Both the position numbers and the translations under genes were made by a program. Shown in pieces: positions 1 through 64,000 of a stretch of 64,000 nucleotides of DNA; the stretch's first letter is position 1, and each line of letters starts with the position of its first letter. The notes beneath the pieces are model-generated. The model worked only from the letters and a program-made list of their open reading frames with translations. It was not told the origin of the DNA and made no database searches. This DNA comes from Oscillospiraceae bacterium (GTDB lineage Bacteria; Bacillota; Clostridia; Oscillospirales; Acutalibacteraceae): the NCBI GenBank assembly GCA_015066625.1, contig SVOC01000011.1:1-64000 (forward strand), written 5' to 3'.

Positions 1-1245
1 CGCAACGCACGGAGATGAGCCGAAAGTTTTACCGCCTGCGGAAACTATTTTGCCGTAATCCGAAACGTCTCCCCAATTATCGAGAGAAGTTGACCTCTTG
101 CAATAAATCGGATTCATAAAAATACCGACCATCTCATAAACTATCAAGTATTCGCCGTTGCCCATCTTTGCAATCGAAATCATACCCGGTCTGAGCGAAG
201 AATCGGAACAGGCAACGCATTCAAACTTCTCGCTCCAATTAACAAGGTCGGTTGTGTATTTATAAACAAGCTTCTGCGAATGCTCGGGGTCTGAATCGTC
301 AGAATAGAAACAGAAAAGTCTGCCTGTTTCTTCCTCATAAATCAAATATGGCTCCCATACTCTCCAATCTATTCCGCCTGCTTTGTCAACGTTGCAGAAA
401 GCGTTGAACGATTTGCCCGCATCGTTGCTTGAATAAAGGGTTATCGTGCTGTCCGTAACGCCTTCGCCGTATATTGACGTTGCGGCAAGAATGACCGTGC
501 CCTTTTCAAAATCGCCGATATCCGCAGGCAACTCATAAAGGAACGGCATCCATTCGTTCCAGTAGCCTTCGTTAAGGTTGTCTTTCACCGTGCAGACGTA
601 TTGCCACGTTTCAGCATCATCGTTGCTCTCGTATATGGGATAAGTGTCGCCCCACTTCTCAAACGTTGCGAGCAACTTGCCGTTATCAGCTTCGTTCTTC
701 TGATGGCGAAGCTTTATGATTGAGGGATATTCAACCACGTTTGCGTTGTTATCCGCAGGAACATATATATCGTTCACGGACTTAATCTCAAACTCAATCG
801 GCAGATGCTTATATTCAAAATTCAGACCTGCACTCGGAAACAGCGTTCCAAAAACCGTCAGCAACGCAAGCAAAAAACGAAAAAGAACCATTTTAACATA
901 ATAAATCTGCAAATCAATATCTTTTATAAATCTGCTGTTTGAGTGGACAAAGCCTCTCGGAACAGCAATTTCGTGTTTATATGGTTTTCGTTTTCGGAAA
1001 CCGTGAATATATAATGCTTCGCTCATACAGAATACACCTTGAGGAACAGCGGCAAGAATAACATCTCTCTTGTCGCTTATCCTCAAGTTTTTTATTTTAT
1101 ACAACCCGTGTTTAATTCTGACAATATCGCCGTTTTGACAAAGCTGATTGATACAGTATCCGCTTATTCCTGCCGATTTTAGTTCCGCAGTTGTCGCAAA
1201 ACCGTTAGGGAAGTTTTTCTCTGTCAGTTTATCCTGATGATTCAT
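1..1245 (-). CDS. AbiEi-like helix-turn-helix fused in frame to a sialidase-like propeller (partial)
   Basis: The frame is open from an ATG at 1245 (preceded by GAAGGTG) to the window edge, 415 codons with no stop. Residues 1-118 look like the N-terminal half of an AbiEi-type antitoxin: a winged-helix segment, a KHGLYKI turn, then SEALYIHGF and VPRG. The match stops at about residue 117 (QIYYVK). At residue 119 a signal-peptide-like hydrophobic run begins (MVLFRFLLALLTVFG), followed by a secreted-type domain with Asp-box-like turns SNDDAETW (207-214) and SNDAGKSF (273-280), as in BNR/sialidase-fold glycosidases. The inner ATG at 891 has no visible ribosome site, so translation probably starts at 1245. 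The product could be a real HTH-membrane-propeller protein or the scar of an insertion. Sialidase activity itself is not shown, and the C-terminus is missing. Confidence 0.7.
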   Translation of the reverse strand, partial: MNHQDKLTEKNFPNGFATTAELKSAGISGYCINQLCQNGDIVRIKHGLYKIKNLRISDKRDVILAAVPQGVFCMSEALYIHGFRKRKPYKHEIAVPRGFVHSNSRFIKDIDLQIYYVKMVLFRFLLALLTVFGTLFPSAGLNFEYKHLPIEFEIKSVNDIYVPADNNANVVEYPSIIKLRHQKNEADNGKLLATFEKWGDTYPIYESNDDAETWQYVCTVKDNLNEGYWNEWMPFLYELPADIGDFEKGTVILAATSIYGEGVTDSTITLYSSNDAGKSFNAFCNVDKAGGIDWRVWEPYLIYEEETGRLFCFYSDDSDPEHSQKLVYKYTTDLVNWSEKFECVACSDSSLRPGMISIAKMGNGEYLIVYEMVGIFMNPIYCKRSTSLDNWGDVSDYGKIVSAGGKTFGSSPCVA

Positions 1246-1266
1246 AGTGCACCTTCTTTTGAGTCG

Positions 1267-1295
1267 ATTGTATCATAAAAAGGTGCTTCAATCAA
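1267..1295 (-). promoter_or_regulatory. Sigma-A-type promoter of the AbiEi-like/propeller ORF
   Basis: Read on the minus strand, TTGATT and TACAAT are separated by 17 bases, and the ATG at 1245 lies about 20 bases downstream. Transcription from here would cover the antitoxin-like part first. Confidence 0.55.
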
Positions 1296-1707
1296 GATTT
1301 TATGTAAAATTCTGTAGATTATTACGTTTAATAATTCTCAATTATTAAGATTCATAAATCCTTTATTATCAGCAACTTTTTTAACATCTGATTTTTTGCG
1401 AATTATCACATAACGTAATCTTACATACTTTCACTGTAGAACGGCAATAGGAGAAGCTGATTAGTCGGAAAGGTGTTTTGACTAATCGGTCGTGTATGCT
1501 CCGATGCACGAAAAAAGCAAGCATTTAAACCGCAGCGGATACATCGACAGGTGAACGGAGATAAATTTGTTGATGTTATGCTGCAGACAATTTTTTTGAA
1601 AGGATGTTGCCCGAAAAGCAAAATCGCAGCCCCTTGTCATCAGCGGAATTTTTTAAAGCTGATGAAGTGTGATGCGGCGTTTGTTTGTTGCTGAAAAAAC
1701 ATTAAAA

Positions 1708-1736
1708 CAACTTTGAGGGAAGCTTCTTCAAAGTTG
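1708..1736. repeat. Inverted repeat CAACTTTGA / TCAAAGTTG
   Basis: Perfect 9-base arms flank a spacer that contains the palindrome GAAGCTTC. It could fold as a hairpin in RNA or bind a dimeric protein. No T-run follows, so it is not a typical terminator. Confidence 0.6.
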
Positions 1737-1799
1737 CATCTTATGAACAAAAGCAATAAACAACGCAGCGTCACAAAAGACCGTTTTTTCGGTCTGTTT

Positions 1800-1852
1800 C
1801 GTTAGGGGTTATCACGAAAATATCGTGATTTTTACGTGATAACCACCTAACG
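1800..1852. repeat. Near-perfect 17/18-base inverted repeat with an inner repeated half-site
   Basis: The left arm 1800-1816 and right arm 1835-1852 match as CGTTAGG(T)GGTTATCACG, differing by a single inserted base. The spacer carries a third CGTGAT unit, so the right half can pair in two ways. It lies 200 bases upstream of the recombinase start at 2054 and is a candidate recombination or operator site. Confidence 0.65.
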
Positions 1853-2053
1853 AGGTTTTTTGAGCGAAAAGAGAAAGAATTTCTTGCTCAGAAACTTTGG
1901 TGTGAACAGGACGGCAACCTGTTCAACCGGCCTTTTCTCGGCGACAGAATGTATTTTCTGTATGGAAATTGAGACATCGCCATTGATTTAACAAACGGGT
2001 TGGCAGAAACACCAACTGAAAAATGTTTCAATATAAACGAAAGGAATGTTGCC

Positions 2054-3022
2054 ATGTCAAAGCAAAACAAAGTCAGAGGCAAAAGCATCACAAGACAACT
2101 GCGTGATGAAACAGAAGCTTTTTTGTCAACAAAAAGCTTTGGTACTCAGAAAAACTATCGCAAATGGCTTGATGCATATATCAAATATTGCCGTGAACAT
2201 CACAACTGCAAAACACACGATGAATGTTTTATGCACATTCAGGATTACGCTGATTATCTGCAAGGTAAGTACAGTGCATCTACCGTACACAGCTATCTTG
2301 CGGCGGTGTGCGGATTCTATAATGTTCCGATGGATTTGATTACGAAGCCTATCCGTCATACTGCCGAGTATACAAAATCCCGTTCGGATAACGGAAAGAA
2401 AATTCGTGCGGACAACAACATCGATAATCCTCGTTATGAACGCTCGGTTTCGTTTCAGAGGGTTGTGGGGATAAGAGCATCCGAGCTTGCCAAACTTGAG
2501 GGTCGGGATCTTGTTACGGACGAATCGGGACATTTATGTGTTTTCGTCAAAAACGGAAAGGGCGGCAAAGATTCTCTTCAGAGAATCCTGCCTGAAGATG
2601 AAGTTTTCATCAGCGAATATTTTAATGTCGGCGAAAAAGAAAAAGTTTTTCAGCCGATCGAACTTTCCAATTCTATTGACTATCATCACATCAGGGCTGA
2701 AAATGCCAAAAGATGTTATGGCTATTATCTGAATAAAATCAACACAGAAGAAGGTTATGCCGAAAAACTTGCAGACGAAATCCGTCTGCGTTGGAAATTG
2801 CACTGCACAAAGAAACTGCCTGATGGCACGATAGTTCACAAACCTTTTGACGAAAAAAAAATCAAAGGTACATACAAAATAAGAGGTAAGAATAAAGCGT
2901 TAGCAATCAAATACGGTTTTGCAACTGAATACAATAACCTTGCACTTGCTGCAGTATCAATTTTTCACTTGGCGCACTGGAGAAATAATGTGACTGTGCA
3001 GTCATATCTTTTATCTCACTAA
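2054..3022 (+). CDS. Tyrosine recombinase with a long catalytic-domain insertion
   Basis: Start chosen at the ATG at 2054, preceded by AAAGGAA; 322 residues. Residues about 13-100 fit a SAM-like core-binding domain. The catalytic set can be read as R141 (in GIRASELAKL), a Lys in NGKGGK (167-172), H211 and R214 (HHIR), H308 (LAHW) and the nucleophile Y318 (TVQSYLL). HxxR and the LxH box are about 94 residues apart, much more than in ordinary integrases. The basic inserted region includes YKIRGKNKALA (274-284). It converges with the integrase at 3039-4214, leaving 16 bases between stop codons. Substrate sites are unknown; the inverted repeats upstream are candidates. Confidence 0.75.
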   Translation: MSKQNKVRGKSITRQLRDETEAFLSTKSFGTQKNYRKWLDAYIKYCREHHNCKTHDECFMHIQDYADYLQGKYSASTVHSYLAAVCGFYNVPMDLITKPIRHTAEYTKSRSDNGKKIRADNNIDNPRYERSVSFQRVVGIRASELAKLEGRDLVTDESGHLCVFVKNGKGGKDSLQRILPEDEVFISEYFNVGEKEKVFQPIELSNSIDYHHIRAENAKRCYGYYLNKINTEEGYAEKLADEIRLRWKLHCTKKLPDGTIVHKPFDEKKIKGTYKIRGKNKALAIKYGFATEYNNLALAAVSIFHLAHWRNNVTVQSYLLSH

Positions 3023-3038
3023 AAGCAATGCCGACGGG

Positions 3039-4214
3039 TTAACCGCCGACATTGAGTGAAATAGAGTTGGACAATGCCTCGCTGGCTTTAGCCTGAACCT
3101 TTGCAAAAACATGAGCGTAGATATTAAGCGTTGTTGTAGGATCAGAATGTCCGAGCGATGCTGAAACCTGATTAACATTGCAGTTAAATTCAATTAAGGC
3201 AGTAGCATTGAAGTGACGAAAACTATGAACATTCACATAGCGGATTCCTTCTTTTTTACAGAATTTTTGAAGCCAATGTCTCGGAGTATCGGGACCCATA
3301 GGCAAACCGTTCCAAGCAGTGAAAAGTCTGTCTGTTTTATGCCAGGCATCACCGAGTTTTGCTATATTTTCATCCTGTTCTGCTTTAAGTTCCCGTATTG
3401 CGTTTATTACTTCATCATTAACTTTCAGGCTTCTGTAACCGTTTTCGGTTTTCGGAGTTCCCGTTATTATACCTTTTTCTTTAGAATAAACCGAAGTTCT
3501 GTTTATACTGATAACTTGATTTTCAAAATCAATATCGCTCCATTCAAGCCCAAGGATTTCGCCTTTTCTGAAGCCCGTAAACATTGCGATGATGAAAAAC
3601 ACTTTATATTTCAAAGGTGCTTTTTCACAAAGGAGATTTACCAACGTCTGCATTTCCTCTAAATCATATATTTCACGCTTTTTAGTTTCAACCTTAACAG
3701 TGTGTACTCCTTTGCAAGGGTCTTTCAAATACATATTATAATATCTTGCGGCAAAATCATATACATCGGATATAAAGCCTTTATAGAGTTTCTGTGTTTT
3801 GACTGAAAGCCCTTTACCCGTGTGTTTATTTGTACCTTCCTGAGCAAGGCTGTTGATAAATTTCCGAATATGAGCCGTTGTAATGCGGTCGAGCCTTAAA
3901 TGACCGATTGCTTTATATGTTCTGTCCTTGCAGTCCTTAAGACGTTCAAGCGTAAGCTGCTTGTGGTTTCCTTCAAGTTCCGCTTGTGCCAGAAACATTT
4001 CGGCCATTACTTCAAACTTAACATTAGCCGATACAAACGAACCCGTTTTAACTTCTTCCTCAAATATCACAAACTGCTTCTGGCATTCCTTCTCAATCTG
4101 TTTCGGAGTCATTCCCGCTTCGGGTATCCAGGTTTTAGTAACGATATTCTGTGTACCGTCAGCTTTGTAACCATCATAAATTTTAAAACGGTATCCATTT
4201 CCTCTTTTTTTCAA
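3039..4214 (-). CDS. int: Tn916/phage-type tyrosine integrase
   Basis: 391 residues from a TTG start at 4214 with a weak ribosome site (ATAGGTAGA). Layout is typical of Int proteins of Gram-positive integrative elements: an N-terminal arm-binding domain (about 1-60), a SAM-like core-binding domain (about 65-165) and a catalytic domain with R216 (TGFRKGEI), H330 and R333 (HSFRH), H356 (LGHSD) and Y366 (NIYAH). It should cut and rejoin DNA at an attachment site. It is divergent from the excisionase-like gene at 4345 and lies about 500 bases from tRNA-Pro, a common kind of target. No other element genes such as a relaxase or replication protein lie between it and the tRNA, so the element is either reduced or extends past the left edge. 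Confidence 0.9.
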   Translation of the reverse strand: MKKRGNGYRFKIYDGYKADGTQNIVTKTWIPEAGMTPKQIEKECQKQFVIFEEEVKTGSFVSANVKFEVMAEMFLAQAELEGNHKQLTLERLKDCKDRTYKAIGHLRLDRITTAHIRKFINSLAQEGTNKHTGKGLSVKTQKLYKGFISDVYDFAARYYNMYLKDPCKGVHTVKVETKKREIYDLEEMQTLVNLLCEKAPLKYKVFFIIAMFTGFRKGEILGLEWSDIDFENQVISINRTSVYSKEKGIITGTPKTENGYRSLKVNDEVINAIRELKAEQDENIAKLGDAWHKTDRLFTAWNGLPMGPDTPRHWLQKFCKKEGIRYVNVHSFRHFNATALIEFNCNVNQVSASLGHSDPTTTLNIYAHVFAKVQAKASEALSNSISLNVGG

Positions 4215-4255
4215 TTCTACCTATAAAACCATCTTCTTTCGTAAATAATTCAGCA

Positions 4256-4327
4256 AACGTACATTTGTTCTGTTTGCATATTAATTATAACTCAAGATTA
4301 ATAAAACGTCAACGTACGTAACGTACA
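4256..4327. promoter_or_regulatory. int-xis intergenic region with repeated AACGTAC units
   Basis: Three direct copies of AACGTAC occur at 4256-4262, 4311-4317 and 4320-4326 between the divergent integrase and excisionase-like genes. The last two are almost contiguous and just upstream of the GGAGG of the small gene. They are likely binding sites for a regulator or for the excisionase-like protein. Confidence 0.45.
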
Positions 4328-4344
4328 AACTTGGAGGTGATAAA

Positions 4345-4545
4345 ATGTCCATGGCCCCTAAAATGCGCACAATAAAGCAGGCAATTAAAGAAATAAAAGA
4401 GTATGACAGTAAGACCGCTTTAACAGAAAGAGGTCTTCGCAGGCTCGTTGAGGAAAAGAAAATTGTTTCTACCCTTATTGGGAACAGAAACTTGATTGAT
4501 ATGGATCAGCTTTATGATTATTTATCGGGCAAAAATCGCTCATAA
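4345..4545 (+). CDS. xis: Small excisionase-like DNA-binding protein
   Basis: 66 residues from the ATG at 4345 with a strong GGAGGTGATAAA site. The sequence fits a MerR/excisionase-type winged helix: a first helix (IKQAIKEIKEYD), a recognition stretch (TERGLRRLVEEKKI), then a wing and a helix ending DMDQLYDYL. Proteins of this kind direct integrases toward excision or repress int. Its position head-to-head with the integrase supports that role. A plain helix-turn-helix repressor of the element is the main alternative. Confidence 0.65.
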   Translation: MSMAPKMRTIKQAIKEIKEYDSKTALTERGLRRLVEEKKIVSTLIGNRNLIDMDQLYDYLSGKNRS

Positions 4546-4569
4546 AAACACCCGATAAGACCCACGCAA

Positions 4570-4608
4570 AAAGCCGGGAGGCCTTGATACTAAAGGCTTC
4601 CCGGCTTT
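4570..4608. terminator. Hairpin terminator after the excisionase-like gene
   Basis: AAAGCCGGGAGGCCTT pairs with AAGGCTTCCCGGCTTT apart from one mismatch. The tail is A-rich on the left and TTTC on the right, so it may act on either strand. Confidence 0.6.
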
Positions 4609-4620
4609 CGTGATGTTCAG

Positions 4621-4642
4621 AATAAGGACCAAATAAGGACCA
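4621..4642. repeat. Tandem 11-base repeat AATAAGGACCA
   Basis: Two exact adjacent copies at 4621-4631 and 4632-4642, between the excisionase-like gene and the tRNA-Pro terminator. Tandem direct repeats of this size next to an att site can be arm-type integrase binding sites. That role is inference. Confidence 0.5.
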
Positions 4643-4659
4643 TTTGCGAGTTTTTGAAG

Positions 4660-4703
4660 AAAAGTAAAAAGCTGAAACCGTTGTATATCAACGATTTCAG
4701 CCT
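4660..4703 (-). terminator. Rho-independent terminator of tRNA-Pro
   Basis: Arms 4671-4683 and 4689-4701 pair over 12 of 13 positions (GCTGAAA..CGTTG), followed on the minus strand by TTTTTACTTT. It lies directly 3' of the tRNA. Confidence 0.75.
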
Positions 4704-4712
4704 TCTTTAAGA

Positions 4713-4788
4713 TGGTCCGAGTGGCGAGACTTGAACTCACGGCCTCTTGACCCCCAGTCAAGCGCGCTACCAACTGCGCCACACCCGG
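4713..4788 (-). tRNA. tRNA-Pro(GGG)
   Basis: A full cloverleaf is visible on the minus strand: acceptor CCGGGTG/CACTCGG with one G-U pair, D stem GCGC/GCGC, anticodon stem CTTGA/TCAAG with loop CTGGGGG (anticodon GGG, reading CCC), T stem GTGAG/CTCGC with loop TTCAAGT, discriminator A and an encoded CCA. It has its own promoter upstream and terminator downstream. Its 3' end faces the integrase segment, which is the usual geometry for an integration target. Confidence 0.95.
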
Positions 4789-4822
4789 ATTTTATGCTGA
4801 GCTTTCGTGCTCAACGAATGCT

Positions 4823-4850
4823 ATTATAACATAGAATTGTGAAATGTCAA
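4823..4850 (-). promoter_or_regulatory. Promoter of tRNA-Pro
   Basis: On the minus strand TTGACA and TATAAT are exact consensus boxes 16 bases apart, about 35 bases before the tRNA 5' end. Confidence 0.8.
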
Positions 4851-4944
4851 GACAAAATTTCAAAAAAATCAAAAATTTTTCGATGAATTAAAACAGGGGA
4901 GAGTCGCATATGACAAAGCATTTTGTTATCGGTTTAACATACCG

Positions 4945-5469
4945 TCAATCAATGGGTAAATCAATGTCTGTATTATATTCTTTGTCAATAAAAATGATGT
5001 CTGCGTTATGTTTTTGAGCCTCTTTCAGACAGAATGCATTTTCTTTTATAAAAAATTCGGGTGAGCAGGACTTATCATACAAGCGATTTTCAATAATATT
5101 TTCATACCCGATTATATCGTCAAAATGATTTCTGATGTAGTTTTCACTCATTACAAGACAGATGAATTTTATGTTTTCAGCATATTCGGCAGAAAAATCC
5201 TTTTGCCAGTCGAAAGGTATATAACAGCCTTCAACAATAAGATTTTGTTTGTTTTCGATGGCGGTTTTGATTATTTCACGCACAACAGGCCACAGATATT
5301 CCGTGAGCTCCTTGGTACTGCTCAGGGGAGTAAGGCCGGTGTTTTTACTGCGTATCATACCCATTTTCAGATGGTCGATTGATAAATAAGGGTATTTATA
5401 CTTTTCCAGCAGTTTCTGTGCGAGAAGAGTTTTGCCGGTATGAGATGCACCTGTAATCAGAATAATCAT
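4945..5469 (-). CDS. P-loop kinase-like protein
   Basis: 174 residues, start at 5469 behind GAGAGGAAA. A Walker A motif GASHTGKT (7-14) near the N-terminus, a hydrophobic strand LIVEGCYIPF (residues about 75-84) and a short length resemble small nucleotide or sugar kinases and AAA-type ATP-binding proteins. The substrate cannot be told from sequence. It is the third gene of an apparent operon after the pfkB-type kinase and trmB, 24 bases behind trmB. The function is probably phosphoryl transfer to a small metabolite, but I do not recognise a named family member. Confidence 0.6.
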   Translation of the reverse strand: MIILITGASHTGKTLLAQKLLEKYKYPYLSIDHLKMGMIRSKNTGLTPLSSTKELTEYLWPVVREIIKTAIENKQNLIVEGCYIPFDWQKDFSAEYAENIKFICLVMSENYIRNHFDDIIGYENIIENRLYDKSCSPEFFIKENAFCLKEAQKHNADIIFIDKEYNTDIDLPID

Positions 5470-5493
5470 ATTTTTGATTTCCTCTCGGGAGGT

Positions 5494-6162
5494 TTATTTT
5501 ATATATGCTTCCAGTCTGTATATCGGCATACCCAGTGATGCAAATTTCTGTTCGTATTCGGTTTCAATATTTCCTTCAAAATCACTGTTGTGAAGGTCAA
5601 GGGAGATGTTTTTCAGGCTGAATCCAAAGCCCGTAAGCTGCTCTATCGAATACTCAAAGAAGTGCATATTATCGGTTTTCTGATGTATTTCTGCACCGGG
5701 CTTGAGCACGGCTTTGTAGCTTTTAAGAAAGCGTTCATTTGTCAAACGGTGGTTTGCATATCTCTTTTTGGGGTAGGGACAGGAAAAATTGAGATATATG
5801 CGTTCGATTGACTGGGGTTTTATATATTTTTCAAGATATTCAGCACCTGTATCGAGGAATTTCAGATTGGTAATTCCTTCTTTCATTGCGGTTTCGCAGG
5901 CAATAACAAGCACGTTTGAACACTTTTCAAGAGCAAGAACATTTATATTTGGGTTACGTTTTGCCAGTTCGCAGGCGAATCTTCCTTTGCCGCAACCGAT
6001 TTCAAGCACAACGGGATTGTCGTTTCCGAAAAGCTCCTGCATATCAAGATATTCCTTCTTTTCAATGGCGGTCACAAAATTACTGTCGTCGCTGAAAAGG
6101 GTGATGACATTGTTGCATTTTTCAAGGCGTTCATCAAGATGTTTCTTTTTTCTCATTCTCAT
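5494..6162 (-). CDS. trmB: tRNA (guanine-N7-)-methyltransferase TrmB
   Basis: 222 residues from the ATG at 6162 with AGGTGA upstream. It methylates G46 of tRNA using S-adenosylmethionine. The SAM-binding loop reads EIGCGKG (54-60), and the C-terminal half carries RLTNERFL, KTDN and EYEQKF, all typical of TrmB. The usual NFSDPWPKKRH motif is NFSCPYPKKRY here (125-135), so the conserved Asp is Cys128. Family assignment is firm and activity is less certain. It lies between a pfkB-type kinase (16 bases upstream) and a P-loop protein in one operon. Confidence 0.88.
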   Translation of the reverse strand: MRMRKKKHLDERLEKCNNVITLFSDDSNFVTAIEKKEYLDMQELFGNDNPVVLEIGCGKGRFACELAKRNPNINVLALEKCSNVLVIACETAMKEGITNLKFLDTGAEYLEKYIKPQSIERIYLNFSCPYPKKRYANHRLTNERFLKSYKAVLKPGAEIHQKTDNMHFFEYSIEQLTGFGFSLKNISLDLHNSDFEGNIETEYEQKFASLGMPIYRLEAYIK

Positions 6163-6178
6163 AATAATTCACCTGATT

Positions 6179-7024
6179 TCAATCTTTAGGTACCGCACCT
6201 CTGTGTGCAACCACAAAAGCACTGAGCTTTGCACCTGCTTCACCTGAGGCGGTTATATCTTTATTTTTCATATATTCACAAAGGAAGGCGGCACTGTAGC
6301 TGTCGCCTGCACCTACAGTTGAAACAACCTGTGTCTTTACTGCGGGAATATCATAGTATTCGCCGCTGGTTTTGTCATAAATCAAAGAACCGTTGCTGCC
6401 TTTGGTATACAGCACAAGACGGATGTTTTCAAAATTATCGCAAATGGACTTTACCGTTTCTCTTTCAAGGCTTTTTGCGGCATAAAGGCTGAATTTATGC
6501 AAAAGAGGTTCTTCTTCTTCGCTTATTTTCAGAATGGTTGCATTTTCAAGGCAAAGTCGGCAGGATTCTTCATCGTAACAGCCGGGACGCAAATTTATGT
6601 CACAGAAAATTTCTTTGAAGTCTCCTTTTTCAAGAATATTTTTCACCGCTTTACGGGAAACTTCATCACGCTGAATAAGTGTGCCGAATGCAAAAACATC
6701 GGCATCGTATTTGTTTTCTGTTACCGCAATTTTATCGTATGCGGCAGGACAGAGTACGTTGTATTCGGGGCTTCCGTCTCTAACGGTAACAAGGCACTGA
6801 CCTGTCGGCAAATCGTTTTTTTGAACATATGCAGTGTTTACGCCGAATTCATCAAGTTTTTCAAGTGCGGTTGTTGCGAGTTCATCATTACCCACCGCGG
6901 AAATCAGTGCACTTTCCGCCCCCAGGGCGGCACAGTGTGCGCAAAAATTCAGAGGTGCGCCTCCGATTTCAGCTTCACCGTTGAATATATCAAATATTAT
7001 TTCGCCTGTGGCAAGTATCTTCAT
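6179..7024 (-). CDS. PfkB-family carbohydrate kinase (fructokinase-like)
   Basis: 281 residues from the ATG at 7024 (ACGGAGCTG upstream); in-frame codons further up lack a ribosome site. The N-terminal GE motif (LATGEIIFD), a substrate-side GGAPLNF (21-27), DINLRPG (142-148) and the C-terminal VGAGDSYSAAF (237-247) with catalytic Asp are PfkB signatures. The pattern fits fructokinases, though ribokinase-like sugars cannot be excluded. It is the first gene of an operon with trmB and a P-loop protein, driven by the promoter at 7054-7082. Confidence 0.85.
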   Translation of the reverse strand: MKILATGEIIFDIFNGEAEIGGAPLNFCAHCAALGAESALISAVGNDELATTALEKLDEFGVNTAYVQKNDLPTGQCLVTVRDGSPEYNVLCPAAYDKIAVTENKYDADVFAFGTLIQRDEVSRKAVKNILEKGDFKEIFCDINLRPGCYDEESCRLCLENATILKISEEEEPLLHKFSLYAAKSLERETVKSICDNFENIRLVLYTKGSNGSLIYDKTSGEYYDIPAVKTQVVSTVGAGDSYSAAFLCEYMKNKDITASGEAGAKLSAFVVAHRGAVPKD

Positions 7025-7053
7025 AAAAACAGCTCCGTACGAATAATAGTTAA

Positions 7054-7082
7054 AGTATAACCTCAAAATTGATTAAAGTCAA
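7054..7082 (-). promoter_or_regulatory. Promoter of the pfkB-trmB operon
   Basis: TTGACT and TATACT on the minus strand with a 17-base spacer, about 30 bases before the kinase start. Confidence 0.7.
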
Positions 7083-7093
7083 ACCAAATGATA

Positions 7094-7122
7094 TTGAAAA
7101 ATACAATTTTGTGTGTTATTAT
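7094..7122 (+). promoter_or_regulatory. Promoter of the MraY-type gene
   Basis: TTGAAA and TATTAT separated by 17 bases, 30 bases upstream of the ATG at 7153. It is divergent from the pfkB promoter. Confidence 0.55.
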
Positions 7123-7152
7123 ATTTCGGTAATATTACTACGGAGGTATTTT

Positions 7153-8109
7153 ATGCTTTTTAATCTGTTGCCTGAAAAACTTTTCTTTATTCTTATGGTT
7201 ATCGGTTCGGTGGGGATATGCACCGCACTGCTTGCTTTATTCAAGAACAAGCTTCCTAAGGACCAGGGCAGAGAGTTTGCGTTCAACGGTAAGCTTTCCG
7301 CAGGCAAGGTCAGAGGTGCGGGCATTGTTTTTGTTTGTGCATTCATAATTGCCGCTTTGCTTTTTGTGCCCGTTTCACTTGAATATGTGTTTTACTATGT
7401 ACTCGTCTTCCTCGGTATGCTTTCGGGCTATCTTGACGACCGTGCCGAAAAACCCTGGGGCGAATACAAAAAAGGTGCCATTGATCTTGTTATTTCTGCA
7501 CTGACTGCGGCAAACTTTGTTTATTTCAATCAGAATCTTGCAAGTGTTTCGTTCTTTGGTATGACACTTGACATTCATCCCGTTCTTTTCGGTGTTATTG
7601 CAGCCGTTCTTGTATGGATGCTTATCAATGCAGTTAACTGCTGTGACGGTATTGACGGCTTCTGCGGCAGCCTTACAACCGTTTCTATGGTTTCGGTTAT
7701 GGCGGCAGGTGCGGCATCAGATATGGATTCAAAAATTAATCTTCTTGTTATCCTTATGATACTTGTACTCATACCTTACCTCTGGAAGAATGCGGAACCC
7801 AGTACAATGATGATGGGTGATGCGGGTTCAAGAGCACTGGGTCTTTTCCTCTGCATCTGCGTACTCAAAACGGGAAATATCCTGCTTACAATTCCTCTTT
7901 GCCTTGTGATCTGTCTTGACGGTCTTTTGGGAATTGCAAAAGTATCGCTTATCCGCTTCCTTAAGATTAACGCATTTAAAAATATCCGCACTCCCTTGCA
8001 TGACCATTTCAGAAAGAACAAAGGCTGGTCAAACACCCAGGTTATATTCAGATTCTGTATGATTCAGGCTATTATTTCCGCAGTGACCGTTATTGCGATT
8101 ACAAAATAA
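7153..8109 (+). CDS. mraY: MraY-type phospho-N-acetylmuramoyl-pentapeptide transferase
   Basis: 318 residues from the ATG at 7153 (ACGGAGGTATTTT upstream). A polytopic membrane protein with about ten hydrophobic helices that would move a sugar phosphate from a UDP donor onto undecaprenyl phosphate. Family motifs: DDRAEK (95-100), NCCDGIDGF (162-170), MGDAGS (221-226) and LHDHFRKNKGW (282-292), the last corresponding to the HHHFE..GW loop of MraY rather than the WecA/TagO form, with Asp in place of the middle His. It stands alone with its own promoter and terminator, outside any division-cell-wall cluster, so a WecA/TagO-like role remains possible. Confidence 0.8.
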   Translation: MLFNLLPEKLFFILMVIGSVGICTALLALFKNKLPKDQGREFAFNGKLSAGKVRGAGIVFVCAFIIAALLFVPVSLEYVFYYVLVFLGMLSGYLDDRAEKPWGEYKKGAIDLVISALTAANFVYFNQNLASVSFFGMTLDIHPVLFGVIAAVLVWMLINAVNCCDGIDGFCGSLTTVSMVSVMAAGAASDMDSKINLLVILMILVLIPYLWKNAEPSTMMMGDAGSRALGLFLCICVLKTGNILLTIPLCLVICLDGLLGIAKVSLIRFLKINAFKNIRTPLHDHFRKNKGWSNTQVIFRFCMIQAIISAVTVIAITK

Positions 8110-8119
8110 AAAGCAGAAT

Positions 8120-8156
8120 GCCTCCGTTGCCCATAGGCTTCGGAGGCTGTTTTTAT
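8120..8156 (+). terminator. Terminator after the MraY-type gene
   Basis: GCCTCCG (8120-8126) pairs with CGGAGGC (8141-8147), followed by TGTTTTTATT. It overlaps the stop end of the convergent ATPase gene. Confidence 0.75.
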
Positions 8157-9247
8157 TGTATTGCCTTTGTTGTGGCTTTGTCAAAAAAATGAACGTCGGA
8201 GCTGCTGAATGAAAGGTTGACGGTATCTCCGCTGCATATCTTACGGCTTGTTTTTATGCCGGCAATATGTCTTTTACCGTTCAACTCAAAATATATATTT
8301 GCTTCGCTGCCCGTCATTTCCGATATTTCCGTTTCCACGGTCATAAGGCAGGTGTTTTTCTTTGGCTTTGTGTCGGTGAATTCCGTGAAATGCTCGGGTC
8401 TTATGCCTATGATTATGTCTTTGCCTTCGTAGGACTGAAGAGATGATATTTTTGATTCAGGTATATCAAATTCATATTCCGAAAACCTTATTTTACCGTC
8501 TGTAACTCTGCTTTCAAAAAAATTCATGGCAGGTGAACCGATAAAGCCTGCCACAAACATATTTGCGGGTTTGTTATAGAGTGCCTGAGGAGTGTCAACC
8601 TGCTGAATGATGCCTTTATCCATTACTACTATTCTGTCCGCCATAGTCATGGCTTCCGTCTGATCGTGTGTTACGTATACAAATGTTGTTTGCAATTTGT
8701 TGTGCAGCGAGGTTATCTGGCTTCTCATTTCAGTTCTCAGCTTTGCATCAAGGTTGGATAAAGGCTCGTCAAGCAAAAAGACCTTTGGGTTGCGTACCAT
8801 TGCTCTGCCCAATGCAACTCTCTGTCGCTGACCTCCCGAAAGAGCACGGGGTTTACGGTCAAGATAGGGCTCAATATCAAGAATTTTGGCTGCCCAGCGG
8901 ACTTTTTTATCAATTTCCTCTTTGGGTAATTTTTTTAGTTTCAGAGCAAACGCCATATTTTTATATACGCTCATATGAGGGTAAAGGGCGTAGCTTTGAA
9001 AAACCATTGCAATATCTCTGTCTTTCGGTGCAACATCATTTACCTTGAGGTCGTCTATATACAGCTCACCCGATGTGATTTCTTCAAGCCCTGCAATCAT
9101 TCTAAGTGTGGTTGATTTTCCGCATCCCGAAGGCCCTACAAGCACGATAAATTCTTTATCCGCAATTTCAAGGCAAAGGTCGGGGATAACCGTAACCTTG
9201 CCGTTATCAAAGGATTTTACAACATTCCTGAATTTTATTGTTGCCAT
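8153..9247 (-). CDS. Sugar ABC importer ATPase (UgpC/MsmX type)
   Basis: 364 residues from the ATG at 9247 with GAAAGGATAACC; the longer open frame upstream reads through the previous gene and is not used. Walker A GPSGCGKST (38-46), Q-loop VFQSYALYPH, signature LSGGQRQRVAL, Walker B VFLLDEPLSNLDAKLR and the switch His in VTHD are intact, followed by the C-terminal OB-fold regulatory domain of the MalK/UgpC class. It is the last gene of a four-gene importer operon, 2 bases after the second permease. Many Firmicutes importers lack a dedicated ATPase and share one, so this one may also serve other importers. Confidence 0.92.
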   Translation of the reverse strand: MATIKFRNVVKSFDNGKVTVIPDLCLEIADKEFIVLVGPSGCGKSTTLRMIAGLEEITSGELYIDDLKVNDVAPKDRDIAMVFQSYALYPHMSVYKNMAFALKLKKLPKEEIDKKVRWAAKILDIEPYLDRKPRALSGGQRQRVALGRAMVRNPKVFLLDEPLSNLDAKLRTEMRSQITSLHNKLQTTFVYVTHDQTEAMTMADRIVVMDKGIIQQVDTPQALYNKPANMFVAGFIGSPAMNFFESRVTDGKIRFSEYEFDIPESKISSLQSYEGKDIIIGIRPEHFTEFTDTKPKKNTCLMTVETEISEMTGSEANIYFELNGKRHIAGIKTSRKICSGDTVNLSFSSSDVHFFDKATTKAIQ

Positions 9248-9249
9248 GG

Positions 9250-10095
9250 TTATCCTTTCACGGCGCCTGCCACAACGCCTTTGATAATATATTTCTGGCA
9301 GAACAGATAGAAAATTATTATTGGCAGAATTGCAAGCACAAGCATTGCCATAAGCGCACCCATATCCTTGTTGCCGTAGCCGCCCGTAAGAGCCATCTGC
9401 ACCGCAACGGGCAGGGTTCTGTTTTTGCCCGAACCGAGTATAAGGTAGGGGAGCAGATAATCGTTCCATATCCACATTGCGTTGAGAATTGCAACGGTTA
9501 TCGCAGTGGGCTTGAGAATGGGGAAAACGATAAGAAAGAATGTTTTCAGCGGGCTGCAGCCGTCAATGGTTGCGGCTTCTTCAATTTCCGTGGGTATGCT
9601 TTTGATAAAACCGCTGAACATAAAAACCGAAAGCCCCGACCCGAAGCCAAGATAAGTCAGTATAATGCCGGGAAGATTATTGAGCTTAAGTTCAAATACC
9701 AGATAGGTAACGGTATACATTACCATCTGAAAAGGCACTATCATACTGAAAACAAAAAGGTAATATATCACCTTGGTGAATCGATTTTTTATTCTGACGA
9801 TATACCATGCCGCCATGGAAGTGAGCAAAACAATGCATGCAACGGAAAACACTGTTATAATCAGTGAGTTAGCAAAGGCTTTTGAAAAATCGGATTGTGT
9901 AAATCCTTTTACAAAATTTTTGAATCCCGCATATGCTTCTCCGGTAGGGATTGAAAAAGGTTCTTCCGAAATATAAAAATTGGTTTTCACGGAGTTGAGC
10001 AGTATGATAAATATGGGAGCAAGGAATACAGCCGCAAGAAGAAAGAGGATAATATAAACGGCTATATTTGTTCTTTTTGTTTTTGCTTTCATCAA
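9250..10095 (-). CDS. Carbohydrate ABC transporter permease (MalG type)
   Basis: 281 residues with six predicted membrane helices. The EAA loop reads EEAATIDGCSPLKTFF and contacts the ATPase. The C-terminal half has the MalG-type WNDYLLPYLIL segment. Its start overlaps the stop of the partner permease by four bases (ATGA), pointing to translational coupling. It forms the channel together with the product of 10092-10946. Confidence 0.92.
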   Translation of the reverse strand: MMKAKTKRTNIAVYIILFLLAAVFLAPIFIILLNSVKTNFYISEEPFSIPTGEAYAGFKNFVKGFTQSDFSKAFANSLIITVFSVACIVLLTSMAAWYIVRIKNRFTKVIYYLFVFSMIVPFQMVMYTVTYLVFELKLNNLPGIILTYLGFGSGLSVFMFSGFIKSIPTEIEEAATIDGCSPLKTFFLIVFPILKPTAITVAILNAMWIWNDYLLPYLILGSGKNRTLPVAVQMALTGGYGNKDMGALMAMLVLAILPIIIFYLFCQKYIIKGVVAGAVKG

Positions 10096-10946
10096 TGCTC
10101 AATCTCCTTTTGTCTTGTTGCACGGAGTTGTATAAATGCAATAGCCGCAACAAGCAGAAAAAATAAAACGGCTTTTGCCTGACCCGTGCCGTGCCATTGA
10201 GGAAGTTTAAGCCCTGTATGGTCGTAAAAAGTTTTATAGATATCCAGAGCAAGCAGAGATGTATCTGCAGATTTACCGTTAAGTGCAAGGTTCTGGTCAA
10301 AAAGTTTGAATGAATTTGTAAGCGTAAGAAAACCGCATATGGTGACAGAGGGCATCACCATCGGAATTGTTATGCGGAAAAGAGTCTGGGCAGGGGAGGC
10401 ACCGTCAATGGCGGCGGCCTCGTTAAGCTCATCGGGAATATTCTGAATACCTGCAATGTAAATAATCATCATATATCCGATAAGCTGCCAGTTCATAAGA
10501 ATAACAAGTCCCCAGAAGCCGTATTCGCTTTTGTAGGTAATATCAACGCCGAAATATCCCAGAACACCGTTGATGATAAGGCTCCATATATGACCCAGAA
10601 CAATTCCGCCTATAAGGTTAGGCATAAAGAATACCGTGCGGAAGAAGTTGGTGCCTTTAAGTCCTCTTGTCAGCAGTAGGGCAACGGAAAAGGCAATTAC
10701 ATTTATGGTGATTACAGACACAACTGTGAATTTAACGGTGAGCCACAGAGAATTCAGAAATGTTTTGTCTGTTGTAAAAATTCTGATATAATTTTCTATG
10801 CCTACCCATACACTGTCGTTTACCGTTTTGAATTCCGTGAAAGAAAGGTACATTCCCATTACAAACGGAACAAGAAACGAAACCGCCAGAGCGGCAAGTG
10901 CAGGTACAAGAAAAACAGGAAAATATTTTCTCAGGCTTTTATGCAT
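10092..10946 (-). CDS. Carbohydrate ABC transporter permease (MalF/LacF type)
   Basis: 284 residues from the ATG at 10946 (ACGGAGTTGATTCT upstream). Six membrane helices and the EAA loop ELNEAAAIDGASPAQTLF, typical of the first permease of family-1 sugar importers. It sits between the binding protein gene (51 bases upstream) and the MalG-type permease. The substrate cannot be read from the permease sequence. Confidence 0.92.
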   Translation of the reverse strand: MHKSLRKYFPVFLVPALAALAVSFLVPFVMGMYLSFTEFKTVNDSVWVGIENYIRIFTTDKTFLNSLWLTVKFTVVSVITINVIAFSVALLLTRGLKGTNFFRTVFFMPNLIGGIVLGHIWSLIINGVLGYFGVDITYKSEYGFWGLVILMNWQLIGYMMIIYIAGIQNIPDELNEAAAIDGASPAQTLFRITIPMVMPSVTICGFLTLTNSFKLFDQNLALNGKSADTSLLALDIYKTFYDHTGLKLPQWHGTGQAKAVLFFLLVAAIAFIQLRATRQKEIEH

Positions 10947-10997
10947 AGAATCAACTCCGTGTATCACAGTCACAAAGGGGATATGTCCCCCTTGTGA

Positions 10998-12362
10998 TTA
11001 TGCCCCGAACTCATTTTTCCATTCATCAACGGCAATCTTTTTGACTTCATCCCAGCTTAATGTGCCCTGAGCGTATTTGAGCAGTGCCGTACCCAGTGAG
11101 TCTTTATACCCCGTGCTGGGGAATACGGTGAAATTCCAGGGAATGTTTTCAATATCATCCTTATTAAGCCACCTTACAACCTCTCTTGCAAGGGGGTCAT
11201 CGGGAACTTCATTTTCGGCAAAGGTGTCGAACGGAGAGATGAATCCGAGTTCTTCCGTTACATATTTTTTGCCTGTTTCCGAACTGAAAAGCCAATAAAG
11301 GAAGTCTGCGGCGGCTTTCTGATTTGCGGATGAAGCTTTTGAATTGATGCATATGAAGTTTTCGGTGCCTATGCAGATGCCTGTTTTTTCTTCTCCGTCA
11401 ATGCCCATATAAATCGGCAGAAAAATGATGTCTTCTGCAGCAACTTTGTTACCCGTAACGCCCAGAATCTGCGAAGCACCCCAGTTTCCGTTCTGAACCA
11501 TTGCACATTTACCGAGAGCAAACTCCGCCATTGATGCTGTGACATCAACCGTTCCCAGCTGTTTTTTGTCGGTTACGGAGTTGTTGATATAGAGGTCAAA
11601 AATATTTTTGAAATTCTGAGCGTATCTGAAATCGATTTCCTTATATCCTTCACCTGTAAGGTCAATATTTTTATCGAGGAATTCAAGTGTAACGGGGATA
11701 TTCATAAGGTGAGTGTGCCAGCGCCAGTCTTCGCCGGTTTTGAGTGATGTAGAGGCAAAAACACCGCTTATGCCGAGCTTTTCGCGGTTTGCCTGCATAT
11801 CCTCAACAACCGCTTTGAATGCTGAAAAGTTTGTTATTTCGTCAACGGAACGGACATCGGTTTTTTTGTCGGGAAGTGCAAAATAAGCATCAAGAATCTT
11901 TTTGTTGCAAATAATTCCGTAGCCTTCAACAACGTAGGGAATGCCGTAAACCTTTCCGCCTGATGTTATGGCAAGGGACTTGTCCTTAAGGTGCTTATAA
12001 AGTTCCGTGTCGCTTAAATCAGCGCAGTAATCCGACCAGGATGCGTAGCCGATAGGACCGTTAATCTGAAAAATATCAGGAGCCTCGTCTGTTGCCATAC
12101 GGGCGGTGAGAGTTGATTCGTATGTGCCCGAAGCGGCGGTTTCAACAATCAGTCTTATGCCTGTTTCTTTTTCATAAGCATCTGAAATGCGTTCATACAC
12201 TTCGGCAATTTCGGGCTTGAAGTTTAGATAACGGATTTCCTTTACCGTCTGCGTATTGTTGCCTGCCTGAGTGCCGCCGTTATCTGTATTTTGGGAGCAG
12301 GCAGAGAATATGCAGGTACAGATTATGGCTGAAAGTGCAACTGAAATGATTTTTCTGAACAT
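10998..12362 (-). CDS. Extracellular sugar-binding lipoprotein (solute-binding family 1)
   Basis: 454 residues, start at 12362 with a strong AAAGGAGGAATAAAAA site. A lipoprotein signal peptide ends in the lipobox FSAC, so Cys21 or near it becomes lipidated. The mature part matches family-1 solute-binding proteins (DEAPDIFQINGP, FALGKCAMVQNGNW and KAAADFLYWLFSSETGKKYV are characteristic). It captures an oligosaccharide or monosaccharide outside the cell for the following permeases. It is the first gene of the importer operon. Confidence 0.92.
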   Translation of the reverse strand: MFRKIISVALSAIICTCIFSACSQNTDNGGTQAGNNTQTVKEIRYLNFKPEIAEVYERISDAYEKETGIRLIVETAASGTYESTLTARMATDEAPDIFQINGPIGYASWSDYCADLSDTELYKHLKDKSLAITSGGKVYGIPYVVEGYGIICNKKILDAYFALPDKKTDVRSVDEITNFSAFKAVVEDMQANREKLGISGVFASTSLKTGEDWRWHTHLMNIPVTLEFLDKNIDLTGEGYKEIDFRYAQNFKNIFDLYINNSVTDKKQLGTVDVTASMAEFALGKCAMVQNGNWGASQILGVTGNKVAAEDIIFLPIYMGIDGEEKTGICIGTENFICINSKASSANQKAAADFLYWLFSSETGKKYVTEELGFISPFDTFAENEVPDDPLAREVVRWLNKDDIENIPWNFTVFPSTGYKDSLGTALLKYAQGTLSWDEVKKIAVDEWKNEFGA

Positions 12363-12483
12363 TTTTTATTCCTCCTTTGCAGATATTATGTACTCCGTGT
12401 AAGGTAATAATTCACAAAAGCTTTACGGAAATATTCTGCCGAAAATCAATTTCAAAAATAAGAATGAAATTTTTTCGCTTCTA

Positions 12484-12512
12484 TTGACGAAAAAACAAAA
12501 AATTGCTATACT
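12484..12512 (+). promoter_or_regulatory. Promoter of glnA
   Basis: TTGACG and TATACT are 17 bases apart; the TTG start of glnA lies about 32 bases downstream. Confidence 0.7.
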
Positions 12513-12544
12513 TTAACCGTATATTTATAAAAGGAGTGATTCCC

Positions 12545-13969
12545 TTGGCAAAATCAATTCAGGATATTCTGACAATCATCAAAGAAAACGGCATAAAAAT
12601 GGTTGACTTCAAAATGGTTGACATCAACGGTCAGTACCGTCACGTTACCATTCCTGCTGAAAACTTCTCCGAAGATACAATGAAGAGCGGTATCGGATTT
12701 GATGCATCAAACTACGGCTACGCAGTTGTTGAAAAGAGCGATATGGTGTTCATTCCCGACCCCGATACAGCTGTTATCGACCCCTTCTGTGCAATTCCCA
12801 CTCTGTCAATGACAGGTAACGCAATGATTATTGATACTCCCGAAAACCGTCCTCTTGCGCAGTATCCCAGAAACATCATCAAAGCTGCTGTTGAATATAT
12901 GAAAAACAGCGGTGTTGCTGATGAGATGAAGATTTTGCCCGAGTTCGAGTTTTATCTTTTCGATGAAGTAACATGGAATGTTGAAGGCAAGCACATCGGC
13001 GCTACGGTAGATGCCACACAGTCATACTGGAATTCAGGTAACGAAGGTCTTGGTGTTGTTGTTCCCAAGCAGAAGAACTATCACATTGCAAAGCCCTTTG
13101 ACACATCCTACGAATGCCGCAGTGAAATGTGTATGCATATGAAGGATGCAGGTATTGAAATCAACTATCATCATCCCGAAGTTGCCGCATCAGGTCAGTA
13201 TGAAATCGAACCTCAGCTTGGTGAAGTTGTACATATGGCAGATGCATCAATGATGATTAAATACATCATCCACAACACTGCTCTCAAATACGGCAAAACC
13301 GCAACATTTATGCCCAAGCCCATTTACGGCGAAGCAGGCAGCGGTATGCATGTTCACATGCTTCTCTTCAAGGATGGCGAGCCCGTATTCTCAGATGATA
13401 ACGGTTACTCACATCTTAGCGAAACAGCTCATTACTTCATGGGCGGTCTGCTCAAGCATATCGGCGCACTCTGCGCTATCACAAACCCCAGCACAAACTC
13501 CTTCAAGCGTCTTATTCCCGGATTTGAAGCTCCCGTAACTGTTGGTTACGCAACCTCAAACAGAAGTGCTGTTATCCGTATTCCCGCTTATGCAAAGAGC
13601 CCCGACAAGCGCAGATTTGAGCTTCGTAACCCCGACGCAACCTGCAACCCCTATTTCTGCTATGCAGCAATCCTCATGGCAGGTCTTGACGGTGTTAAGA
13701 ATAAGATTGATCCCCACGCAAACGGTTGGGGTCCCTACGATGTTAACCTCTATCACCTCAGCGATGAAGAAAAAGCAAAACTTTCACATCTTCCCGTATC
13801 ACTTGAAGAAGCACTTGACGCTCTTGAGGCAGACCACGAATTCCTTACCGAAGGCGGCGTATTCCCCGCAGAGCTTATCAAGAACTTCATCAGCGCAAAG
13901 CGTGACGAGTGCCGTCAGCTTTCAGCTATTCCTCATCCCGCAGAGTTTGATAAGTACTATAACCTTTAA
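12545..13969 (+). CDS. glnA: Glutamine synthetase, type I, with E. coli-like C-terminus
   Basis: 474 residues from a TTG at 12545 with GGAGTGAT six bases upstream; the longer frame from 12503 has no ribosome site. It makes glutamine from glutamate, ammonia and ATP. Conserved blocks include the N-terminal beta-grasp part, EFEFYLFD, GSGMHVHMLL, the ATP site NPSTNSFKRLIPGFEAP and RNPDATCNPYF. The C-terminal NLYHLSDEE (401-409) aligns with the E. coli adenylylation segment, placing Tyr403 at the modified tyrosine. The gene is monocistronic, between its own promoter and a strong terminator. Whether an adenylyltransferase exists in this organism cannot be seen here. Confidence 0.95.
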   Translation: MAKSIQDILTIIKENGIKMVDFKMVDINGQYRHVTIPAENFSEDTMKSGIGFDASNYGYAVVEKSDMVFIPDPDTAVIDPFCAIPTLSMTGNAMIIDTPENRPLAQYPRNIIKAAVEYMKNSGVADEMKILPEFEFYLFDEVTWNVEGKHIGATVDATQSYWNSGNEGLGVVVPKQKNYHIAKPFDTSYECRSEMCMHMKDAGIEINYHHPEVAASGQYEIEPQLGEVVHMADASMMIKYIIHNTALKYGKTATFMPKPIYGEAGSGMHVHMLLFKDGEPVFSDDNGYSHLSETAHYFMGGLLKHIGALCAITNPSTNSFKRLIPGFEAPVTVGYATSNRSAVIRIPAYAKSPDKRRFELRNPDATCNPYFCYAAILMAGLDGVKNKIDPHANGWGPYDVNLYHLSDEEKAKLSHLPVSLEEALDALEADHEFLTEGGVFPAELIKNFISAKRDECRQLSAIPHPAEFDKYYNL

Positions 13970-13975
13970 TCACAA

Positions 13976-14011
13976 GAGGGCCGACCGTTTTTGCGGTCAG
14001 CCCTCATTTTT
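13976..14011 (+). terminator. Terminator after glnA
   Basis: GAGGGCCGACCG (13976-13987) pairs with CGGTCAGCCCTC (13994-14005) with one mismatch, followed by ATTTTTAA. Confidence 0.8.
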
Positions 14012-14038
14012 AATCGAAGTATGAAAGGAGATAAAATT

Positions 14039-14347
14039 ATGTCCGTAATAAGCATTAATAAAACAAATTTCGAACAGATAATAGCTACGGATAAGCCTGT
14101 GCTCATTGATTTCTATGCCGATTGGTGCGGACCCTGCCGTATGGTTTCACCTCTTGTTGATGAAATCGCAGAGGAAAATCCTCAGTATACCGTAGGCAAA
14201 ATCAATGTTGATAACGAGCCCGAGCTTGCTCAGGCATTTGCCGTTTCAAGCATTCCCATGCTTGTTGTAATCAAAAACGGAAAAATTACAAATCAGGCTG
14301 TGGGTGCCATGCCCAAAGATAAAATTCTTGAACTTATTGAAAAATGA
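14039..14347 (+). CDS. trxA: Thioredoxin
   Basis: 102 residues from the ATG at 14039 (AAAGGAGATAAAATT upstream). The active site WCGPC is at 29-33 and the cis-proline is in SSIPMLVV. It reduces protein disulfides in the cytoplasm. The stop codon overlaps the start of the GH110-like gene (ATGA at 14344-14347), so the two are translated as a pair. Confidence 0.95.
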   Translation: MSVISINKTNFEQIIATDKPVLIDFYADWCGPCRMVSPLVDEIAEENPQYTVGKINVDNEPELAQAFAVSSIPMLVVIKNGKITNQAVGAMPKDKILELIEK

Positions 14348-15969
14348 ACGGATTAAGCAGAGCTTTTTTCAATATAAATGACGGTGATACGGTTGTGCTT
14401 GAAAAAGACCGCGTCTATGATGTCCGTCAGGATGACTCTTATGAGCTCAGGGGGTATTACTGTTCCAACACTGCAAAGCAGGATGAAAACCCCGAGGGCT
14501 TGCACTGTACTGCAATATATCTGAAAGAAAAAAAGAATATTGTGATAGACGGCAACGGAGCAACTCTGCTTGTTCACGGCAAGATGACGCCGCTGCTGTT
14601 TGACAGATGCGAAAACATAACGGTCAAAAATCTTAAAATTGATTACGCTTGCCCCACTATGGCAGAATTCACTGTCGTTTCAAATAATGACGGTGAATGT
14701 ATTTTCAAAATCAACAAAGAGTGTCTTTTCAGGCTTGAAGATAACGAAATTATCTGGCAGGGTGAAAAGGGCGCCGACGGCAAGCCTTACTGGGAACACG
14801 GCTGTACGGCAAATAAGCGTTACACAAAGCTTCATAACCCCGAAACAAAGCTCAACCGCGATTTCAGCCGCAATAATCTTGCTTTTGAAAGTGTCGAAAT
14901 GCTTGATGAATTCACTTTGAAAGTCCGTCTGAAAAACAAGGATGTTGACTTTCCTGCGGGAAGTATAATTCAATCAAGAAGCATTGTCCGTGACAGAACG
15001 GGCAGCTTTTTTGAACGCTGTAAAAATCTTGTTTTTGAAAATTGCAGAGTTATGTTTATGCACGGTCTGGGTATGGTCTCTCAGTTTTGTGAAAATGTAA
15101 CATTCAGAAACTGCGACTTCACACCCAAGGAAGGCAGAACCATTGCAAGCACGGCGGATTTTTTTCAGTTTTCGGGCTGCAGGGGTAATCTGATTATCGA
15201 TTCCTGCAAGGCAGGCGGTGCTCACGATGATTATGTTAATGTTCACGGAACTCATCTGCAGATTGTTGATGTTAACGAGAAAAATATCACCGTACGTTTT
15301 ATGCATCCCGAAAGCTGGGGCTTTCAGGCATTTGAGACAGGGGATGAGCTTGACTTCATAAAATGTGATACGCTCATACCCTATGCAAGTGCAAAAGTAA
15401 TATTTTATGAAAGAATAAACGATACCGATATCAGACTGAAAATTGACGTAGAAGTGCCCACTGTTGAGCTTTGTAAGGATGTTGTTGAAAACAAGTCGTG
15501 GACTCCCAATCTTTATGTGAGAAACTGTGAGTTTGGTCCCACATCGGGCAGAGGTATTCTTTGCACGACCCGTGGCGAGGTTATAATTGAAAACAACCGC
15601 TTTGAAAAGCTGTGGGGACCTGCACTTCTCATTGAAGATGACTGTAATTTCTGGTTTGAATCGGGTTATACAACAGATATTACCTTTCGCAACAACGCGG
15701 TTTCCTGCTGTGAATACGCCGCAATGTGGGAGGGCTCGCCTGTAATCCGTTGTACCCCAAAGGTTATGGATGAAAACTCATCGGAATATGTTCACGGAAA
15801 GCTGACCGTAACAGGTAATAAATTTGAAAATCCGCCAACAGGAAACCACCTTATCCTTCTTGAATATATGAAAGAAGCAGTGATTACCGATAATATATTT
15901 GATGCGCCGTATTCGGTTAAAACCAAGTGCGTCGGTAATGTTACGGATAAAAATAACACAGTGAAATGA
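14344..15969 (+). CDS. GH110-like alpha-1,3-galactosidase (right-handed beta-helix)
   Basis: 541 residues, translationally coupled to trxA by a 4-base overlap. There is no signal peptide, so it should act in the cytoplasm. The sequence is a beta-helix with repeated N-hydrophobic strands: NIVIDGNGATLLVHG (65-79), ENITVKNLKIDY (90-101), KNLVFENCRVMF (227-238), NVTFRNCDF (251-259). GAHDDYVNVHGTHLQI (292-307) resembles the GH110 active-site segment with its adjacent Asp pair (D295, D296). Known GH110 enzymes remove alpha-1,3-linked galactose, for example from blood-group B type glycans. Another parallel beta-helix glycosidase is the alternative. Confidence 0.75.
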   Translation: MNGLSRAFFNINDGDTVVLEKDRVYDVRQDDSYELRGYYCSNTAKQDENPEGLHCTAIYLKEKKNIVIDGNGATLLVHGKMTPLLFDRCENITVKNLKIDYACPTMAEFTVVSNNDGECIFKINKECLFRLEDNEIIWQGEKGADGKPYWEHGCTANKRYTKLHNPETKLNRDFSRNNLAFESVEMLDEFTLKVRLKNKDVDFPAGSIIQSRSIVRDRTGSFFERCKNLVFENCRVMFMHGLGMVSQFCENVTFRNCDFTPKEGRTIASTADFFQFSGCRGNLIIDSCKAGGAHDDYVNVHGTHLQIVDVNEKNITVRFMHPESWGFQAFETGDELDFIKCDTLIPYASAKVIFYERINDTDIRLKIDVEVPTVELCKDVVENKSWTPNLYVRNCEFGPTSGRGILCTTRGEVIIENNRFEKLWGPALLIEDDCNFWFESGYTTDITFRNNAVSCCEYAAMWEGSPVIRCTPKVMDENSSEYVHGKLTVTGNKFENPPTGNHLILLEYMKEAVITDNIFDAPYSVKTKCVGNVTDKNNTVK

Positions 15970-15974
15970 AAAAA

Positions 15975-16008
15975 GCCTACGGATTTTTTTATCCGTAGGC
16001 AATTTTTT
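15975..16008. terminator. Bidirectional terminator between the GH110-like gene and gatB
   Basis: GCCTACGGAT (15975-15984) and ATCCGTAGGC (15991-16000) are perfect arms. T-runs lie on both strands, so it can serve both converging genes. Confidence 0.8.
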
Positions 16009-17416
16009 ATTTATTGAGTTCTGCTTCAAGCATTTCTCTGATGACATCGGGCGAACCGTTGCCTCTGAGTTCCTTCATAACACAGCCGAAAAGTGACTGC
16101 ATAGCCTTTACCTTGCCGTTTTTGTAATCTTCAACAGCTTTGCCGTTTTCTGCAATTACCTTGCAAACCGTTTCAAGAATGAAGCTGTTGTCAATCTTCG
16201 CATTAAGTGAATTTTCTTCACAGTATGCATCAACGTCAACATCGTTTTCAAATACTGCCGAAAGAACCTTTTTACCTGCAGCGCGGGTAATTTCTCCGCC
16301 TTCAACAAGCTCAATTATTCTTGCAAGCTTTGCAGGCTCGATTTCAAGGCTTGTAAGCTCAAGACGCTTCATCTGACCCATGCATTCGGTGAGAATCCAG
16401 CTAGCCGCAGTTTTTGCGCTGCAACCCATAGCAACAACCTTGTCGAAGGTATCGCTGAGCTTTCTGTCAGAAGCGAGAACGCCTGCTTCCTTAGCGGCAA
16501 TTCCCATTTCCTCATAGTGACCTGCTTTTTCTTCTGCAGTTGCAGGCATACTTGCTCTGATTTCTTCAAGCCAAGCGTCATCAATTACGATGGGCATAAG
16601 GTTGGGGTCGGGGAAGTAACGGTAATCCGCAGCAGTTTCTTTGTTACGCATGGGGAAGGTGCGTCTTTTAACATCATCCCAGCGGCGTGTTTCCTGAACA
16701 AGAACCTCGGTGTGACGCTCAATGGCATCAACGTGGCGGACCTTTTCGAATTCAATTGCATCCTTTATTTCGGAAAGCGAGCTCATATTCTTGATTTCCG
16801 AGCGTACACCAAGTTCATTTGAGCCTTCGGGACGCACGGAAATATTGACGTCGCATCTCATTGCGCCTTCTTCACATTCCGAAATACCTGCAAACTGAAG
16901 GCTTGATTTAAGCTTTTTAAGATAGGTGATAACCTCATCTGCACTGCGGAAGTCGGGACGGCTTACGATTTCGATGAGGGGTACGCTGGTACGGTTAAAG
17001 TCAACAAACGAAGTGTTTGTGGCTTCGTCATGAACAAGCTTACCTGCATCTTCCTCAACGTGAATCTGCTTGATGCCGATTTTTCTTTCGCCAAGGTCAA
17101 CACAGCCGTCAACGCATATGGGATTGAACCACTGTGTAATCTGATATGCGCATGGAAGGTCGGGATAATAGTAGCTCTTTTTATCGAATGTTGTGTACTG
17201 ATTGATTTTACAGTTAAGCATAAATCCTGCTTTTACTGCCAGTTCAATGGCATGCTTGTTTGTAACGGGCAGCATACCGGGCATACCGCTGCAGGCAGGG
17301 CACACGCAGTCGTTGGGCTCCTTGGGGCTTGAATGACCGCCGCAGGAGCAGAAAAGCTTTGAGTCTGTTGAAAGCTCAACGTGAGTTTCAAGACCGATAA
17401 CAAGTTCGTATTTCAT
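16007..17416 (-). CDS. gatB: Asp-tRNA(Asn)/Glu-tRNA(Gln) amidotransferase subunit B
   Basis: 469 residues from the ATG at 17416 with GGAGGCATAATT. GatB phosphorylates the misacylated amino acid on tRNA and transfers ammonia to it. Conserved parts are present: GLETHVEL, the zinc-binding cysteines in FCSC and CPACSG, HVEEDAGKLVH, NRTSVPLIEIVS, FPDPNL, and a complete C-terminal YqeY-like tRNA-binding tail. Unlike its partner GatA, nothing essential looks lost. It is the last gene of the aspS::gatC-gatA-gatB operon, 2 bases behind gatA. Confidence 0.95.
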   Translation of the reverse strand: MKYELVIGLETHVELSTDSKLFCSCGGHSSPKEPNDCVCPACSGMPGMLPVTNKHAIELAVKAGFMLNCKINQYTTFDKKSYYYPDLPCAYQITQWFNPICVDGCVDLGERKIGIKQIHVEEDAGKLVHDEATNTSFVDFNRTSVPLIEIVSRPDFRSADEVITYLKKLKSSLQFAGISECEEGAMRCDVNISVRPEGSNELGVRSEIKNMSSLSEIKDAIEFEKVRHVDAIERHTEVLVQETRRWDDVKRRTFPMRNKETAADYRYFPDPNLMPIVIDDAWLEEIRASMPATAEEKAGHYEEMGIAAKEAGVLASDRKLSDTFDKVVAMGCSAKTAASWILTECMGQMKRLELTSLEIEPAKLARIIELVEGGEITRAAGKKVLSAVFENDVDVDAYCEENSLNAKIDNSFILETVCKVIAENGKAVEDYKNGKVKAMQSLFGCVMKELRGNGSPDVIREMLEAELNK

Positions 17417-17418
17417 AA

Positions 17419-18609
17419 TTATGCCTCCGTCCTTTCAACGCCGTGAGCAATGCTCAGAAGAACGCTTTCCTTGAATGAATCTGCAATAAGCTGAACACCC
17501 TTTGCAGAAAGTGCAGGCATACCGGTGATTGAGGGAATAGCGGTAAACACACTTTCCTCATAAACCTTTTCAAATGCACTGAGTGCATCGTAAGGCTTGT
17601 ATTCGGTTTTGCCGCATACGGGAGTAAGAATTGCATCGTATGATGTAAGAATTGCTTTTACCTTATCGCATACTACTCTGCGGATTCTGAGAGCCTTGTC
17701 ATAGCAGTTTTCATATCTGCCCTTTGAAAGTACATCTGAACCGTAGATAACAGTTGCCTTTGTGAGGAATCCGAAAGCTTCGGTTCTGCTCTTTACATAA
17801 AGCTCATCAATGTTTTTGTATTCGGGAGTGCGGTAGCCGTATTTAACACCGTCAAATCTTGAAACATTGTTGCAGGTTTCTGCTGCCATAAGAATCTGCC
17901 AGGCAGTTTGTGCCTGCTCAACGCAGTCAAGTGAAACGGTTTCAACCGTTGCACCAAGTGACTTTATTTTTTCTGCATATGCATCAATCTTTGCCTTTAC
18001 ATCACTGTCAGCCTTTTCATAAAGCTCGGCAATAATGCAGACCTTCATTGATGAAATATCTTCAGCAAGAGAATATTCATATTTTTCCTGAGGAAGGCTT
18101 GTGCCGTCTTTACTGTCGTGACCTGCTATAACACCAAGGATATCCCTGATATCTGCAGCGTTTGATGCATATACACCAACCTGCTCGCCTGAAGCGGCGC
18201 AGGAGATAATTCCGTAGCGTGAAACCGTACCGTAGGTAGGCTTAATGAAATCAACATCTGAAAGAGCAGCCGCACGTCTGGGCGCACCGTTAAGGTCAAC
18301 ACCGATTGCCGCCTTGATTTGACCTTTTGCGATAAGTTCAGCAGCCGCACCTCTGATACTGCCGTTTTCTGTTACGGGTCCGAAATATGATGTTTCGCCT
18401 GCAAGATCAAGTCCGAATTCGCCAACATTGGTTTTGCCTGCGATTTCACAGCCTGCTTTTTCAAGCCTTTCAACAGCTTCGGCGCTGAAAAGGGGCTTGA
18501 AATTTTCGAGCATACGGGAGCCTGCGGTTGCGGGTACATCCTTCACAAGAATTGTATCGTCAACGGCAACAGTGCCCGATTTATTGATTGTATTAATAAA
18601 ATATCCCAC
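17419..18609 (-). CDS. gatA: GatA homologue that has lost the amidase catalytic triad
   Basis: About 396 residues, against roughly 485 for typical GatA. The GTG at 18609 is chosen because GAGGTG precedes it; a GTG at 18618 is the alternative and is used for numbering. The fold is recognisable throughout (GKTNVGEF, KPTYGTVSRYGI, VIAGHDSKDGTS, SRFDGVKYGYR). All three triad positions are changed: catalytic Lys (family VAIKDN) reads VAVDD with Asp20, the cis-Ser loop (GGSSGGSAA) reads GSIRGAAAE (86-94) after a deletion, and the nucleophile (DTGGSIRQPA) reads DLNGAPRRAA (108-117). The N-terminal helices are missing. It cannot be a normal glutaminase and may act as a scaffold. The frame is intact, so it is not a decayed pseudogene. 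Confidence 0.85.
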   Translation of the reverse strand: MGYFINTINKSGTVAVDDTILVKDVPATAGSRMLENFKPLFSAEAVERLEKAGCEIAGKTNVGEFGLDLAGETSYFGPVTENGSIRGAAAELIAKGQIKAAIGVDLNGAPRRAAALSDVDFIKPTYGTVSRYGIISCAASGEQVGVYASNAADIRDILGVIAGHDSKDGTSLPQEKYEYSLAEDISSMKVCIIAELYEKADSDVKAKIDAYAEKIKSLGATVETVSLDCVEQAQTAWQILMAAETCNNVSRFDGVKYGYRTPEYKNIDELYVKSRTEAFGFLTKATVIYGSDVLSKGRYENCYDKALRIRRVVCDKVKAILTSYDAILTPVCGKTEYKPYDALSAFEKVYEESVFTAIPSITGMPALSAKGVQLIADSFKESVLLSIAHGVERTEA

Positions 18610-18619
18610 TTTTAACACC

Positions 18620-20725
18620 TCACTTTACAAGTCTGGGAACCTGCCAGCTGTCCTCTGTACTCTGAGGAGCGCCGTCAAGGAGTGCCTTGCGCTCAAAGGG
18701 CTGTTCACGCTTATCACTGCGAAGAATGTTGGTCATAGGCATAACATATACCATAGGCTCAACATCTGCTGTGTCAATCTTTTCAAGTGCAGCTTCATCT
18801 TTGAGCATATTTTCAAATATCTTTGTCATTGTTTTCTTTTCGTCGGCAGTGAAGCTCAGTTCGTTAACCTGTTCAAGGCTTTCGAGTCTGTCTTTCTTGC
18901 TGACGATTGCTTTTGCACCGCTTACCGCAGATGCGAATGAACCGCTGTCGCCGCCGTCTGAGCCGAGAGTTTCAACGCTGCCCTTGCCTCTGATGCTTAC
19001 GTTTGCTTCAAAGAGCTGAAGTTCAGTAACTTCACCGGGTGCGCCGAGCATCTGATCCTGAGCAGTACCGTCAAGGGGGAATGCAATAACATCGCGGATT
19101 GTTTCGGTGTCTGCAAGAAGCATAACAATTCTGTCAACACCGGGTGCCATACCTGCATGAGGGGGAGCACCGAACTGGAATGCGTTGTAAAGTGCGCTGA
19201 ATCTTCTTTCAACCTCATCCTCACTGTATCCCGCAATTTCAAAAGCTTTTCTCATGATTTCGGGGCTGTGATTACGGACTGCACCGGAAGCAAGCTCTAT
19301 GCCGTTGCATACAAGGTCATACTGATATGCAAGGATTTCAGTGGGGTCCATTGTTTCAAGAGCATTAAGACCGCCCTGAGGCATTGAGAAGGGGTTGTGT
19401 GTAAAAATAATTTTATCTGTTGTTTCGTCGTGTTCGTACATGGGGAAGTCAACAACAAAACAGAATTCAAATGAATCGTTCTTTATAAGCTCAAGCTCAT
19501 TGCCCAGCCATGTGCGGATAACGCCTGCGTTCTTACTTGCAACCTCTGCATTTGTATCGCAGATGAAGAAGATTGTTTCGCCTTCCTTAACACCGGTAAG
19601 CTCAACAATTTCTTTCATTTCATCGGGAGTCATAACCTTGCTGATGGGGTCATCCTTGAAGCCGTAGTTTGCGGCATCAAGAAGAGTAATATGTGCAAGA
19701 CCTGCCATCTTTGCCTGCTTTGTTGCGAAAGCAAGTGACTTATCGAAGAACCATCTTTCGTTCTTGCAGGGTGCAACAATAGCTCTTACATACTTGTTCA
19801 TAAAGGGCTTGAATTTGACTCTCTTGAACAAATCCGTTACATCGCAGATAACAAGGGGATTGCGGAGGTCGGGCTTATCGGAGCCGTATTTCGCCATTGA
19901 TTCCGCATAAGGAATTCTTTTGAAGGGTGAAGCGGTAACTTTTTTATCCGAGAATGTGCGGAAGATATCGCTTACAACATCTTCACAAACCTGAAGAACT
20001 TCTTCCTGAGTTGAAAAAGCCATTTCAAAGTCAAGCTGATAGAATTCACCGGGTGAACGGTCAGCTCTTGCATCCTCATCTCTGAAGCAGGGAGCGATCT
20101 GATAATATTTATCAAATCCCGATACCATTAGAAGTTGCTTGAACTGCTGAGGAGCCTGAGGCAGGGCGTAGAATTTGCCGGGATGCTTACGGCTGGGAAC
20201 GAGGAAATCTCTTGCACCCTCGGGTGAAGAAGCTGTAAGAATAGGAGTCTGAATGTCAAGAAAGCCTCTTTCTTCCATAAGTCTTCTCATATGACCGATA
20301 ACTTTTGAACGGAGGAGAATATTGTTATGGAGTGCAGGGTTTCTCAGGTCAAGAAATCTGTGCTTGAGACGGATGTTCTCATTTGTATCGGTTGAGCCGA
20401 TTTCAAAGGGAAGATCGCGGCTGCATACGCCGAGAACTTCAAGCTTATCAACAACAAGCTCAACAAGACCTGTTTCGATTTTGGGGTTAACCGTGTTTTC
20501 GTCACGCTTTGTAACTATACCTTCAACAGAAAGAACAGTTTCCTTGCTGACGCCTTTAAGCAGGTTTTCGTTGTGAACAACAACCTGTGTAACGCCTGTT
20601 TCATCACGCAAGTCAACAAAAAGAACGCCGCCGTGGTCACGGATAACGTCTACCCAGCCTGCAAGCATTACGGTCTGGCCGATATGCTGTTCTCTTATTT
20701 CGTTGCAACGGTGAGTTCTGTACAT
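18620..20725 (-). CDS. aspS: Aspartyl-tRNA synthetase fused to GatC
   Basis: 701 residues from the ATG at 20725 (ACGGAGGTATGATAAA upstream). Residues 1-580 are a complete bacterial AspRS: OB-fold anticodon-binding domain (WVDVIRDHGG, His31), motif 2 (FRDEDARADR), GAD insertion, motif 3 (GAPPHAGMAPGVDR). After a Gly/Ser-rich linker (about 582-611) the last 90 residues (18623-18892) match GatC: an N-terminal helix pair (VNELSFTADEKK), TADVEPMVYV, NILRSD and a C-terminal DSWQVPRLVK. GatC normally is a separate protein of about 95 residues that joins GatA and GatB. Here it tethers the amidotransferase to the enzyme that charges the tRNA. gatA starts just downstream of the stop. Confidence 0.93.
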   Translation of the reverse strand: MYRTHRCNEIREQHIGQTVMLAGWVDVIRDHGGVLFVDLRDETGVTQVVVHNENLLKGVSKETVLSVEGIVTKRDENTVNPKIETGLVELVVDKLEVLGVCSRDLPFEIGSTDTNENIRLKHRFLDLRNPALHNNILLRSKVIGHMRRLMEERGFLDIQTPILTASSPEGARDFLVPSRKHPGKFYALPQAPQQFKQLLMVSGFDKYYQIAPCFRDEDARADRSPGEFYQLDFEMAFSTQEEVLQVCEDVVSDIFRTFSDKKVTASPFKRIPYAESMAKYGSDKPDLRNPLVICDVTDLFKRVKFKPFMNKYVRAIVAPCKNERWFFDKSLAFATKQAKMAGLAHITLLDAANYGFKDDPISKVMTPDEMKEIVELTGVKEGETIFFICDTNAEVASKNAGVIRTWLGNELELIKNDSFEFCFVVDFPMYEHDETTDKIIFTHNPFSMPQGGLNALETMDPTEILAYQYDLVCNGIELASGAVRNHSPEIMRKAFEIAGYSEDEVERRFSALYNAFQFGAPPHAGMAPGVDRIVMLLADTETIRDVIAFPLDGTAQDQMLGAPGEVTELQLFEANVSIRGKGSVETLGSDGGDSGSFASAVSGAKAIVSKKDRLESLEQVNELSFTADEKKTMTKIFENMLKDEAALEKIDTADVEPMVYVMPMTNILRSDKREQPFERKALLDGAPQSTEDSWQVPRLVK

Positions 20726-20780
20726 TTTATCATACCTCCGTCCGGACACCGCCGTGCGCAGTGCCGATTACTGATAAATT

Positions 20781-20999
20781 AAAAAATAAAAAGCCCCGAG
20801 AATTTTCACTGAAAAATTCTCGGGACGAGTTATTATTACCCGCGGTGCCACCCGTGTTGATACATTAAAGTATCCTCTCTTTTTATTCAGTTGGGGGAGT
20901 GCCGCTGAAGTGTTGCTGTTCTTACTACTCGTCTGAGTGCGCTTTCAGCCCTTGACGCACAATCTCTGACAGACTTTCCACAAAAGACAGGTCTTCGTT
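20781..20999 (-). promoter_or_regulatory. T-box leader of the aspS::gatC-gatA-gatB operon
   Basis: On the minus strand the T-box sequence GGGTGGCACCGCGGG (about 20838-20854) precedes a terminator with perfect arms CCCGAGAATTTT/AAAATTCTCGGG (20795-20824) and a T-rich tail. The 5' part folds into stem-loops, including TGTGCG/CGCAC closed by GTCTG/CAGAC. Uncharged tRNA would stabilise the antiterminator and switch the operon on. Candidate specifier triplets on the 3' side are GAC (Asp) in CAGACGA and AAC (Asn) in AGAACAG; I cannot decide between them. Confidence 0.88.
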
Positions 21000-21005
21000 A
21001 GAGCA

Positions 21006-21034
21006 TTATACCAAAATATATTTTTATTGTCAAC
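21006..21034 (-). promoter_or_regulatory. Promoter of the T-box operon
   Basis: TTGACA and TATAAT, both perfect, 17 bases apart on the minus strand. Transcription would start near 20999. Confidence 0.85.
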
Positions 21035-21150
21035 AGTAATTTATGCACTAAATTCCGCATTTATGCTTAATAATTTACTGCATTTTTGTGTTTTTTTGCC
21101 TGCGTAGATATTTTTTGTGTACAACACCCGAATACAAATCAAGGGTATAA

Positions 21151-21185
21151 GAAAAAACTCCCGATAACCGTAATGCTATCGGGAG
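21151..21185 (-). terminator. Terminator after the AI-2E-type transporter gene
   Basis: CTCCCGATA (21158-21166) pairs with TATCGGGAG (21177-21185); on the minus strand GTTTTTTC follows. Confidence 0.75.
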
Positions 21186-21191
21186 CAATTT

Positions 21192-22505
21192 TTATTTTTT
21201 GTGTTTCTTTTCAGGCTTTTTGGCTGATTCTGTTTCAAGTTCTTCTTTCTTTTTAAGTCTTACCTTGACGAGGTAAGCAGTAAGATTGTAAACAACCGAA
21301 CAGAGAGGAACACTGAGAAGAATTCCGGGGATACCGAATGCAGTACCGCCGATTGAAACCGCAACAAGCACCCAAATACCGGGCAGACCTACGGATTTAC
21401 CTACAACCTTGGGATAAATCAGGTTGCCTTCAAGCTGTTGCAGAACAACAATGAACACAACAAACCACAGTGCCTTCATGGGGTTATCAAAGACAATTAG
21501 CAACGCACCGAGTGCAGTTCCTATAAATGCACCGAAAACGGGGATAAGCGCCGTGAAGCCTACAAGAACCGAAATTACAGCTGCGTACGGCATTTTGAAT
21601 ATCAGCATACCGATGAAACAAAGTACACCGATTATAACCGCTTCCGTAAGTTGACCTGTAATGAAGCTTGTGAAGGTTCTGTCTGCAATTTCCACAAGGT
21701 TTGCAAGACGGTCAACAGAATTCTTTTTGGGCAGAAATGCCTGTAAGAATTTTTTGATTTGTGCGGAAAGTCTTTCTTTCTGTGCAAGCAGATAGAGTGA
21801 AAACGCAATCGCGATAATAAGATTTACGATACCTGTAACAATTGAGCCGGTGAAGTCAATTGTTTTGTCAACTATACCGCTGCTGTTGATAAAGTTTTTG
21901 AGCGTATCAAGAATCTTACCGGAATTGAAGCTTAATTCGGGCAATGTTACACCGTGACTTTCGGCAAAAGCTATAAGCTTATGTGCCCATATTTCAACTT
22001 GTGCAACATACTGAGGCACGGATTTGATAAGCGACTGAAGTGCGTTGATGAATTCGGGTATAATCATAAATACCAACGCAAAAAGCAGACCGATAATTAT
22101 AACCGTGCTGAGAACAAGACATACGGGGCGTCTTATTTTTGCTCTTTTTTTCTCGTCACATTTTCCGAAAATCTTATCAAATATCTTTTCGGTGGGTCTG
22201 AGCAGTACATTTATGACAAATGCAAAACAGAAGCCCGTCACAAAAGGTGAGATAACTGAGGAAATTAAGCTGAATACGCCTGAAACCTTATCTGTATTGT
22301 TTATGATCCAGGCAAAAAGAATTATAAGTGCGGCAAGCCCCGCAATGTATTTAAGGGTATTTTTGTTGAATTCAAAAACGAGTCTTCCGCCGTTGCTTTT
22401 ATTCTTTTTTTCGGGCATATCAACTCCGCCGTCCTCAGGAATCACGCTTGCAATAAGCTCCTTTGAGGTAGGCTCGGCGGGTTGAGTATTGTTGTTGTTT
22501 TCCAT
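21192..22505 (-). CDS. AI-2E family transporter
   Basis: 437 residues with about eight membrane helices in the AI-2E/PerM arrangement: two N-terminal helices, a large extracytoplasmic loop (residues about 145-210) and a C-terminal bundle with LEGNLIYPKVVGKSVGLP and GIPGILLSVPL, typical of the family. Members export small molecules or act in sodium/proton exchange, so the quorum-signal name should not be taken literally. The N-terminal 35 residues are polar, and the C-terminus is Lys-rich. It starts one base after the stop of the amino-acid permease, so the two are co-transcribed. Confidence 0.88.
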   Translation of the reverse strand: MENNNNTQPAEPTSKELIASVIPEDGGVDMPEKKNKSNGGRLVFEFNKNTLKYIAGLAALIILFAWIINNTDKVSGVFSLISSVISPFVTGFCFAFVINVLLRPTEKIFDKIFGKCDEKKRAKIRRPVCLVLSTVIIIGLLFALVFMIIPEFINALQSLIKSVPQYVAQVEIWAHKLIAFAESHGVTLPELSFNSGKILDTLKNFINSSGIVDKTIDFTGSIVTGIVNLIIAIAFSLYLLAQKERLSAQIKKFLQAFLPKKNSVDRLANLVEIADRTFTSFITGQLTEAVIIGVLCFIGMLIFKMPYAAVISVLVGFTALIPVFGAFIGTALGALLIVFDNPMKALWFVVFIVVLQQLEGNLIYPKVVGKSVGLPGIWVLVAVSIGGTAFGIPGILLSVPLCSVVYNLTAYLVKVRLKKKEELETESAKKPEKKHKK

Positions 22506-22506
22506 T

Positions 22507-23916
22507 TTATGCTTTTACCTTTAAACCGATATCTTTTTTCTTCATAAAGATAATGCCGATAATCATAATTACTGCGAAAATGATAAGGTAGCCGGGGATT
22601 TCACCTGCGTGTGCCTTAACGGATGCAATAACCATAAAGATACTGCCGGCGATAGCAAGCACGGGAGCAACGAAACGTTTGATGCCCTTGAATTCCTTGT
22701 TGGTCATCATCTTGATGAAAATGGGGATATAGAAGGGATAGATTGTAACGATGGGAAGCTCTGTGGGGTCAAATGCAAACATACCCAGCTTATCACTGAA
22801 TGAGCTGAATGATGCGCAGTAGAAATAGAAGAGCCATGCAGCGCAGAGAAGAAGACCGAATACTGCAGAGTTTGCAGGCATATTTGTGTTTTTGTCAACA
22901 TCTGCAAAAACCTTGGGAGCGGGACCTCTGCCTCTGGTTGAAAGTGAGTAAAGACCTCTTGTGCAGCCCAGCATAAGACCGTTGAGTGTGCCGAGGCACG
23001 AAATAATAACGAAAACAAAAATGCCTGTACCCATAATGTTACCGAATACATTTGCAAATGCAAGCTTGGCACCTGTCATACCGTTAATAAGCATTGTTTC
23101 GTTGTCAACAGCACCTGCAAGACCTACATAGTAAAGAACATATATTGCTACGATGATGATTGCACCGATAACAAGAGCTCTGGGAAGATTCTTTTTTGCA
23201 TCCTTGATTTCAGCGTTGATTGATGTTGCAATAATCCAACCCTCATATGCGAAAACCGTTGCACATACGGCACTGAAAATCGCATCAAAATTTGAGGCGG
23301 GGGGAGTAAGATTGTTTTCTGTGAAAACAGAAGGGTCAACAAGTTCTGTGAAATTCTTCACAAGAGTGCCGTTTGAAAGACCGTAAATTGTACCAACAAC
23401 AGCCATAAGGAGAAGGGGAACCAGCTTAATGAAGGTTGTTGAAACCTGGAATTTACCTGCAATAATGGGTGAAAGAGCATTCATAGCGTAGCTGCCTACG
23501 AGATAGAAGCAGGCAAGTGCGAAACACAGACCGCTTGTTTCGGGGTTTTCCTGGTTAAAAACAATAAGGGTGAATCTTGCCGAAAGCCAGGCAAGAGCCA
23601 TTGTAAGTGTGGGGTAATAAATTGTTGAAAGGAACCAGCCTGCAAGGTAAGCGTATTTTTCGCCCACCGCAGCTTCTGCGTAGTCAACAACACCGTTGAC
23701 CTTTTCATATTTTGTCGCCATAATGGAGAAGGTGTATGCGCAAATAATCATAATGATACCGCCGATAACCCATGCAAGGATACCGAGTTTCAGGTTACCG
23801 CCCGTAACCTGGAGAATTTTTTCTGCCTTGAAGAAAACACCGCTGCCTACTACTATACCTACAACCATACAGATTGCGGTAAGCAGACCGTATTTCTTTT
23901 TGAGTTCTGTTGCCAT
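22507..23916 (-). CDS. APC-superfamily amino-acid permease
   Basis: 469 residues from the ATG at 23916 (GGGAGGTTATTTA upstream). Twelve or so membrane helices. The helix-1 motif GIVVGSGVFF is the substrate-backbone binding loop of APC transporters. YAYLAGWFL and FAYEGWIIATSI resemble the LAT/serine-threonine exchanger branch. It should import or exchange an amino acid; which one is not visible. Co-transcribed with the AI-2E family gene. Confidence 0.88.
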   Translation of the reverse strand: MATELKKKYGLLTAICMVVGIVVGSGVFFKAEKILQVTGGNLKLGILAWVIGGIIMIICAYTFSIMATKYEKVNGVVDYAEAAVGEKYAYLAGWFLSTIYYPTLTMALAWLSARFTLIVFNQENPETSGLCFALACFYLVGSYAMNALSPIIAGKFQVSTTFIKLVPLLLMAVVGTIYGLSNGTLVKNFTELVDPSVFTENNLTPPASNFDAIFSAVCATVFAYEGWIIATSINAEIKDAKKNLPRALVIGAIIIVAIYVLYYVGLAGAVDNETMLINGMTGAKLAFANVFGNIMGTGIFVFVIISCLGTLNGLMLGCTRGLYSLSTRGRGPAPKVFADVDKNTNMPANSAVFGLLLCAAWLFYFYCASFSSFSDKLGMFAFDPTELPIVTIYPFYIPIFIKMMTNKEFKGIKRFVAPVLAIAGSIFMVIASVKAHAGEIPGYLIIFAVIMIIGIIFMKKKDIGLKVKA

Positions 23917-24084
23917 TAAATAACCTCCCAATCATAATAGGTTAATTAAAATTTTACAATTTAATTGTAAGAATGTCAACATTTTTGTTTAATATAATGC
24001 ATAAATATTCGCAAAAAATCCTGCGCTTGCTTAAAACGGACAAATGTGATAAAATATATACAGAATTATGTGTGGAGGATAATT

Positions 24085-24480
24085 ATGCTGAAAAAAATTG
24101 TTTCTGCTTTATGTATGGCTGCGGTTGTGTTAAGCTTTACCGCCTGCAAAAAAATTGACGGCGGCAATACCGGCTTTACCGAGTCGAATATAGTCTCACA
24201 AAGAATAACAAGAATACACAATAATTTTGCGGATGTTCTTCCTTCTTTCAAATTTGACAGCGAAATAACCGAAAACTACAAAGAGGGTATAAGCTATTCT
24301 TTCGGAGCAAAATGTTCTGACAGTAAGTTCAAAAAATATATTGACAAGGTAAAAAAAGCCGGATTTGACCAAAAATCTTCGGAGGGCAAGGGCTATTATG
24401 CCGCTTACAGCGAAGACGGATATTACACCGAAATAACACTTATCAACGGAAACATAACGGTATTTATCAAGCGAAAATGA
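24085..24480 (+). CDS. Small secreted lipoprotein of unknown function
   Basis: 131 residues from the ATG at 24085 (TGGAGGATAATT upstream). A lipoprotein signal ends in SFTAC. The mature part is a single small alpha/beta domain with alternating charged and aromatic residues (KFKKYIDKVKKAGFD, GYYAAYSEDGYYTEITL). I do not recognise the family. It has a private terminator and is convergent with spoIVA. Confidence 0.75.
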   Translation: MLKKIVSALCMAAVVLSFTACKKIDGGNTGFTESNIVSQRITRIHNNFADVLPSFKFDSEITENYKEGISYSFGAKCSDSKFKKYIDKVKKAGFDQKSSEGKGYYAAYSEDGYYTEITLINGNITVFIKRK

Positions 24481-24486
24481 TAAAAA

Positions 24487-24530
24487 GGAGTTGCCTCAGT
24501 TTTATACTGAGACAGCTCCTTCGATTTTTA
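24487..24530 (+). terminator. Terminator after the small lipoprotein gene
   Basis: GGAG.TG.CTCAGT and ACTGAG.CA.CTCC pair around a TTAT loop, with GATTTTTA after. It may also serve spoIVA on the other strand. Confidence 0.7.
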
Positions 24531-26006
24531 TAAAATTATGCAAATCAGTCCGCTGCAGCCTTCATTTATGACTCTTTCAAGAGTTTCACGCAGTTTGAGT
24601 CGTGCATCCGAAGGCATACGGTAAAGCTTGTTGTGAAGACCTTCGTTCACAAGTCTGTGTAATGACGTGCCGAAAATGTTTGATTGCCAAATCATTGAGG
24701 GGTTTTCTTCGAATTCTTTCAGCAGATATTTTATCAGTTCTTCCGATTGGCTTTCTGAGCCTACAATGGGTGCAACCTCTGTTTGTATATCCGCTCTCAT
24801 AATGTGGAGTGAGGGTGCGCTCGCTTTGAGTCTGACACCGTACCTTCCGCCCTGCTTCATTATTTCGGGTTCTTCCAGTGTAAGGTCATCAACATCGGGA
24901 AGCACAATTCCGTAGCCCGTGGCTTCAACCTCATCAAGGGCATCCTGAATACGCTTATAGCCGCTTTGTGCCGCAGAAAACTCCTTCATTTTCTTCATAA
25001 GCTGCTGCTCGTTTTCGACAGAAACACCCGTTTCTTCCTCAAGAATTTTGAAGAAAAGTGATGGATTGAGCGCAACCGATATTCCCGCAGCGCCTTCGGA
25101 AAGATTAATGTTATCTACCGTTGATTTTTCAACATATTCACTGTCTGAAATGCGGTTTGCAAAGATTCTGACATCGCTTACTTTTTTCAGATTTTCCGCA
25201 AGAGAGCTTATTTTGCCGAATATGTCGGAGCGAAGCCAATGCTCTCTGTCAAGGGATGTAATCCAGGCAGGAAGGTCGATTTTTACTTCTTTAATGGGGA
25301 ATTCAAACAGAATTTCCGACAGAATACCGCTGATTTCTTCTCCCGTAAGCTCGAGACAGTTGACAGGTACAACAGGCACACCGTAGTTTTCCGACATTTC
25401 GGCTGCAAGTGAAACGGCGGCAGGGGACGAGGGAGATTTGCAGTTGAGAAGCACAACAAAAGGTTTTTCAAGTGCTTTAAGTTCGCCGATAACACGTTTT
25501 TCCGCCTCTGCGTATTCCTGACGGGGGATTTCGCTTATTGAGCCGTCAGTGGTAACAACAAGACCTATTGTCGAGTGCTCGGTAATAACCTTTTGTGTGC
25601 CGATTTCTGCCGCCATATTGAAAGGGATTTCATCTTCGTACCACGGCGTTTTTACCATTCTCGGCGCTTCACCCTCTATGTATCCCAATGCCGAGGGAAC
25701 GATATATCCGACACAGTCGATCATTCTTACCTTCATTTTTGAGTTTGAGGGCAGATTGATTTCAACCGCATCTTCGGGAATGAATTTGGGTTCCGTTGTC
25801 ATAATAGTGCGTCCTGCCGATGATTGTGGCAGTTCGTCTGTTGCTCTTTCGCGGCGGGATTCATCGTCAATGTGAGGCAAGACCATGGATTCCATAAATT
25901 TCTTGATAAAGGTGGATTTACCTGTTCTCACAGGTCCCACAACGCCGATGTAAATATCGCCTCCGGTACGGGCGGCAATATCCTGATAAATATTACTGTT
26001 TGCCAT
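24528..26006 (-). CDS. spoIVA: Stage IV sporulation protein A (spore coat morphogenetic ATPase)
   Basis: 492 residues, the usual SpoIVA length, start at 26006 with CGGAGGACTTG. The N-terminal TRAFAC-type P-loop GPVRTGKST (24-32) and the neighbouring region (SSAGRTIMTTEPKF, MIDCVGY) bind ATP. The middle and C-terminal domains are complete and end in the conserved GCSGLICIIL tail, which anchors the protein at the forespore membrane. It polymerises around the forespore as the base of the coat. Its presence says the organism is a spore former or descends from one. Upstream lies a SigE-like promoter. Confidence 0.97.
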   Translation of the reverse strand: MANSNIYQDIAARTGGDIYIGVVGPVRTGKSTFIKKFMESMVLPHIDDESRRERATDELPQSSAGRTIMTTEPKFIPEDAVEINLPSNSKMKVRMIDCVGYIVPSALGYIEGEAPRMVKTPWYEDEIPFNMAAEIGTQKVITEHSTIGLVVTTDGSISEIPRQEYAEAEKRVIGELKALEKPFVVLLNCKSPSSPAAVSLAAEMSENYGVPVVPVNCLELTGEEISGILSEILFEFPIKEVKIDLPAWITSLDREHWLRSDIFGKISSLAENLKKVSDVRIFANRISDSEYVEKSTVDNINLSEGAAGISVALNPSLFFKILEEETGVSVENEQQLMKKMKEFSAAQSGYKRIQDALDEVEATGYGIVLPDVDDLTLEEPEIMKQGGRYGVRLKASAPSLHIMRADIQTEVAPIVGSESQSEELIKYLLKEFEENPSMIWQSNIFGTSLHRLVNEGLHNKLYRMPSDARLKLRETLERVINEGCSGLICIIL

Positions 26007-26047
26007 TTCAAGTCCTCCGAGTTCACATTTTTATTGCTTTTCCGTAA

Positions 26048-26076
26048 AACATATGCAAAATCGGGACAATGTATGA
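26048..26076 (-). promoter_or_regulatory. Possible sigma-E promoter of spoIVA
   Basis: On the minus strand TCATACA and CATATGTT are 14 bases apart, close to the mother-cell sigma-E pattern (about ATA at -35 and CATACAAT at -10). It lies about 40 bases upstream of spoIVA. The match is imperfect. Confidence 0.4.
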
Positions 26077-26079
26077 CAT

Positions 26080-26110
26080 AAAAGAAAGTGCCTTGCTTCG
26101 GCAAGGCACT
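26080..26110 (-). terminator. Terminator after the secreted hydrolase gene
   Basis: AGTGCCTTGC (26087-26096) and GCAAGGCACT (26101-26110) are perfect arms with a TTCG loop; TTCTTTTATG follows on the minus strand. Confidence 0.75.
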
Positions 26111-26115
26111 TATCG

Positions 26116-27636
26116 TTAAAATGATTCTTTTATCAGACTTATGGTTGAGGCAATTATTACAGCCTCGTCGCTTCGTGTTTCCACAGGTAAATCGCTGCTT
26201 GCGGGCTTGAGTTCATCACTGCCCGTAAGCATCATAAACTGGGGATAAAGTTTGCTTGAACGCACCGTGGGCTGACCTTTATAGTTGAGTGTCCAGTTGA
26301 TGAATTCAAGATATTCTTCATCCAAATCCGAATGACCGCTGTCTCTTACAAACCAAGTGTATTCGGAGAATGCGCAGGTTGAAGCATCGATTATTCCGTC
26401 GGGAGAAAGATGATTGTGACCGCATTTTCTGTTTGCTTGTTTGTAGTTTTCACCGAGAGAGCCGTTTATGGGTGCACAGGTTGCACCGAGTGTCATGTAC
26501 TTTGTATCAATGAGAAAATCTGACTGTCCGGCGGGTTCAAATGTAACAGGAATTGATGAAATATTATAGCCTGCACTGATGATGATTTTTGCACCGTCAG
26601 CTTTAGCTTGTTTAAGAATTATTTCAACCTTTGTCTGCACGTTGTCGTGATAGTAGTCTATCCTCTTTACAAGACCGTCATATTTTTTATCGCCCTTGAG
26701 CATCGTTTCTTTTGCTTCGTCATAATACTCATCGGGTACAAATGACCACAGACCGGGCATTGTTCCGAAAATATCGATAAGGCATTCGTCAAAAACCTTG
26801 TCGAGCTGAGCATCAAGCATTTTCTGAACATAGTTCAGCACAAAATCCACAAGACCGTAATCATTGATAAGTGACACAACGGCACCGATAAGCTGACTTT
26901 TTGCATCTTCATAACCCATAATGCCTTTGAGGTATGTTTCAAGCGCATCGCCTTTGTGTGAAACGGAAATTTTTTCTGTAAAGAGTGCACCTACAAGGGA
27001 GAGACCTTTGTAAGCAGGGGAAAGGCATACGATTTTGTCAATATTCTTTCCGCCGTAGAGCGCAAGGTATGACATAAGCACCGTATTGCCCTGGCTGTGG
27101 CAGGCAAAGGAAATCTTTTTGTGACCCGTTGTTGCCTTCACTTCGTTAACAAAATTTCTGAGAAGTTTTGCGTTGTCAACGGGAGAAAGACGCCAATCAT
27201 AAAGGAATGTGAAATACTTATCGTCGATATCCTCGTCGGTGAGAGTGTGAGCGATTTTATGTAAATCTTCTTCAACTCCGTCAAAATCAACACCTGAATT
27301 TTCAATTGCCGTGCCGTCGGGATTGAGGGCCGCCGCACCAAGCATTTTTTCTGCCCCTTTTATTGCGTACTTACCGAAAATTCTGTCGTTTCCGACAAGC
27401 AGACCGCCCATAACAGCCATAAGCAGGTCGGGCACTGATTTAGCTATTGCATCGCCGGAGGGAGGGAAAACCGAAACGGGTTCTTCACTGTCGAGCTCGT
27501 TGTAAACAGGTTCGCCGAAACCGGGAATGTAAACAACAGGTGTGTGTCCGCAGTTGCAGCTTTTTGCCGCAAAAGCAGGTGTGCAAAGGCTGAAAATAAG
27601 CCCTGCCGCAAGAATGATGCTGATTAATCTTTTCAT
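26116..27636 (-). CDS. Secreted alpha/beta-hydrolase (lipase/LCAT-like)
   Basis: 506 residues with a classical signal peptide (cleavage after PAFAA). TPVVYIPGFGEP is the oxyanion strand, and FACHSQGNTVL carries the nucleophile Ser of the GxSxG elbow, here C-H-S-Q-G. LSPAYKGL follows the next strand. The long C-terminal part includes CGHNHLSPDG, with a likely catalytic His. It probably cleaves a lipid or ester outside the cell. The substrate is unknown. RNase HI lies 15 bases upstream on the same strand. Confidence 0.75.
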   Translation of the reverse strand: MKRLISIILAAGLIFSLCTPAFAAKSCNCGHTPVVYIPGFGEPVYNELDSEEPVSVFPPSGDAIAKSVPDLLMAVMGGLLVGNDRIFGKYAIKGAEKMLGAAALNPDGTAIENSGVDFDGVEEDLHKIAHTLTDEDIDDKYFTFLYDWRLSPVDNAKLLRNFVNEVKATTGHKKISFACHSQGNTVLMSYLALYGGKNIDKIVCLSPAYKGLSLVGALFTEKISVSHKGDALETYLKGIMGYEDAKSQLIGAVVSLINDYGLVDFVLNYVQKMLDAQLDKVFDECLIDIFGTMPGLWSFVPDEYYDEAKETMLKGDKKYDGLVKRIDYYHDNVQTKVEIILKQAKADGAKIIISAGYNISSIPVTFEPAGQSDFLIDTKYMTLGATCAPINGSLGENYKQANRKCGHNHLSPDGIIDASTCAFSEYTWFVRDSGHSDLDEEYLEFINWTLNYKGQPTVRSSKLYPQFMMLTGSDELKPASSDLPVETRSDEAVIIASTISLIKESF

Positions 27637-27651
27637 TTTTTCCCTTCCTTT

Positions 27652-28101
27652 TTATGTGTTATATTCGGCTGCGCGGGCTGTTGCCAGCTTGTCACAGCGT
27701 TCATTTTCGGGATGCCCCGCATGACCCTTGACCCATATGATTTTGTATTCGTGCTTACGGATTTCGGTTATCAATTCCTGCCATAATTCAGGATTGAGAA
27801 CAGGTTTTTTATCCGCTTTTTTCCAGCCGTTTTTCATCCAGTTCCATATCCAGCCCTGCAAAAATGCATCGGCAACATATTTTGAATCGGTGTATATGGT
27901 GATATCGCATTTCTGATTCAATTTTTTTAATGCCTCGATAACGGCGGTCAGTTCCATACGGTTGTTGGTAGTGGGGTTTTCTCCGCCGCTGAGCTCCATT
28001 TCGTGACCGCCGTAACGAAGAATGGCACCCCATCCTCCCGGACCGGGGTTGCCCGAACAGGCGCCGTCTGTAAATATATCAACCTTTTTCAGTTCTGCCA
28101 T
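27652..28101 (-). CDS. rnhA: Ribonuclease HI
   Basis: 149 residues, start at 28101 with CGGAGAATTTT. It cleaves the RNA of RNA-DNA hybrids. The metal-binding residues are in place: Asp in [15 protein letters not shown], Glu in [13 protein letters not shown], Asp in [12 protein letters not shown] and the C-terminal Asp in [17 protein letters not shown] supplies the His loop. Length and order match E. coli RNase HI. Confidence 0.96.
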
Positions 28102-28222
28102 AAAATTCTCCGAAATAAATTATGATTGTTAATTATATCACTGTTTTTTTCAATAAACAATAGCAAACGGGGTTATTTTCAGATTTTTCGCCAATAATAT
28201 TTTCTGCGAAAGGACGGATGTT

Positions 28223-30529
28223 ATGAAAGCAGTGATTATGGCAGGCGGTGAAGGCAGAAGACTCAGACCTCTGACCTGCACATTGCCGAAGCCTATGGCA
28301 AAAATTCTCGGCAAACCCATTATTGAATACATTTTTGACCTGCTTTGTGCAGGGGGAGTGAAGCACGCCGCAGTTACCCTTGGGTATCTGCCTCATATGA
28401 TTGAGGAGTCATATGAAGACGGCTACAAAGGGCTTAAGCTTGATTTTATCAGAGAGGATGAACCTCTGGGCACTGCCGGAAGTGTAAGAAATGCGGCAAA
28501 CGATTTTGAGGAGCCGTTTTTTGTTATCAGCGGTGATGCACTGTGCAGTTTTGATTTAAGCAAGATTATGTCATATCATAAAGCGAGCGGTGCGGCGGTT
28601 ACCGTTGTTGCGGTTGAGGCATCCGACCCCAGAGAATACGGTGTTGTAAGAGTTGACAAGGAAAACCGTGTGACGGGGTTCATTGAAAAACCCTCGTGGA
28701 GTCAGGCGGTAAGCAATCTTGCAAATACGGGAGTTTATGTTATCAGCCCCAAGTGTCTTGAACTGATTCCCAAGGGAAAACCTTATGATTTTGCGTCGGA
28801 TTTGTTTCCTCTTATGCTTGAAAGAGGAATGCCGATTTACTGCTATCATACATCGGATTATTGGTGTGATGTAGGCAATATTGAAGCATATCTGAAGTGT
28901 CAGAGAGATGCTTTTGACGGCAGAATAAAGCCTTTGCCGGGCGAAACGGCAAAAGGAATTTATACGGGAAAACGCCTGCCTTCGGGAGATTACAGCATCA
29001 TTCCTCCCGTGTATATCGGCAATAACACCGAAATCTCCGACGGTGCGGTTATCGGCCCGTATGCGGTCATAGGTGACGGATGCAGCATAGGCAGGAACTC
29101 AAAGGTAAGATATTCCGTTGTTTCTGACAATTGCTGTTTTGCTTCAGATACATCCGTAACCGGTGCGCTTATATGTTCGGGTGCGGCGCTGAGAAGCAGA
29201 TGCTCGATGTATGAAAACAGTGTTGCAGGTTCGGGCTGTGTCATAGGTGAGGATGTATGCGTAAAGCCGGGGGTAAGTGTATGGCCCGGTAAGGTGGTGG
29301 GCAGAGGTGCTACCGTAAACTCAAATATAAAGTACGGCAATGTGAAGGCCGAATATTTCAGCGGCGGCAGAGTAGGCGAGGGCTGCGGCATAAGGCTGAA
29401 TGCGGAAAACTGTGTACGGCTGGGTTCTTCCCTCGGCAGTGTGATTGAAAGTCGTAAAATTGCAGTGGCTTGTGACGGTACACCTTATTCACGCATAATG
29501 TGCCGTGCATTAGTGGCAGGTATTGGTGAAACAGGTGCCGCGGTATGGGATTTCGGTGAGTGTTTTGAGTCGCAGTTCAAGTATCTTGTCAATATCTGCG
29601 GGCTCGAAGTCGGTGCTTTTGCCTGCGGAGAAGACGAGAGATACATTGATGTTTGTTCATACGGCGGTCTGAATATACCCTGCAGGCTTGAAAGACAGCT
29701 TGAAGCGGCAATGTCAAAATGTGAATTCAGAGAAGCTTCCGATGCTGAATTTGAAGAACCTTCGGATATGTCGGGTATGAAGCATTTATACACACAGGCT
29801 CTTATGATGCTGGCACCTGACGGGCTGACAGAAACAGTGGTTTTCGAATGCGAAAATCCTGCTATAAAGAATCTCGTTTCTTCCTGCGTTTCAAAGTCGG
29901 GTGCGGAAGAAAAAGGAAACACGGTGTTCAAAATAAGCCCCGACGGCACAAAACTGACTGCGGTTTATGGCGAAAAAAAGTATGATTACGAAAAATTGCT
30001 TGCCGCTGCCTGCAATGATGAAATGTGCAAAGGCAAGGATGTTGCAGTGCCTTATGATTCACCGGAATTTCTGGAGCTGCTTGCAGCTAAGTATGGCAGA
30101 AGAGTTTACAGGTATCTTTCAACTCCTGCCGATGGTGCGGATGCAAAAGCAAGGCATCTTGCGGCAAAACAACCTTTTGTCAGAGACGGTCTTTTTCTTG
30201 CAATGAAACTGCTTTCGGTTATGAAAGAGAGAAACTGCGGGCTCGATAAACTGATTTCGGAGCTTCCCCAAAGGCATATAGTGAGGAAAACCGTAAAAAT
30301 CAATTTTTCACCGTCGTATCTTTTTGACCTTGCAGGTGAAAGGGTAGGAGAAACGGGAAATGACCGTGAAGGCATAAAAATTATCCGCAATGACGGAAGC
30401 TTGCTTGTTATTCCCGAAAGGGGAGGAGAAAGTGTGCGTATGCTTGCAGAGGCTGATACTGCGGAAACCGCAGAGGAAATCTGTGCAGGTTTTGAGGAAG
30501 TTATCAATACCGCAAACGACAAAGTTTAA
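28223..30529 (+). CDS. Sugar nucleotidyltransferase fused to a degenerate phosphomutase-like domain
   Basis: 768 residues from the ATG at 28223 (GCGAAAGGACGGATGTT upstream). Residues 1-235 are a GDP-mannose or glucose-1-phosphate nucleotidyltransferase (MAGGEGRRLRPLT, LPKPM, GDAL, FIEKP). Residues about 255-375 form a left-handed beta-helix of hexapeptide repeats (VYIGNNTEISDGAVIGPYAVIG). From about 390 on the sequence resembles the phosphomannomutase superfamily (VACDGTPYSRIMCRALVAG), but the phosphoserine loop TASHNP is absent where it should follow, and the metal-binding DxDxDR is not seen. The first enzyme is probably active; the mutase part is likely regulatory or structural. It would supply activated sugars for the envelope. 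Confidence 0.8.
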   Translation: MKAVIMAGGEGRRLRPLTCTLPKPMAKILGKPIIEYIFDLLCAGGVKHAAVTLGYLPHMIEESYEDGYKGLKLDFIREDEPLGTAGSVRNAANDFEEPFFVISGDALCSFDLSKIMSYHKASGAAVTVVAVEASDPREYGVVRVDKENRVTGFIEKPSWSQAVSNLANTGVYVISPKCLELIPKGKPYDFASDLFPLMLERGMPIYCYHTSDYWCDVGNIEAYLKCQRDAFDGRIKPLPGETAKGIYTGKRLPSGDYSIIPPVYIGNNTEISDGAVIGPYAVIGDGCSIGRNSKVRYSVVSDNCCFASDTSVTGALICSGAALRSRCSMYENSVAGSGCVIGEDVCVKPGVSVWPGKVVGRGATVNSNIKYGNVKAEYFSGGRVGEGCGIRLNAENCVRLGSSLGSVIESRKIAVACDGTPYSRIMCRALVAGIGETGAAVWDFGECFESQFKYLVNICGLEVGAFACGEDERYIDVCSYGGLNIPCRLERQLEAAMSKCEFREASDAEFEEPSDMSGMKHLYTQALMMLAPDGLTETVVFECENPAIKNLVSSCVSKSGAEEKGNTVFKISPDGTKLTAVYGEKKYDYEKLLAAACNDEMCKGKDVAVPYDSPEFLELLAAKYGRRVYRYLSTPADGADAKARHLAAKQPFVRDGLFLAMKLLSVMKERNCGLDKLISELPQRHIVRKTVKINFSPSYLFDLAGERVGETGNDREGIKIIRNDGSLLVIPERGGESVRMLAEADTAETAEEICAGFEEVINTANDKV

Positions 30530-30548
30530 TATATATAATAAATATATC

Positions 30549-30577
30549 TTGACTTTATAACCGTAAAAAGATAAAAT
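30549..30577 (+). promoter_or_regulatory. Promoter of the rnj-gdpP-rplI-dnaB-tilS-hpt-ftsH cluster
   Basis: TTGACT and TAAAAT are 17 bases apart. Transcription would start near 30584, at the base of the leader hairpin. Confidence 0.6.
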
Positions 30578-30584
30578 ATACCGT

Positions 30585-30603
30585 GGGGCAGGAGCACTGC
30601 CCC
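30585..30603 (+). promoter_or_regulatory. 5'-terminal leader hairpin of the RNase J mRNA
   Basis: GGGGCAG and CTGCCCC form a perfect 7-base GC-rich stem with a 5-base loop. It begins within a few bases of the predicted transcript start. A stem at the extreme 5' end can protect RNA from 5' exonuclease, which is what RNase J is. Confidence 0.55.
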
Positions 30604-30661
30604 GCAAACGGAACATAATTTGAGTTTTATATACACCGAATTTTCAGGTAAAGGAGAATAT

Positions 30662-32500
30662 ATGCAGAAAAAAACAAATAAAAACAATCAGCCCAAAAGT
30701 AACGGAGCAGTTAAAGATAATCCCAAAAATCAGACTAAAAACAAGAAGGCTCAGGATTCGGGAAAAAGATCTTACAGAAAGAATTTTTCAAAAAACAGAA
30801 ACGGCTCTGCGAAGAAATACAGAAAACCGGCAATGATTGATGAAACACCCGTAAGAATTGCGTTTCTCGGCGGTCTTAATGAAGTGGGCAAGAATATGAC
30901 CCTCTATGAGTATAAGGATGATATGTTCCTTGTGGATTGCGGACTTGCTTTCCCCGACCCCGAAATGCTGGGCGTTGACCTGGTTATTCCTGATTTTTCT
31001 TATGTGGAAAAGAATTCTGATAAGATAAAGGGTATTGTTATCACCCACGGTCACGAAGATCATATAGGCGGTCTTGCTTACTTACTTAAAACTGTCAACA
31101 TTCCCGTATACGGTACCAAGCTGACCATCGGTCTTATTCAGGGCAAGCTTAAGGAACACGGTCTTCTCAGCAGTGCCAAGCTTAATGAAATTGCACCCGG
31201 CGATGTGGTGAGGCTTGGCGGTTTTGAGGTTGAAGCAATTCATGTCAACCATTCAATTCCCGATGCAATTGCACTTGCAATCAAGTGTGAATGCGGCACG
31301 GTTATCCAGACAGGTGATTTCAAGGTTGACAGTACACCCATTGATGGCGGAATGATTGACCTTTCGCGATTTGCACAGCTCGGAGACGAAGGTGTGCTTT
31401 GTCTTCTTTCCGACTCCACCAACGCAGAAAGGGCCGGATACACTGAAAGCGAGCGCAAGGTTGGCGAGTCATTTGATGTGCTTTTCCGCAAGGCAGGTAA
31501 AAACAGAATCATAGTAGCAACCTTTGCTTCAAATATTCACAGAGTTCAGCAGATTATAAATGTTGCCTATTCTCTCGGCAGAAAGGTTGCAATAATCGGC
31601 AGAAGCCTTGAAAATGTTGTTAATATCAGTGCACAGCTTGGCTATCTCAACATTCCCGATAATGTTATGATTAATGCCGATTTAATCAACAAATATCCCG
31701 CCGAGGATATTGTTGTCATCACAACGGGCAGTCAGGGTGAGCCTATGTCGGCTCTTTCGAGAATGGCTTTCTCAGATCACAAGAAGGTTGAAATCAGACC
31801 CAACGATTATGTTATCATTTCGGCAACTCCCATTCCCGGTAACGAAAAAACCGTAGGTAAGGTCGTTAATGAGCTTCTTAAACTGGGTGCTCAGGTCATT
31901 TATGAGAAGATGTATGATGTTCATGTTTCGGGTCACGCCTGCCAGGAAGAACTGAAACTCATAATGGGTCTTGTAAAGCCCAGGTATTTTATTCCCGTTC
32001 ACGGTGAGCAGAAGCATCTGCGTAAGCATGCAATGCTTGCCGAGGGTATGGGAATAGGCACCGAAAATATCTTTATTGCCGATAACGGATATGTTGCCGA
32101 AATCACAAATCAGTCAATCAAGAGTGCGTCACCCGTGCCGGCAGGCAGAGTTTTTGTTGACGGCTACGGCGTAGGCGATGTAGGCAGTGTTGTGCTCAGA
32201 GACAGAAAACATCTCGGTCAGGACGGTATTATCGTTGTCACCGCTTCCGTTGATTACGAAACGGGTCAGCTTATTGCAGGTCCCGAGGTTATTTCGAGAG
32301 GCTTCGTTTATGTCAAAGAGAATGAGGAGCTTATCGCTCAGGCACGCAAGGTTGCTGAAAAGGCACTTGAAACCTGCTATTACAGCAACATCAGCGATAT
32401 AAATGCAATCAAGGGCAAGCTCAGAGATGCGGTTTCTCATTTTGTATATGAGCAAACAAAGAGAAGTCCCATGATTCTTCCCGTTATTATGGAGGTCTAA
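30662..32500 (+). CDS. rnj: Ribonuclease J
   Basis: 612 residues from the ATG at 30662 (TAAAGGAGAATAT upstream). The first 55 residues are a basic, Asn/Lys-rich disordered tail. Then comes a metallo-beta-lactamase/beta-CASP nuclease: HGHEDHIGG (metal ligands), HVNHSIPDA, QTGDFKVD, SDSTNAE, and the beta-CASP HVSGHACQEEL and PVHGEQKHL. It degrades and matures RNA, both endo- and 5'-exonucleolytically. gdpP begins at the next base after its stop. Confidence 0.95.
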   Translation: MQKKTNKNNQPKSNGAVKDNPKNQTKNKKAQDSGKRSYRKNFSKNRNGSAKKYRKPAMIDETPVRIAFLGGLNEVGKNMTLYEYKDDMFLVDCGLAFPDPEMLGVDLVIPDFSYVEKNSDKIKGIVITHGHEDHIGGLAYLLKTVNIPVYGTKLTIGLIQGKLKEHGLLSSAKLNEIAPGDVVRLGGFEVEAIHVNHSIPDAIALAIKCECGTVIQTGDFKVDSTPIDGGMIDLSRFAQLGDEGVLCLLSDSTNAERAGYTESERKVGESFDVLFRKAGKNRIIVATFASNIHRVQQIINVAYSLGRKVAIIGRSLENVVNISAQLGYLNIPDNVMINADLINKYPAEDIVVITTGSQGEPMSALSRMAFSDHKKVEIRPNDYVIISATPIPGNEKTVGKVVNELLKLGAQVIYEKMYDVHVSGHACQEELKLIMGLVKPRYFIPVHGEQKHLRKHAMLAEGMGIGTENIFIADNGYVAEITNQSIKSASPVPAGRVFVDGYGVGDVGSVVLRDRKHLGQDGIIVVTASVDYETGQLIAGPEVISRGFVYVKENEELIAQARKVAEKALETCYYSNISDINAIKGKLRDAVSHFVYEQTKRSPMILPVIMEV

Positions 32501-34465
32501 ATGAAATTCAAGGGTTTTTGGTATGACAGCCTGCTTATATTTGTGACTGCCGGTATTTCTGCGGTCTTTATAGCAATGACTTTTTTGGTTGAAAAGCGTC
32601 TTGCGGCTGCGGAATGCCTTGCCTTTGCTCTCGTAATTGTAATTGCGCTTTACAGAGCGTTTTCAGCTAAAAGCAGATATAAAAAATTCATTATAAAAAC
32701 AGCAAAAAAACTTGATTACACCGACCAGAAGGTTCTTTCAAACGCACCGTTTCCCGTTGCGGTATGCGATGAAGCGGGAACAATAACCTGGTGCAGCGAG
32801 AAGTTTCTGAATGAAATTTCAAAGGGTGAAATCACTTCTGCTGAGAATATAAAATCCTTCACCAACGGTGTGACTGTCGATTCAATCGTCAACCGTGAGA
32901 ACGTGTGCGTGCTTGTTGACGGCAGATATTACACGGTTTATACAATCCCTTACAGGTCATCGGGCAAGGGCTACACAGCTCTTTATTATCTCGATAACAC
33001 AAACCTTAAAAAGACAGAGCTTGACTACTTCAATTCAAGACCTTATGCGGTTCTTATTGAGATGGATAATCTTGACGGTTCAAGAAGCGATTTCAGAGAA
33101 AGTGAGCTTGCGGAAATAAGAAGCCGCATTGAAGGTACGCTTGACGATTGGGCAGAGTCTTACGGCAGTGTAATGAAAAAGGTGAGTGAAGACCGTTACC
33201 TGATTATAACGGAGCAGCAGAATTTCAGCCGTATGACTGAAGAAAGATTTACCATTCTTGAAACAGTCAGAAATTACGAATACAAAGAAACAAAGGCGGG
33301 AGCAACCCTTTCAATAGGTGTTTCCGGCGGCGAAAGCATCCGAGCCTGTGAAAAGGGCGCAAGAAAAGCCCTTGAGATGGCTCTGGGCAGAGGCGGCGAT
33401 CAGGTTGCAATAAAGAATAAAGACGGCTTCGATTATATCGGCGGCGTGTCAAAGAGTGCCGAAAAACGCAATAAGGTTAAAAGTCGTGTGGTAGGCTCGG
33501 CGCTTGCGGAGCTTATAAAATCAAGCAGCAATGTAATCGTTATGGGTCACTCATATACAGACCTTGATGCAATCGGCTCTGCGGTAGGTATAGTCTGTGC
33601 CTGTGAAAGTCTGGGCATACCTGCTTACATAGCAACAGACAGAAAAAAGACCCTTGCATCAACCCTCATAGAAAGGCTTGACGGCGCAAACAAGGGCAGT
33701 GTTATCATAGGTCAGGAAAAGGCGCTTGACCTTATGGACAGAAAAAGCCTTCTCATTGTTACCGATACTCATATTTCAACTTTTGTGGAATTTCCGAAAA
33801 TTCTTGAAAAGGCTGAAACAAAGGTTGTTATCGACCATCACAGACGCTCAAAATCCGAAATTGAGAATGCGGTTATTTTCTACCACGATCCCAACGCATC
33901 CTCAGCCTGTGAAATGGTGACGGAGCTTCTGCAGTATATAAACCCCGATATAAAAATTGAAAAGGGTGTTGCGGAGGCGCTGCTTTCGGGTATAATGCTT
34001 GACACCAAGGACTTTGTAATGGGTACGGGTGTACGCACCTTCGAGGCGGCGGCATACCTCAAAGATAAAAAGGCAGATATGATAAGCGTCAAAAAGCTTT
34101 TTGCAAATTCACTTGAAGTCAACAAACTGAAAACAAGGGTTATTTCCTCCGCTGAAAACTATAAGGGGTGTGCGGTATCAAAGGTTGATTTTGAATCGCC
34201 GGATGTAAGAGTAATTGCGGCTCAGGCGGCGGATGAACTTCTTAAAGTCAGCGGAATAAAAGCTTCATTTGTAATATTTGAAAACGGTGACTGTGTGAAC
34301 ATTTCGGCACGCAGTCTCGGAGAAATAAATGTTCAGGTTATTATGGAGTCCCTGGGTGGCGGCGGTCATCAGACTATGGCGGCGTGCCAGCTTAAAGGGA
34401 GCACAATGGAGTCTGCAAATAATGTACTCTGCAGTGCGATAGACAATTTTTTCGAAAATAATTAA
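32501..34465 (+). CDS. gdpP: Cyclic-di-AMP phosphodiesterase GdpP
   Basis: 654 residues, ATG directly after the rnj stop with GGAGGTCTAA just before it. Two N-terminal membrane helices (about 10-55), a PAS-like domain (about 75-170), a degenerate GGDEF domain (the motif reads GGDQ) and a DHH/DHHA1 phosphodiesterase. Metal-binding motifs are present: GHSYTDLDAIGSA, VTDTHIS, VIDHHRR, and GGGGHQTMAAC at the end. It hydrolyses c-di-AMP and so adjusts potassium and cell-wall homeostasis. Confidence 0.95.
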   Translation: MKFKGFWYDSLLIFVTAGISAVFIAMTFLVEKRLAAAECLAFALVIVIALYRAFSAKSRYKKFIIKTAKKLDYTDQKVLSNAPFPVAVCDEAGTITWCSEKFLNEISKGEITSAENIKSFTNGVTVDSIVNRENVCVLVDGRYYTVYTIPYRSSGKGYTALYYLDNTNLKKTELDYFNSRPYAVLIEMDNLDGSRSDFRESELAEIRSRIEGTLDDWAESYGSVMKKVSEDRYLIITEQQNFSRMTEERFTILETVRNYEYKETKAGATLSIGVSGGESIRACEKGARKALEMALGRGGDQVAIKNKDGFDYIGGVSKSAEKRNKVKSRVVGSALAELIKSSSNVIVMGHSYTDLDAIGSAVGIVCACESLGIPAYIATDRKKTLASTLIERLDGANKGSVIIGQEKALDLMDRKSLLIVTDTHISTFVEFPKILEKAETKVVIDHHRRSKSEIENAVIFYHDPNASSACEMVTELLQYINPDIKIEKGVAEALLSGIMLDTKDFVMGTGVRTFEAAAYLKDKKADMISVKKLFANSLEVNKLKTRVISSAENYKGCAVSKVDFESPDVRVIAAQAADELLKVSGIKASFVIFENGDCVNISARSLGEINVQVIMESLGGGGHQTMAACQLKGSTMESANNVLCSAIDNFFENN

Positions 34466-34478
34466 GGAGATATAAATT

Positions 34479-34919
34479 ATGAAAGTTGTACTCATTCAGG
34501 ACGTTAAAGGTCTTGGCAAAAAAGGCGAGCTTGTCAATACATCAGACGGCTACGCAAGAAACTTCCTTTTCCCCAGAAAGCTTGCAATGGAAGCAAATGC
34601 TCAGGCAATGAGCGAGCTTAAAAACAGAGAAGCTGCGGAAAAGCACCGTATTGATACCGAAATTGCGGCAGCAAAGGCAAATGCGGCAAAGCTTGAAGGC
34701 AAAACCGTAAAACTTACCGCAAAGGGCGGTGCCGGCGGCAAGCTTTTCGGCTCCGTAACGTCAAAGGATGTTGCAGGTCTTATTTCAAAGGAATACGGCA
34801 TTGTTCTTGATAAGCGTAAGGTTGTTGTTGAAGATATAAAGGCATTCGGCACATACCCCGTAGAGGTCAAGCTCTATAACGGTATTTCGGCTTCAATGTA
34901 TGTCAGCGTACAGGAGTAA
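34479..34919 (+). CDS. rplI: 50S ribosomal protein L9
   Basis: 146 residues, AAGGAGATATAAATT upstream. The N-terminal [17 protein letters not shown] and [13 protein letters not shown] are the standard L9 rRNA-binding domain, followed by the long connecting helix and C-terminal domain ([12 protein letters not shown]). It sits between gdpP and dnaB, a conserved Firmicutes order. Confidence 0.98.
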
Positions 34920-34945
34920 AATTCTAATCCGAACGGAGAATAACA

Positions 34946-36328
34946 ATGGCAGATAACGGAATGTTTTCCCTCGATAATATTCAGATGCCGTTCAGTGCCG
35001 AGGCAGAGCAGGCTGTGTTGGGCAGTATTCTTGTTGAACCTTCGTGCCTTTCTCAGGCGGCGGTTTACATAAACCCCGATTCATTCTATCTTCCTCAGCA
35101 TTCGGCAATCTTTTCTGCAATGATAACCCTTGACAGCACGGGCAGAACCATTGACCCTCTCGTTGTGCTTGATCTTCTTGTTCAGCAGGGCGTCTATGAC
35201 AACGGTTCGGGAAGAAATTATCTTTTTGAGCTTGCTCAGATGGTGCCCTCAACGGCGAATGTTGAGATGTATGCCAAAATCGTGCGTGAAAAATTCTATA
35301 TGCGCACACTTATCGGTATTTCGTCTGAAACGATCGAAAGCGCGGTTTCTCAGGAAGAAACTGCCGATGCACTGCTTGATAATGCGGAGCAGAAGATTTA
35401 CAACATCCGTCAGGGTAAAACCTCAAACGCACCGTCAAAGCTTAAGGATATCATTGTAAACAATGTTTACGATACTCTCAAAAAAATAACGGGCGAAGAT
35501 AAAGATCTCTACAAAGGCTACACAACGGGTTTCAGTGATCTTGATAAAATTCTTACAGGTCTCAATAAATCCGACCTTGTGCTTATCGGTGCCCGTCCCG
35601 CAATGGGTAAAACAAGCTTTGCACTGAACCTTGCGCGCAATGTTGCGGCAATCGGTAAGCGTAAAGTTCTGTTTTTCTCTCTTGAAATGACAAAGGAACA
35701 GCTTGCAATGCGTGTTCTCGGCACGGAAGCAAGAGTTTCAAGCCATAAGATGAGAAACGGCAATATTTCTCAGGATGAATGGGTAAGGCTTGGTATGGCA
35801 ACAAGCGCACTCAATGACTGTGAGCTTTATTTTGACGATACTTCAACCATTACCGTTCCCGAAATGAAGGCAAAAACAAGGCGTCTGGGCGGCGTTGAAT
35901 GTGTTATTATTGACTATCTCGGTCTTATCAAAGGCAGTACACGAACGGAAAACCGTGTGCAGGAAGTCAGCGAAATTACAAGAAACCTCAAGATGATGGC
36001 AAAAGACCTTAACATACCTATTGTTTGCTGTGCACAGCTTTCCAGAGGTACCGAAGGCAGAGGCAAGTCACACAGACCTCAGCTTTCCGACCTTCGTGAA
36101 TCAGGCTCAATTGAGCAGGATGCGGATATCGTTATGATGCTTTACAGACCCGATTATTACAGCGGTGAAAAAGACGATAACGATGAGCCCGAAGCACCTC
36201 GTCAGGATGTGAACATAGCAGAGGTTATTGTTGCTAAAAACCGTCACGGTGAAACGGGTACGGTAGAATTTGCCTGGGACGGCGAGCACACCCTCTTCCT
36301 GCAGTTGGAGAAGAATCTGGATGATTGA
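34946..36328 (+). CDS. dnaB: Replicative DNA helicase
   Basis: 460 residues. The N-terminal domain (PFSAEAEQAVLGSIL) is followed by a RecA-type motor domain: Walker A GARPAMGKTSFALN, FFSLEMTKEQLAMR, IIDYLGLI and the arginine-finger region LSDLRESGSIEQDAD. It unwinds DNA at the replication fork as a hexamer. It overlaps tilS by 8 bases. Confidence 0.97.
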   Translation: MADNGMFSLDNIQMPFSAEAEQAVLGSILVEPSCLSQAAVYINPDSFYLPQHSAIFSAMITLDSTGRTIDPLVVLDLLVQQGVYDNGSGRNYLFELAQMVPSTANVEMYAKIVREKFYMRTLIGISSETIESAVSQEETADALLDNAEQKIYNIRQGKTSNAPSKLKDIIVNNVYDTLKKITGEDKDLYKGYTTGFSDLDKILTGLNKSDLVLIGARPAMGKTSFALNLARNVAAIGKRKVLFFSLEMTKEQLAMRVLGTEARVSSHKMRNGNISQDEWVRLGMATSALNDCELYFDDTSTITVPEMKAKTRRLGGVECVIIDYLGLIKGSTRTENRVQEVSEITRNLKMMAKDLNIPIVCCAQLSRGTEGRGKSHRPQLSDLRESGSIEQDADIVMMLYRPDYYSGEKDDNDEPEAPRQDVNIAEVIVAKNRHGETGTVEFAWDGEHTLFLQLEKNLDD

Positions 36329-37652
36329 TAAAGTTAAAGCAAGAGTTAAAGATATGATTCCCGAAGGCGCAGCTGTTGTTGCCGCGGTTTCGGGTGGCAG
36401 CGACTCAATGGCTTTGCTCAGCATTCTCAATGAAATCAAAGATGAATTCGGCTTCAGTCTTTGTGCTGCACACGTCAATCACTGCCTTCGCGGTGATGCG
36501 GCAGACGGTGATGAGAATTTTGTGCGCGAAAAGTGTGCCGCAATGGGCGTAAAGCTTTATGTGAAGCGTGCGGATGTTGCAAGCCTTGCCGCAGAGCAGG
36601 GGATGGGTCTGGAAGAATGCGGCAGAAATGTACGTTATGAGTTTTTTAACTCGTTGGGAGATAATATTATTATTGCCACGGCACATAACCTCAGTGACAG
36701 AGTTGAAACCTTCTTTTTCAATTTTGCAAGAGGCAGTGTTTTGCGCGGGCTTTGTTCAATTCCTGAGATTAGAGGCAATATTGTCAGACCGATTATTGAC
36801 TGCACTAAGGATGAAATTTTTGAATATTGCGTAAAGAACGGCATTGAGTATGTGACGGACGCAACCAACGATGATGTTGTGTACACTCGCAACAGAATCA
36901 GGCACAACGTTGTGAAAGAATTCAGGCATATAAACCCTTCTTTTGAAAAAAGCGCAGGCAGATGTATTTCTGCCATTAATGAAGATGAGGCTTTTCTTTT
37001 GTCTCTTGCATATGAAACGGTTGAAAAGGCAAAGTGCGAAGGCGGATATTCTGCATCTTTACTTGGTTTATCGGCGATGCCTGTCAAAAAGAGGGCGTTG
37101 ATAAACATAATTGAGAGCTGTAAAGGTGTTACACCCGAGTATAAATTCATTGATAAAATCTGCGTATTGCTGAAAAACGGCGGTTCGATACAGATTAACG
37201 GCGGTGTTACCGTAAGAGTTCGCAGGGGAGTGCTTGATTTCCCGTCTGCCTGCGAGGAAATCCCTGAAACCGAACTATGTGAAAGGCTGGATTTTGGCTC
37301 TGCCGTAATTACTGCAGAGATTATTAACAGAGAAGAAATAAATAATTTACAAAACATTTCAAAATCGGTATTGGAATATTATATTGATTGTGATAAAATA
37401 CACGGCAGGGCAGTAGTGAGAAGCCGTATTGACGGCGATTTCATAGCACTTGCATCAAGAAAATGCACCAAAACCCTAAAAAAGCTTTTCAACGAGCTTG
37501 CAATTCCGCCTGAAAAGAGAAACGGTGTTGCGGTTTTTGCGGATGATGACGGTGTTTTTCTTGTTGAAGGTGCAGGAATATCCCAAAGCGTTACCGTTGA
37601 TAAAAACACAAAAAAGGTTATGATAATACGTATTGAAAGACGTGATGTGTGA
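36321..37652 (+). CDS. tilS: tRNA(Ile)-lysidine synthase
   Basis: 443 residues from the ATG at 36321, inside the end of dnaB; a ribosome site (GGAGAAGAATCTGG) lies in dnaB. It attaches lysine to C34 of tRNA-Ile(CAU). The PP-loop reads [29 protein letters not shown] binds ATP, and the TilS C-terminal domains follow ([25 protein letters not shown]). The stop overlaps the hpt start. Confidence 0.95.
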
Positions 37653-38194
37653 AAATGCTTAACGATGTTGAAAAGATATACAGTGAAGAAACGCTGAAAA
37701 ACATTGTGAATCGTCTTGGTGCACAAATAAGTGAGGATTACAAAGATAAAAACCTGCTTCTTGTCGGTGTGCTCAAAGGTTCCGTTGTGTTTATGGCAGA
37801 TCTTATGAGAACGATCACCGTGCCCTGTGCCACAGATTTTATGTGCGTTTCAAGCTATGCCAATAAAACAGAATCATCCGGTGTTGTCAAAATCGTAAAA
37901 GACCTTGATATCAACCTTGAAGGCTGGGATGTTCTTATAGTTGAGGATATTCTGGATTCAGGTAAAACTCTCAGCTACATCAAAAAAATTCTGCTCAGCA
38001 GAAATCCCAAAAGTATCAGGATATGCACATTGCTTGATAAGCCCGAACAAAGAGTGGTCGACGATATTTATGTGGATTATTTAGGTGCCGAAGTTCCCGA
38101 TGAATTTGTTGTGGGCTACGGTCTTGACTACGATGAAAAATACAGAAATCTGCCTTACATAGGCGTTCTCAAAAGAAGTGTATATGAAAAATAA
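37649..38194 (+). CDS. hpt: Hypoxanthine phosphoribosyltransferase
   Basis: 181 residues from a GTG at 37649 that overlaps the tilS stop (GTGA); an ATG two codons later is an alternative start. It salvages hypoxanthine and guanine into nucleotides. [16 protein letters not shown] and the PRPP motif [14 protein letters not shown] are diagnostic. Neighbours tilS and ftsH are conserved partners in Firmicutes. Confidence 0.96.
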
Positions 38195-38230
38195 TTCTTA
38201 ACCCGTGGGGAAAGATAGATCAAGGAGTGA

Positions 38231-40138
38231 TTGTTCAAATTGAATCCTAAAAAGACTAATCCGGGCACACAGAAAAGGCGCTTTTCGTCAATTCTGGCAT
38301 ATGTGCTTATTCCGCTTATGCTTATCAGCGGTATTGCTTATTTTATGACTGCTCAGAAGCAGGAAAAAACCGAATACTACCAGATTGTTGCTCTTTTTGA
38401 CGAAGGTAAAGTAATCGAATATTCTCTTAACCTGAGCAGCGGTGCTCTTACCTACAAGCTTCAGGGCGAAACTGCAGAAAAAAACTTTTCAGTACCCAGT
38501 GTTAATCTCTTTATTGAAGATATTCACAGCGGTGTTATAGAGCATAACAGACAGAACCCCGATAATCCCGTAAAGGCAAAATATATTGCAGGCACAACGG
38601 GTCAGTGGCTCTATAATATCGTACCCACATTACTTCTTCTTGCAGTTATGGGTATTCTCACCTTCGTTATGTTCAAGCGTATGAACCAGACAATGAGCAA
38701 CGAGAATAACCGCACTCTCAGTTTCGGCAAGGCAAGAATCAAGCAGGCAAAGGATGAAAAGAGAAAAACAACCTTTGCGGATGTTGCAGGTGCAGATGAA
38801 GAAAAAGAGGAGCTTGAAGAAATTGTTCAGTTCCTTAAAAATCCTTCAAAGTTTGATTCTCTCGGCGCAAGAATTCCCAAGGGCGTGCTTCTTGTAGGCC
38901 CTCCGGGTACAGGTAAAACCCTGCTTGCAAGAGCTGTTGCAGGTGAGGCTGATGCACCTTTCTTCTCAATTTCAGGTTCCGATTTTGTTGAGATGTATGT
39001 AGGTGTGGGTGCTTCCAGGGTCCGTGACCTTTTTGACCAGGCAAAGAAAAGCTCGCCTTCAATTATTTTCATTGATGAAATTGATGCTGTAGGTCGCCAC
39101 AGAGGTGCAGGTATGGGCGGCGGACACGATGAAAGAGAGCAGACCCTTAACCAGCTTCTTGTTGAAATGGATGGTTTCGGCGCAAATGAAGGCGTTATCG
39201 TAATTGCCGCCACAAACCGACCTGATATTCTTGACCCCGCACTTCTCAGACCCGGCAGATTTGACCGTCAGGTAACTGTTAATTATCCCGATACCAAGGG
39301 AAGAACTGAAATTCTTAAAGTTCACGCAAAGAAAAAGCCTCTTGCTCCCGATGTTGACCTTAACAGCATTGCTCACGCAACCGTAGGCTTCACAGGTGCA
39401 GACCTTGAAAATCTTCTTAACGAAGCAGCACTTCTTGCCGCAAGACGCGATAAGAAAGCAATTACGATGGAAGAAATTGATGAGGCAGCACTCAAGGTTC
39501 AGGTAGGTTCGGAAAAGAAATCACATAAAATGACCGAAAAAGCCAAGAAACTGACCGCTTATCACGAGGCAGGTCACGCAGTTTCAAGCTATTATCTTGA
39601 ATACGAGGATCCCGTTCATCAGATTTCCATTATTCCAAGAGGTATGGCAGGCGGCTACACACTCTACAGACCCACAGAGGATAAGAGCTACACCTCAAAG
39701 AACGAAATGCTTGACAGCCTTGTAGGTCTTCTCGGCGGACGAGTTGCCGAAGCACTTGTGCTTGGGGATATTTCAACCGGCGCTTCAAATGATATCGAGC
39801 GTGCAACCGAAATCGCAAGAAGTATGGTTACAAAATACGGAATGAGTGAAAAGCTCGGTCCCATCGCCTTTGGCAGTGACGGACATCAGGTGTTCCTCGG
39901 CAAGGATTACAACAATGTAAGAAACTATTCCGAAAGCGTTGCGGCACAGATTGATGACGAAATTGAAGCTATCATCAGAAATGCTTATGCAAGAACAGAA
40001 AACATTCTCACAGAGCATATGGATAAGCTTCACCTTATTGCACAGTATCTTTTCGAAAACGAGAAGATGAGCGGCGAGGAATTCGCAAAGGCAATGGAAG
40101 AAGAGCCCGAAGTTCTTACCGAAGAAACAGCAGAATAA
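38231..40138 (+). CDS. ftsH: ATP-dependent membrane protease FtsH
   Basis: 635 residues. The start is a TTG, either 38231 (3 bases from AAGGAG) or 38240; neither spacing is ideal. Two membrane helices (about 20-40 and 125-145) bracket a short extracytoplasmic domain. The AAA module shows [19 protein letters not shown] and the SRH region [17 protein letters not shown]. The zinc protease site is HEAGHAVSS with a downstream Asp. It degrades misfolded and regulatory membrane proteins. The stop codon touches the palindromic element at 40138. Confidence 0.97.
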
Positions 40139-40318
40139 AATAACCTCCGGCTGAAAAGGGCGACCTTTCATAAGGAATTTAAGCCTTAAAAAGGCTATTT
40201 TGGTATATAACTGCGTTGAAAATGTTCGGAATCCGTCAAGGATTCCTGTGCTTTTCGCCTTGTTCTATATCCAAACTATCTCTTTTTAAGGTGCGAAGCA
40301 GTTTTTATCAGGTTATTT
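40138..40318. repeat. Long imperfect palindrome, MITE-like
   Basis: About 180 bases with matching ends AAATAACCT (40138-40146, inverted at 40310-40318). The inner arms both read CCTTAAAAAG, a TTTGG-ATATA block, a GAAAA block and GGAATCC, which meet at a 5-base loop (GTCAA). The whole can fold into one long bulged hairpin and encodes no protein. Inverted ends plus internal complementarity suggest a non-autonomous mobile element or a large RNA hairpin at the end of the ftsH transcript. Confidence 0.65.
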
Positions 40319-40343
40319 TTCGTTTAGACAAAATGACAAAAAC

Positions 40344-40375
40344 CCCGTAATACATCAAGTATTACGGGATTTTTT
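40344..40375 (+). terminator. Terminator of the ftsH operon
   Basis: CCCGTAATA (40344-40352) and TATTACGGG (40360-40368) are perfect arms, followed by ATTTTTTC. The only other content of 40139-40449 is the palindromic element. Confidence 0.8.
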
Positions 40376-40449
40376 CGTGAAGTATTAACGGAAAAGAATC
40401 GATAAAAACCTTAACTTCCTTGTGAAGTGTCGCCCAATCGGAGGTGTTT

Positions 40450-41292
40450 TTATGACCTTTTGGTAATTTTGCCTGCGGCAAAGCAAATGATGAATGCAAC
40501 TATATCTGCCGCAACAATGGTGGAGCCTACGGGTGTACCGTAAAGAATGGCAACGAGTATGCCTGCCACCGCACAGGTGACGGAGATAATTGCAGAGCTG
40601 ATTATAACTGAACGGAAACTTTTGAAAAGCCTCATTGCCGAAAGGGCGGGGAAGATAATCAGTGCCGATATAAGCAGTGCACCTACAAGGTTCATTGCAA
40701 GCACGATAACAACCGCAGTTACAACCGCAATAAGTGTGTTGTATGCCTTGGTATTTGTGCCTGTTGCAGAGGCAAAGCCTTCGTCAAAGGTAACGGCGAA
40801 AATTCTGTTATAAAACAAAACAAAAACAAGAATTACAACAGCGGTAAGTGCGAGGCAAAGAATTACATCGGTTTTTGAAAGAGTAAGAATTGAAGTTGAA
40901 CCGAAAAGCGTTGTGCATACATCACCGCTGACATTTGACGAAGTTGAAAAAACATTAAGTAAAAGATAACCGAGAGCAAGAGTGCCTACGGATATCATTG
41001 CAATGGCGGCATCGCCTTTTATTTTTGTGCTCGAATTCAGCCCCAGAAGAAGTATTGCCGCTGCGATTGTGACGGGTAACGCAACCGTCATGGGTGCCGT
41101 GCCGCATACGGCGGCAACCGCTATTGCGCCGAAGGCAACGTGCGAAAGACCGTCACCTATCATTGAGTATCTTTTAAGTACAAGGCTTACACCCAGAAGT
41201 GCGGCGCATAGTGCAATAAGCACACCTGCAACAATGGCATATCTGACAAAGGTGTAGCTGAAATATGATGATAATGATTCAATTATATTCAT
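40450..41292 (-). CDS. znuB: Zinc/manganese ABC transporter permease
   Basis: 280 residues, eight or nine membrane helices, ABC-3 family. RYSMIGDGLSHVAFGAIAV near residues 40-60 and VGALLISALIIFPA are conserved in ZnuB/MntB proteins. It overlaps the ATPase gene by four bases (ATGA). Together with the next two genes it imports Zn or Mn. Confidence 0.92.
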   Translation of the reverse strand: MNIIESLSSYFSYTFVRYAIVAGVLIALCAALLGVSLVLKRYSMIGDGLSHVAFGAIAVAAVCGTAPMTVALPVTIAAAILLLGLNSSTKIKGDAAIAMISVGTLALGYLLLNVFSTSSNVSGDVCTTLFGSTSILTLSKTDVILCLALTAVVILVFVLFYNRIFAVTFDEGFASATGTNTKAYNTLIAVVTAVVIVLAMNLVGALLISALIIFPALSAMRLFKSFRSVIISSAIISVTCAVAGILVAILYGTPVGSTIVAADIVAFIICFAAGKITKRS

Positions 41293-41999
41293 TCGTCACA
41301 ACCTCCGTCGCAGATAAAGCAGTGGCATCCGTCACTGTTTTCATAATCTTCTTTTGTGCCGAAAAACAGAGGCTTGTTGCCGATGTGAAGAATGTGGGAT
41401 GAAAACTCAATGGCGGCGTGAATATCATGAGACACCATTATTACGGTTATGCCTTCTTTGTTTATTTCGGTGATTAAATGATAGAGGTTTTTGGTTACTA
41501 CGGGGTCAAGACCTGCTACGGGCTCGTCGAGAATAAGCAGCTTTTTTGTTGCACACAAAGCTCTTGCAAGAAGTACTCGCTGCTGCTGACCGCCTGAAAG
41601 CTCGCGGTAGCATCTGCCTGAAAGGTCTGAAATGTTCAGCTTTTCCATAATATCCGCTGCCTGCTTTTTCTGAGCCCTTGAATAAAAGGGTCTTATTCCG
41701 CAGCCGTTAAGACAGCCTGAAAGAACTATTTCCTTTACAGAAGCGGGGAAATCCTTCTGTACCTCGGTTTGCTGAGGCAGATATCCGATTTCGTTTTGTT
41801 TGAGTCCGTCACCGAATTCGATTTTGCCCGCAATAACGGATTTCTGACCCAGCAGGGTTTTCATCAGCGTGCTTTTACCCGAGCCGTTTTCGCCTACAAT
41901 GCAAAGGTAATCGCCTTTGCCTACGCTGAAATCAAGGTCGGTTACAATGGCTTTTCCTTCGTATCCCAGAGAAACGCCGCATACATTTATAAGAGCCAT
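41289..41999 (-). CDS. znuC: Zinc/manganese ABC transporter ATPase
   Basis: 236 residues. Walker A GENGSGKST, Q-loop LPQQTEV, signature ELSGGQQQRVLLARAL, Walker B LLILDEPVAGLDP and the switch His in VSHD. The C-terminus contains a Cys/His cluster (CHCFICDGGCDE) that could sense metal. It shares one base with the end of the binding protein gene. Confidence 0.94.
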   Translation of the reverse strand: MALINVCGVSLGYEGKAIVTDLDFSVGKGDYLCIVGENGSGKSTLMKTLLGQKSVIAGKIEFGDGLKQNEIGYLPQQTEVQKDFPASVKEIVLSGCLNGCGIRPFYSRAQKKQAADIMEKLNISDLSGRCYRELSGGQQQRVLLARALCATKKLLILDEPVAGLDPVVTKNLYHLITEINKEGITVIMVSHDIHAAIEFSSHILHIGNKPLFFGTKEDYENSDGCHCFICDGGCDE

Positions 42000-42940
42000 C
42001 AGTTGAGAGCCTCCCGTAAAACTTCAAGATTGTTTTTCATTATGCCGATGTATGTTGTGCCGATTGCTATATCGGTAAGTGAAACCGATTGGCATGAATC
42101 AAGCATGGCAGATTTTGCACCGCTTGATTCACACACGGTTTTGGCTATTGACCCGTCAGAGCCGTCGATTGTAAGCACAACGGGTAAATTCAGTTCCTTT
42201 GTTTTGTCAATAAGAAATGCCATAGTCTGAAAGCTTGCTTCACTTTCGGATGAACAGCCTGCAAATGCTGCATAATATTCAAGAGAATAATCTTCAGTAA
42301 GGTAACGGAATGGAAATCTGTCGGCAAAAAGCAGGGTATTTCTTTTTGCAGTGCGGACCGTGTTCTGATATTCCGAATCAAGCTTGTCCAATTCATTGAT
42401 GTAAGCCTGAGCGTTTGCTTTATATTTATCTGCATTTTCACTGTCTGCTTCACAGATGATATTGCAAAGCTGATCGGTTATTGATGCGGCATTTTTAAGT
42501 GACAGCCAGATGTGTTCATCTTTGTTGCGGCGGCTTTCAGCTTCGTGATTGTGCTCGTGCTCCATACCTGCCACATATTCTTCTTCGTATGTTTCGACAA
42601 GCTGCATAAGAGCAACTGATTTGAGGCTTTTATTGTTTGCGGATGCAAGCACGCTTTCAACCCATTGGTCGCTGATTCCGCCAACATAAACAAATATATC
42701 CGCAGATGCAATTTTTATTATATCCTGAGCGGTGGGCTCGTAGCTGTGAAGGTCGCCGCCGTCATCAAGAAGCAAGGTAAGCCCTTCTTCAGTGCCCAGA
42801 ATGTTCTTTATGAAATCAAATTGAGGAAAGGCGGTGCACACTATGCTTAACCCGTCCTGCTCTTTATTTTCAGTCGTACCGCAGGCACAAAGACCGAGCA
42901 ATACAGCCGCAATAATTATTATTGAAACAAATTTTTTCAT
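41999..42940 (-). CDS. znuA: Metal-binding lipoprotein of the zinc/manganese importer
   Basis: 313 residues with a lipobox (GLCAC). A cluster-9 solute-binding protein: DLHSYEP supplies the first His ligand, a short His-rich loop HEHNHEAE lies at about 125-135, and DEHIWLS the second. The usual third block HDAFGY reads ADRFPFRYL, so the metal site differs from E. coli ZnuA. The His-rich loop favours zinc. It is followed directly by znuC and znuB, and preceded by the Fur-type gene 11 bases away. Confidence 0.9.
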   Translation of the reverse strand: MKKFVSIIIIAAVLLGLCACGTTENKEQDGLSIVCTAFPQFDFIKNILGTEEGLTLLLDDGGDLHSYEPTAQDIIKIASADIFVYVGGISDQWVESVLASANNKSLKSVALMQLVETYEEEYVAGMEHEHNHEAESRRNKDEHIWLSLKNAASITDQLCNIICEADSENADKYKANAQAYINELDKLDSEYQNTVRTAKRNTLLFADRFPFRYLTEDYSLEYYAAFAGCSSESEASFQTMAFLIDKTKELNLPVVLTIDGSDGSIAKTVCESSGAKSAMLDSCQSVSLTDIAIGTTYIGIMKNNLEVLREALN

Positions 42941-42951
42941 TTTATTCTCCC

Positions 42952-43335
42952 TTATTTACACATTCCGCATTTGCCCATAAGCAGGGTGTGGTTATCAATC
43001 TCAAAGCTTGTACTGCTGAGAATATTGTTTTGTATCTGTGCTGTTACATTGCTGTCAAGGTGGTAGACCTTGCCGCAATCGATGCATTTCATATGAAGAT
43101 GTCCTTCACATTTTTTATCGCTTATATACTGATAAACAAAGCTTCTGCTGGTACCTTTGACCGTACGGTGAACAAGACCGTCCTCAACAAGCTTTGTCAT
43201 CAGTCGGTATGCGGTGCTCTGGCTTATTTCACCGCCGATCCCGTTTATTATTTCTTCTATGGTAAACGCTTTTTCGCTGTTGTTTTGCAGGTAGTCTATA
43301 AGACTTTTCCGCTGATGAGTGTTGTATGTTTTCAT
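42952..43335 (-). CDS. Fur-family metal regulator (Zur-like)
   Basis: 127 residues from the ATG at 43335 (GGAGGCAAACTGAAA upstream). Winged helix (SQSTAYRLMTKLVEDGLV), the His-rich sensor segment EGHLHMKCIDCGKVYHLD and a second CxxC at the end (CGMC), the structural zinc site of Fur/Zur/PerR proteins. As first gene of the znu operon it most likely represses it when metal is plentiful. Confidence 0.9.
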   Translation of the reverse strand: MKTYNTHQRKSLIDYLQNNSEKAFTIEEIINGIGGEISQSTAYRLMTKLVEDGLVHRTVKGTSRSFVYQYISDKKCEGHLHMKCIDCGKVYHLDSNVTAQIQNNILSSTSFEIDNHTLLMGKCGMCK

Positions 43336-43374
43336 TTTCAGTTTGCCTCCGAATTTGAGAATAACTCCTAAATT

Positions 43375-43402
43375 ATTATACATGAATAAGAAGTAATGTC
43401 AA
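43375..43402 (-). promoter_or_regulatory. Promoter of the fur-znuACB operon
   Basis: TTGACA and TATAAT, exact, 16 bases apart on the minus strand. The -35 box lies inside AATGTCAACATT, a near palindrome, which could be the regulator's own site. Confidence 0.75.
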
Positions 43403-43420
43403 CATTATTTTTCAGTTTAG

Positions 43421-43449
43421 TTGACTTTGTATTTAATTTGTTATAAAAT
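43421..43449 (+). promoter_or_regulatory. Promoter of the secreted metallophosphoesterase gene
   Basis: TTGACT and TAAAAT with a 17-base spacer, about 32 bases before the ATG. It is divergent from the fur promoter, only 18 bases away. Confidence 0.6.
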
Positions 43450-43480
43450 ATATAGGAAAATTTAATAGGAGGCTCAGAAT

Positions 43481-44659
43481 ATGAAACGTATTCTCTCACT
43501 TGCACTTGTGCTCGTAATGGTTTTCAGTGCATTTGCCGTTAATGCTTCGGCTGCTGACGACGGTGTGCTCAGATTTGACGAAAACGGCGAGTTCAAGATT
43601 ATGCACATCTGCGACTGTCAGGATGATTATCCTGCAAACCCTGAAATGCTTATATTCCTTGATGCTGTTGTTAAGGAATACAAGCCTGACCTTGTTGTTC
43701 TCGGCGGTGACAATACGGTAGGTCCCGAAAACATGACAAAAGAAGACAAGGAAGCCGCTATCAACGAACTTGTTTCGGTATTTGTTAAAAACGAAACATA
43801 CTTTACACTTGTTTTCGGTAACCACGACCATCAGCAGGGTTTCAACGATGATGAACTGTTTGTTATGTACAAGTTTTTCGGAGGAAAGTACTGCCTTGCA
43901 TATGATGCAGACCCCTCACTTACAGGTACTGCAACACACGCACTTCCCGTTCTCGGTTCAGACAGCATTAAAACAGGGCTTATGCTTTATATGTTTGACT
44001 CAAATGAGTATGTTTCCGTAAACGGTACCAGTGAATATGACTGTGTACATCCCGACCAGATTGAGTGGTACAAGAGCGTAAGCAAGGCTGCAGAAATTGC
44101 AAACGGCAAGAAAGTTCCCGCACTTGCTTTCCAGCATATCATCGTTGGTGAAGTTTACGATGCACTTTTCCACGAATCACCCTTCGATATGGGTGAGCTT
44201 TCAAGATCATTCAACGGCAAGATTTATTCATTCCTTCCCAGAACAGAAAATATTGAATCAGGCTTCCTCTTTGAGTTCCCTTGCCCCGGCTACTATAACC
44301 ACGGTCAGTTTGATGCAATGGTTGAAAGAGGCGATGTAATGGGTGTCTTCTCGGGTCACGACCACACTAACGACTTTGTTACAGAACTTGACGGAATCAA
44401 GATTGTAAATACTCCCGGTGCTACACACGGCGGATACAGCACGGATTTCAACAGAGGCGTAAGAATGATTACCGTTAACGAGAACAACCCCGGCACATTT
44501 GAAACAGAGGTTGTAACAACCCGTCAGCTTGCACTTGATAACAGCGATTATGCTGAAGAAGTAGGCATAAGCAAGTTCGGTGCAATGATTGTTATTGCAT
44601 TCGGCGAATTCCTTATGGCTATGGGTAAGTTTACAGGTATCTTTTCAAGACTCTTTTAA
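43481..44659 (+). CDS. Secreted calcineurin-type metallophosphoesterase
   Basis: 392 residues, ATAGGAGGCTCAGAAT upstream. Signal peptide MKRILSLALVLVMVFSAFAVNASA. Metal-binding motifs occur in order: CDCQDD, GGDNT, GNHDHQQG, a central His (AFQHI) and GHDHTND. The C-terminus ends in a weakly hydrophobic segment (MIVIAFGEFLMAMGKF). It probably removes phosphate from nucleotides or phospholipid headgroups outside the cell. It is the divergent neighbour of the metal importer operon. Confidence 0.85.
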   Translation: MKRILSLALVLVMVFSAFAVNASAADDGVLRFDENGEFKIMHICDCQDDYPANPEMLIFLDAVVKEYKPDLVVLGGDNTVGPENMTKEDKEAAINELVSVFVKNETYFTLVFGNHDHQQGFNDDELFVMYKFFGGKYCLAYDADPSLTGTATHALPVLGSDSIKTGLMLYMFDSNEYVSVNGTSEYDCVHPDQIEWYKSVSKAAEIANGKKVPALAFQHIIVGEVYDALFHESPFDMGELSRSFNGKIYSFLPRTENIESGFLFEFPCPGYYNHGQFDAMVERGDVMGVFSGHDHTNDFVTELDGIKIVNTPGATHGGYSTDFNRGVRMITVNENNPGTFETEVVTTRQLALDNSDYAEEVGISKFGAMIVIAFGEFLMAMGKFTGIFSRLF

Positions 44660-44680
44660 TTGAATTTCAGCAATGAAATG

Positions 44681-44707
44681 CCCCCGGAAAGTTAACCTTT
44701 CCGGGGG
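44681..44707. terminator. Terminator between the phosphoesterase and parvulin genes
   Basis: CCCCCGGAAAG and CTTTCCGGGGG are perfect 11-base arms with a TTAAC loop. Both converging genes end beside it. T-runs are short. Confidence 0.65.
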
Positions 44708-44725
44708 TTCGCTATTTATTGTTTC

Positions 44726-46390
44726 TTAGCTGTACATCTGTGAGTAAGCAAGGTTCTTTCTGATAGTATCGCAGTACTGCTTTGCAACACGGTCGGTCCA
44801 CATTGTCTTTTCATCAACAAAATTTTTACCGTCTTCCTTGAAGAGGTCTTCCTGGAATGCTGTGAGTTCTTCGCTTGTCATTTCGTCTTTGATAGCGGCT
44901 TTCCAGTCAACATCGTCTGTGTTGTCGCTTACAAAATACATAATGTGATAGCCGTATTCTGTTTCAACAATACCTGTGTCGCCTGCTTTTCTTGCAGGGT
45001 CAAAGCTCCATTTTTCAAAGTTTTCAACATAGTTATCGCTGATTCTGATGTTTTCGTAAAGACCGCCGGTTTCTGCTGATGCTGTATCAGCGGTGTTTTC
45101 GGTAACCATCTTTGAAAAAGCATCCTCTGTTACCTTGTCGCCGAGACCTGTAAGAAGATCATTTGCAATCTTGTTTGCTGCCTGCTTTTCAGCATCGGTA
45201 ACATTGTTTTCGTCTTTTGCATCAAACTCAACAAGGCAGTGACGTACTGAAACACTGTTTGATGTGTATGCGGGTTTGATTATGAATACGATGTTTGCTG
45301 CCTTTTCGCCTGCAAAGGTGTTAACTTCACCTGCCTTACGGCCTGCTGCAAATACCCAATCTGCACCTTCGGTACCGATAGCGGTATCAAGTGATGTATA
45401 TGAAGTTGCGATTAATTTCTTTGTTGTATCTTCTTTGCTGTCGTTGTAAGCCTTTACAGCCTCAATAAGTGCGTTTTCATCGGTTGCTTTTGCTGCGATA
45501 TCCTTTGCGGCAGCAATAAGCTTATCGTTTTCGGCCTTCTGTCTTGCCTTAAGAGCATCGTCTGTTTCGCCCTCGTTCTTTGTGAGAGTCTTGAAAGCGA
45601 TTGAATAATAACGCACATCTGCGTAGTCGTATTCCTTCTGATTTGCCTTATACTCTGCAGCAACTGTTTCATCTGTGATTGCATCGCTTACTTCCTTCTG
45701 CTTTGCATCTGTGAAGTTCTGTGCAAGAAGTTCCATTTCAAGCTGCTTTACAAACGCTTTCTCGTTAAAGCCCGCACCGAAGTAGGTCTTAAGAAAAGCG
45801 TTGAGTGAGTAGTTATTTTCAGCAGCCTGAGTTCTGTAAGTTTCAACTGTTTCGTTGATTTCGGCTTTCTGGTCCTCGGTGAGTTCTGTGCCGGCGGCAA
45901 CAGCTTCATTGTAGTAACCGATTGTCTGCTGAGCGATTGCAACTGCTCTGTCTTTAAGAACTACATCCCAGGTGAGAATATTACCGTCTTCATCCTTCTG
46001 AGTTGATTCCTGCTCATCGGGGGGGAGTGAAGAATCAAATCCGAGGGGATTATAGCCGTAAGCCTGTTCGTACTGATATGCCTGATTTGACATTTCGTTG
46101 AATGCCATTGAGTAGTAGTAGTTAAATTCTGCTACCGAAACCTTGGTGTCACCGACTTTAAGCGCTGTTGCGGCTCTGTTGATAACGCCTGTTGAATCGA
46201 GAATTTTAAATCCTGCAAAACCTACTATTGCAACAACAAGCACGATTGCAACAACCTTTTTGATAATACCTGCGGCGGTTGTCCTTTTTTCTATGCTCTT
46301 TGCATTTTTCTTTGCTGCTTTGGCTATTCTTGCTTTACGCTCCTCGCGGTAAAGTTCAGCCTTGCTTTTTGAGCTTTCGTTTTTTGCCAT
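44726..46390 (-). CDS. Membrane-anchored peptidyl-prolyl isomerase (parvulin, SurA/PrsA-like)
   Basis: 554 residues. A basic cytoplasmic N-terminus (about 1-45), one membrane helix (VVAIVLVVAIVGFAGF) and a large extracytoplasmic part: a SurA-like N-terminal helical chaperone domain (VSVAEFNYYYSMAF) and a parvulin domain near the C-terminus with VRHCLVEF, TGGLYENI and EYGYHIMYF. It should help fold secreted proteins. It is anchored by a helix rather than the lipid of classical PrsA. Confidence 0.85.
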   Translation of the reverse strand: MAKNESSKSKAELYREERKARIAKAAKKNAKSIEKRTTAAGIIKKVVAIVLVVAIVGFAGFKILDSTGVINRAATALKVGDTKVSVAEFNYYYSMAFNEMSNQAYQYEQAYGYNPLGFDSSLPPDEQESTQKDEDGNILTWDVVLKDRAVAIAQQTIGYYNEAVAAGTELTEDQKAEINETVETYRTQAAENNYSLNAFLKTYFGAGFNEKAFVKQLEMELLAQNFTDAKQKEVSDAITDETVAAEYKANQKEYDYADVRYYSIAFKTLTKNEGETDDALKARQKAENDKLIAAAKDIAAKATDENALIEAVKAYNDSKEDTTKKLIATSYTSLDTAIGTEGADWVFAAGRKAGEVNTFAGEKAANIVFIIKPAYTSNSVSVRHCLVEFDAKDENNVTDAEKQAANKIANDLLTGLGDKVTEDAFSKMVTENTADTASAETGGLYENIRISDNYVENFEKWSFDPARKAGDTGIVETEYGYHIMYFVSDNTDDVDWKAAIKDEMTSEELTAFQEDLFKEDGKNFVDEKTMWTDRVAKQYCDTIRKNLAYSQMYS

Positions 46391-46475
46391 TACTGTTCAT
46401 CCTTTTCTTTCTATGTTTTGATAACCGCTGTGTGACGGTTAAGTGCCAACCGAACAAAATCGGCACAATGACATT

Positions 46476-46504
46476 ATATTATACTATTTCAAAAGAATTT
46501 GCAA
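46476..46504 (-). promoter_or_regulatory. Probable promoter of the parvulin gene
   Basis: TTGCAA and TAATAT 17 bases apart, with an overlapping TATAAT at 15. About 90 bases of leader follow. Confidence 0.4.
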
Positions 46505-46548
46505 GCGTTTGCGGTAAATTTATATCTTATTAACAAATAGAGAGGCGA

Positions 46549-47517
46549 TTATTTGGTAAGAGTGCCGTCAAGAAACTCTCTTTTAAACCAGACATCGGGA
46601 ACTTCAAAGCTTTTTTGATTAAGATATTCAAGGCAGCCCGCTTCAGTTGAGAATGTAAATTTAAGTCTGTAAGAATAAAGAAACTGCTTTTTGTATCCCA
46701 ATGCTTTGTTGAGTGCGTTGGTGCCGTATTTGCCGTCACCCAACAGCGGATGTCCTATGCTTGAAAAATGTGCTCTTATCTGGTGTGTTCTTCCCGTGAG
46801 AAGTTCAACCTCAACAAGGCTCAGCCCATCCTTTTCGGATATAACCGAATATTGAGTGCGGATTTCCTTTGAACCTTTTCTTTCGGAAGTGAAAACTTCA
46901 ACCTTATTTTTCTTTTCGTCCTTGATAAGCCACCCTGTCAGAAGGCCGCTTTTCTTCTTTAAAGTGCCGTGAATAACGCAAAGGTAGTATTTCTCCATTT
47001 CACGGTCTTTCAGCTTTTGATTAAGTATACGCAGACTTTCAGCATTTTTTGCCGCAATAACAATTCCGCCGGTGTTGCGGTCAATTCTGTTGACCAGTGC
47101 GGGGGCGAAAGAATTTTCATCCTTGGGGTTATATTCACCTTTTTCATAAAGATAACGCTTCACTCTCGTAATCAGCGTATCGTTGTATTCGGTTTCATCG
47201 GGATGGGAGAGTATGCCCACTTTCTTGTCAAGAAGTATGATGTTTTCATCCTCATAAACAACATCCAGCTTTTTTGATGCCGAAAGAAAGTCATAATGCT
47301 CATCGGCAGGTGCAAAAAATTCATCGTTGATATACATATCAACAATATCGCCTTCACAGAGTTTAAGCGCAATATCTCCCTTTTTGGAGTTTACCTTTAT
47401 TCTTTTTGTCCTTATGTATTTATACATAAGCGACTTGGGCAGTGCAGGTACGGCTTTTGAAATGAATTTATCAAGCCTTTGTCCCGAGTCGTTTTTTGAA
47501 ATTGTGAATGTTTTCAA
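46549..47517 (-). CDS. RluA-family pseudouridine synthase
   Basis: 322 residues. An N-terminal S4 RNA-binding domain (GQRLDKFISKAV) and an RluA catalytic domain: NRIDRNTGGIVIAAKN has the catalytic Asp, then GRTHQIRAHFSSIGHPLLGDGKYG. It isomerises uridine in rRNA or tRNA (RluC/RluD type); the site cannot be told from sequence. The gene is monocistronic and divergent from radC. Confidence 0.93.
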   Translation of the reverse strand: MKTFTISKNDSGQRLDKFISKAVPALPKSLMYKYIRTKRIKVNSKKGDIALKLCEGDIVDMYINDEFFAPADEHYDFLSASKKLDVVYEDENIILLDKKVGILSHPDETEYNDTLITRVKRYLYEKGEYNPKDENSFAPALVNRIDRNTGGIVIAAKNAESLRILNQKLKDREMEKYYLCVIHGTLKKKSGLLTGWLIKDEKKNKVEVFTSERKGSKEIRTQYSVISEKDGLSLVEVELLTGRTHQIRAHFSSIGHPLLGDGKYGTNALNKALGYKKQFLYSYRLKFTFSTEAGCLEYLNQKSFEVPDVWFKREFLDGTLTK

Positions 47518-47538
47518 TATAATCGCTCCGAAAATTTA

Positions 47539-47567
47539 TTTACAAAAATTGAAAATTGTTGTATAAT
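47539..47567 (+). promoter_or_regulatory. Promoter of radC
   Basis: TTTACA and TATAAT with a 17-base spacer, about 33 bases before the ATG at 47600. Confidence 0.7.
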
Positions 47568-47599
47568 ATAAAAAGTATTTGTTTTTCAAGAGGTACGCT

Positions 47600-48301
47600 A
47601 TGGAAAATAAACAGAAAAATCCCCACGAAAACCACAGAGCAAGACTCAGAGAAACCTTCAGACAGGCGGGGATTGACGGAATGCCTGACCATAATCTGTT
47701 GGAATTTCTTTTGTTTTATTCAATTCCCAGAAAAGATACAAACGAACTCGCACACAGACTTATTTCTTCCTTCGGATCGTTGAACGGGGTGTTTAATGCA
47801 ACCTACAACGAGCTTCTCAAAATTGAAGGAATAGGCGAAAACTCCGCAATGCTTATTTCTTCGGTGCCTGCCATATGCAGAAGGTATGAAGAAGGCATTA
47901 CCAAAGGAAAAATCAACCTTTCCGAGCCTGAGAAAGCTGCCGGGTATGTGATAAAGAAGTTTTACGGCAGTAAGGTTGAAGAATTTTATATGCTTTGTCT
48001 TGACGGTGCAGGCAATCTTTCAAACTGCTGTAAAATCGGCAGCGGGACCGTGACCTGTGTGAATGTGGATAAACGCATCGTTCTCGAAACCGCATTCAGA
48101 AATAATGCCGACGGTGTGATTTTTGCGCACAATCATCCGGGCGGAGTAGTTGCACCTTCAAGAGAAGATATCCTCCTCACAAGTGAACTGTGTTCGCTTC
48201 TCAAAAATGTGGGGATAAGACTTATTGACCACATTATCGTATCGGGCGGAGATTATCTTCCGCTGGCATCAGTTGAAAAATTCAGGAATTTATTTGTCTG
48301 A
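47600..48301 (+). CDS. radC: RadC-family JAMM-domain protein
   Basis: 233 residues from the ATG at 47600 (AGAGGTACGCT upstream). A helix-hairpin-helix region (LLKIEGIGENSAMLI) and a JAMM metalloprotease-like domain with FAHNHPGG. Although named for DNA repair, the biochemical role of RadC proteins is not settled. The spacing LLEFLLFYSIPRKD at residues about 30-45 is typical. Confidence 0.93.
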   Translation: MENKQKNPHENHRARLRETFRQAGIDGMPDHNLLEFLLFYSIPRKDTNELAHRLISSFGSLNGVFNATYNELLKIEGIGENSAMLISSVPAICRRYEEGITKGKINLSEPEKAAGYVIKKFYGSKVEEFYMLCLDGAGNLSNCCKIGSGTVTCVNVDKRIVLETAFRNNADGVIFAHNHPGGVVAPSREDILLTSELCSLLKNVGIRLIDHIIVSGGDYLPLASVEKFRNLFV

Positions 48302-48304
48302 TAA

Positions 48305-48341
48305 CAAGGCTGTATCACCTTATGATACAGCCTTGCTTTTG
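48305..48341. terminator. Terminator between radC and the GH5 gene
   Basis: CAAGGCTGTATCA (48305-48317) and TGATACAGCCTTG (48323-48335) are perfect 13-base arms with CTTTTGTTT after. Confidence 0.8.
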
Positions 48342-48342
48342 T

Positions 48343-49824
48343 TTAAAATTCAACTTTAACGGTATGAACACCTATACCTGCAGTGACTTTGAGCATGGCG
48401 GCACTGCTTTCACCTATGGGTTCAAGAGTGTATTCGCCGTCGCATACAATATTCTTTGCGGTTTTGGGAAGATAAATTTCGGTAGGTGCGTTATATTCCT
48501 TATCCTGTTCATATGTAAGGGTAAAGATGTTGTTTTCTCTGTCAGTAGCGTATTCTTTGATATCGCCGCATACCGCAACAGGGCAGGCTCTTACAAGGCA
48601 GGTCATTATGGGGTCGTTGAGAAGTCCGTCATAGTATGCCCAGTATGTATTGCCCCAATGATAGCCGTCAAACTTATCAAGAAGATAATTGATGTGGAAA
48701 AGCCAGTCCGTGCCTTCGGATGCGCCGCCCCATTCACCTACTATCAGAGGAACATCCAATCTCTGCTGTGAGCGTCTGTGCTCATCAAATATTGACCCTA
48801 CTCGGCTGTTGCTTGCGTATTTGTAAGCAGGAGTATCAACCATAAGGTCGTATGCGTGAGGCGCAAAGCAAAGCTTTTCTTCACGCTTGCCGTCATAGTT
48901 TACTGCGGGTGTGGAGTAGGGGATGCCCAGATTTGAATAATAGCTGTTTTCCATCATAATGATGCCGTTATCGGTAACCTCACGCACAGCCTTTGCGGTT
49001 CTGTTTATGAATTCTGAATAATAACCCGTATCAAACTTCTTGATAAGAGCATCGGCACCGCTTGTTGCTTTGCGGAAAAGTGCAGGGTCGTTGAAGGGTT
49101 CAAGGCATTTTATAATGTTGCCCGTAAATACCTGCTTGAGCATCCACAGCTTTTTGCATCGTTTGTCGGTAAGAACGGTTTTTGCTACACCGCCGATAAG
49201 CCTTCTGAATACCTTGCCGCCTACACTTCCGGGGAAGGGTTCATTAAGAAGGTCAAAGCCGAAAAGAGCGGGATGGTCTTTAAAACGAGCTGCCACGTGC
49301 TTCCACATATCGCAGAAGTATGTCTGCAAGGGCGTGCCGTTATATTCCTTGTTTGCCCAGAAGTTGTCGAAGCAGTTGTGTACTGCCTTGCCCCAGAAAT
49401 AACCTTCTGCCCATACAAGCTTTGTAGGCTTGAATTTTGCACCTTCCGAAAGGCAAGCCCAGTAGGGTGCACCGTCGCCTGCGGTGTTGTAGAAACCTGC
49501 ATAGAGGTCCTGATGCATATCGAGGTAGAAATAGATGCCGTATTTTGCACATAAATCAGCAACCTTCTCTACCTTATCGAGATATTCTTCGTTGTATTGA
49601 CGGGGTTCTGGTTCAACCGCATCCCAGGTAAGACCCAGTCTGATAATGTTAAAACCAAGCTCGCTTAAGCGTGAAATAAGTTTTTCATCAAAATCAAGAA
49701 CATAGGTTCTTCTTTCGTTTTCGGATTTGTTGTAGCCCTTGTCGCAGAGGTTCATACCGCTGAATATTCTTTGTCTGCCTTCGGAGTCAATGAATTTTTG
49801 ACCGGATGTGGTAATTTTAAGCAT
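48343..49824 (-). CDS. GH5 glycosidase, endoglycoceramidase-like
   Basis: 493 residues from the ATG at 49824 (GAAAGGAAAATTTTT upstream). A (beta/alpha)8 GH5 domain: FNIIRLGLTWDAVEPE, the long DMHQDLYA segment, FDLLNEPFPG with the acid/base Glu and PLIVGEWGGASEG with the nucleophile Glu. The DMHQD and GDGAPYWA region and a C-terminal beta-sandwich (residues about 410-493) match endoglycosylceramidase-type GH5 enzymes. There is no signal peptide, so it should be cytoplasmic and act on short imported glycosides. It lies 40 bases downstream of an XRE regulator on the same strand. Confidence 0.85.
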   Translation of the reverse strand: MLKITTSGQKFIDSEGRQRIFSGMNLCDKGYNKSENERRTYVLDFDEKLISRLSELGFNIIRLGLTWDAVEPEPRQYNEEYLDKVEKVADLCAKYGIYFYLDMHQDLYAGFYNTAGDGAPYWACLSEGAKFKPTKLVWAEGYFWGKAVHNCFDNFWANKEYNGTPLQTYFCDMWKHVAARFKDHPALFGFDLLNEPFPGSVGGKVFRRLIGGVAKTVLTDKRCKKLWMLKQVFTGNIIKCLEPFNDPALFRKATSGADALIKKFDTGYYSEFINRTAKAVREVTDNGIIMMENSYYSNLGIPYSTPAVNYDGKREEKLCFAPHAYDLMVDTPAYKYASNSRVGSIFDEHRRSQQRLDVPLIVGEWGGASEGTDWLFHINYLLDKFDGYHWGNTYWAYYDGLLNDPIMTCLVRACPVAVCGDIKEYATDRENNIFTLTYEQDKEYNAPTEIYLPKTAKNIVCDGEYTLEPIGESSAAMLKVTAGIGVHTVKVEF

Positions 49825-49864
49825 AAAAATTTTCCTTTCGCATTTTTGAAATGTGGTAAAAAAT

Positions 49865-50551
49865 TTATAAATCACAAATGTTTCCGTTACAGTATGATAT
49901 GTATATAGTATTGATAAATCCTGTTCCGTCGTTATTTGCCGTGTATCGGATTATTGTCAAGTTGTTAAACGAATCATAGTAGAATATTTCATCATTGTAC
50001 TCGATTTTTTGAAGGGTGTTCAGATAGCTGTCAATAAAAACATTGATTTCATCAGGTTGTTTGAGAGTTTTTAACTGTGCGGTAGTTTCATCCATTCCGC
50101 CTGTTCTCATATAGTATGAAAATCTGGGAATCGGAATATTTGCACTGCTTGCACAATTCGGATTGAAAGTTGTGCCGAAAAAAGTTTTGTTAAGTGCCAA
50201 TACAATAATCAAGGCTGATAACGACAGTGCCAGAAATGTTATTACGGACAGAAAAATCATCACAATTCTGTTTTTTTGCCTTATATAACGCTCATATCCG
50301 ATAAGCGCTTCGTTGGAAAGTTGATTTGATTCATCATTATGATGTTTTTCGCCCGTTAACAGTTCATTGAATGATATATCCAATTCTTGGCAAAGCGGTT
50401 CAAATAACGAAATGTCGGGCATGGTTTTTGCGTTTTCCCATCTGCTGATTGATTTGTCTGAAACTCCTAATTTTTCAGCCAACTGTTCTTGGGTCAGATT
50501 TTTTTCTTTTCTGCATTCTGCAATGAATTTTCCGATTTTTTCCTGATTCAT
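49865..50551 (-). CDS. XRE regulator with a membrane helix and an extracytoplasmic domain
   Basis: 228 residues, GAAAGGAGCACTGTT upstream. Residues 1-65 are a classical Cro/C1 helix-turn-helix (LTQEQLAEKLGVSDKSISRWENAKTMPD has the helix pair). A linker leads to a membrane helix (about 97-121) and a roughly 105-residue C-terminal domain with two or three Cys, predicted outside. This is a one-component membrane-bound sensor layout. It precedes the GH5 gene and may control it. Confidence 0.8.
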   Translation of the reverse strand: MNQEKIGKFIAECRKEKNLTQEQLAEKLGVSDKSISRWENAKTMPDISLFEPLCQELDISFNELLTGEKHHNDESNQLSNEALIGYERYIRQKNRIVMIFLSVITFLALSLSALIIVLALNKTFFGTTFNPNCASSANIPIPRFSYYMRTGGMDETTAQLKTLKQPDEINVFIDSYLNTLQKIEYNDEIFYYDSFNNLTIIRYTANNDGTGFINTIYISYCNGNICDL

Positions 50552-50656
50552 AACAGTGCTCCTTTCAGTTTTTCAAGAACGATTATACTGAAAATTCTGA
50601 AATTTAACAGGACAGAACCCGAGAGTTCAACCGCATCAATGGGCTTTAGTTGCCCG

Positions 50657-50670
50657 TACTTTATAAAGTA
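50657..50670. promoter_or_regulatory. 14-base palindrome upstream of the XRE gene
   Basis: TACTTTATAAAGTA is a perfect palindrome, 106 bases upstream of the regulator's start. A possible operator for the XRE protein; not tested. Confidence 0.3.
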
Positions 50671-50742
50671 TAGCATTTTTTGGTGATGTTTGCAACTGTT
50701 TTATGGTGTTACAAAAATTGCACTGTTATTCGGTATTGACTA

Positions 50743-50771
50743 TTGCACAGAGGGTAATTATATGGTAAAAT
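50743..50771 (+). promoter_or_regulatory. Promoter of the iron alcohol dehydrogenase-lipase operon
   Basis: TTGCAC and TAAAAT with 17 bases between. An overlapping pair TTGACT/TATATG sits eight bases upstream. Confidence 0.5.
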
Positions 50772-50805
50772 TATAAAAAATATATTGACGATTGGAGTAA
50801 TCGAA

Positions 50806-52023
50806 TTGGCAGCTTCAACACTTTTCAAAATGTATTGCAGAACCTATCAGGGAATATTCAGAGTGGCGGTTAACTTCCTTAATTGGAAAGAGCCTGAGCT
50901 CGTCAAAGGTGCAGGCAGCGTAAAAAAGCTTCCCGAGGTAGTTAAAGGCAACGGACACAACAGCGTTCTTGTTGTAACCGATAAGGGTCTTATGGGTCTT
51001 CACCTTCTTGACGGACTTTTTGAAGGACTTGACAAGGCAGGAGTAAAATATGCTGTTTATGACGGCACACAGCCTAACCCCACAATCAACAACATTGAAG
51101 AAGCAAGACAGCTTTATGTTGACAACAACTGCTCTGCCGTTATTGCATTCGGCGGCGGTTCACCTATGGACTGTGCAAAGGTTGCGGCAGCGAGAATTGC
51201 CAGACCCAAAACAAGCGTGCAGAAGATGAGAGGTACTCTCAAAATCCTCAAAAAGCTTCCTACCATCTATGCTGTACCCACAACCGCAGGTACAGGCTCC
51301 GAAACAACAATTGCAGCTGTTGTTTCAGACCCCACAACACACGAAAAATATGCTTTGCAGGATCCCGTACTCCGTCCCAAATACGCAGTGCTTGACCCTG
51401 AACTTACGGTAGGACTTCCTCCTCACATCACTTCAACCACCGGTATGGATGCTCTTACCCATGCAGTTGAAGCCTATATCGGTCACAGCAACACCAAAGG
51501 TACAGCTGCTGCTGCCGAGAAGGCAACAAAAATGATATTTGAAAACATACTCAGAGTTTACGAAAACGGCAAAGATCTTGAAGCAAGGGAAAATATGCTT
51601 GAAGCATCATACCTTGCAGGTATTGCATTTACAAGAGCATATGTAGGCTATGTTCACGCAATTGCTCATAATTTCGGCGGTATGTACGGCACACCTCACG
51701 GCCTTGCAAACGCAGTTATTCTTCCCTATGTGCTTGATGCATTCGGTGAAACGGCACACAAGCCTCTTGCAAAGCTTGCGGATATTGCGGGTCTTGAAAC
51801 ATCAGGTATGACAGAAGCACAGAAGGCTGAGCTTTTTGTTGCAAAAATCAGAGAGTTCAATAAGCTTCTTAATATTCCCGAGCATCTTGATGTTCAGGAA
51901 AAAGATATTGAAACCATTGCAAAGCGTGCAAACAGAGAGGGCAATCCTCTCTATCCCGTTCCCAAAATTATGGATGTTGAAGACCTTAAAGGAATCATCC
52001 GTAAGGTTGGAAATCTGGATTAA
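50806..52023 (+). CDS. Iron-containing alcohol dehydrogenase
   Basis: 405 residues from a TTG at 50806 with TTGGAGTAATCGAA upstream. The NAD-binding FGGGSPMDCAK and TTAGTGSE are class III ADH signatures. The iron-binding His residues lie in MDALTHAVEAY, GYVHAIAHNFGGMYGTPHG. It interconverts an alcohol and aldehyde or ketone; butanol, propanediol or lactaldehyde type substrates are possible. A secreted lipase gene follows 42 bases downstream. Confidence 0.93.
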   Translation: MAASTLFKMYCRTYQGIFRVAVNFLNWKEPELVKGAGSVKKLPEVVKGNGHNSVLVVTDKGLMGLHLLDGLFEGLDKAGVKYAVYDGTQPNPTINNIEEARQLYVDNNCSAVIAFGGGSPMDCAKVAAARIARPKTSVQKMRGTLKILKKLPTIYAVPTTAGTGSETTIAAVVSDPTTHEKYALQDPVLRPKYAVLDPELTVGLPPHITSTTGMDALTHAVEAYIGHSNTKGTAAAAEKATKMIFENILRVYENGKDLEARENMLEASYLAGIAFTRAYVGYVHAIAHNFGGMYGTPHGLANAVILPYVLDAFGETAHKPLAKLADIAGLETSGMTEAQKAELFVAKIREFNKLLNIPEHLDVQEKDIETIAKRANREGNPLYPVPKIMDVEDLKGIIRKVGNLD

Positions 52024-52065
52024 TCAGACTGTTTCCGTATTTTTTACCGAAAGGAGCGCAGTGAA

Positions 52066-53343
52066 ATGAAAGTTCGCAGAATTATAAGCTTTTTACTTGC
52101 GTCGGTTATGATTTTCAGCGTGTGCACGGGTGTATCCCTTGCTGCCGATAACAACAAGTGGGAGCCCAAAAACGCCGAGCCTTTTGTGTTTGTTCACGGT
52201 CTTAACGGCTGGGGCGGTGCAGAGGATATCAACGGAATTGTACCTTATTGGGGCGCAACAACAGGCGACCTTATGGCTTATCTTCAGGGCGAGGGTTATG
52301 AATGTTATTCCGCATCCGTAGGGCCTCTCAGCAGTGCCTGGGACAGAGCCTGCGAGCTTTATGCTCAGCTTATGGGTACAACGGTAGATTACGGTGAAGC
52401 TCATTCGAAGGAGCATAATCACGACCGCTTTGGCAGAACATATTACAGTGCTCTTATCCCTGATTGGGGTGAGCTTGACGAAAACGGCAAATTGCAGAAG
52501 ATACATCTTATCGGTCACAGCTTCGGCGGTACCACAGTGCGTATGCTTGTTCAGCTGTTAACCGAAGGCTCCGGTGAAGAAAAGGCTGTTACTCCTGAAA
52601 ATGAAATTTCAGGTCTTTTCACAGGCGGTAAGGGAGACTGGGTAAAGAGTGCAACCGCAATCTGCACTCCCCATAACAGCTCGTCGGTTTATTATCCGCT
52701 TGTTGCACTGGGACTTGACGTTGTGATTCAGACAATCAGCTATATTTATGCCGGTATAATGGGCAGGTCGTTCCTTAACGGCGGCATGGTTGATTTTCAC
52801 CTTGAACAGTTCGGTCTTACGGATGTACCCGGCGGAGAAAAGGCGGATAATTTCTTCGTTGCTCTCAACAGGATTCTTGCAAATAAAAAAGATTCCTGTC
52901 AGTATGATCTGACTCCCGAAGGCTGTGCGGAAATGAACGGTATGCTTGATATAAATGAGGATATCTATTATTTTTCATACCCGTTTTCGACAACAAAGCG
53001 TTTACCCGGAATGGAAATTGAGATTCCTTCAATCAGAACCAATCCGGTTATTTTCCTGACAGCGGCGGTTATGGGTGTCATGCAGTTTACCGATCCCGTT
53101 ACGGGCACAGTCTATGACGAAAAGTGGCTTGCAAACGATGCACTTGTTAATACCGAAAGTGCAAAGTATCCCTTCGATGAGCCTTATAAGGATTTTGACG
53201 GTGCATACGAAAAAGGAATATGGAACATTATGCCCGTTCAGGAGGGCGATCACGGTGCGGCAATAGGGCTTTTTGCGGATAAGGATAAAACCCGTAGCTT
53301 TTATCTTGAACTTTGCAAAATGCTCAATGCTCTTCCCGAATAA
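52066..53343 (+). CDS. Secreted lipase (family I.5-like)
   Basis: 425 residues, GAAAGGAGCGCAGTGAA upstream. Signal peptide ends near TGVSLAA. FVFVHGLNGWGG provides the oxyanion hole, IHLIGHSFGGTTVRML the nucleophile Ser in GHSFGG, and EGDHGAAIG near the end the likely catalytic His. DYGEAHSKEHNHDRFGRTY resembles the zinc/calcium loop of Staphylococcus/Geobacillus-type lipases. It should hydrolyse triacylglycerols outside the cell. It differs in sequence from the hydrolase at 26116. Confidence 0.88.
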   Translation: MKVRRIISFLLASVMIFSVCTGVSLAADNNKWEPKNAEPFVFVHGLNGWGGAEDINGIVPYWGATTGDLMAYLQGEGYECYSASVGPLSSAWDRACELYAQLMGTTVDYGEAHSKEHNHDRFGRTYYSALIPDWGELDENGKLQKIHLIGHSFGGTTVRMLVQLLTEGSGEEKAVTPENEISGLFTGGKGDWVKSATAICTPHNSSSVYYPLVALGLDVVIQTISYIYAGIMGRSFLNGGMVDFHLEQFGLTDVPGGEKADNFFVALNRILANKKDSCQYDLTPEGCAEMNGMLDINEDIYYFSYPFSTTKRLPGMEIEIPSIRTNPVIFLTAAVMGVMQFTDPVTGTVYDEKWLANDALVNTESAKYPFDEPYKDFDGAYEKGIWNIMPVQEGDHGAAIGLFADKDKTRSFYLELCKMLNALPE

Positions 53344-53347
53344 AAAC

Positions 53348-53372
53348 AAAGGGGCTGTTTACAGCCCCTTTA
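53348..53372 (+). terminator. Hairpin after the lipase gene
   Basis: AAAGGGGCTG and CAGCCCCTTT are perfect arms around a TTTA loop. No long T-run follows, so read-through into the next gene is likely. Confidence 0.5.
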
Positions 53373-53389
53373 AAATTAAGGAGAAAAAT

Positions 53390-54427
53390 ATGGCAAAGAA
53401 AATAATTGCGTTTTTACTTGCGGCATCCTTCATTTTCAGCGGATTTTCGCTGACAGGTGAGGTTAGTGATGTCAGAAGAAATATAGAGGGTTATATTGAA
53501 ACGGCAGTAAGAGCATTAAAGAGTGTATTTGATATCAGAAACTATTCGGATTATACGGAGCTTTGCGAAATTCCGGAAGTGGAAAACGGCTATGTGCCTC
53601 AGGGTTACTGTTTCAGCGAAGCATACAATATTCACTTCATTTCTTATTATCACGACGATGCGGCAACGGTAATTTCACTTATTGACGGTGAAAACGGCGA
53701 AAAAATCAAAACCCTTCCTCTCAGAAAAACAAACGGCAAGGATTTTACGGGTCACGCAGGCGGCATTGCCGAAGACGGTCAGTATCTTTACATAGTTGAC
53801 GGCAAAAAGATATACCGCATATCATTGGCTTTGGTGTTTATGACTCCCGACGGCGGTCCGCTTTTCCTTCTTGATAAAGTGAATACGGATGTAAAATGTT
53901 CATATCTCAACAGTGACGGAACATATATTTATGCAGGTGAGTTTTATACATTCACATCGGACGGAAGCTATGATACCGATAAATCTCACCATATGGCAAT
54001 ATCTTTATTTGAAACATCATATGCACGGTGCAATGCATATAAAATTTCAGAGTTTGACTTTACTCCCGACAGTGAAATAATCCCGGTTCCTTCAATGATT
54101 TTCACTACTCCCAACTGCGTTCAGGGCTTTGCAAGGCTGCCTGACGGCACCTTTGCACTCAGCATCTCCTACGGCAGAAACAATAATTCATCCCTTGCAT
54201 ATTACGAAGACGTGACTTTGGATGAATGTGATTTTACCGTTGATTACAGCGGAGTTGCCGTGCCTGCTTATCATTTGAAAAACAGTACAAAAATCAAATC
54301 ATTTCGCCAGCCTCCTTTGCTTGAAGGCATTGACGATATGAATGGCAAGGTTTCGGGAATATTTGAATCCTGTGCTCAGAAATACAGTGATGCGGCATTT
54401 ATTGTTGAAAAAATCTGTGTTTTTTAA
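53390..54427 (+). CDS. Secreted beta-propeller-like protein of unknown function
   Basis: 345 residues from the ATG at 53390 (TAAGGAGAAAAAT upstream); the open frame further up overlaps the lipase end and is not used. Signal peptide MAKKIIAFLLAASFIFSGFS. The mature part has repeated beta-strand units (FISYYHDDAATVISLID, EDGQYLYIVDGKKIYRI, SYLNSDGTYIYAGEFY, QGFARLPDGTFALSISYG), suggesting a five- to seven-bladed propeller. No catalytic motif is recognised. It follows the lipase by 46 bases. Confidence 0.7.
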   Translation: MAKKIIAFLLAASFIFSGFSLTGEVSDVRRNIEGYIETAVRALKSVFDIRNYSDYTELCEIPEVENGYVPQGYCFSEAYNIHFISYYHDDAATVISLIDGENGEKIKTLPLRKTNGKDFTGHAGGIAEDGQYLYIVDGKKIYRISLALVFMTPDGGPLFLLDKVNTDVKCSYLNSDGTYIYAGEFYTFTSDGSYDTDKSHHMAISLFETSYARCNAYKISEFDFTPDSEIIPVPSMIFTTPNCVQGFARLPDGTFALSISYGRNNNSSLAYYEDVTLDECDFTVDYSGVAVPAYHLKNSTKIKSFRQPPLLEGIDDMNGKVSGIFESCAQKYSDAAFIVEKICVF

Positions 54428-54596
54428 TAAAAAGTTTACCAAACTTTTTTATGCATTAAATGTGATAATCGACATTGTTTGTCTGTTTTGAACAAATCAT
54501 GCACGGCTTAATTGTGCAAAACAAACAAAATAAATTTTGTCACTTTCTTTAATCTGTTAAGGCTGAATAATTTTGAAAACCTCATTATTTGTTCAC

Positions 54597-54630
54597 TTTG
54601 CACAAATATATGTGTTTGAATTTGTGCAAA
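54597..54630. promoter_or_regulatory. Inverted repeat TTTGCACAAAT/ATTTGTGCAAA upstream of a strong promoter
   Basis: Perfect 11-base arms at 54597-54607 and 54620-54630, ending six bases before the -35 box at 54636. A further half-site TTGTGCAAA lies at 54512-54520. The layout is that of an activator or repressor binding site. Confidence 0.6.
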
Positions 54631-54635
54631 ATCAC

Positions 54636-54663
54636 TTGACTTTTTCGGGGGATAGTGTATAAT
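54636..54663 (+). promoter_or_regulatory. Strong promoter of the small-protein unit
   Basis: TTGACT and TATAAT with a 16-base spacer. It is followed about 33 bases later by the ATG of the 44-residue ORF. Confidence 0.75.
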
Positions 54664-54695
54664 GAAGCCACAACGAAAAGAAAGGATGAATGTAA

Positions 54696-54830
54696 ATGAA
54701 TTTCGAAAAAGTAACATTTGAAGCAGAAAAAAGACTCCTTGATGAAATCAGCAGTGAGAAGAAGTTTCTTACATTCAAGAAGCTTTGCAAAATCTTTGAG
54801 TTGAATGCTCTTCTCAGCGGCCGCAACTAA
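54696..54830 (+). CDS. Small protein of 44 residues
   Basis: ATG at 54696 with AAAGGATG 8 bases upstream, in a unit with a near-consensus promoter (54636) and its own terminator (54937). The product starts MNFEKVTFEAEKRLLDEI, is rich in Lys and Glu, and would be mostly helical with the middle motif KKFLTFKKLCKIFELN. No family is recognised. The short length means it could be a leader peptide; the strong promoter and terminator argue for a real transcript. Confidence 0.5.
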   Translation: MNFEKVTFEAEKRLLDEISSEKKFLTFKKLCKIFELNALLSGRN

Positions 54831-54834
54831 TCGG

Positions 54835-54936
54835 CAGCAAAGGGCTGATTCTCATCACCCCGCACAAACATCACCTTTGCGGTGATTTCATATAATCTGA
54901 GGAGGCTTGCCTGCTCAGAGCAACAGAAAAATTACA
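54835..54936 (+). ncRNA. Structured 3' region of the small transcript (candidate RNA element)
   Basis: After the small ORF, ATCACC/GGTGAT (54870-54886) and CTGAG-G-AGGC/GCCT-G-CTCAG (54897-54918) form two hairpins in series before the terminator. No known riboswitch or 6S pattern is seen. It could be a 3' UTR or an independent small RNA. Confidence 0.35.
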
Positions 54937-54970
54937 GACCGAAAAGCTATGACTTTTCGGTCTTTTTTTA
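54937..54970 (+). terminator. Terminator of the small-protein unit
   Basis: GACCGAAAAG (54937-54946) and CTTTTCGGTC (54953-54962) followed by seven T residues: a strong intrinsic terminator 38 bases before the ylmC-like gene. Confidence 0.85.
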
Positions 54971-55007
54971 TCTTTTTTTAATATGATTTTATGGAGGAGA
55001 TGTTTAT

Positions 55008-55271
55008 ATGAATTGCTGTATTACGGAATTACGCTGCAAAGAAGTCATCAATAAGTCCGACGGATGCCGTCTGGGTCTTGTGAGTGATGTTGAAGTTGAT
55101 ACCTGTTGCGGCAGGGTAGTGGCACTTGTTATTTACGGCAGACCTAAGTATTGGGGTATCTGCGGTAAAAGGGAAAGAATAAGAGTTTGTTGGGAAGATA
55201 TTGAAGTTATCGGTGCAGATACAATCCTTGTCTGTAAATGTAATAATGATGATTCAAGACGACGCCGATAA
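55008..55271 (+). CDS. YlmC/YmxH-family sporulation protein (PRC-barrel)
   Basis: 87 residues, ATGGAGGAGATGTTTAT upstream. A small PRC-barrel: CCITELRCKEVINKSDGCRLGLVSDVEVD, VALVIYGRP and ERIRVCWEDIEVIGADTILV match the YlmC/YmxH pattern found in spore formers. The exact function is not known. The C-terminus is Asp/Arg rich. It is preceded by a separate small transcription unit. Confidence 0.85.
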   Translation: MNCCITELRCKEVINKSDGCRLGLVSDVEVDTCCGRVVALVIYGRPKYWGICGKRERIRVCWEDIEVIGADTILVCKCNNDDSRRRR

Positions 55272-55278
55272 AAGAAAA

Positions 55279-55310
55279 ACCGACACCGATTATCACGGTG
55301 TCGGTAATTT
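55279..55310 (+). terminator. Terminator after the YlmC-like gene
   Basis: ACCGACACCG and CGGTGTCGGT are perfect arms, with AATTTTG after. Confidence 0.75.
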
Positions 55311-55411
55311 TGTTAAAGCGTTGAACCGAAATCGGTAACAATAGTCTGTCCTGTTTACAAAAGAAGCAGAAGTGTCAAGCGAATAAGCAAAACCGGATTA
55401 ACAAGAATAAT

Positions 55412-56227
55412 TCATTTAAGCACATAAGAAGCAATATACTCGAATTCGGGGGTTGCTGCAAGTTTTGGATCTTTTTGCGCAAACTCTATGCTTAAATTAT
55501 TTTCCTTTGCGGCAAGAGCAAAATGACAGAGTGCTATGCCGAGGTCGACCTTCTGCATATCCGGTTTTTCTTCGTGGCTGCTGCCCAAACTGCGTTTGAG
55601 ATAAAAGTGAACGGAATTATCTGCTGCAACAACACGCCACGGCTGCTTGTTTACAGCAGAGGGAGCAAGACGAACCATTTCCAAAGGCTCGGCAAATTTG
55701 CCGGCTTTTTCTTTTGTCAGAGGAGTGTCAAATGAACCGTCGAAAAACAAATCCTCAAAGGGCAGGCGTTCGTCGGCTTTAATTGCCTTTCTCATCATAA
55801 TCTCACGCAATGACATTTTTTTTGCAGTATAGCCAACAGGAGTGGCGCAAGGCATCATCTCGTCTTCTTCAAGCTCCATTGCCTGCTCATAGGCTGCACG
55901 ATTCATTGTGCCGCCAAGCCAGACTGTGCCGATTCCGAGCGCCTGTGCATACAGTACCAGCATTTCAAAGGAATATCCGAAGGCAACATTGGCATTCGGC
56001 ATACATTTGATTTTTCCGCCTATATACAAATCTGTGCCGTTTACAACGGGGCAGTTGAGCCCGTGCTCCTTTGCTTCCATCAATTTGAATGTTACAGGAA
56101 TATCAAAGGGGTTTTCAATTTTCTCCGTAAATTTCAAAAGTTTTTCTTTTGTGATTTCATCAAGAGTTCTGCCGTCAAAGTTGCGTACGCTTCTTCTCTG
56201 ACGGATGTGTTCTGTAATATTTTTCAT
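55412..56227 (-). CDS. Nitroreductase-family protein (TM1586-like)
   Basis: 271 residues, AAGGAGAATAAACAAT upstream. The N-terminal IRQRRSVRNFDGR is the FMN-phosphate binding segment. The protein is longer than simple nitroreductases and carries two halves of the fold in one chain: VLYAQALGIGTVWLGG (about 92-107) and APSAVNKQPWRVV (about 192-204), as in the TM1586-type putative nitroreductases. It should reduce a small electron-poor substrate with NAD(P)H. It is divergent from the marR gene. Confidence 0.85.
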   Translation of the reverse strand: MKNITEHIRQRRSVRNFDGRTLDEITKEKLLKFTEKIENPFDIPVTFKLMEAKEHGLNCPVVNGTDLYIGGKIKCMPNANVAFGYSFEMLVLYAQALGIGTVWLGGTMNRAAYEQAMELEEDEMMPCATPVGYTAKKMSLREIMMRKAIKADERLPFEDLFFDGSFDTPLTKEKAGKFAEPLEMVRLAPSAVNKQPWRVVAADNSVHFYLKRSLGSSHEEKPDMQKVDLGIALCHFALAAKENNLSIEFAQKDPKLAATPEFEYIASYVLK

Positions 56228-56256
56228 ATTGTTTATTCTCCTTGTTCGGTATTTTT

Positions 56257-56285
56257 ATTGTAAAGATTTTTCTGATTATTGTCAA
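56257..56285 (-). promoter_or_regulatory. Promoter of the nitroreductase gene
   Basis: TTGACA and TACAAT on the minus strand, 17 bases apart; the start codon lies about 25 bases downstream. Confidence 0.7.
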
Positions 56286-56312
56286 GATACGGTTGCAAAG
56301 CAGGGTTGATTA

Positions 56313-56341
56313 TTGACACGGAATAAAACAAGCAGTATAAT
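56313..56341 (+). promoter_or_regulatory. Promoter of the marR-ABC exporter operon
   Basis: Both boxes are exact consensus (TTGACA, TATAAT) with a 17-base spacer. Confidence 0.85.
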
Positions 56342-56356
56342 TGTTGCATTAACAAC

Positions 56357-56372
56357 TGTTGCGTACGCAACA
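56357..56372. promoter_or_regulatory. MarR-type operator palindrome
   Basis: TGTTGCGTACGCAACA is a perfect 16-base palindrome just downstream of the -10 box. A related half-site TTGTTGC lies at the transcript start (56341-56347). This is the expected position for autorepression by the MarR protein encoded next. Confidence 0.7.
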
Positions 56373-56387
56373 ATTGCGGAGGTTTTT

Positions 56388-56816
56388 ATGCGTGGAATAA
56401 TGAAAAGTTTAAACAGCATAAGCCGCTGTCAGGCTGCATACAGAAGCGAAAAACTGAAAGCAGACGGAATATGCGCTTGTCATCATGCTTTTATATTGAT
56501 TATTTCAAAGACCCCGGGTTGTTCGCAGGAAGAGTTGACCCGTGAAATGTGCCTTAATAAAAGCACCGTTGCGAGGACTCTCAGTCATCTTGAAAATTGC
56601 GGGTATATAACCAGAACACCAAATCCCGACGACAAACGTCAGGTCCTTGTTTATCCGACCGATAAACTGCTCGAAATTCTGCCGAAGGTCAGAATGATAG
56701 CCGGGGAGTGGAATGAGTGTATAGCTAAAGGAATATCCGAGGATGAACTTGAGATTTTTCACTCGGTTTTGAATCGAATGGAAGCCAAGGCAAAGAGTAT
56801 AGTTCGGGAGCTGTAA
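56388..56816 (+). CDS. MarR-family transcriptional regulator
   Basis: 142 residues from the ATG at 56388 (GCGGAGGTTTTT upstream). The winged helix reads CSQEELTREMCLNKSTVARTLSHLENCGYI, then the wing RTPNPDDKRQVLVYPT with the conserved DxR. It ends one base before the first exporter gene, and its operator-like palindrome lies in its own leader. It probably senses a toxic compound and releases the exporter operon. Confidence 0.9.
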   Translation: MRGIMKSLNSISRCQAAYRSEKLKADGICACHHAFILIISKTPGCSQEELTREMCLNKSTVARTLSHLENCGYITRTPNPDDKRQVLVYPTDKLLEILPKVRMIAGEWNECIAKGISEDELEIFHSVLNRMEAKAKSIVREL

Positions 56817-56817
56817 A

Positions 56818-58533
56818 ATGAAAAGGATTTTATCTTATCTTAAACCATTCAGGCTTAGGATGCTTGTCGGGTTTATCATTAAAGTGACGGGGACGATGGC
56901 AGAGCTTATCTTGCCGTATATTTTAACGCATATTCTGGAAAATGTGATAGTTGAACTGAATGTGAGTAAAATTGTGTTTTACGGTGCGGTTATGGTGTTC
57001 TTCAGCATTGTTGCTTGCCTTGGAAATATTATTGCTAACCGAATGGCAGCAAGAGTTACAACAAACTTTTCAAAAGCAATGCGACAAGATTTGTTTGAAA
57101 AAACGCTTTATCTCTCCTCGGCTGATACCGATAGCTTCACCATACCTTCACTTGAATCGCGCATAACAACCGATACATATAATGTTCATAATTTTATCGG
57201 TATGATGCAGAGGATGGGTGTCAGAGCTCCGATTCTGCTTATCGGAGGAATTTCCCTTACTCTTATCATGGACAGAGCGCTGGCTTTTGTTATGATTGCC
57301 ACTTTGCCTGTTGTTTTTATAACAGTTTACAGCATTTCACGCAAGGGTGTGCCTCTTTACACCAAAGTTCAGAAATCAGCTGATAATATGGTCAGAGTTG
57401 CAAGAGAGGATGTTCAGGGAATAAGGGTTATCAAGGCTCTGTCCAAAAATGAGCATGAAAACCGACGCTATGACAAGGTGAATTCCGATCTCTCAAAGCA
57501 GGAGAGGTGGGCAGGCACGGTTATGTCCGTAGTTAATCCCGTAATGACGCTGCTTATGAATTTGGGCATTGCTGCCGTTGTGGCAGTTGCGGCTTTCAGA
57601 GTTTCTAAGGGCTTATCATCGTCGGCAACCGTTATTGCATTTATGCAGTATTTTACGCTTATTTCAATGGCGATGATGTCTCTTTCGCGAATGTTTGTTA
57701 TGTACACAAAGTGTGCCGCCTCTGCAAAGCGAATAGCCGAAGTTCTTGATACTCCTGATAAATTTAAAATAACCGAAGATACAGAAAAATCCGAAGGAAC
57801 CCATATTTCTTTTGAAAATGTATCTTTTTCATATCTTGGCAAAAAGCACAATCTTCACGATATATCCCTTTCTCTCAAAAAAGGAGAAAGGCTTGGTATA
57901 ATAGGTGCTACAGGCAGCGGTAAATCAACCTTCATAAAGCTTTTGCTTCGTTTTTATGAGCCAGAATCAGGTAAAATCAAAATAAACGGCAGAAACATAA
58001 CCTCTTACAGCAGAGAACAGCTGACAGCCATGTTTGGCGTTGCATTACAGAATGATTTCATTTATGCCGAAACTGTTGAGGAAAATATTCGTTTCGGCAG
58101 GAATATTCCAAAAGAGGATATAATCCGTGCCGCAAAAATCGCACAGGCACACGATTTTATAACCGCTGCTCCGGATGGTTATGCTCATATGCTTTCTTCA
58201 AAGGGAACAAATCTTTCGGGCGGTCAAAGACAAAGAATATTGATTTCCCGAGCAATTGCATCAAATCCGGAAATACTGATTCTTGACGATTCGTCTTCTG
58301 CGCTTGACTACAAAACAGATGCAAACCTGCGCCGTGCTCTTGATGAAAATATGGCAGGTTCAACTGTAATCACCGTTGCACAAAGAGTAAGCTCGGTCAA
58401 AAACTGCGACCTTATTCTTGTTATAGATGACGGTAAAATTATCGGTCAGGGCAAGCATGAGCAGTTGCTTGAAAGCTGTGCCGAATACCGTGAAATAAGC
58501 GAATCCCAGATGGGGGGTGCCTTTGTTGAATAA
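56818..58533 (+). CDS. ABC exporter half-transporter A (multidrug type)
   Basis: 571 residues. Six membrane helices (about 15-300) and a nucleotide-binding domain with Walker A IGATGSGKST, signature NLSGGQRQRILISRAIA and Walker B EILILDDSSSALD. The Walker B catalytic Glu is replaced by Asp (LDDSSS), the degenerate site of heterodimeric exporters such as BmrCD or TM287/288. The partner follows with overlapping coding ends. Confidence 0.92.
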   Translation: MKRILSYLKPFRLRMLVGFIIKVTGTMAELILPYILTHILENVIVELNVSKIVFYGAVMVFFSIVACLGNIIANRMAARVTTNFSKAMRQDLFEKTLYLSSADTDSFTIPSLESRITTDTYNVHNFIGMMQRMGVRAPILLIGGISLTLIMDRALAFVMIATLPVVFITVYSISRKGVPLYTKVQKSADNMVRVAREDVQGIRVIKALSKNEHENRRYDKVNSDLSKQERWAGTVMSVVNPVMTLLMNLGIAAVVAVAAFRVSKGLSSSATVIAFMQYFTLISMAMMSLSRMFVMYTKCAASAKRIAEVLDTPDKFKITEDTEKSEGTHISFENVSFSYLGKKHNLHDISLSLKKGERLGIIGATGSGKSTFIKLLLRFYEPESGKIKINGRNITSYSREQLTAMFGVALQNDFIYAETVEENIRFGRNIPKEDIIRAAKIAQAHDFITAAPDGYAHMLSSKGTNLSGGQRQRILISRAIASNPEILILDDSSSALDYKTDANLRRALDENMAGSTVITVAQRVSSVKNCDLILVIDDGKIIGQGKHEQLLESCAEYREISESQMGGAFVE

Positions 58534-60331
58534 TAAATCAACAGAAAATAATATTCCGCATAAAAGAGATAACAAGGGCATTATGCTGAGACTGGGCAGG
58601 TATGTAATCAACCAATGGCATTTATTTATTCCCGCGGTTGTTTTTACTTTGCTGTCAAATCAGCTCTCTCTGCTCGGCCCGCGTTATTCGGGTGCAGCCA
58701 TTGATGCAATCGAATCGGCGCAGGGCGTTGATTTTTCCGTTGTTTGGGAAAATGTTATCAAAATGATTGTTTGCTACGCGCTTTCGGCAATACTTTCTTA
58801 TGTTCTTGCGGTGATTATGATTCACCTGAGTCAGAAAATAACCTATAAAATGCGAAAAGAGCTTTTTGAAAAGCTCAATACTTTGCCTGTGGGATATTTT
58901 GATACACACACCACGGGTGATATCATCAGCCATCTGTCATATGATATTGACACGATAAACGGCACACTTTCACATGATTTGGTTCAGGTTATGACAAGTG
59001 TTTATACCGTTGTGGGCTCTTTGATTTTTATGTGGCAGATTTCAAAGCCCATGATTCTGATTTTTGTTTTTACCGTTCCTGTTTCGGTGTTGTTTACCCG
59101 TTACCGTTCAAAGAAAGTTCGCCCTTTGTTCCGTGCAAGATCAAAAAAATACGGCGAGCTTAACGGTTATGCAGAGGAAATGCTTTCGGGTGCAAGAACG
59201 ATTGAAGCATACGGAAGGCAGAATGTTATTTCCGAGCGCTTCAATGACCGCAATGAGGATGCCATGAATGCCTACTACAATGCTGAATACAATGCTGCAA
59301 TGCTTTTCCCGACGATTAACCTTATTAATAATGTTTCAATTGCACTTGTGGCAATCTTTGGCGGAGTTTTGTATATGTATTCCCAAAGCGGAGCGGTTCT
59401 GGCGGGATCAGTGTTATTTATCACTCTCGGCGGTGTTGCTCAGTTTGTTCAGTATTCCCGCAAATTTGCAGGTCCTATAAATGAGTTTTCAAATATTCTG
59501 CACGAGTTTCAGTCGGCGTTTTCCGCAGCGGAGCGTGTTTTTCGCATATTGGACGAAGAACCCGAACCGCTTGATTTGCCCGATGCAAAGGAATTGAAGG
59601 AAGTTAAAGGGAATGCAGAACTTGATAATATCACATTCGGATATACTCCCGAAAAAACAATTCTTAAAAATGTTTCGGTAACTGTACCAAAAGGAAAAAC
59701 TGTAGCAATCGTAGGACCTACGGGTGCGGGAAAAACCACAATTATCAACCTTCTTATGAGATTCTATGATCCGCAATCCGGTGAAATCCGTATTGACTCA
59801 ATACCTGCGCTTAAAATTAAACGCTCGGATTTAAGGCTTGCATTCACCATGGTGTTGCAGGATACCTGGCTATTCCACGGTACGGTATACGATAATATTG
59901 TTTACGGAAGAGAAAAAGCAACGATGCAGGAGGTTAAGGCGGCAGCGAAGGCTGCAAGGATAGACACCTATATAGAAAGTCTTCCCGACGGCTATAACAC
60001 GGTTCTGTCGGATGACGGTGTTAACATCTCCAAGGGGCAGCGCCAGCTGATAACTATAGCAAGAGCTTTTCTTTCTGATGCCCCGATGCTGATTCTTGAT
60101 GAGGCAACCTCAAATGTAGACTCCAGAACAGAGATTCAGATTCAGGGTGCCATGAATGACCTGATGAAAGGCAGAACCAGTTTTGTAATTGCTCACCGTC
60201 TTTCCACAATACAGAATGCAGATACCATTCTTGTTATCAGGGACGGCGAAATAACCGAACAGGGTAATCATGATGAGCTGATAAAGCTCGGAGGCTTCTA
60301 CAGCACGCTCTATAACTCACAGTTTTCATAA
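58517..60331 (+). CDS. ABC exporter half-transporter B (multidrug type)
   Basis: 604 residues from a GTG at 58517; TTG at 58523 or 58526 are close alternatives behind the G-run that serves as ribosome site. Membrane domain (about 25-320) and nucleotide-binding domain with GPTGAGKTT, NISKGQRQLITIARA (signature Gly replaced by Lys: SKGQ) and LILDEATSNVD with a true catalytic Glu. This complements the degenerate partner, so the pair should form a heterodimer with one active ATP site. It overlaps the upstream gene by 17 bases. Confidence 0.92.
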   Translation: MPLLNNKSTENNIPHKRDNKGIMLRLGRYVINQWHLFIPAVVFTLLSNQLSLLGPRYSGAAIDAIESAQGVDFSVVWENVIKMIVCYALSAILSYVLAVIMIHLSQKITYKMRKELFEKLNTLPVGYFDTHTTGDIISHLSYDIDTINGTLSHDLVQVMTSVYTVVGSLIFMWQISKPMILIFVFTVPVSVLFTRYRSKKVRPLFRARSKKYGELNGYAEEMLSGARTIEAYGRQNVISERFNDRNEDAMNAYYNAEYNAAMLFPTINLINNVSIALVAIFGGVLYMYSQSGAVLAGSVLFITLGGVAQFVQYSRKFAGPINEFSNILHEFQSAFSAAERVFRILDEEPEPLDLPDAKELKEVKGNAELDNITFGYTPEKTILKNVSVTVPKGKTVAIVGPTGAGKTTIINLLMRFYDPQSGEIRIDSIPALKIKRSDLRLAFTMVLQDTWLFHGTVYDNIVYGREKATMQEVKAAAKAARIDTYIESLPDGYNTVLSDDGVNISKGQRQLITIARAFLSDAPMLILDEATSNVDSRTEIQIQGAMNDLMKGRTSFVIAHRLSTIQNADTILVIRDGEITEQGNHDELIKLGGFYSTLYNSQFS

Positions 60332-60332
60332 A

Positions 60333-60371
60333 AATCATAACCACTCGGTTGACGGGTGGTTATGATTTTTT
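60333..60371 (+). terminator. Terminator of the exporter operon
   Basis: AATCATAACCAC (60333-60344) and GTGGTTATGATT (60356-60367) followed by TTTT. Confidence 0.8.
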
Positions 60372-60462
60372 ACAGCTCTTGAAAAAGTTTAAAAATTATG
60401 TAACCTTTATCTGTTCTAAATTGTTATAATAGTGAAAGGACCTTTCAAGCGGTGGTGATTTA

Positions 60463-60945
60463 ATGGATGGTAACGATTTTGAGCGAGTGTTCAAAAGAAA
60501 CAACAAACGGTTGTTTCTGATTGCACTTTCGTTCACGGCAAATCAATATGATGCAGAAGATATTCTTCAAAACTCTTTTATGAAGCTGTTGAAAACAAAG
60601 ACAGAGTTTGAAAACGACGAACATATTGATAAATGGCTGACTTCGGTTACGGTGAATGAATGCAAAAATCTTCTCAAAAGTGCGTTCAGAAAAAAGAGTG
60701 CAGATTTTGAGGATTACGTTGCAACATGTTCTTTTGAAAGTGAAAAAAGCGAGGATTTGTTCAATGCCGTTATGTCACTGCCTAAAAAACTGCGGACGGT
60801 AATCCATCTGTTTTATTATGAGGATATGCCAATCAAAGAGATTGCCGATATGCTCAATATCAAACAATCTGCGGTTAAAACAAGACTGTGCCGGGCAAGG
60901 GAACAGTTGAAAATTCAGCTTGGAGATGATTGGAATGACGAATAA
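60463..60945 (+). CDS. ECF-type RNA polymerase sigma factor
   Basis: 160 residues, start at 60463 with AGCGGTGGTG upstream. Region 2 includes YDAEDILQNSFMKLLK, and region 4 has LPKKLRTVIHLFYYEDMPIKEIADMLNIKQSAVKTRLCRAREQLK. Length and order match extracytoplasmic-function sigma factors. It overlaps the next gene by 11 bases. TGTAACC at 60399 may be part of an autoregulated ECF promoter, with TATAAT at 60425 as a housekeeping alternative. Confidence 0.9.
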   Translation: MDGNDFERVFKRNNKRLFLIALSFTANQYDAEDILQNSFMKLLKTKTEFENDEHIDKWLTSVTVNECKNLLKSAFRKKSADFEDYVATCSFESEKSEDLFNAVMSLPKKLRTVIHLFYYEDMPIKEIADMLNIKQSAVKTRLCRAREQLKIQLGDDWNDE

Positions 60946-61456
60946 AGAAAAATATATCAGTTCTTTTTCAGGTGTTGAGCCGTCTGACGAAATCAAAGAA
61001 AGGATTTTGAATATGGCATCAACAAAGAAAAGATACTCTTTCAAAGCTCTCGCCGTAGTGTTTGCCGTTCTCATAATGGTTGCAGCAGCTATGCTTACCG
61101 CAAATGCCGCAACGGACGGAGCGATAGGCGAAAAAGTCATTGAACTCAGCAAAGAGATATCCGAAAAAATCAGTGTTGTAGTTAACGGCAAAGAAATAGA
61201 AGCAACGTTTAATTATAAGCCGATAACAGACGAGAATGGAAAAACAAGTATTGTTGAAATTGTTATTCCTGAAAACCTTCCTGAAAATCTTCCCGAAAAC
61301 GAACAGGGCGTAGACGAGATTGTTTTTGCACTGGATGAAGAAATGAAATATGTTGGTAAAATAGTTATTCAAAAATCGGATGACAGCAGCACAGGATTTG
61401 AGATTGATTTGAAAAATGAATCAGAAAATTATAAGGTAGTTGCAGAAAGTGATTAA
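60935..61456 (+). CDS. Membrane-anchored anti-sigma-like protein
   Basis: 173 residues from the ATG at 60935, inside the end of the sigma gene (GGAGATGATTGG upstream). A short cytoplasmic N-terminus (about 1-32), one membrane helix (about 33-53) and an extracytoplasmic part with the tandem repeat PENLPENLPENE (about 111-122). No zinc-binding HxxxCxxC motif is seen, so it is not a ZAS-type anti-sigma factor; the role is inferred from the overlap and topology. Confidence 0.65.
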   Translation: MTNKEKYISSFSGVEPSDEIKERILNMASTKKRYSFKALAVVFAVLIMVAAAMLTANAATDGAIGEKVIELSKEISEKISVVVNGKEIEATFNYKPITDENGKTSIVEIVIPENLPENLPENEQGVDEIVFALDEEMKYVGKIVIQKSDDSSTGFEIDLKNESENYKVVAESD

Positions 61457-61462
61457 GTGTTT

Positions 61463-61507
61463 AAGCCGAACAGCAAACTTTAAAAGAGCTTGCTGTTCGG
61501 CTTTTTG
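61463..61507 (+). terminator. Terminator of the ECF sigma operon
   Basis: AAGCCGAACAGCAA (61463-61476) and TTGCTGTTCGGCTT (61490-61503) with TTTG after. Confidence 0.8.
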
Positions 61508-61550
61508 TAGTTCTATATTGAACTTAATTGTATATAAAGCACTGAAAATA

Positions 61551-61579
61551 TTGATTAAAACAAGAATTGTTGTTATACT
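61551..61579 (+). promoter_or_regulatory. Promoter of the HAD hydrolase gene
   Basis: TTGATT and TATACT with a 17-base spacer, about 31 bases before the ATG at 61610. Confidence 0.6.
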
Positions 61580-61609
61580 TAAATTACATTTTCATTAGGA
61601 GTTGTTTCA

Positions 61610-62224
61610 ATGATTAAAAATGTTATCTTTGATTTGGGGAAAGTTTTAATCAATAACGACCCGAGCGAATATTTAAGAAAATACGGATATGATGAAGAAA
61701 AATATCAGGCTTTGCTCGATGCAATATGGACAGATTCTCTTTGGGGAGATATGGATGTAGCGAAGTATGAGAGCTTCAAGGATATTATCGAAATCTATGT
61801 TGATAAACATAAGGAGTTAGAGCCTGAACTCAGAAGATTTTTTGCCGAAGATTGGATGTCGCTTTATGTTACACATGACGACACGGTGGAATTCTATAAT
61901 GAAGTTTACAGTCAGGGTTATGATATTTATCTGCTTACAAATTTCTCAAAAGACGGATATGAATACATCAGCAATAAATTTGATTTCTTCAAAAAAGCAA
62001 AGGGTGCTGTTGTTTCATCACATTTAAAAATTGCAAAACCCGATATGAGAGTTTATAAATACCTCTTGGATACATATAATCTCAATCCCGATAAATGTAT
62101 TTTTATTGATGATTCGGTTGCAAATATCAATGCCGCAAATGAACTCGGTATACACGGAATTGTTTATACGGATATTGAGAGTTTGAGAAAAGATTTTAAA
62201 ATGATTACTGAAACTGAAAGGTAA
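61610..62224 (+). CDS. HAD-superfamily hydrolase
   Basis: 204 residues, TAGGAGTTGTTTCA upstream. HAD motif I is FDLGKVLI (nucleophile Asp8, DxG form as in sugar-phosphate phosphatases of the YihX type), motif II LLTNFS, motif III Lys in KIAKPD and motif IV FIDDSVANI. It likely dephosphorylates a sugar phosphate. Followed after 4 bases by an unknown gene on the same strand. Confidence 0.85.
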   Translation: MIKNVIFDLGKVLINNDPSEYLRKYGYDEEKYQALLDAIWTDSLWGDMDVAKYESFKDIIEIYVDKHKELEPELRRFFAEDWMSLYVTHDDTVEFYNEVYSQGYDIYLLTNFSKDGYEYISNKFDFFKKAKGAVVSSHLKIAKPDMRVYKYLLDTYNLNPDKCIFIDDSVANINAANELGIHGIVYTDIESLRKDFKMITETER

Positions 62225-62228
62225 TTCT

Positions 62229-62705
62229 ATGAACGAAAACATTATTGATTACATAAGTGAGAATTTAAACGATGATATTAAACAGAATGCTTTAGATTTT
62301 GTAAATTATTTGCAGAGTAGCAATGTTGAGTTTCTAAAAGACAACGGCTATTGGAAAGACAAAATATATTTTCTTTGCAAATTTAACGGTGAATATGTTT
62401 GTTTTATTGCAATTAAAGATCCTGACGAGCCTCATAACGATTGGACTATTTGGTCTGAGGACAGCAATGCCTTTGAAGATGTAATTGCCGATGAGAATGT
62501 AAAAAATGCAGCATGGAAATATGTTGATCATTGCGGCAAGTGCGGTTCTTGCGGTGGAGGAAAAACAAAAAATATTTTCGGTAAAATTTTTGACGATGTA
62601 TGTGGTTGTACTTTCCGTATTGATAATGCCAATAAAAACGATTTGCCGTTTTTGAAGAAAATGATTGAATTGCGTATCTCTGAAATTAGAAGAAAAACTA
62701 TATAA
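62229..62705 (+). CDS. Unknown protein with a CGKCGSCGGG cluster
   Basis: 158 residues. The weak ribosome site (GAAAGGTAATTCT) overlaps the end of the previous gene. The N-terminal part is acidic and helical. The middle reads like a small beta domain (KDKIYFLCKFNGEYVCFIAIKD). The Cys cluster HCGKCGSCGGGKTKN (about 99-113) with CGC at 128-130 could bind a metal or an Fe-S cluster. I do not recognise the family. It sits in a run of small genes with a PNPOx-like protein and a methyltransferase. Confidence 0.65.
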   Translation: MNENIIDYISENLNDDIKQNALDFVNYLQSSNVEFLKDNGYWKDKIYFLCKFNGEYVCFIAIKDPDEPHNDWTIWSEDSNAFEDVIADENVKNAAWKYVDHCGKCGSCGGGKTKNIFGKIFDDVCGCTFRIDNANKNDLPFLKKMIELRISEIRRKTI

Positions 62706-62722
62706 GTTATCGAGGATAATGT

Positions 62723-63133
62723 ATGAACAAAGATTTTGATAACATATTGAAAGAGTGTTTCAGTACTGACTCTCTTATTTCTGTCGCTACTGTTGACGAA
62801 AAGGGAAAGCCGTGGGTCAGAATTGTTGATGCAATTTATATTGACGGAGCTTTCTATACAATTACAAACGCTGCAACCAATAAGATGAAACATATTAACG
62901 CCAATCCTGTTGTTGGTATTTGCGGTGAATGGTTTTCGGGACATGGCAAAGCTGAAAGTTTAGGATATATTCGCAAAGAAGAAAATAAAGATTTGGCTGA
63001 CAAGTTGAGGAATGCGTTTGCTTCTTGGTATAATAATGGTCACACCGATGAAGGTGATGTTAATACAATTATTCTGAAAATAATCGTTACAGACGGTATT
63101 GTATATAAAGACGGAAAAAGATTTGAATTTTAA
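62723..63133 (+). CDS. Pyridoxamine 5'-phosphate oxidase-like flavoprotein
   Basis: 136 residues, TCGAGGATAATGT upstream. A short split-barrel PNPOx-type fold: SLISVATVDEKGKPWVRIVDAIYIDGAFYTITN with the FMN-binding strands. Too short and lacking the motifs for true vitamin B6 biosynthesis; family members are general flavin or F420-type redox proteins. It ends 13 bases before the methyltransferase gene. Confidence 0.85.
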   Translation: MNKDFDNILKECFSTDSLISVATVDEKGKPWVRIVDAIYIDGAFYTITNAATNKMKHINANPVVGICGEWFSGHGKAESLGYIRKEENKDLADKLRNAFASWYNNGHTDEGDVNTIILKIIVTDGIVYKDGKRFEF

Positions 63134-63146
63134 CGGAGTTATTCTT

Positions 63147-63929
63147 ATGAACTTGCTTAAAGAAAGTGAAATGTTCAACCAAGCGGCAGAGTATTACGAT
63201 AAATACAGACCCGGTTATCCTGAAGAAATTATAGATTCTTTAATATCTGTTACAGGAATCTCCAATGGCTCTGATTTGTTGGAGATAGGTTGCGGGAGTG
63301 GTAAGGCAACCGCACAGTTTGCCGGAAACGGTTTTACCATTTTGGGTATTGACCCCGGTGAAGATTTGGTTCGTATCGGTAACGAACGATTCAAAAACGA
63401 AAACATCAATTTTGTTCAGGGTAGATTTGAAGAACACGATTTTGTTCAGAAAAAGTTTGATGTTATATATGCGGCTCAATCGTTCCATTGGGTGCCTCAG
63501 CCAATCGGATATAAAAAGTGTGCTGAGATTCTGAAGGATAACGGTTACATAGCTTTGTTCTGGAATATGTATGTTCTTTATGACAACGATTTGGACAAAG
63601 AACTGCTTGAAATATCAAAACGATATGGCGGTATAGCAGATTTCGTTACGGAATCCGAATGTGAAAACAGAATCGCTGCTATTGTGTCACAAATAGTTAA
63701 TTCTGAACTTTTTGAAAAGCCGACTGTAATCAGAAAACTGTGGAAACAAAACTATACTGCTGATGAATTTTACGGTTTTGCTTTGACGGGAAATAGATTT
63801 ATGCAGAATTCAGATGAAGATAAGAAAAGAGCATTTAACGATATTGTTGCGTTAGCTGAAAAGAACGGCGGAATAATTGAACGCCCGTATTTATGTGTGC
63901 TTTATATAGCAAAGAAAAAAGCAGTTTAA
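63147..63929 (+). CDS. Class I SAM-dependent methyltransferase
   Basis: 260 residues from the ATG at 63147 (CGGAGTTATTCTT upstream). Methyltransferase motif I reads LLEIGCGSGKAT (44-55), then ILGIDPGEDL and FDVIYAAQSFHWV. The N-terminal FNQAAEYYDKYRPGYPEEI is shared by many small-molecule methyltransferases of this type. The substrate is unknown. It is the last gene of a run of unrelated small genes. Confidence 0.88.
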   Translation: MNLLKESEMFNQAAEYYDKYRPGYPEEIIDSLISVTGISNGSDLLEIGCGSGKATAQFAGNGFTILGIDPGEDLVRIGNERFKNENINFVQGRFEEHDFVQKKFDVIYAAQSFHWVPQPIGYKKCAEILKDNGYIALFWNMYVLYDNDLDKELLEISKRYGGIADFVTESECENRIAAIVSQIVNSELFEKPTVIRKLWKQNYTADEFYGFALTGNRFMQNSDEDKKRAFNDIVALAEKNGGIIERPYLCVLYIAKKKAV

Positions 63930-63991
63930 ATTTGTCCATATAAATCAAGAAACGTAATTGATTTACTGTTATCATATTTCAAGGGTGCCTT

Positions 63992-64000
63992 ATGAACGAT
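63992..64000 (+). CDS. First codons of a gene cut by the window edge
   Basis: ATG at 63992 preceded by AAGGGTG, followed only by codons for Asn and Asp. The product cannot be told. Confidence 0.35.

Follow-up and report, generated by a model that had tools for sequence, protein, structure and literature searches.

A conserved GatA-like subunit that looks glutaminase-dead in a putative operon for tRNA-dependent asparagine synthesis of gut Clostridia

All GatCAB enzymes known to us make ammonia inside the GatA subunit. A T-box-controlled operon for tRNA-dependent asparagine synthesis in Clostridium acetobutylicum was reportedly described by Saad et al. in 2012, and its glutaminase is said to be canonical. 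An excerpt of PMC4206432 mentions for this species a T-box-controlled tRNA-dependent Asn operon that includes an extra AspRS and an additional GatCAB. The same excerpt argues that the presence of AsnRS and GlnRS without a free asparagine synthetase means tRNA-dependent Asn synthesis.

We analysed a window of 64,000 nucleotides (the whole stretch of DNA under study) from an Oscillospiraceae bacterium (assembly GCA_015066625.1, contig SVOC01000011.1, positions 1 to 64,000). The minus strand of this window carries, in order, an asparagine T-box, an AspRS2–GatC fusion, a GatA-like protein without glutaminase residues (GatA-L) and GatB. This operon context was absent from the initial annotation. 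Because the gene preceding GatA-L is an AspRS–GatC fusion behind an asparagine T-box, the locus seems to be devoted to making asparagine and not to encode a general-purpose GatCAB. The features are as follows.

21005..21033, minus strand: sigma-70-type promoter, TTGACA - 17 - TATAAT (by eye)
20818..21010, minus strand: T-box leader, Rfam RF00230, asparagine type (54.6 bits, E 2.4e-11)
20912-20914, minus strand: T-box specifier AAC (AAC at the same place in 70/73 leaders)
20841-20850, minus strand: T-box antiterminator core, TGGCACCGCG (sequence reading)
20784..20824, minus strand: hairpin plus T-run forming the intrinsic terminator of the T-box (sequence and stem fold)
18896..20725, minus strand: AspRS2, bacterial type, with GAD domain (domain and family matches; start and end of this part estimated)
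18620..18895, minus strand: GatC domain fused to the C-terminus of AspRS2 (Pfam GatC, 39.7 bits; TIGR00135, 47.3 bits against a cut-off of 47.1)
17419..18618, minus strand: GatA-L (open frame, Pfam Amidase, structure and family alignment)
18559..18561, minus strand: Asp20, replacing the catalytic Lys (D in 89 and E in 4 of 93 GatA-L sequences)
18355..18357, minus strand: Ile88 in the cis-Ser column (L in 88 and I in 5 of 93)
18283..18285, minus strand: Ala112 in the nucleophile Ser column (A in 66, S in 20, T in 4, Y in 2 and another residue in 1 of 93)
17497..17502, minus strand: junction of a missing 10-residue C-terminal loop, between residues 373 and 374 (alignment with canonical GatA)
16007..17416, minus strand: GatB, with kinase/transamidase residues and Cys motifs in place (family match and residue reading)

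The GatA-L frame is open and encodes 399 aa. It matched Pfam Amidase with 188 bits, and its best matches among solved structures were GatA chains; its score against the NCBI gatA equivalog TIGR00132 (276.8 bits) was below the curated cut-off (481.1). Alignment with canonical GatA showed that the catalytic triad is absent, its places being taken by D20, I88 and A112. The initial annotation had read the Lys, cis-Ser and nucleophile Ser positions as Asp, Arg/Ala and Ala; the first and the last of these were borne out, but the cis-Ser assignment was one column off, since the pair's first Ser falls at Ile88 and its second at Arg89. The cis-Ser column within GGSSGGS was set by what we take to be the S. 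aureus numbering, S154 and S178, 24 residues apart. In line with the proposed deletion of N-terminal helices, the N-terminus is about 50 residues shorter than that of GatA chains, and residue 16–19 aligns with their residues 49–77. As for the proposed deletion of the Gly/Ser loop, 7 residues directly before the loop are gone, but the loop itself is replaced. An additional loss, not listed previously, is the deletion of the 10-residue C-terminal loop after residue 373, which presumably carries the Asp recognising the glutamine amide. This Asp is D418 in yeast (excerpt of PMC4027206). Across the family alignment the motif residues were lost rather than displaced. At the sequence level, with triad and glutamine loop gone, GatA-L looks catalytically dead as a glutaminase, yet conserved, and the proposal that the complex would lack glutaminase activity looks correct.

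A search of 60 related genomes (own genome included) detected GatA-L orthologs in 11 further members of the genus, while three other families each contributed a single genome with the gene. At an identity of at least 43%, 15 of 396 genomes in a sample of the order carried GatA-L (own genome included); given the identity and length cuts this is a lower bound, because three lower-scoring cases, G208, G041 and G037, proved to be deeper members. Canonical GatA proteins among the matches listed were at most 41% identical to GatA-L and mostly about 90 residues longer. Four lower-scoring cases were re-read. G208 and G041 encode apparently glutaminase-dead proteins of 33–37% identity that lack GGSS and have E and D in place of the Lys; gatC is unfused there, and the gene order matches that of the window operon. 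G037 has a lone protein of this kind, and G038 (L029) retains the Lys and GGSS residues. The three deeper, apparently glutaminase-dead proteins, with 29–37% identity, lie at L268:2928-4067 (plus strand), L270:2360-3265 (minus strand) and L269:2338-3573 (minus strand). The order aspS-gatC-gatA-L-gatB with a separate gatC was seen at L268 and L270, and neither GatB nor AspRS was seen in the 6 kb examined at L269.

A scan of named species genomes revealed 265 encoded relatives, and the best 80 were kept for locus analysis. These 80 are metagenome-assembled genomes labelled mostly Clostridia, Oscillospiraceae or Lachnospiraceae, many of them from ruminant gut samples, and this version of the enzyme is widespread, with many uncultured gut bacteria carrying it. 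In 93/93 distinct GatA-L sequences, window included, the Lys site holds an acidic residue (D or E) and the cis-Ser site holds L or I. Since both losses are common to every sequence, they are not due to chance. The count of 93 leaves out duplicate rows, the broken or cut copies at L050, L054, L136 and L223, canonical GatA, and two atypical proteins, L029 and L030, the latter being the G041 gene. The nucleophile column was more variable; the one sequence without A, S, T or Y there is L139, which has F. In a phylogenetic tree constructed without the three deeper proteins (L268, L269, L270), a single branch with SH-aLRT 100 separated 30 GatA-L from 14 canonical GatA sequences. Most simply, the glutaminase site would have been lost once, long ago, and the protein retained ever since. 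G046 has a canonical GatA in addition to GatA-L. Broken copies of GatA-L were observed at L050 (G014), in two frames, and at L223 (G155), with one in-frame TAG; each is either an assembly error or a recent loss.

Comparison with the nearest relative revealed 97 synonymous and 21 non-synonymous changes in GatA-L (dN 0.024, dS 0.433, dN/dS 0.055), a pattern that is not neutral, and dN/dS values of 0.011 for GatB and 0.023 for AspRS2–GatC. Over 12 further pairs, dN/dS ranged from 0.061 to 0.213 in GatA-L, from 0.014 to 0.071 in GatB and from 0.031 to 0.073 in AspRS2–GatC, and GatA-L had the highest value of the three genes in 12/12 pairs (simple Nei–Gojobori counts over whole open frames). Purifying selection on GatA-L is clear, yet the constraint is looser than on its partner genes, which is what one would expect of a subunit retaining its surface after losing its chemistry. 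Moreover, 42 positions are highly conserved and common to GatA-L and 13 canonical GatA proteins. The suggestion in the initial annotation that the protein is kept for another purpose agrees, so far as sequences can tell, with purifying selection and with the retention of the same losses in relatives.

GatB was described as apparently intact, in line with its residues: E10, H12, EEDAGK at 121, EIVS and NIS, placed by eye against yeast GatB, are all retained, and its Cys motifs are presumably Zn motifs. The places of these residues are those of ATP/Mg residues named for yeast GatB in the excerpt of PMC4027206. GatB follows GatA-L in 79 of the best 80 loci of the 265 relatives. AspRS and GatC are present in 77 of these 80 loci, the other three lying at a contig edge, and fusion of the two was observed in 71 of the 77 with a readable AspRS (71 fused, 6 separate, 3 off contig). 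In the window, the whole AspRS2–GatC ORF spans 18620–20749 (minus strand), contains RDHGG at residues 37–41, and likely starts at the ATG at 20725. RDHGG was found in 85/92 AspRS2 proteins of GatA-L loci, the other 7 being cut or unreadable, and is shared by PDB chains 4rmf, 5w25 and 5gro, which are named tRNA(Asp/Asn) ligase; PDB 6hhv, named tRNA(Asp) ligase, has RDLGG, and the other AspRS of the own genome has RDLGA. The RDHGG residue is a mark of relaxed tRNA choice in AspRS, and from this motif we infer that AspRS2 is non-discriminating.

The T-box was found by a permissive scan, its 54.6 bits being below the Rfam gathering score of 93; at the gathering threshold, the Rfam scan gave no match, and the fold of the whole leader had a z of only -1.45. 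A survey of 95 loci, from which 3 without AspRS and 8 without readable upstream DNA were set aside, left 84 usable loci, and the T-box core was present in 72 of them. Including the window, the specifier was AAC followed by a purine in 70/73 leaders, the exceptions being L049, L100 and L214. The core was not found in 12/84 leaders, 10 of which belong to the deeper GatA-L branch; this branch may be regulated otherwise.

We then considered how the cell obtains asparagine. The own assembly comprises 2.37 Mb in 32 contigs and is 97.7% complete. GatA-L was its only amidase-family (PF01425) match, so that no second functional gatA was found. AsnRS, GlnRS, GluRS and a second, unfused AspRS are present, as is LysRS, recognised by size and sequence. 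No asparagine synthetase was found in this 97.7% complete assembly, neither AsnA nor AsnB; the sole weak Asn_synthase (PF00733) match was rejected as an AsnB candidate, the gene being a GMP synthase. The own genome thus has the gene set, AsnRS and GlnRS with no free synthetase found, to which the argument in PMC4206432 for tRNA-dependent Asn synthesis applies. Use of the complex for Gln-tRNA was likewise rejected, since GlnRS is present and such a role is not needed.

AsnA is an ammonia-dependent synthetase (excerpt of PMC4206432). Within the genus it was found in 0/12 GatA-L genomes and in 20/25 congeners without GatA-L (Fisher p 3.3e-6), and within the order in 0/15 against 237/381 other genomes (Fisher p 7.5e-7), p values that overstate the evidence because the sampled genomes share ancestry. 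G208, G041 and G037 were also not among the order genomes with AsnA. Seven genera (g1, g17, g21, g79, g89, g94 and g136) each include a GatA-L genome and a congener that has AsnA and no GatA match; an eighth, g24, fits the same pattern with the caveat that its AsnA genome has a weak GatA match and 7% contamination. Some route to asparagine (AsnA, GatA-L, or an AsnB-type match with E < 1e-30) was present in 36 of the 37 genus members, the sole exception, G022, being 63% complete. AsnB accompanies GatA-L in 2 of the 12 GatA-L genomes of the genus (G002 and G011), and G041, a deeper GatA-L member, has a strong AsnB match.

Bacterial GatCAB recognises the U1-A72 pair of tRNA-Asn, according to the excerpt of PMC4206432. 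In 51 genomes, tRNA-Asn genes were sought by DNA searches, and 30 loci were read; a pattern search gave no match. U1-A72 tRNA-Asn was detected in 6/26 GatA-L genomes and in 0/25 others (p 0.02), and was not seen in 20 of the 26. In 6/6 cases the gene either closely follows 5S rRNA or shares an rRNA/tRNA cluster with it. The loci are L162:450-525 and L173:179-254 (G006, G002) and L181–L184, all in GatA-L genomes; G002 carries both U1-A72 and G1-C72 tRNA-Asn. Among the named GatA-L loci, L119 goes with a U1-A72 gene and L072 with a G1-C72 gene. Partial tRNA-Asn-like matches in G196 and G368 were rejected, ARAGORN finding no tRNA gene there. In the own genome, the sole tRNA-Asn detected is of the G1-C72 form. 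The region after 5S rRNA is often missed by assemblies, and either a U1-A72 copy lies in an unassembled rRNA region of the own genome or the GatB of this branch accepts G1-C72. On two contigs of the own genome, C20 and C9 (L209:150-330 and L208:2700-2860), a repeat of about 110 bases precedes a partial tRNA-Asn that consists of the 3′ part, as though the tail of this tRNA had been carried along by a mobile element.

As a whole, we consider it fairly probable that this operon makes asparagine on tRNA, with GatA-L as a non-catalytic scaffold and free ammonia as the nitrogen donor. On accumulation of uncharged tRNA-Asn, the T-box would open transcription. A presumably non-discriminating AspRS2 would charge tRNA-Asn with Asp, and GatB would phosphorylate and then amidate the Asp side chain. 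The GatC domain, covalently tied to AspRS2, would keep GatA-L and GatB close, thereby joining the charging and the amidating enzymes. Nitrogen would enter the assembled complex as free ammonia/ammonium, with no glutamine hydrolysis by GatA-L, and the product would serve as the cell's asparagine supply. We propose that GatA-L stays because GatB needs a scaffold and the outer half of the ammonia tunnel. Free ammonium is the simplest nitrogen source, and probably the one used, given that GatA-L appears unable to produce ammonia and that the genome yielded no further amidase match. The ruminant gut is high in ammonia. AsnA itself runs on ammonia, so that its replacement by this operon would be in keeping with such a source. 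A GatB-type enzyme with its glutaminase bypassed, yeast GatFAB, uses NH4Cl in vitro (excerpt of PMC4027206). Several observations count against this account: the G1-C72 tRNA-Asn of the own genome and the 20 of 26 GatA-L genomes in which no U1-A72 gene was seen, the AsnB of G002, G011 and G041, the canonical GatA of G046, and the 12 leaders in which the T-box core was not found.

A bolder version, to which we give only tentative credence, is that GatA-L is an ammonium-capturing portal whose invariant acid at the old Lys site draws NH4+ into the tunnel, that the lineage as a whole has turned from glutamine to ammonia, and that a separate U1-A72 tRNA-Asn is the carrier for asparagine synthesis. 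The lineage-wide turn is suggested because the GMP synthase of the own genome also has no glutaminase domain. This gene, just past the window (L226:1017-2018, minus strand; own contig C14:65016-66017), encodes 333 aa (326 from the first ATG) and consists of the ATP-pyrophosphatase and C-terminal domains only; an N-terminal glutaminase domain was found neither in it nor in the neighbouring ORFs scanned. When the own genome was searched for domains of the class I glutaminase type, HisH, which lies in a his operon, was the single match. Together, the GMP synthase and the lone HisH match hint at a wider habit of ammonia use. In a motif search for PyrG, CarB and class I glutaminase covering about 32% of the own genome, no PyrG or CarB motif was seen.

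If GatA-L were an adaptor, ammonia could instead come from a separate enzyme docking on it, such as an asparaginase/GatD-family protein or another glutaminase, much as GatD serves GatE in archaea. An asparaginase-family gene does lie near 18 of the 80 operons (L095, L101, L102, L119, L131, L136 and 12 others), downstream on the operon strand in 10 of the 18 and within 120 bases in 8 of those 10. This neighbour could be a nitrogen donor of the GatD kind or could simply serve asparagine catabolism. The L119 protein scored 117.5 bits against gatD and 121.7 against type I asparaginase, both far below cut-off; its matches to the gatD profiles began no earlier than position 52 or 72, and the N-terminal domain of GatD was not seen. 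However, no asparaginase-family gene was seen in the flank at 62/80 loci, 8 of the 18 genes are not downstream on the operon strand, and no asparaginase motif was present in the window or in the roughly one third of the own genome that was read. The gene is too inconstant across the 80 loci to be a required partner, and asparagine as a nitrogen donor would make a futile cycle, so that we regard a docked donor as rather unlikely. An AlaX-like alanyl-tRNA editing gene was observed downstream of gatB in the operon direction at 19/80 loci (L087, L088, L091 and 16 others), no more than 60 bases from the operon end in 12 of these; its product might act in the pathway by trans-editing or deacylation. 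Neither an asparaginase-family nor an AlaX-like gene lies beside the window operon.

Other readings dispense with free ammonia as the donor or with amidation altogether. That GatA-L still hydrolyses glutamine through displaced or new catalytic residues could be argued from the D/E20 of all 93 sequences and the Ser or Thr in the nucleophile column of 24; we consider it very improbable, given that the sequences share no nucleophile in this column, where A, S, T, Y and F are all represented, that Lys and cis-Ser are missing from all 93, and that the glutamine loop is deleted. It is improbable, too, that the complex and AspRS2 have given up amidation and now act structurally or as regulators, for instance by sequestering Asp-tRNA-Asn. 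That the own genome showed a tRNA-Asn without U1-A72 would suit such a role, but the active-site residues of GatB are kept under slow evolution (dN/dS 0.014–0.071), the T-box reads Asn, and AsnA and GatA-L occur together in no sampled genome. Finally, loss of the triad, dN/dS above that of GatB and AspRS2 in all 12 pairs and the two broken copies (G014 and G155) might indicate a decaying pseudogene. This is scarcely credible and already contradicted by the dN/dS of 0.061–0.213, the single clade of 30, the 42 positions common with canonical GatA, and a frame that is open in the window and in most relatives.

The favoured account, a scaffold subunit beside a GatB fed by free ammonia, would have consequences beyond this locus. 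A widespread family of GatA proteins that look dead but are conserved constitutes a natural experiment separating the structural from the catalytic role of the subunit, and the system is suited to testing whether GatB runs on free ammonia in the cell. It would also connect the nitrogen supply of the gut to the route by which asparagine is made. Automatic annotation would tend to name GatA-L as GatA or amidase, and would thereby imply a glutaminase that appears to be absent. In the open-licence literature, seen mostly as titles and abstract openings, we found no paper on a glutaminase-dead GatA. Judged from its genes, the locus looks like a new form of tRNA-dependent asparagine synthesis with a conserved, dead-looking GatA.

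Compared with canonical GatCAB, the system has the same GatC, GatA-like and GatB subunits, gene order and GatB active site, whereas GatA-L has neither the Lys-Ser-Ser triad nor the glutamine loop, its N-terminus is shorter, and GatC is fused to AspRS. The operon of Clostridium acetobutylicum resembles it in the extra AspRS, the additional GatCAB, T-box control and, as proposed here, tRNA-dependent Asn synthesis; the present system differs from it by the joining of GatC to AspRS and by a glutaminase that appears dead. In Deinococcus/Thermus and Bdellovibrio, as presented in the excerpt of PMC4206432, AsnRS and GlnRS likewise occur with GatCAB in the absence of AsnA and AsnB, together with a non-discriminating AspRS such as AspRS2 is proposed to be; their second AspRS, where present, is of the archaeal type, whereas here it is bacterial and GatC-fused, and the glutaminase appears to be absent. 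Archaeal GatDE offers a parallel in that here, too, a GatB-like transamidase might draw its nitrogen from something other than an amidase, given the asparaginase-family neighbours, but the present enzyme is GatB, not GatE, and the asparaginase gene is no constant partner. Ammonia-using NAD synthetases (excerpt of PMC3376133) and AsnA also use free ammonia where relatives use glutamine. Unlike the pathway proposed here, they are not tRNA-dependent, and the glutaminase subunit that is absent from them appears here to be retained in a dead form.
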